Source of the DNA: Candidatus Aenigmatarchaeum sp.
Lineage (GTDB): Archaea > Nanobdellota > Nanobdellia > Pacearchaeales > GW2011-AR1
DNA length: 11,837 nt
Assembly (NCBI GenBank): GCA_020724205.1
Contig: DYHK01000015.1
Span: forward strand, 1-11,837
Direction of reading: 5' to 3'
Shown: in pieces, positions 1 to 11,837 of the stretch
How positions within the stretch are numbered: the stretch's first letter is position 1
How the letters are laid out: every line of letters begins with the position of its first letter
The notes under the pieces: generated by a model
What the model was told of the DNA's origin: nothing
The model's database searches: none
Seen by the model: the letters and a program-made list of their open reading frames with translations, nothing else
Program-made: the position numbers and the translations under genes

Positions 1-722
1 TTTCCATTTGTTTGATTTCCTTCATTATCATTTCCTTCATCTGGGATTACAACTAAGAATGCCCACCAAGGCTTGCTTAATGAGATGACCTCTCCTGTTT
101 CTGGATCAATCTCTGTCTCTGCTTTCAGAGCGAATTTAAATATTCCCAAGAACCTTCCGTTTTCATTTGTCTGAATATTATAAACTACTCTTGGTACATT
201 TTTATGTATTTTTTCTTTTAATTCTATTTTAGAAACATTTCTTAACTTAAGCTGCTCTCTTGCAATCTCTGCTGCTGTATCTGGAAGCACTTTAATCTTA
301 ACTTTCGTGCCGTTTTGAGTCTCTGTTTCCAATTCTATCTCTCCAGTTTCATTATCTAGAGTTTCTTCTATTTCCAGTTCTGTTTCAACTTCGAACTCTC
401 CACTAGATTTTTCCTTTATTTTTATCTTTCTCTCAAGCTCTCCATCATCATTTATCTTTTGTTCAAGTTTAAATTCTATTTTTCTTTCAACACCGTTTTC
501 ATCTATAAACTTATATTTTTCCTCTATCTTTAATTCGTTATTTTTTGATTCAACTTTTATCTCAGATTTTGATTTTTCTGAGCTTCCAGAATTTGAATTT
601 TCTGATTTACCTTTATCAGAATTATCTGAGTTTCCATTATCAGACTCTGCAAGAACTCCTGAAGCTAAAATTATCCCGAATAGCAAGAATGTAAATATAG
701 CCAAAAACACCAACTTTTTCAT
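1..722 (-). CDS. Secreted/anchored PepSY-like protein, N-terminal 240 residues (gene runs off the left edge)
   Basis: The open frame starts at ATG 722 and is still open at base 1, so the C-terminus is missing. Residues 1-25 form a signal peptide: MKK, a hydrophobic stretch to about residue 20, then a plausible VLA/ES cleavage site. Residues 26-55 are a Ser/Asn/Asp/Lys linker. Residues 56-145 are strongly charged and rich in E/K beta-type repeats (EIKVES, LKIEEKYKF, RKIEFKLEQKI). Residues about 147-216 resemble a PepSY-like unit: DTAAEIAREQL helix, VPRVVYNIQ, and the ending AETEIDPETGEVIS. The visible part ends in PWWAFLVVIP followed by a new Asn/Glu/Gly linker. Export to the cell surface is inferred from the signal peptide; a ligand or enzymatic role cannot be read. 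A TATA-like element at 743-753 places transcription at the ATG. The PepSY assignment is from pattern only and is moderate. Confidence 0.75.
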   Translation of the reverse strand, partial: MKKLVFLAIFTFLLFGIILASGVLAESDNGNSDNSDKGKSENSNSGSSEKSKSEIKVESKNNELKIEEKYKFIDENGVERKIEFKLEQKINDDGELERKIKIKEKSSGEFEVETELEIEETLDNETGEIELETETQNGTKVKIKVLPDTAAEIAREQLKLRNVSKIELKEKIHKNVPRVVYNIQTNENGRFLGIFKFALKAETEIDPETGEVISLSKPWWAFLVVIPDEGNDNEGNQTNG

Positions 723-742
723 AAGTATTATTGGTTTTTTGA

Positions 743-753
743 GTATTTAATAG
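743..753 (-). promoter_or_regulatory. TATA box for the secreted PepSY-like gene
   Basis: GTATTTAATAG on the plus strand (CTATTAAATAC on the minus strand) is centred at 748, 26 bp before the ATG at 722. This spacing predicts a leaderless mRNA. Confidence 0.5.
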
Positions 754-765
754 TTTTTGTTTTAG

Positions 766-999
766 TTATTTGTTAAGCTTAATGATGCCCATTGGACAGT
801 TGTCCTCTGCAATCTTATTTTCTTCAACTTCTAAATGAGATATCTCCTTAACAAAAATCCCCTCTTTAGTCTCCTTACTCTCAATTAGGTCTGCTTTTCC
901 ATCTTCCTCATTTATCTTCCAGTTTGAGGGCGATGCTTCAAAGCACACATTACATCCTATGCACTTATCTCTGTGATGTACAAGAGTTATTTTTGTCAT
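766..999 (-). CDS. Single-cluster [4Fe-4S] ferredoxin
   Basis: This 77-residue protein has C13-IG-C16-NV-C19 near the N-terminus and C68-P close to the C-terminus. This is the ligand pattern of monocluster bacterial/archaeal ferredoxins such as the Thermotoga type. The residue that usually forms the extra disulfide after the third ligand is Ser23 (FEASP), so that disulfide should be absent. The middle is acidic (NEEDGKADLIESKE), as in electron carriers that dock on basic partners. The start is ATG 999, not a longer in-frame ATG at 1080: the longer form adds 27 residues of low-quality sequence lying inside the U32 gene, while 999 is one base past the U32 stop. The pair is therefore co-transcribed, and the ferredoxin is a good candidate electron donor for the Fe-S U32 protein or for the radical-SAM methylthiotransferase nearby. 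That partnership is inference. Confidence 0.9.
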   Translation of the reverse strand: MTKITLVHHRDKCIGCNVCFEASPSNWKINEEDGKADLIESKETKEGIFVKEISHLEVEENKIAEDNCPMGIIKLNK

Positions 1000-1000
1000 T

Positions 1001-2296
1001 TTATGCGACCACTTTAAGTTTATTCTTGTCTGATAATCCTTGTTTTTTTGTTTTGGCAGTAACAATGTACAACTTGTCATTTTCTCTTACCCTATCCGGA
1101 ACTTTCATTGTTATAACATCTCCTGCTTTTGCCTCACTTGCTGGAGAGTCATTCACGAAAAGAGTTTCAACCTTACCCTGGATAACTCCGGTAGTGTTTC
1201 CTGTTATCAGGATTTCATCTCCAAGGTTTATTTTTTCACTCTGAATTATAAATTCTCCAATTCCTGTTTTTGGAAAGTAGTGTTTGGCTACTCCTACAAA
1301 AACTTTTTCTTTTGTTGCATTGCTTCCATAAACTCCAGACCACTCTCCTAATTGCTTTCCAAGATAGTATCCTCCGTGCCAGAATCCCCTGTTATAAACT
1401 GTTTCTAATTCTTTTGTCCAGTTAGAAATTTTTTCTTCTGTATATGTTTCAGATAAAAAAGAATCAGCTGCTTCCCTATAACATTTAGTTACTACATAAA
1501 CATAATCTGCTGATCTTCCACGGCCTTCTAATTTGAAAACCTTGACTCCTGCATCAATTAGCTTATCCATAAAACCTATTGTGCACAAGTCTTTTGGAGA
1601 CATTACATACTCATTATCTATAACTAATTCGTCTCCTGTATCATTATCTGTTACCTTATAACTTCTTCTGCAATTCTGAAGACAGGCGCCACGGTTTGCA
1701 CTTGCATTATATGTTCCCAGAGACATATAACACTTTCCACTTACTGCAACACACATTGCTCCATGTGCAAAAAGCTCTATTCTTACAAGCTCTCCCTTAG
1801 GTCCTCGGATGTTTTCTTTTTTTATTTCATCACAGATTTTTTTAACCTGGCTTAAAGTGAGCTCTCTAGCTAAAACAATAACATCTGCAAATTTAGAATA
1901 AAATTTAACCGCTTCCATATTTGATACATTTGTCTGAGTTGAGATGTGCACCTCAAGGCCTATCTGGTTTGCATAACCTATAGCTGATATGTCTGCTGCA
2001 ATAACTGCATCAACTCCTGATTTTTTTGCAGCATCGCAGATTTTTTTCATTAAGTTAATATCGTGGTCATACATTATTGTGTTTAGTGTCAGGTAGGTTT
2101 TAACTCCTGATTTTTTGCAAATTTCAACTATCTTATCCAGATCAGCAATTGTAAAATTATTTGCAGCTCTTGCTCTCATATTAAGCTGTTCAACTCCAAA
2201 GTAGACTGAATTTGCTCCTGCTTTTATTGCAGCTGCCAGACATTCAAAGTTCCCTGCAGGAGACATTATCTCAATTTCTTGACTATTGTTAACCAT
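1001..2296 (-). CDS. U32-family Fe-S protein (labelled peptidase U32; TrhP/RlhA/UbiU-like)
   Basis: This 431-residue protein opens with IEIMSPAGNFECLAAAIKAGA and VYFGVEQLNMRARA, the standard U32 TIM-barrel start. The signature block is ELFAHGAMC182 ... SGKC189 ... RGAC205 ... QNC209, followed by PKDLCTIGFMDKLIDAGV and KLEGRGRSADYV. In characterised relatives (TrhP/YegQ, RlhA, UbiU/UbiV) the four cysteines hold a [4Fe-4S] cluster, and the proteins act in O2-independent hydroxylation of tRNA U34, 23S rRNA or ubiquinone precursors; a protease role is doubtful. Residues about 330-417 form the C-terminal beta-barrel extension (GEFIIQSE, LGDEILITG, AGDVITMKVP) found in the longer tRNA-type members. 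It is followed after one base by a ferredoxin gene. Its TATA box is shared with a divergent small membrane gene. An RNA substrate is the best guess; the exact reaction is not decided. Confidence 0.88.
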   Translation of the reverse strand: MVNNSQEIEIMSPAGNFECLAAAIKAGANSVYFGVEQLNMRARAANNFTIADLDKIVEICKKSGVKTYLTLNTIMYDHDINLMKKICDAAKKSGVDAVIAADISAIGYANQIGLEVHISTQTNVSNMEAVKFYSKFADVIVLARELTLSQVKKICDEIKKENIRGPKGELVRIELFAHGAMCVAVSGKCYMSLGTYNASANRGACLQNCRRSYKVTDNDTGDELVIDNEYVMSPKDLCTIGFMDKLIDAGVKVFKLEGRGRSADYVYVVTKCYREAADSFLSETYTEEKISNWTKELETVYNRGFWHGGYYLGKQLGEWSGVYGSNATKEKVFVGVAKHYFPKTGIGEFIIQSEKINLGDEILITGNTTGVIQGKVETLFVNDSPASEAKAGDVITMKVPDRVRENDKLYIVTAKTKKQGLSDKNKLKVVA

Positions 2297-2317
2297 AAAT
2301 TTACGATAATAAACAGG

Positions 2318-2325
2318 TTTATAAA
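2318..2325. promoter_or_regulatory. Palindromic TATA box shared by two divergent leaderless genes
   Basis: TTTATAAA is its own reverse complement. Its centre (2321.5) is exactly midway between the first bases of the two divergent start codons, 2296 (U32, minus) and 2347 (49-residue membrane protein, plus), 25.5 bp from each. Both distances fit archaeal TATA-to-start spacing. Confidence 0.7.
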
Positions 2326-2346
2326 ATTAGTGAAATTAGGTATATT

Positions 2347-2496
2347 ATGGAATGGTCTTGGGGAATGATTTGGTTTAGGGTAATTGAAGCACTACTTTTC
2401 TTTATAGTTATGTATTTTAATTACGAGTGGGCTATAATTTACCTTGTTATTATAATAATGTTAGAGCTTCTTATGAGAGGAATTGGGAAGAAGTGA
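2347..2496 (+). CDS. Small two-helix membrane protein (49 residues)
   Basis: The frame runs from ATG to TGA and encodes MEWSWGMIWFRVIEALLFF then IVMYFNYEWAIIYLV and IIIMLELLMRGIGKK. Two hydrophobic segments, roughly residues 12-25 and 28-43, are separated by NYEW, and the C-terminus is basic, as expected for a small bitopic or hairpin membrane protein. Support for a real gene is positional: a palindromic TATA box is centred 25.5 bp before the ATG, the coding composition is non-random, and a run of six T (2502-2507) follows the stop as a likely archaeal terminator. No family is recognised. It is divergent from the U32/ferredoxin pair and could be co-regulated with it through the common promoter core. 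Confidence 0.6.
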   Translation: MEWSWGMIWFRVIEALLFFIVMYFNYEWAIIYLVIIIMLELLMRGIGKK

Positions 2497-2501
2497 GTGT
2501 G

Positions 2502-2507
2502 TTTTTT
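2502..2507 (+). terminator. T-tract terminator after the small membrane gene
   Basis: A run of six T starts six bases after the TGA stop. Archaeal RNA polymerase can stop at such tracts without a hairpin. Confidence 0.35.
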
Positions 2508-2539
2508 AATTTAAATAAGTAATAATAATTTTTCATGAG

Positions 2540-2566
2540 AGAAAAATTTACATTTATCAACTTTAT
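2540..2566 (+). repeat. Dispersed 27-bp intergenic repeat, copy 1
   Basis: This stretch matches 6404-6430 at 24 of 27 positions by eye, with an identical core TTTACATTTATCAA. Both copies lie in tail-to-tail intergenic regions just after a plus-strand transcript. A second short similarity follows in each region (TTTAATAATTTATA at 2575 and TTTAATAACTTGTA at 6467). The rest of 2497-2656 is AT-rich with no gene seen. Confidence 0.5.
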
Positions 2567-2656
2567 CTACTCACTTTAATAATTTATAATCACTATATAG
2601 CTTCTGGATTTTAGAATTATTACATTACAAGATTTTAAGAAGTATCATAGCAAGAA

Positions 2657-2926
2657 TTAATATGGTTTCTTGCCAACTACCTCGTTTTCCGGATCTGTTG
2701 GATCGTATGGGGCGAGAGGTATTTTAGGTTCTCTTGGTTCTTGTCTACGTTTTGGAAGTAGATACCTTCTATATCTGCTTCCTGTCAGATCTTCATCATC
2801 AAGCCTTACTCCTACAGAAGGTCTATTAGGATCGTTTGGGTTTGCAGGATTGTATGGTTTTCCATTATGAGGGTTTAGTGGAAGTCTCCCGATAACTATA
2901 TCTTCTTTAGGTCTGTAATTTATCAT
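2657..2926 (-). CDS. Proline-rich orphan protein (89 residues)
   Basis: No family is recognised. The protein is rich in Pro, Asp, Asn and Arg: residues about 15-36 hold HNGKPYNPANPNDPNRPS, residues about 51-60 a basic block SRYRRYLLPKRRQ, and the tail LAPYDPTDPENEVV. There is no signal peptide, membrane segment or cysteine pair, so it is probably a disordered cytoplasmic protein. Alternating basic and acidic Pro segments suggest a scaffold or nucleic-acid contact, but this is speculation. A TATA box at 2948-2955 sits 25.5 bp before the ATG, so it is transcribed on its own although it lies only 39 bp after the methylthiotransferase stop. A frame on the opposite strand over the same bases lacks such a promoter and is treated as a shadow. 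Confidence 0.6.
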   Translation of the reverse strand: MINYRPKEDIVIGRLPLNPHNGKPYNPANPNDPNRPSVGVRLDDEDLTGSRYRRYLLPKRRQEPREPKIPLAPYDPTDPENEVVGKKPY

Positions 2927-2947
2927 ATTAATTAAATAATTTTGAAG

Positions 2948-2958
2948 TTTAAATATAT
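2948..2958 (-). promoter_or_regulatory. TATA box for the proline-rich orphan
   Basis: TTTAAATATAT on the plus strand (ATATATTTAAA on the minus) has its core TTTAAATA centred 25.5 bp before the ATG at 2926, predicting a leaderless mRNA. Confidence 0.55.
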
Positions 2959-2965
2959 TATTATG

Positions 2966-4027
2966 TTAATTCACAATCACTAACTTATTAGAATTCTGTT
3001 TAGCAAAAAACCTTTGTTCCACTTGAGGCCTGTAAGAAAGATATAGTTGATTGAGTCTTTTTGTACGCTCCTTGACAGTTTCTGTTGGGATTTGTTTAAG
3101 TTTAGCTGATTTAGTTCTTGGCCTAGAGGAGTAGGAAGAGGTGTTTATTATTTCTGGTTTTATTTCAGCTATTAGGTTTAAAGTATCTTGGAAGTCGGCT
3201 TCTGATTCTGATGGAAAGCCTACTATTACGTCTGTTGCAATGTCAATATCTGGAATTTCTTTTCTGAATAATTCTACAGCTTGTTTAAACTCTGCAACTG
3301 TGTGAATTCTTTTCATGTCTTTCAAGACTTTTTCAGATCCTGCCTGAACAGGTATGTGGATAAACTTCTGAATCTTTGGATTTTTATAAACCTCAATTAA
3401 GCGTGGCAAGATTTTTCTTAGGTGCCAGGGATTCATCATTCCAACTCTAATTTTATAGTCTCCCTCAACTGTTAAGAGTTCGTTTAATAATTCTGGAAGA
3501 TTTGTTTTTATATCAAATCCATAACACCCATTATCCTGAGAGGTTAGGTAGATTGTTTTACATCCAGAATTTATAGCTTGCTCAAAGCTCCTTTTTATGT
3601 CTCCGATTCTAAAACTCTTAAGAGTGCCTCGTGCTAGCTTTGTTGCACAAAAGGTACACGAATTTAAGCATCCTTGAGATATCTGTATTATTCCAATATC
3701 ATTTTTATTTCTTATAATACTTGAACCTAATTTATTTGTGTTAATTGTATCTATTACTTGCGCATTTGGGAATTTTTTATTAATATCAAGAGTCTTTGTT
3801 AAGCACCCTCCTATCTCTATTTCCTTTCCTGAGCTTTCAAGTGAGCGAATATAGTGAAGTATTTTAGATTGAGTTTTATTCTTTACAGAGCAGGTATTAA
3901 CTATTATCTTATCTGCATCCTTTTCATTGGAAACAAGCTCGTGCCCTTCACTCACAAGTTTTCCTGATAGGATTTCTGAGTCATTAATATTTGCCTGACA
4001 TCCGTATGTTTTTTTGAATATTTTCAT
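2966..4027 (-). CDS. tRNA t6A37 methylthiotransferase (archaeal e-MtaB/MiaB-like radical SAM), lacking TRAM domain
   Basis: This 353-residue protein has the two-cluster architecture of methylthiotransferases. The N-terminal UPF0004 domain carries C10 (KTYGCQANINDSE), C46 (NTCSVKNKT) and C75 (GGCL) for one [4Fe-4S] cluster. The radical-SAM motif is C120-LNS-C124-TF-C127 for the SAM-binding cluster. Later family blocks are present: TSQDNGCYG, RVGMMNPWHL, FIHIPVQAGSEKVLKDMKR, DVIVGFPSE. NPWHL and the overall pattern fit the archaeal/eukaryotic branch (CDKAL1-like), which adds methylthio to t6A37 of ANN-reading tRNAs. The family normally has about 410-430 residues with a C-terminal TRAM RNA-binding domain. 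Here the protein stops after QNSNKLVIVN, and the promoter of the next gene begins at once, so TRAM is absent, not frameshifted within view. A TATA box lies at 4051-4058. It needs reduced Fe-S electron supply, for which the nearby ferredoxin is a candidate. Confidence 0.9.
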   Translation of the reverse strand: MKIFKKTYGCQANINDSEILSGKLVSEGHELVSNEKDADKIIVNTCSVKNKTQSKILHYIRSLESSGKEIEIGGCLTKTLDINKKFPNAQVIDTINTNKLGSSIIRNKNDIGIIQISQGCLNSCTFCATKLARGTLKSFRIGDIKRSFEQAINSGCKTIYLTSQDNGCYGFDIKTNLPELLNELLTVEGDYKIRVGMMNPWHLRKILPRLIEVYKNPKIQKFIHIPVQAGSEKVLKDMKRIHTVAEFKQAVELFRKEIPDIDIATDVIVGFPSESEADFQDTLNLIAEIKPEIINTSSYSSRPRTKSAKLKQIPTETVKERTKRLNQLYLSYRPQVEQRFFAKQNSNKLVIVN

Positions 4028-4050
4028 TAAGGTATAGAAGTAATATGGTT

Positions 4051-4058
4051 TTTATAAG
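4051..4058 (-). promoter_or_regulatory. TATA box for the methylthiotransferase
   Basis: TTTATAAG is centred 27.5 bp before ATG 4027. It lies in the 46-bp gap after the 273-residue gene, which argues for independent transcription. Confidence 0.5.
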
Positions 4059-4073
4059 TTTTTGAGAAAAAGA

Positions 4074-4895
4074 TTATTCCGATTTCCAATTGTTTTCTAA
4101 CTTTTCTAAAAGACTTTTTTCTAGACTTGAAAGGCCCAAATCGTTTAATGCTTCTGATATTTCTTCAGGAGCATAAGAATATATATTTAAGAATTTATCA
4201 ATAAATTTTTCCGTAGCTTCGCTCCCTTCTGTAGTTCGCGACACTCCACGAACCCTGCTATCAATGCAAAGGCTCCTGCCGTCGCCACCAAGGAAAGACC
4301 TACCGCCCATCCTGCCGAACCACTGTTGTCTAACAAAGGGCTCCTTTTGCCGGTTTACATAATTATTATCAACAGTATAAACAGGCATTGATTTTATACC
4401 TGCACCTATTAAAAAGTCTCCATAATCTTGAGCCTTTCTTGGATCTCCTCTTCCAAAAGCCCAAACAGTTAATGGATCTTCATTAAATCTATTAGCAGGG
4501 ATCTCTGAATTTTTCAAAGGAAAATCAACAGAATCTTCTAATGCTTTTTCAATAGCCTCACTTGAAGTATAAAATTCTTTTCCTTCTCTATCAGCATGAG
4601 TAGCTTCTTTAGCTGAATATAAAATTGGAGAGTTTCTTACTAATTTATTTCCTTTTCCAGGAATATAAATTACTCCTTCTCTTACACAGTTTCCATTTCC
4701 TGAACACCAAGCATCTTTTCCTTCCTGAATTCTAAGTCTGGCATTTTCCTCTAAAGAAATGATATCATAACCTTCAGATTCTAAAAGTATTTTTCCTTCA
4801 TCAAAAGGAGCCTGATAACATCTAGAAGTAACTGGTTCTCTTGGTCTTACATCATCAACCCTTTCATACTTTCTAGCCTCATTAAGTGTTTCCAT
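4074..4895 (-). CDS. Conserved-looking orphan with adenine-poor, variable-region-like 3' block (273 residues)
   Basis: No named family is assigned. Residues 1-190 look like an ordered soluble domain: CYQAPFDEGKILLESEGYDI, SLEENARLRIQEGKDAWCSG, a VREGVIYIPGKG strand pair, RNSPILYSAKEATHADREGKEF, and TVWAFGRGD. Residues 192-218 (WFGRMGGRSF through SRVRGV) are Gly/Arg/Ser-rich and end in RVRGV, similar in style to the GFRP/GVRP end of C-type-lectin/FGE-type domains. Residues 219-229 bridge to a helical tail (about 230-273). The block 4211-4320 is 65/110 G+C by hand count, against about one third around it. Its coding strand has only 21 A, and no AAN codon occurs from residue 185 to 229. That pattern resembles a diversity-generating-retroelement variable region. 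No signal peptide or membrane segment was seen. A TATA box (4917-4924) gives leaderless initiation at 4895. Confidence 0.7.
   Translation of the reverse strand: METLNEARKYERVDDVRPREPVTSRCYQAPFDEGKILLESEGYDIISLEENARLRIQEGKDAWCSGNGNCVREGVIYIPGKGNKLVRNSPILYSAKEATHADREGKEFYTSSEAIEKALEDSVDFPLKNSEIPANRFNEDPLTVWAFGRGDPRKAQDYGDFLIGAGIKSMPVYTVDNNYVNRQKEPFVRQQWFGRMGGRSFLGGDGRSLCIDSRVRGVSRTTEGSEATEKFIDKFLNIYSYAPEEISEALNDLGLSSLEKSLLEKLENNWKSE
4242..4322 (-). other. Candidate DGR-type variable region (codons 192-218)
   Basis: Fourteen of 27 codons end in C or T and could descend from AAC/AAT by changes at A only: ggc194, ggc197, ggt198, tct200, ttc201, ggt203, ggc204, gac205, ggc206, agc208, tgc210, att211, gat212, agc213. 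Adenine is depleted only here. The GC-rich bases 4211-4241 that follow could serve as an initiation-of-mutagenic-homology element. No template repeat was found in the window, so the call rests on composition. Confidence 0.35.
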
Positions 4896-4916
4896 ATTTT
4901 CCTTTAGAAAATAGTA

Positions 4917-4924
4917 TTTATAAA
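4917..4924 (-). promoter_or_regulatory. TATA box for the 273-residue orphan
   Basis: The palindrome TTTATAAA is centred at 4920.5, 25.5 bp before ATG 4895. An AAAGGA closer to the ATG would lie upstream of the predicted transcript start and is probably not a ribosome site. Confidence 0.65.
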
Positions 4925-5000
4925 TCTTTCTAATTATTTTAATTTATTAGTAGTAACAAAATTAAAGAAAAAAGATAGTATAAAAAACTAGCTATATTAT

Positions 5001-5020
5001 AAAAAGAAAAGAAAAAGAAG
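5001..5020 (-). terminator. Pyrimidine/T-rich terminator after the 52-residue gene
   Basis: Read on the minus strand just after the stop at 5026, this is four T-runs broken by C. Further T-runs follow around 4960-4990. This fits hairpin-free archaeal termination. Confidence 0.45.
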
Positions 5021-5025
5021 AAAGC

Positions 5026-5184
5026 TTAGATTTTAAGCTCGTAGCCGATCTGGCCATTTTTGGGTTGTAATTTGCGCCATATTGCATTTGGGTATTTATC
5101 AACAAGACCTCTTACAAGGTCAAGATAGTCGTCCATAAGTCGTGTACTTCCTTTTTTATTATCAAGGAAAACCTTTATCCTCAT
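5026..5184 (-). CDS. Small orphan protein with strong Shine-Dalgarno (52 residues)
   Basis: The frame from ATG 5184 to TAA encodes MRIKVFLDNKKGSTRLMDD, then YLDLVRGLVDKYPNAIWRK and LQPKNGQIGYELKI. No family is recognised. The predicted order is strand (RIKVFL), helix (STRLMDDYLDLVRGLVDKY), strand (AIWRKL), strand (IGYELKI), a compact alpha/beta fold with no cysteine or membrane segment. The main support is the ribosome site: GATCACCTCCT at 5186-5196, read on the minus strand, is fully complementary to the 16S rRNA 3' end and six bases separate GGAGG from the ATG. GC content is visibly higher than in neighbouring orphans (GGC, CGC, GAC and CAG codons), which may mean a separate origin. A TATA-like AGTATATATC near 5247-5256 would leave a 5' leader of about 40 bases. 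Confidence 0.7.
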   Translation of the reverse strand: MRIKVFLDNKKGSTRLMDDYLDLVRGLVDKYPNAIWRKLQPKNGQIGYELKI

Positions 5185-5185
5185 A

Positions 5186-5196
5186 GATCACCTCCT
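5186..5196 (-). promoter_or_regulatory. Near-perfect Shine-Dalgarno sequence
   Basis: AGGAGGTGATC on the minus strand pairs completely with the archaeal 16S rRNA tail (GATCACCTCCT). It is the only strong ribosome site I see in the window; other genes start at or near the predicted 5' end of the mRNA. Confidence 0.8.
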
Positions 5197-5265
5197 TTTT
5201 TTCATTATAAAAAGGAAAAGATCTTTTAAAAATAAAAAGGCCAGAAAGATATATACTTTTAGGGG

Positions 5266-5337
5266 CAATTTTGTTTATATAGAGAACAATTTTGTAATAA
5301 TGACAAGTAATTTTAAAGTGGTTAAAGGTTATTTTAT
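5266..5337. repeat. Four ATTTT elements phased at 21 bp
   Basis: CAATTTTGT at 5266 and again at 5287, then TAATTTTAA at 5308 and TTATTTTAT at 5329, are spaced exactly 21 bp apart (two helical turns). They sit between the divergent 52-residue and 80-residue genes. They could be an operator array or a bent-DNA element; chance in AT-rich DNA is not excluded. Confidence 0.35.
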
Positions 5338-5347
5338 AGGAGTAAAA

Positions 5348-5356
5348 ACTATATAG
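5348..5356 (+). promoter_or_regulatory. TATA box for the 80-residue gene
   Basis: ACTATATAG is centred at 5352, 25 bp before the ATG at 5377. Confidence 0.5.
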
Positions 5357-5376
5357 TTTGATTTCTTATATCTTAT

Positions 5377-5619
5377 ATGAATTATACTAACGTAGTTCCT
5401 ATAGGAGGGTTATGTTATGGGTGTGGAAAGGATATTAATGAGACTCCTGATTATTTTAGGCCAGAGATCAAATCTAGTGGAAAGGCTATAATAATCGAAC
5501 CTAGTGAGTTCCCTATTCACGATAAACCTAGGTGTAGACTAAGAGCTAGAGAAAGATTTTGCTTGGCTTTATTAAGAGGTCTAGAAGACATGTTTACAGA
5601 ATCCTTAAGAGAGAAATAG
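5377..5619 (+). CDS. Small Cys-pair orphan, possible zinc-binding protein (80 residues)
   Basis: No family is recognised. C13-YG-C16 is a CxxC knuckle (GGLCYGCGK). H48 and C53 (FPIHDKPRC) could supply the other two ligands, with C62 as an alternative, giving a split zinc-ribbon-like arrangement. A basic helical stretch follows (RCRLRARERFCLALLRGLEDM), which could contact nucleic acid; zinc and nucleic-acid binding are inference. The start is ATG 5377, with a TATA box 25 bp upstream and no ribosome site. It converges on the 104-residue gene with only 40 bases between stops, and those bases include ACATATCAAC, a weak echo of the repeat at 2540 and 6404. Confidence 0.65.
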   Translation: MNYTNVVPIGGLCYGCGKDINETPDYFRPEIKSSGKAIIIEPSEFPIHDKPRCRLRARERFCLALLRGLEDMFTESLREK

Positions 5620-5659
5620 TTAAACATATCAACAAACGTTGCACTGTAATAGATTAGAC

Positions 5660-5974
5660 TTATATAAGAATTCCATCTTCTCTAGCTTTTTTCAGAATTA
5701 ATCCTATTTTTCTGCTGGAGTAATTAGATAAAAGATCTGAAATTGATTTTCCCGCTTCTGAAGAGTCTCTTTGTAATTTTTGATCCACAGAAATATTATA
5801 TTTTTCAATAATTTCTCCCAAAGTTTTATGTGCTTCTTCTCTTAAACTTAAAATTCCATTACCTATGAAAGAGTCATCCCCTTCATTTAAAATATAGTCA
5901 ACTACTTCCTGAGGAGTATACTCTCCATTACCCTGACAAACCCTTAATACAATTGGTGCTATTCTAATTGACAT
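5660..5974 (-). CDS. Orphan helical protein (104 residues)
   Basis: No family is recognised. It is a soluble, mostly helical protein: PIVLRVCQGNGEYTPQEVVD, a helix pair LREEAHKTLGEIIEKYNI, and a C-terminal SSRKIGLILKKAREDGILI that looks like a short winged-helix or recognition-helix ending. The TPQEVVDYIL segment also has the spacing of a helix-turn-helix start, so a DNA-binding role is possible but unproven. A TATA box (5996-6004) is 26 bp before the ATG. It lies head-to-head with the RNase P RNA promoter across about 95 bp. Confidence 0.6.
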   Translation of the reverse strand: MSIRIAPIVLRVCQGNGEYTPQEVVDYILNEGDDSFIGNGILSLREEAHKTLGEIIEKYNISVDQKLQRDSSEAGKSISDLLSNYSSRKIGLILKKAREDGILI

Positions 5975-5995
5975 TTCTTTATTTGTATGTTTTCG

Positions 5996-6004
5996 TTTTT
6001 AAAG
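5996..6004 (-). promoter_or_regulatory. TATA box for the 104-residue orphan
   Basis: TTTTTAAAG on the plus strand (CTTTAAAAA on the minus) is centred at 6000, 26 bp before ATG 5974. Confidence 0.5.
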
Positions 6005-6067
6005 ATTATTATTCTAAAATGAACTTAACTCATAAAAATTATGCACTAGGGAAATTCAATAGTTAAT

Positions 6068-6075
6068 TTTATAAA
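6068..6075 (+). promoter_or_regulatory. rnpB: TATA box for RNase P RNA
   Basis: The palindrome TTTATAAA is centred at 6071.5, 25.5 bp before A6097, which is the first base of helix P1. The RNA should therefore be made without a 5' leader. Confidence 0.65.
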
Positions 6076-6078
6076 CTC

Positions 6079-6106
6079 CCAACTCGCTCTAATTTTAGCG
6101 AGTTGG
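6079..6106 (+). repeat. Inverted repeat overlapping the 5' end of RNase P RNA
   Basis: CCAACTCGCT (6079-6088) and AGCGAGTTGG (6097-6106) are perfect 10-bp arms around an 8-base spacer. The left arm copies the 3' strand of P1 but lies upstream of the predicted transcript start, so it may act at the DNA level or be a relic of P1 duplication. Confidence 0.6.
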
Positions 6107-6378
6107 ATAGCTAACTTCGGGATTAGTTGTTAGATCAACAAATACTGATAATGAGTATTAATTCTGAGGAAGGTCCGCACATTGTAAAAAGACCATACGT
6201 GAAAGCGTACACCTGTGAGGGTGAGCTCTGGTATAGAAACGAAACCCTTTAGTGGGATGGAACGAGCATCTTGGTCAATGCAACCACTCTAACCGTGGGC
6301 TTAGAAGGATGTTAGCACAAACAGTTTGTCCTTAGGGAAACAATGTTTGACAGAATGTGGCCTATTTCCAACTCGCTC
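6097..6378 (+). ncRNA. rnpB: RNase P RNA
   Basis: This is the catalytic RNA that removes tRNA 5' leaders. The universal CR-I block GAGGAAGGTCCGCAC is at 6166-6180 and the CR-V block ACAGAATGTGG followed by CCTA is at 6350-6364. They pair to form P4 (GGTC-C-GCA with TGT-GGCC) with the conserved bulged C. AGAAACGAAACC at 6235-6246 resembles CR-IV. The ends are set by P1: AGCGAGTTGGA (6097-6107) pairs perfectly with TCCAACTCGCT (6367-6377). The length, near 282 bases, is short but within the archaeal range. Ends are accurate to a few bases. An unusual feature is that both P1 strands have extra complementary copies just outside the gene (6079-6088 and 6379-6389). The promoter is at 6068-6075. Confidence 0.93.
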
Positions 6379-6389
6379 GTTGGAAATAG
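6362..6389 (+). terminator. Hairpin at the 3' end of RNase P RNA, competing with P1
   Basis: CTATTTCCAAC (6362-6372) and GTTGGAAATAG (6379-6389) form 11 perfect pairs around TCGCTC. The left arm includes most of the 3' strand of P1, so the trailer hairpin and P1 exclude each other. A second hairpin, AAATTTTCT/AGAAAATTT (6390-6398/6404-6412), and a TTTT follow. A termination or 3'-processing signal is likely. Confidence 0.5.
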
Positions 6390-6403
6390 AAATTTTCTAA
6401 TTC

Positions 6404-6430
6404 AGAAAATTTTACATTTATCAATTTCAT
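6404..6430 (+). repeat. Dispersed 27-bp intergenic repeat, copy 2
   Basis: This is the partner of 2540-2566 (24/27 identical by eye, core TTTACATTTATCAA). It lies just after the RNase P RNA trailer hairpins, in a tail-to-tail region. The remainder of 6431-6508 is AT-rich with no gene seen. Confidence 0.5.
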
Positions 6431-6508
6431 ATAACTTATAGAGTTTAACTAAATAAATTATGCAGTTTTAATAACTTGTAGTAATCTTAAATAAAACTAT
6501 AATAAAAT

Positions 6509-6871
6509 TTACTCATTTATTTTTTCGACTTGTGAGGTAATCTCAACATTAAGTGATATTTCCTCAAAGGGCTCAGGTATATGTCTAAGAATAAGTTTAT
6601 GTCCTACTTTTACCTCTTGATCTAGCATCTCTTTTAGAGTTTTATAGCTAACACTATATGCAGTACTATTCCAATCTCTTCTGAAAAGTACTCTCTTATT
6701 AAGGGGATTATCTGTGGAATCAAGCTGAAAAATCTTCTCCTTAGGATTATAAGAGCCTATAAGCTCAAGAGATGGAAAACCGTTAGAACCCTGTTTTTTT
6801 ACAGTAGGAATATCTAATTCTTTTGACATTCCTCTTGAATACTCGGAATTTCTAGTAACATAAGTTACCAT
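6509..6871 (-). CDS. Orphan protein (120 residues)
   Basis: No family is recognised. It is mixed alpha/beta and soluble: MVTYVTRNSEYSRGMSKELD, a beta-rich centre (SLELIGSYNPKEKIFQLD, KRVLFRRDWNST), then helix KTLKEMLDQEV, strands HKLILRHIPEP and ISLNVEIT, and an acidic end. There are no cysteines, no signal peptide and no membrane segment. A TATA-like GTTTAAAAAA(C) at 6892-6901 is about 25 bp before the ATG, predicting a leaderless mRNA. It sits between RNase P RNA and tRNA-Phe, transcribed away from the tRNA. There is no evidence of a role in tRNA processing beyond position. Confidence 0.6.
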   Translation of the reverse strand: MVTYVTRNSEYSRGMSKELDIPTVKKQGSNGFPSLELIGSYNPKEKIFQLDSTDNPLNKRVLFRRDWNSTAYSVSYKTLKEMLDQEVKVGHKLILRHIPEPFEEISLNVEITSQVEKINE

Positions 6872-6891
6872 TTAAATCTTACAATTTTAAG

Positions 6892-6901
6892 TTTTTTAAA
6901 C
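6892..6901 (-). promoter_or_regulatory. TATA-like box for the 120-residue orphan
   Basis: GTTTAAAAAA on the minus strand is centred near 6896, 25 bp before ATG 6871. Confidence 0.4.
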
Positions 6902-6924
6902 ATAATTATACTGACTTGAGAAGC

Positions 6925-6933
6925 TTTAAAAAA
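6925..6933 (+). promoter_or_regulatory. TATA-like box for tRNA-Phe
   Basis: TTTAAAAAA is centred at 6929, 28 bp before G1 of the tRNA. Transcription should begin at, or within about three bases of, the mature 5' end. Confidence 0.45.
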
Positions 6934-6956
6934 GGATTATTCTTAAGTTTTATATC

Positions 6957-7028
6957 GGGGATGTAGCTCAGTGGGAGAGCACATGACTGAAGATCATGGT
7001 GTCGGGTGTTCGATCCACCCCATCCCCA
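6957..7028 (+). tRNA. tRNA-Phe (anticodon GAA)
   Basis: All four arms fold with full pairing. The acceptor is GGGGATG/CATCCCC, the D stem GCTC/GAGC, and the anticodon stem CATGA/TCATG around loop CTGAAGA with GAA at 6989-6991. The variable region is GTGTC, the T stem GGGTG/CACCC with loop TTCGATC, and the discriminator is A7028. The gene is intron-free and 72 bases long. CCA is not encoded (ACCT follows), so CCA must be added enzymatically. It reads UUU/UUC codons. RNase P RNA is encoded about 580 bases upstream, but the two have separate promoters. Confidence 0.97.
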
Positions 7029-7049
7029 CCTTATATTTCTTCAAAGATC

Positions 7050-7328
7050 TTAATCAAGATTAGCAAGAATAGATTCTATATTATTAACTTGAAAAGTTAA
7101 TATTTCGTCTTCTGGATAGTTTGGATTTTTTATTTTTAAAATATCTGGAGAATTTGGATCGTATTCTGCAATACCTTCTAAATATTCTCTTTCACGATTA
7201 TTTCTATCCAAAACCAATACTAATTTTCCATGAATTGAATCAAAAACTCTTGGTTCTAAATCTCCTCTTGAAAAGTTTGCACTATATTCTCTTGGAATAT
7301 CTCTTTCTTTGTATGCTTTAAAGTTCAT
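7050..7328 (-). CDS. Orphan beta-rich small protein (92 residues)
   Basis: No family is recognised. Alternating strands can be seen: KLVLVLDRNNRER, EYLEGIAEYD, DILKIKNPNY, and EILTFQVNNI, followed by ESILANLD. The order resembles a small beta-barrel or SH3/Tudor-like fold, here judged only from strand rhythm. There are no cysteines, signal peptide or membrane segment. ATTTATAAAT at 7351-7360 is centred 27.5 bp before the ATG. It lies 22 bases downstream of, and converges on, tRNA-Phe. Confidence 0.6.
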   Translation of the reverse strand: MNFKAYKERDIPREYSANFSRGDLEPRVFDSIHGKLVLVLDRNNREREYLEGIAEYDPNSPDILKIKNPNYPEDEILTFQVNNIESILANLD

Positions 7329-7350
7329 TTAATATTTTTATTGTGTTCCT

Positions 7351-7360
7351 ATTTATAAAT
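7351..7360 (-). promoter_or_regulatory. TATA box for the 92-residue orphan
   Basis: ATTTATAAAT, a perfect palindrome, is centred at 7355.5, 27.5 bp before ATG 7328. A second palindrome, TTTATAAA, at 7385-7392 is the likely TATA of the divergent 7428 gene. Confidence 0.55.
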
Positions 7361-7427
7361 TTTAATGTGATGAAAAAGAAAATCTTTATAAAGAAGAAAT
7401 TATAGTTATTAATATAAAAAGAGTGAA

Positions 7428-7679
7428 ATGGTAAAGAAAAAATCTAGATCTAAAAAAGTTAAAACTAAAAGTAGATCTTCAAGACTAAGACAATCTGTTG
7501 AAAGAAGAGGAATGAATTGGTATGCTTGGCTTTTTGTTAATGCACTTGTAATTGTAATATTTGTTTATGGGTTATGGAGAATATGGAGATATTCTTGGAC
7601 TGAGGGCCTTTCAATTATTGTCGCAGAACTTATAGTAATTCTTATTATAAAAGTGATTATGAAGTTGAGAAGAAGATAA
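7428..7679 (+). CDS. Small basic two-helix membrane protein (83 residues)
   Basis: Residues 1-28 are very basic (MVKKKSRSKKVKTKSRSSRL, then RQSVERRG). Two membrane segments follow: about 30-50 (YAWLFVNALVIVIFVYGLW) and about 59-77 (GLSIIVAELIVILIIKVIM), separated by RIWRYSWTE, with KLRRR at the end. By the positive-inside rule both ends should be cytoplasmic. One base separates its stop from the next ATG, so it forms an operon with the pilin-like gene and may help to anchor or assemble it. No family is recognised. TTTATAAA at 7385-7392 would give a leader of about 14 bases containing a weak GAGTG; TTATAGTTA near 7400 would give a leaderless start. Confidence 0.7.
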   Translation: MVKKKSRSKKVKTKSRSSRLRQSVERRGMNWYAWLFVNALVIVIFVYGLWRIWRYSWTEGLSIIVAELIVILIIKVIMKLRRR

Positions 7680-7680
7680 T

Positions 7681-8232
7681 ATGAGATCTAAAAAAGCAGC
7701 TATTGAATTAAGTATGACTACTATAGTTGTTGTTGTTCTTTCACTTACACTATTAATTATGGGATTTGTTCTTGTTAGAAGTGTTATGTGTAGCTCTATT
7801 AATCTTGTAACAGATATTGGTGCAAAGTCAAAAGATCAAGTCAATAAATTATTTGGAGCAACAGGTGGAGAAGTAGAGTGTTTTGGAGATGGTGATCCTG
7901 TTGCTATCTTCCCTGGAAGAGCAAATTATATACAGTGTATTATTTCTGCCAAGCAAGAGGCTAAGTATAGTTTTGATTATAAAGTAAATGAGGCTTTTAC
8001 AAACATTCCTGAAGATACTGTTAAAAGATGGGTGATAATGGACTTTAATCAGAATATTGCTCCTGGAGATGAAGAATCAAAAGCAATTGCTCAAATTAAT
8101 CTTCCTGAAGAGGCTCCTGAAGGAGATATTGTTCTTGATGTTGAGGTAAAGAAGGATGGCTCTTTAGTTTCAACTAAGAGACTTAAGTTTGAGGTTACAA
8201 GAGTTGGATTAGTAAGAAGTGCTTTGTGTTAG
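7681..8232 (+). CDS. Type IV pilin-like secreted/anchored protein (183 residues)
   Basis: The N-terminus MRSKKAAIELSMTTIVVVVL continues into SLTLLIMGFVLV, a short basic head and a 20-25 residue hydrophobic helix. KKAAIEL aligns with the archaeal class III prepilin pattern (QxSxE), Glu falling at +5 if cleavage is after the first Lys of KK. The ectodomain (about 40-183) has a beta-sandwich rhythm ending in INLPEEAPEGDIVLDVEVKK, similar to Ig-like/NEW3-type domains of archaeal surface proteins. Cysteines are at C37, C67, C86 and the very last residue C183, suggesting a disulfide, or a C-terminal thiol outside the cell. It is translated one base after the small membrane protein. Processing by a prepilin peptidase is inference; a simple membrane-anchored surface protein is the alternative. 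Confidence 0.7.
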   Translation: MRSKKAAIELSMTTIVVVVLSLTLLIMGFVLVRSVMCSSINLVTDIGAKSKDQVNKLFGATGGEVECFGDGDPVAIFPGRANYIQCIISAKQEAKYSFDYKVNEAFTNIPEDTVKRWVIMDFNQNIAPGDEESKAIAQINLPEEAPEGDIVLDVEVKKDGSLVSTKRLKFEVTRVGLVRSALC

Positions 8233-8293
8233 AATTCTAGAAATAGCTAATTTCAAAACCTATAATCTGGTATGGCTCTTTTTATGATACATT

Positions 8294-8313
8294 TTGTAAT
8301 GAGTTTATTACAA
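8294..8313. terminator. Inverted repeat between convergent genes
   Basis: TTGTAAT and ATTACAA form 7-bp arms around GAGTTT, followed on the plus strand by TTCTTGTT. A T-run also occurs at 8279-8283. It is likely the shared end region of the pilin operon and the diiron gene. Confidence 0.4.
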
Positions 8314-8341
8314 TTCTTGTTACACTTCCTTTATTAACAAA

Positions 8342-8998
8342 CTAATCTAAAGTAAGGTAATCATTCACATCAGCGTTTAGAATATTCAAAAGAAATTCAG
8401 CAGCATGTGTGGCCCCAATTCTAACAGCTTTTTCCCTAAATCCTAAAGGGTAATCTTTACTTAAATAGTCAAATTCTTGTCTTAGAGCATCATATAAATC
8501 TTTTGCGTGTTCTATGTCTGCTTCTCCGTGAACTTGTGTATATTCGAAATCTTTTCCGCCGAGACTTCTTGCATAACTTTCAAGCACAGGTATGAATTTC
8601 AAGGAGGTATTTTCCATTACGGCTAGTGCAGCAATTTTTCTTAAACTTGAAGGAGGACTTCTGTAAAATACATCACCATTGATGAAATGTAAATCTCTTA
8701 AGTTAGTTAAGCTTGTGTCGGGAGAATAAACTATTCCTGCAGAAGAAACAAACCTTCTTAACATTCCAGGATGGTCGCCTTTAATCTCATCTTCTATGTT
8801 TTTTCTTACTTCCTCTCTGGCTTCAGAAGAATTAAGTGAATCCTGTGTCAATTTAAGCCAAGGTATAAAGTTAGGAATTATTGCCGAAGAATATCTCCCT
8901 AATACTCTTGATTGTGATTCTTTGCTATCATACTTTCTAAGTTTATCTTCAAACTCTTGAAATGTTTCTTGCATTATTGTATCTAATTTATCTTTCAT
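8342..8998 (-). CDS. Haem-oxygenase-like diiron protein (HDO/CADD-like iron-containing redox enzyme)
   Basis: This is a 218-residue all-helical protein. With ATG 8998 as residue 1, the putative metal ligands are E69 and H76 (NIEDEIKGDHPG), E129 (AVMENTSLK), and H157, D161, H164 (VHGEADIEH). The spacings E-7-H, about 53 to E, about 28 to H and HxxxDxxH closely follow CADD and other haem-oxygenase-like diiron oxygenases, which bind two Fe and activate O2. The residue before E129 is Met, whereas CADD has a Tyr used in p-aminobenzoate synthesis, so that specific reaction is not supported. An in-frame TTG at 9016 would add six residues, but the TATA box TTAAATAT (9020-9027) is 25 bp before ATG 8998, which I prefer. 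It is divergent from a TrmB-type regulator, with a palindrome between them, so control by that regulator is likely. Confidence 0.75.
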   Translation of the reverse strand: MKDKLDTIMQETFQEFEDKLRKYDSKESQSRVLGRYSSAIIPNFIPWLKLTQDSLNSSEAREEVRKNIEDEIKGDHPGMLRRFVSSAGIVYSPDTSLTNLRDLHFINGDVFYRSPPSSLRKIAALAVMENTSLKFIPVLESYARSLGGKDFEYTQVHGEADIEHAKDLYDALRQEFDYLSKDYPLGFREKAVRIGATHAAEFLLNILNADVNDYLTLD

Positions 8999-9019
8999 AA
9001 AATTTGTAAAATTCAACCA

Positions 9020-9027
9020 TATTTAAG
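9020..9027 (-). promoter_or_regulatory. TATA box for the diiron gene
   Basis: ATATTTAA on the plus strand (TTAAATAT on the minus) is centred 25 bp before ATG 8998. This decides the start codon against TTG 9016. Confidence 0.55.
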
Positions 9028-9029
9028 AC

Positions 9030-9055
9030 ATACTCCTCTTATTTTGGAGGAGTAT
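9030..9055. promoter_or_regulatory. Palindromic operator candidate between diiron and TrmB-type genes
   Basis: ATACTCCTC (9030-9038) and GAGGAGTAT (9047-9055) are perfect 9-bp arms around an 8-base spacer. The right arm runs into TATAAAAA (9053-9060) of the regulator side, and the left arm lies two bases from the TATA box of the diiron gene. The outer TACT...AGTA resembles known TrmB-family sites. Binding by the adjacent regulator is inference. Confidence 0.6.
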
Positions 9056-9091
9056 AAAAAGAGTTAAATAGCCTTAAACCTATAAATCTTA

Positions 9092-9835
9092 ATGGACGAA
9101 TCGATATTGGAAAATATTGGATTATCTAAAGCAGAGATAAAGGTTTATTTAACTTTACTGGAAATAGGACCATCTACTTCAGGACCTATAATTCAAAGAT
9201 CTGGACTTCAAAGTTCTGTTGTCCATAGAATTTTAAAAACCTTATTAGAAAAAGGAATAATAACTTATGTCAAAATTAGTAAAGACAACAACTATCAAGC
9301 AACAGACCCAAAAAACATATTGGATTTCATAGAAAATAAGAAGAAGAAATTTCTAGATATCTTACCGGAACTTGAGACGAGACAGAATAGAAGAAAAGAT
9401 AATTATTCTACTGAAATGTTTCTAGGGAAAACAGCTATGTTTTCAGCTCTCCTTAGTATGATAAAAGATGCAAAATCTAATGAAGATTACTTCAGTTTTT
9501 CATTAATAGAGCCTCATGATGATAAAGAGATTGTTGATTTTTACCACACATATAATCTAAGAAGAAGAGATAAGAAACTTAAAGTAAAAGTTTTAGTTAA
9601 TAAAAAAGTTAAACCCATTTATGAAAAAAATTATACAAAGGAATTGTTGAGAAAGGCTAACGTTAGATACACTTCTTTTCATTTTCCACAGGGAATAATA
9701 ATCTTTAGAGATATGTTGACTTTTGTTCACTGGGGAAATAATCCATTTGCTGTAAAAATAACAAACAAAGAAATGACCGAACAGTTCAAAGAATTTTTCT
9801 TAGAATTTTATAATAAAGAAAAAGACGCTTATTAA
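9092..9835 (+). CDS. TrmB-family transcriptional regulator (247 residues)
   Basis: Residues about 4-75 form the TrmB-type winged helix: ENIGLSKAEIKVYLTLLEIG, then SGPIIQRSGLQSSVVHRILK (recognition helix) and LLEKGIITYVKISKDNNYQA (wing). A linker helix (DPKNILDFIENKKKKFLDIL) provides the usual dimer coiled coil. The C-terminal half (about 105-240) includes TEMFLGKTAMFSALLSMIKD, KVKVLVNKK and IIIFRDMLTFVHWGNNPFAVKI, matching the effector/helical-bundle half of the shorter TrmB proteins that lack a clear sugar-binding site. The ligand is unknown. The start at ATG 9092 is supported by TTAAATA (9064-9070) centred 25 bp upstream; TATAAAAA at 9053-9060 is a stronger box and would give a leader of about ten bases. 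Autoregulation through the 9030-9055 palindrome is likely. Confidence 0.85.
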   Translation: MDESILENIGLSKAEIKVYLTLLEIGPSTSGPIIQRSGLQSSVVHRILKTLLEKGIITYVKISKDNNYQATDPKNILDFIENKKKKFLDILPELETRQNRRKDNYSTEMFLGKTAMFSALLSMIKDAKSNEDYFSFSLIEPHDDKEIVDFYHTYNLRRRDKKLKVKVLVNKKVKPIYEKNYTKELLRKANVRYTSFHFPQGIIIFRDMLTFVHWGNNPFAVKITNKEMTEQFKEFFLEFYNKEKDAY

Positions 9836-9853
9836 TTATTTAACTATAATAAT

Positions 9854-9863
9854 GAATATAAAG
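9854..9863 (+). promoter_or_regulatory. TATA box for the P-loop kinase-like gene
   Basis: GAATATAAAG is centred 26 bp before ATG 9884, in the 48-bp gap after the regulator. The gene is therefore probably transcribed on its own. Confidence 0.5.
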
Positions 9864-9883
9864 TCTATATTTTAAAAAATCCT

Positions 9884-10447
9884 ATGAAAGTAAATATTGG
9901 GATTGCTGGAGGAATGTGCACTGGAAAGTCAACACTTGCAGCAAGACTTTTTTCCTCTCTAAAAGATCAAGGACTTGATTATGACTTAATAAGTGAGGAA
10001 AGTAGGAAATTAAAAAAGGAATTTGGAAATTATAGAAGCCCTTTTGAAAGATTTTACATGTGGAGACAACAGGAAAGAGAAGAATTGCGTTCAAGTGCTG
10101 AAAATGGATTTATTACGGACGCTCCTCTTTTCAACTTATACTGTTCAGCTAGAATGTACTCTCAAGAAGCTAGAGATGATTTAGCAGTAAGAGAATTATT
10201 TAGAATGTGCTTAGAAATAAAAGATAGATATCAATTAATTGTTATAGCTAAGAATCCTTTGGAGATCCCTTATAAAAAAGATGGATGTAGAAATTCAGAT
10301 AGAGAAAAAGCAAATCAGAAACATCATATTATTAAAACATTTGTTCAGCACTTCTGGAATGAAAAATTATTAGAAGTGAGTGGAAAACCTGATCAAAGAG
10401 TAAGACAAATTGAGAAAAGATTAAAAGAAATAGGATTAAATTTCTAA
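9884..10447 (+). CDS. P-loop kinase-like NTPase (AAA_28/NadR-kinase type)
   Basis: This 187-residue protein starts with KVNIGIAGGMCTGKSTLAAR, where G9-G10-M-C-T-G14-K15-S16 is a Walker A motif. A second functional segment, FITDAPLFN (D79), has the place of the Walker B or acceptor-base Asp in nucleoside/nucleotide kinases. The pattern SEESRKL followed by SPFERFYMWRQQEREELRS resembles ribosylnicotinamide-kinase and AAA_28 proteins. A lid-like basic region, YKKDGCRNSDREKANQK (R137, R140), could bind phosphate. Such proteins phosphorylate small nucleosides or cofactors; the substrate here cannot be named. Neighbours give no clear pathway. It converges on cdc48 with two bases between the stop codons, so their 3' ends must overlap as RNA. 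Confidence 0.75.
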   Translation: MKVNIGIAGGMCTGKSTLAARLFSSLKDQGLDYDLISEESRKLKKEFGNYRSPFERFYMWRQQEREELRSSAENGFITDAPLFNLYCSARMYSQEARDDLAVRELFRMCLEIKDRYQLIVIAKNPLEIPYKKDGCRNSDREKANQKHHIIKTFVQHFWNEKLLEVSGKPDQRVRQIEKRLKEIGLNF

Positions 10448-10449
10448 AA

Positions 10450-11837
10450 TTATCCTAAGTAACCTGTTCTGTTAGCTATTGAGGCCTTAGCTGACTTAAG
10501 ATAGTTTTCCTCTATCTTATTGTAGACTTCCATATCATTCTTTGTTACAGAGGGTTTTACCCTCTTCATTGCTTCTTCAAAATGTTTTTTTGAAACACTT
10601 TTTACATTAATATCTTCTCTTAGTGCGAGCATTGCAGCCTCTCTTACAAGATTTTCAATGTCTGCTCCAACAAATCCTTCTGTTTTTTCAGCTAGATCGC
10701 TAAGACTTACATCTTTAGCAAGAGGCATGTTTTTTGTGTGTATTTTGAAAACCTGAAGTCTCCCTTCTTTTCCTGATGCCTGAACTAGTAATATTCTATC
10801 AAATCTTCCAGGCCTTAGTAGAGCTGTATCAATCATGTCTGGTCTGTTTGTTGCCCCAATTATTGTAACATTATGTAGTTCCTCTAAACCATCCATTTCT
10901 GCTAGTAATTGATTTAATACTCTTTCAGTTACCTTACTTCCAGTATCTGTTCCTCTACGAGGTGCTAGAGAGTCTATTTCATCAAAGAAGACAACACATG
11001 GAGAAACTTGGCGAGCTCTCTCGAATATTTTTCTTACTCCTTCTTCTGATTTTCCAACCCACATTGATAATAAGCTTGGTCCTTTAACCTGTATGAAGTT
11101 TGCTTGAGACTCTTTTGCAACTGCTTTTGCTAAAAGAGTTTTTCCTGTACCAGGAGGTCCGTATAATAATATTCCTCTTGGAGGTCTAATTCCAATTCTT
11201 GTGAATGCTTCTGGATGTTGTAAAGGCCACTCAACTGCTTCCTTAAGTTCTTGTTTTATCTTATCCAAACCTCCAACATCTTCCCAAGTAATATTTGGTG
11301 TTTCAACTAAAACTTCACGCATTGCTGAAGGGCGTACAATTTTCAGTGCTTCCTGAAAATCTTTTGCAGTTACTTTTAGTTGCTCTAATAATTCCTGAGG
11401 AACTTGTTCATCTTCTTTTAATTCAAGTTTTGGCAGAACTCTTCTTAATACAGACATCGCAGCTTCTTTTGTAAGAGCTGATAAGTCTGCTCCAACAAAA
11501 CCATGAGTCATTCCTGCAAGCTCATCAAGTTTTACATCTTTTGTTAAAGGCATATTTCTAGAATGAATTTTTAATATTGATAGACGGCCATCTTTATCTG
11601 GTGCATTAATTTCTACTTCTCTGTCAAATCTTCCTGGTCTTCTTAGTGCAGGATCTATAGAGTTTGGCCTGTTAGTTGCTCCAATTACAACTACTTTTCC
11701 TCGAGTTTTAAGACCATCCATCATAGTCAATAGCTGAGAAACTACCCTTCTTTCTACTTCTCCCTGAACATCTTCTCTTTTTGGAGCTATTGCATCAATC
11801 TCGTCGATAAAAATAATTGCTGGAGCTGTTTTTTCAG
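10450..11837 (-). CDS. cdc48: Cdc48/VCP-type AAA+ ATPase, C-terminal 461 residues (gene runs off the right edge)
   Basis: The frame stays open to base 11837, so the N-domain and D1 Walker A lie outside the window; an internal Met at 11730 is not the start. Visible D1 parts are Walker B ([14 protein letters not shown]), [20 protein letters not shown] and the arginine-finger region [10 protein letters not shown]2 is complete: Walker [19 protein letters not shown], pore loop [18 protein letters not shown], Walker [16 protein letters not shown], then [20 protein letters not shown] and the C-terminal helical lid. The protein unfolds ubiquitin-like-tagged or unstructured substrates as a hexamer, in archaea often for the proteasome. 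The tail ends NRTGYLG; it is not a clean HbYX proteasome-docking end (the Tyr is third from last). The gene is transcribed convergently with the kinase-like gene. Confidence 0.96.

Follow-up and report, generated by a model that had tools for sequence, protein, structure and literature searches.

The gene at 4074..4895 (minus strand) of the window, by which we mean the whole stretch of 11,837 nucleotides that was analysed, very probably encodes an AvpA-like variable protein of a diversity-generating retroelement (DGR), that is, a target that is stranded from its machinery and is either fed in trans or frozen. This assignment of the 273-residue protein is based on its homologues and on a profile relation to AvpA, and its variable region (VR) was placed at 4242..4323 (minus strand; codons 192-218, which correspond to 4242-4322) using a codon view and an alignment to a template from the genome G223. 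The earlier note on this DNA proposed that the protein is, or was, a DGR target, and this is supported by homologues that match templates and lie beside a reverse transcriptase (RT), by VR mismatches that are biased towards template adenines and by the relation to AvpA. The gene shows how the target of a DGR may be identified when no cognate template is in hand.

In the proposed mechanism, a DGR RT would copy an A-rich template, which, judging by the templates of relatives, would hold about 7-8 AAY codons, and would make errors at A. The cDNA would then replace codons 192-218, and Asn codons would become GGC, GGT, GAC, AGC, TGC and similar codons; such rewriting would account for a block that is poor in A and rich in G+C. 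The randomised residues would form a predicted binding loop between the strands 187-193 and 214-220.

Composition of the variable block

A recount of the coding strand at 4211-4320 gave 21 A, 21 C, 44 G and 24 T, and hence the 65/110 G+C and the 21 A that had been reported before. When the codons of the gene 4074-4895 were shuffled 20,000 times, no shuffle reached 65 G+C per 110 b, whereas 158 had 21 A or fewer, which makes the G+C peak the stronger signal. The maximum in the eight other genes of the window was 38-50 G+C per 110 b, and the highest value anywhere outside the patch was 56. The absence of AAN codons across residues 185-229 was also correct. Other details of the original description had to be adjusted. 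The flanks are indeed A-rich, but 60-base blocks outside the patch contain 30-45% A rather than 37-42%; the codons between 192 and 213 that end in C or T number 17 instead of 14, several being invariant in the templates of relatives; and the block was first delimited as 4211-4322, but the match to templates spans 4242-4323, and 4211-4241 lies downstream of the VR. The G+C content of the VR is 0.59 compared with 0.33 in the flank, and the VR has not drifted.

Comparison with templates of other species

The window VR was compared with 81 templates, all of which are from other species and none of which is cognate to it. The best-fitting template was that of G223, which aligned to 4243-4323 with a score of 28.2, compared with no more than 18.8 in 12 other gene segments and no more than 17.6 in 20 shuffles. 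Mismatches fell on 20 of the 28 template A and on 13 of the 53 other bases, and for either of the two best templates the A bias had a p of about 1e-4. Because 13 non-A mismatches, which are expected between species, were present, this is a bias and not an A-only match. When the 81 other VRs were set against non-cognate templates, mismatches were found at 1106/1861 A, 295/1389 C, 229/1530 G and 315/1538 T. At the codon level, the G223 template has Asn at 194, 198, 203, 205, 206, 208 and 210, where the window protein has G-G-G-D-G-S-C, and W192, F193, S200, G204, R216 and G217 are unchanged between the two. The ancestral template would therefore probably have had AAY codons at these seven positions, as far as the sequence can tell, and perhaps further ones at 211-213.

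Homologues with and without templates

The window protein had no match in Pfam, NCBIfam or PHROGs, and the other members of its family had only stray weak matches there. Proteins of this family are encoded in 16 of the 139 genomes that were searched, its own included (15/138 others), and two pattern-based scans found no viral relatives. An RT adjoins several of the homologues. In their alignments, which the earlier note had suggested as a test of hypervariability, the residues from Q-L-W-F to R-V-R-G-V were highly variable by eye, with a few positions fixed among them.

A scan for repeat pairs whose differences sit at one base of one copy identified six homologues with a template and an RT in five genomes, namely G091 (two), G096, G040, G093 and G139. 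The VRs of the first four genomes differed from their templates by 10-20 A mismatches and no non-A mismatch (in G091, one template matched two VRs in two homologues), and the VR of G139 had 11 A mismatches and one non-A mismatch. As a control, the scan was applied to 112 RT loci and gave a signal for A at 81 of them, for G at 22, for T at one and for C at none; we read the 22 G signals as the same pairs in reverse, A to G being a common change. In relatives, a single template can serve 2-3 VRs, some of them kilobases away from it on one contig (G068:C36, G085:C85, G139), and no template-target pair on separate contigs was found among the genomes tested.

For 13 homologues in 11 genomes, the RT loci fetched from the same genomes yielded no cognate template; some of these loci are short, and two of the RTs (L089, L090) are outside the DGR RT table. 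The VR G+C content was 0.48-0.68 in the six template-matched homologues and 0.30-0.39 in the drifted L078, L079 and L084. However, L002 and L004 have a VR G+C content of 0.59-0.61 although no template was found for them, and a clean VR is therefore no proof of a live one. The VR G+C content was not used for L005/L076 (one gene), L008, L014 and L077, in which the best template match lay off the place of the VR. Homologues with a drifted VR (L078, L079, L084) or an unrecognisable one (L005 = L076, L008, L014, L077) represent fossil DGR targets.

Relation to AvpA and the predicted structure

In a profile search of the PDB with 19 members of the family (alignment A6), AvpA (5ioo) was the sole match at E <= 1, with an E of 1.8e-4 over AvpA residues 121-235. 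Another profile, A1, whose alignment was too divergent for scanning the genome collection, gave an hmmsearch E of 0.025 against AvpA, and hhalign gave a probability of 91.8 against one AvpA fragment. An AlphaFold2 model from 13 sequences had a pLDDT of 85.7 and a pTM of 0.76 and placed the VR between the strands 187-193 and 214-220. Its pLDDT was under 50 at 223-228 and 230-239, and the helices 243-252 and 256-271 were predicted in the C-terminal tail (residues 219-273, 4074..4241, minus strand). A C-type-lectin fold of the window protein is suggested by these sequence comparisons.

According to PMC5006420, AvpA is a DGR variable protein of a relative of the Nanoarchaeota whose VR is internal and is followed by 46 residues, which are predicted to form two helices and are absent from the crystal; the hairpin DNA lies within the coding tail, and the IMH encodes strand beta5 with RFxGV. 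The roughly 55 residues that follow the block in the window protein, which were noted before as odd, were thus confirmed in number and lost their oddness. Like AvpA, the window protein has an internal VR, an R-x-x-G-V-like end and a tail of about 50 residues. Unlike AvpA, to which it is likened by sequence and not by fold, its identity to that protein is low, it has no adjoining template or RT and its hairpin is eroded. The same source describes A-mutagenic retrohoming into a ligand-binding surface for Mtd of the Bordetella phage BPP-1 and TvpA of Treponema (PMC5006420), which work in a similar way but are phage and bacterial C-type lectins of the FGE type with the VR at the extreme C-terminus. 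Some AvpA-like proteins of groundwater archaea are associated with a DGR and some are without one (PMC5006420, Table 3); whether the latter keep undrifted VRs is not discussed in the available part of that paper. With the window gene, the AvpA-like DGR proteins gain a member that is stranded and has not drifted.

The IMH-like end and the hairpin

The templates of relatives terminate in GGAATA or GGAATG and their VRs often in GGGGT, and the window reads GGAGTG at 4242-4247. Because this GGAGTG stands at the place of a template end, 4242..4253 (minus strand; GTTCGTGGAGTG, encoding V-R-G-V at the model strand 214-220) was assigned as the IMH-like end of the VR and 4211-4241 as tail. The proposal that 4211-4241 is the IMH was therefore rejected; it is a coding tail after the VR, where many relatives hold a hairpin. 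A perfect stem of at least 5 bp followed 70 of 98 template-matched VRs compared with 12/98 shuffled sequences, a GAA loop was found in 43/98, and 28/98 had stems under 5. In the window, there is AGC-GAA-GCT alone (4215..4223, minus strand), with a stem of 3 bp, and the DNA folding of 4190-4250 had a z of -1.44. The window hairpin is eroded, and AGC-GAA-GCT is perhaps a remnant of a GAA-loop hairpin.

The search for the template and the RT

The window is the entire contig C58 of an assembly (G000) of 724,590 b in 153 contigs that is 67.5% complete. The earlier observation that no RT or template lies in the window was borne out and extended to this assembly. Neither RVT_1 nor a DGR-RT profile found an RT in the contigs of the 67.5%-complete assembly, and a DGR-type RT was present in 6/6 other genomes of the genus that were examined. 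In the case of the template, a plain DNA search of G000 returned the VR alone, and the same search missed the known template of G096. As this control pair had failed, the search was repeated with a profile built from nine templates, which found nothing convincing in the assembled two thirds of the genome. The profile recovered 6/8 held-out templates (G068:C36 and G002:C7 were missed), and its blank therefore carries more weight for the assembled two thirds. A candidate of 32 b in contig C111 (E 0.026) was rejected because it reads as coding and has no A-only match to the VR. The search of the genome for an A-rich copy next to an RT, which had been proposed as a check, thus found neither in the 67.5%-complete assembly.

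Downstream of the target lies a gene (2966..4027, minus strand) that we take to be a MiaB-like radical SAM gene. Between the target stop and its start there are 46 b, with no template or RT in between, and the locus therefore holds the target without the rest of a complete cassette. With this gap, and with no RT or template found, the target is stranded from its machinery. Immediately upstream of the MiaB-like orthologue in the congener G006 are a target end, a template and an RT. By eye, however, this target fragment resembles another class, and the two loci need not share one inheritance. No DGR was seen at the MiaB-like site of G005, G002 and G003, and G001 and G004 had no match to the MiaB-like gene. 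The G006 locus (L109, contig C20) has an A-poor template (12/85), of whose 12 A nine are changed in the VR, and an in-frame RT with (AG)4. Elsewhere in the window, an archaeal RNase P RNA (Rfam RF00373, 110.6 bits) was found at 6098-6376 (+) and a tRNA-Phe(GAA) at 6957-7030 (+).

Alternative explanations

It is an even call whether the window gene is a frozen remnant, in which case its cassette would have lost the template and the RT, leaving the gene an orphan today whose last VR would be kept as a binding loop or be drifting. The gap of 46 b, where G006 holds a template and an RT, agrees with such a loss, as do the reduction of the hairpin to 3 bp and the 13 homologues without a cognate template found, three of which have drifted. 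On the other hand, the window VR is undrifted, with a G+C content of 0.59 and 20 of 28 template-A sites changed, about one third of the genome is missing while all six congeners have an RT, and short stems also follow more than a quarter of the template-matched VRs. The undrifted VR and the incomplete genome would also suit a target that receives its sequence in trans from a template and RT elsewhere, for instance in the third of the genome that is not assembled, and the templates of relatives that serve 2-3 VRs, some kilobases off on the same contig, provide a parallel. We regard this as quite possible, if slightly short of even, since no cross-contig template-target pair was found among the tested genomes and the hairpin is weak.

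Composition alone does not discriminate a VR from an ordinary GC-rich patch that arose without a retroelement, be it a glycine-rich loop, the result of local conversion or DNA of foreign origin, and no template of its own is in hand for the window gene. Nonetheless, such a patch would have to produce A-biased mismatches against templates in a gene whose homologues are shown to carry VRs by their own templates, and we consider it very improbable. A stranded AvpA-like target, whether frozen or fed in trans, is therefore our preferred reading.

Repeat tracts in the DGR RT genes of the order

An RT at E <= 1e-20 was found in 74/200 genomes of the order to which the window belongs. The RT set comprised 128 distinct copies from the order and a few other genomes, of which 118 could be read at the joint that precedes the motif GMPLGN and 10 were set aside. 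At this joint, 78 copies were in frame and 40 were shifted. A tract, defined as G/C >= 6 or AG >= 4, was present in 37/40 shifted compared with 20/78 in-frame copies (Fisher p 9e-13); when one copy per genome was drawn from 78 genomes, the median p was 7e-10 over 200 draws and the worst was 1e-6. Three shifted copies had no tract at the chosen thresholds. The tracts ranged over G6-13 or (AG)4-27, and their carriers include L055, L057, L061, L065, L074, L096, L101, L104, L106 and L122. The 37 tract-shifted copies were otherwise whole, as the N part was stop-free in 36/37 and the C part was open in 36/37. A-only VR/template pairs were kept with similar frequency in both sets, namely in 28/40 shifted and 53/78 in-frame copies, a count in which three copies per set had too little sequence and pairs with more than two non-A mismatches were excluded.

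At a second joint, after YVDD, 4/78 copies were shifted, all with G10-G12 (L049, L207, L209, L210); L123 has a tract at this site and is in frame, and the tracts of the site span G7-G12. Among 52 long tracts (G/C >= 8 or AG >= 6) in 654,164 b around RT and target loci, 45 lay within about 200 b of the motif, a part that amounts to 39,392 b. The virus-borne DGR RTs (the best 80 of 302, from which 11 duplicates and one unreadable copy were dropped) gave 68 distinct readable copies, of which none was shifted and two had an in-frame C8 in GC-rich DNA. Tract states were scattered over a quick tree of 111 RT copies, with 41 changes compared with a shuffled mean of 45.3 (9/200 as low).

The phases 0/+1/+2 were evenly represented among the 57 tract copies as a whole (20/15/22), but stood at 7/14/22 in the 43 with G >= 8 or AG >= 7, of which 36/43 were out of frame (7/43 in frame, p 0.022 against one third). 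With AG >= 7, 0/14 were in frame, and 13/14 short tracts were. These phase counts disfavour a programmed frameshift of one phase, and an RT made of two fixed subunits was rejected because both tract kinds and all three phases occur at one joint.

Possible phase variation of the hypermutator

These features make it fairly probable that hypermutation in this order is phase-variable, with slippage in a G or AG tract switching the DGR RT on and off. Replication slippage at the tract would place a stochastic switch atop a stochastic diversifier, and the rewriting of targets like the window gene would come in bursts, after which the sequence would be kept. In-frame and shifted alleles, with in-frame copies that carry a tract, were seen across species with one genome each. 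That the long tracts are mostly out of frame suits an RT that is mostly off, with short tracts locked on; it also suits tracts that grow after gene death, as well as indel errors in long tracts. For the window gene, phase variation of the RT would matter only if an RT of this kind exists in its species.

The simple-sequence contingency genes of Campylobacter and Neisseria resemble the DGR RTs in having poly-G or other short tracts within a reading frame and both in-frame and shifted versions; they differ in that here the gene is the hypermutator itself, is archaeal and is known from single assemblies. No phase-variable DGR RT was among the literature matches listed, and none is mentioned in the available parts of two papers. 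If phase variation is true, the gene of the hypermutator would itself act as a contingency locus, which would bear on how cells prevent such an enzyme from destroying a product that has been selected.

In G025, contig C67 (L128) ends in G12 inside the RT gene and contig C93 (L127) begins within the RT core, and the assembly may have broken at the tract. By eye, CGAACG or CGAAGC often comes after the G tracts and ACGCG after the AG tracts (e.g., L055, L096, L101, L097, L166 and L168), and such common flanks might hint at a moving cassette.
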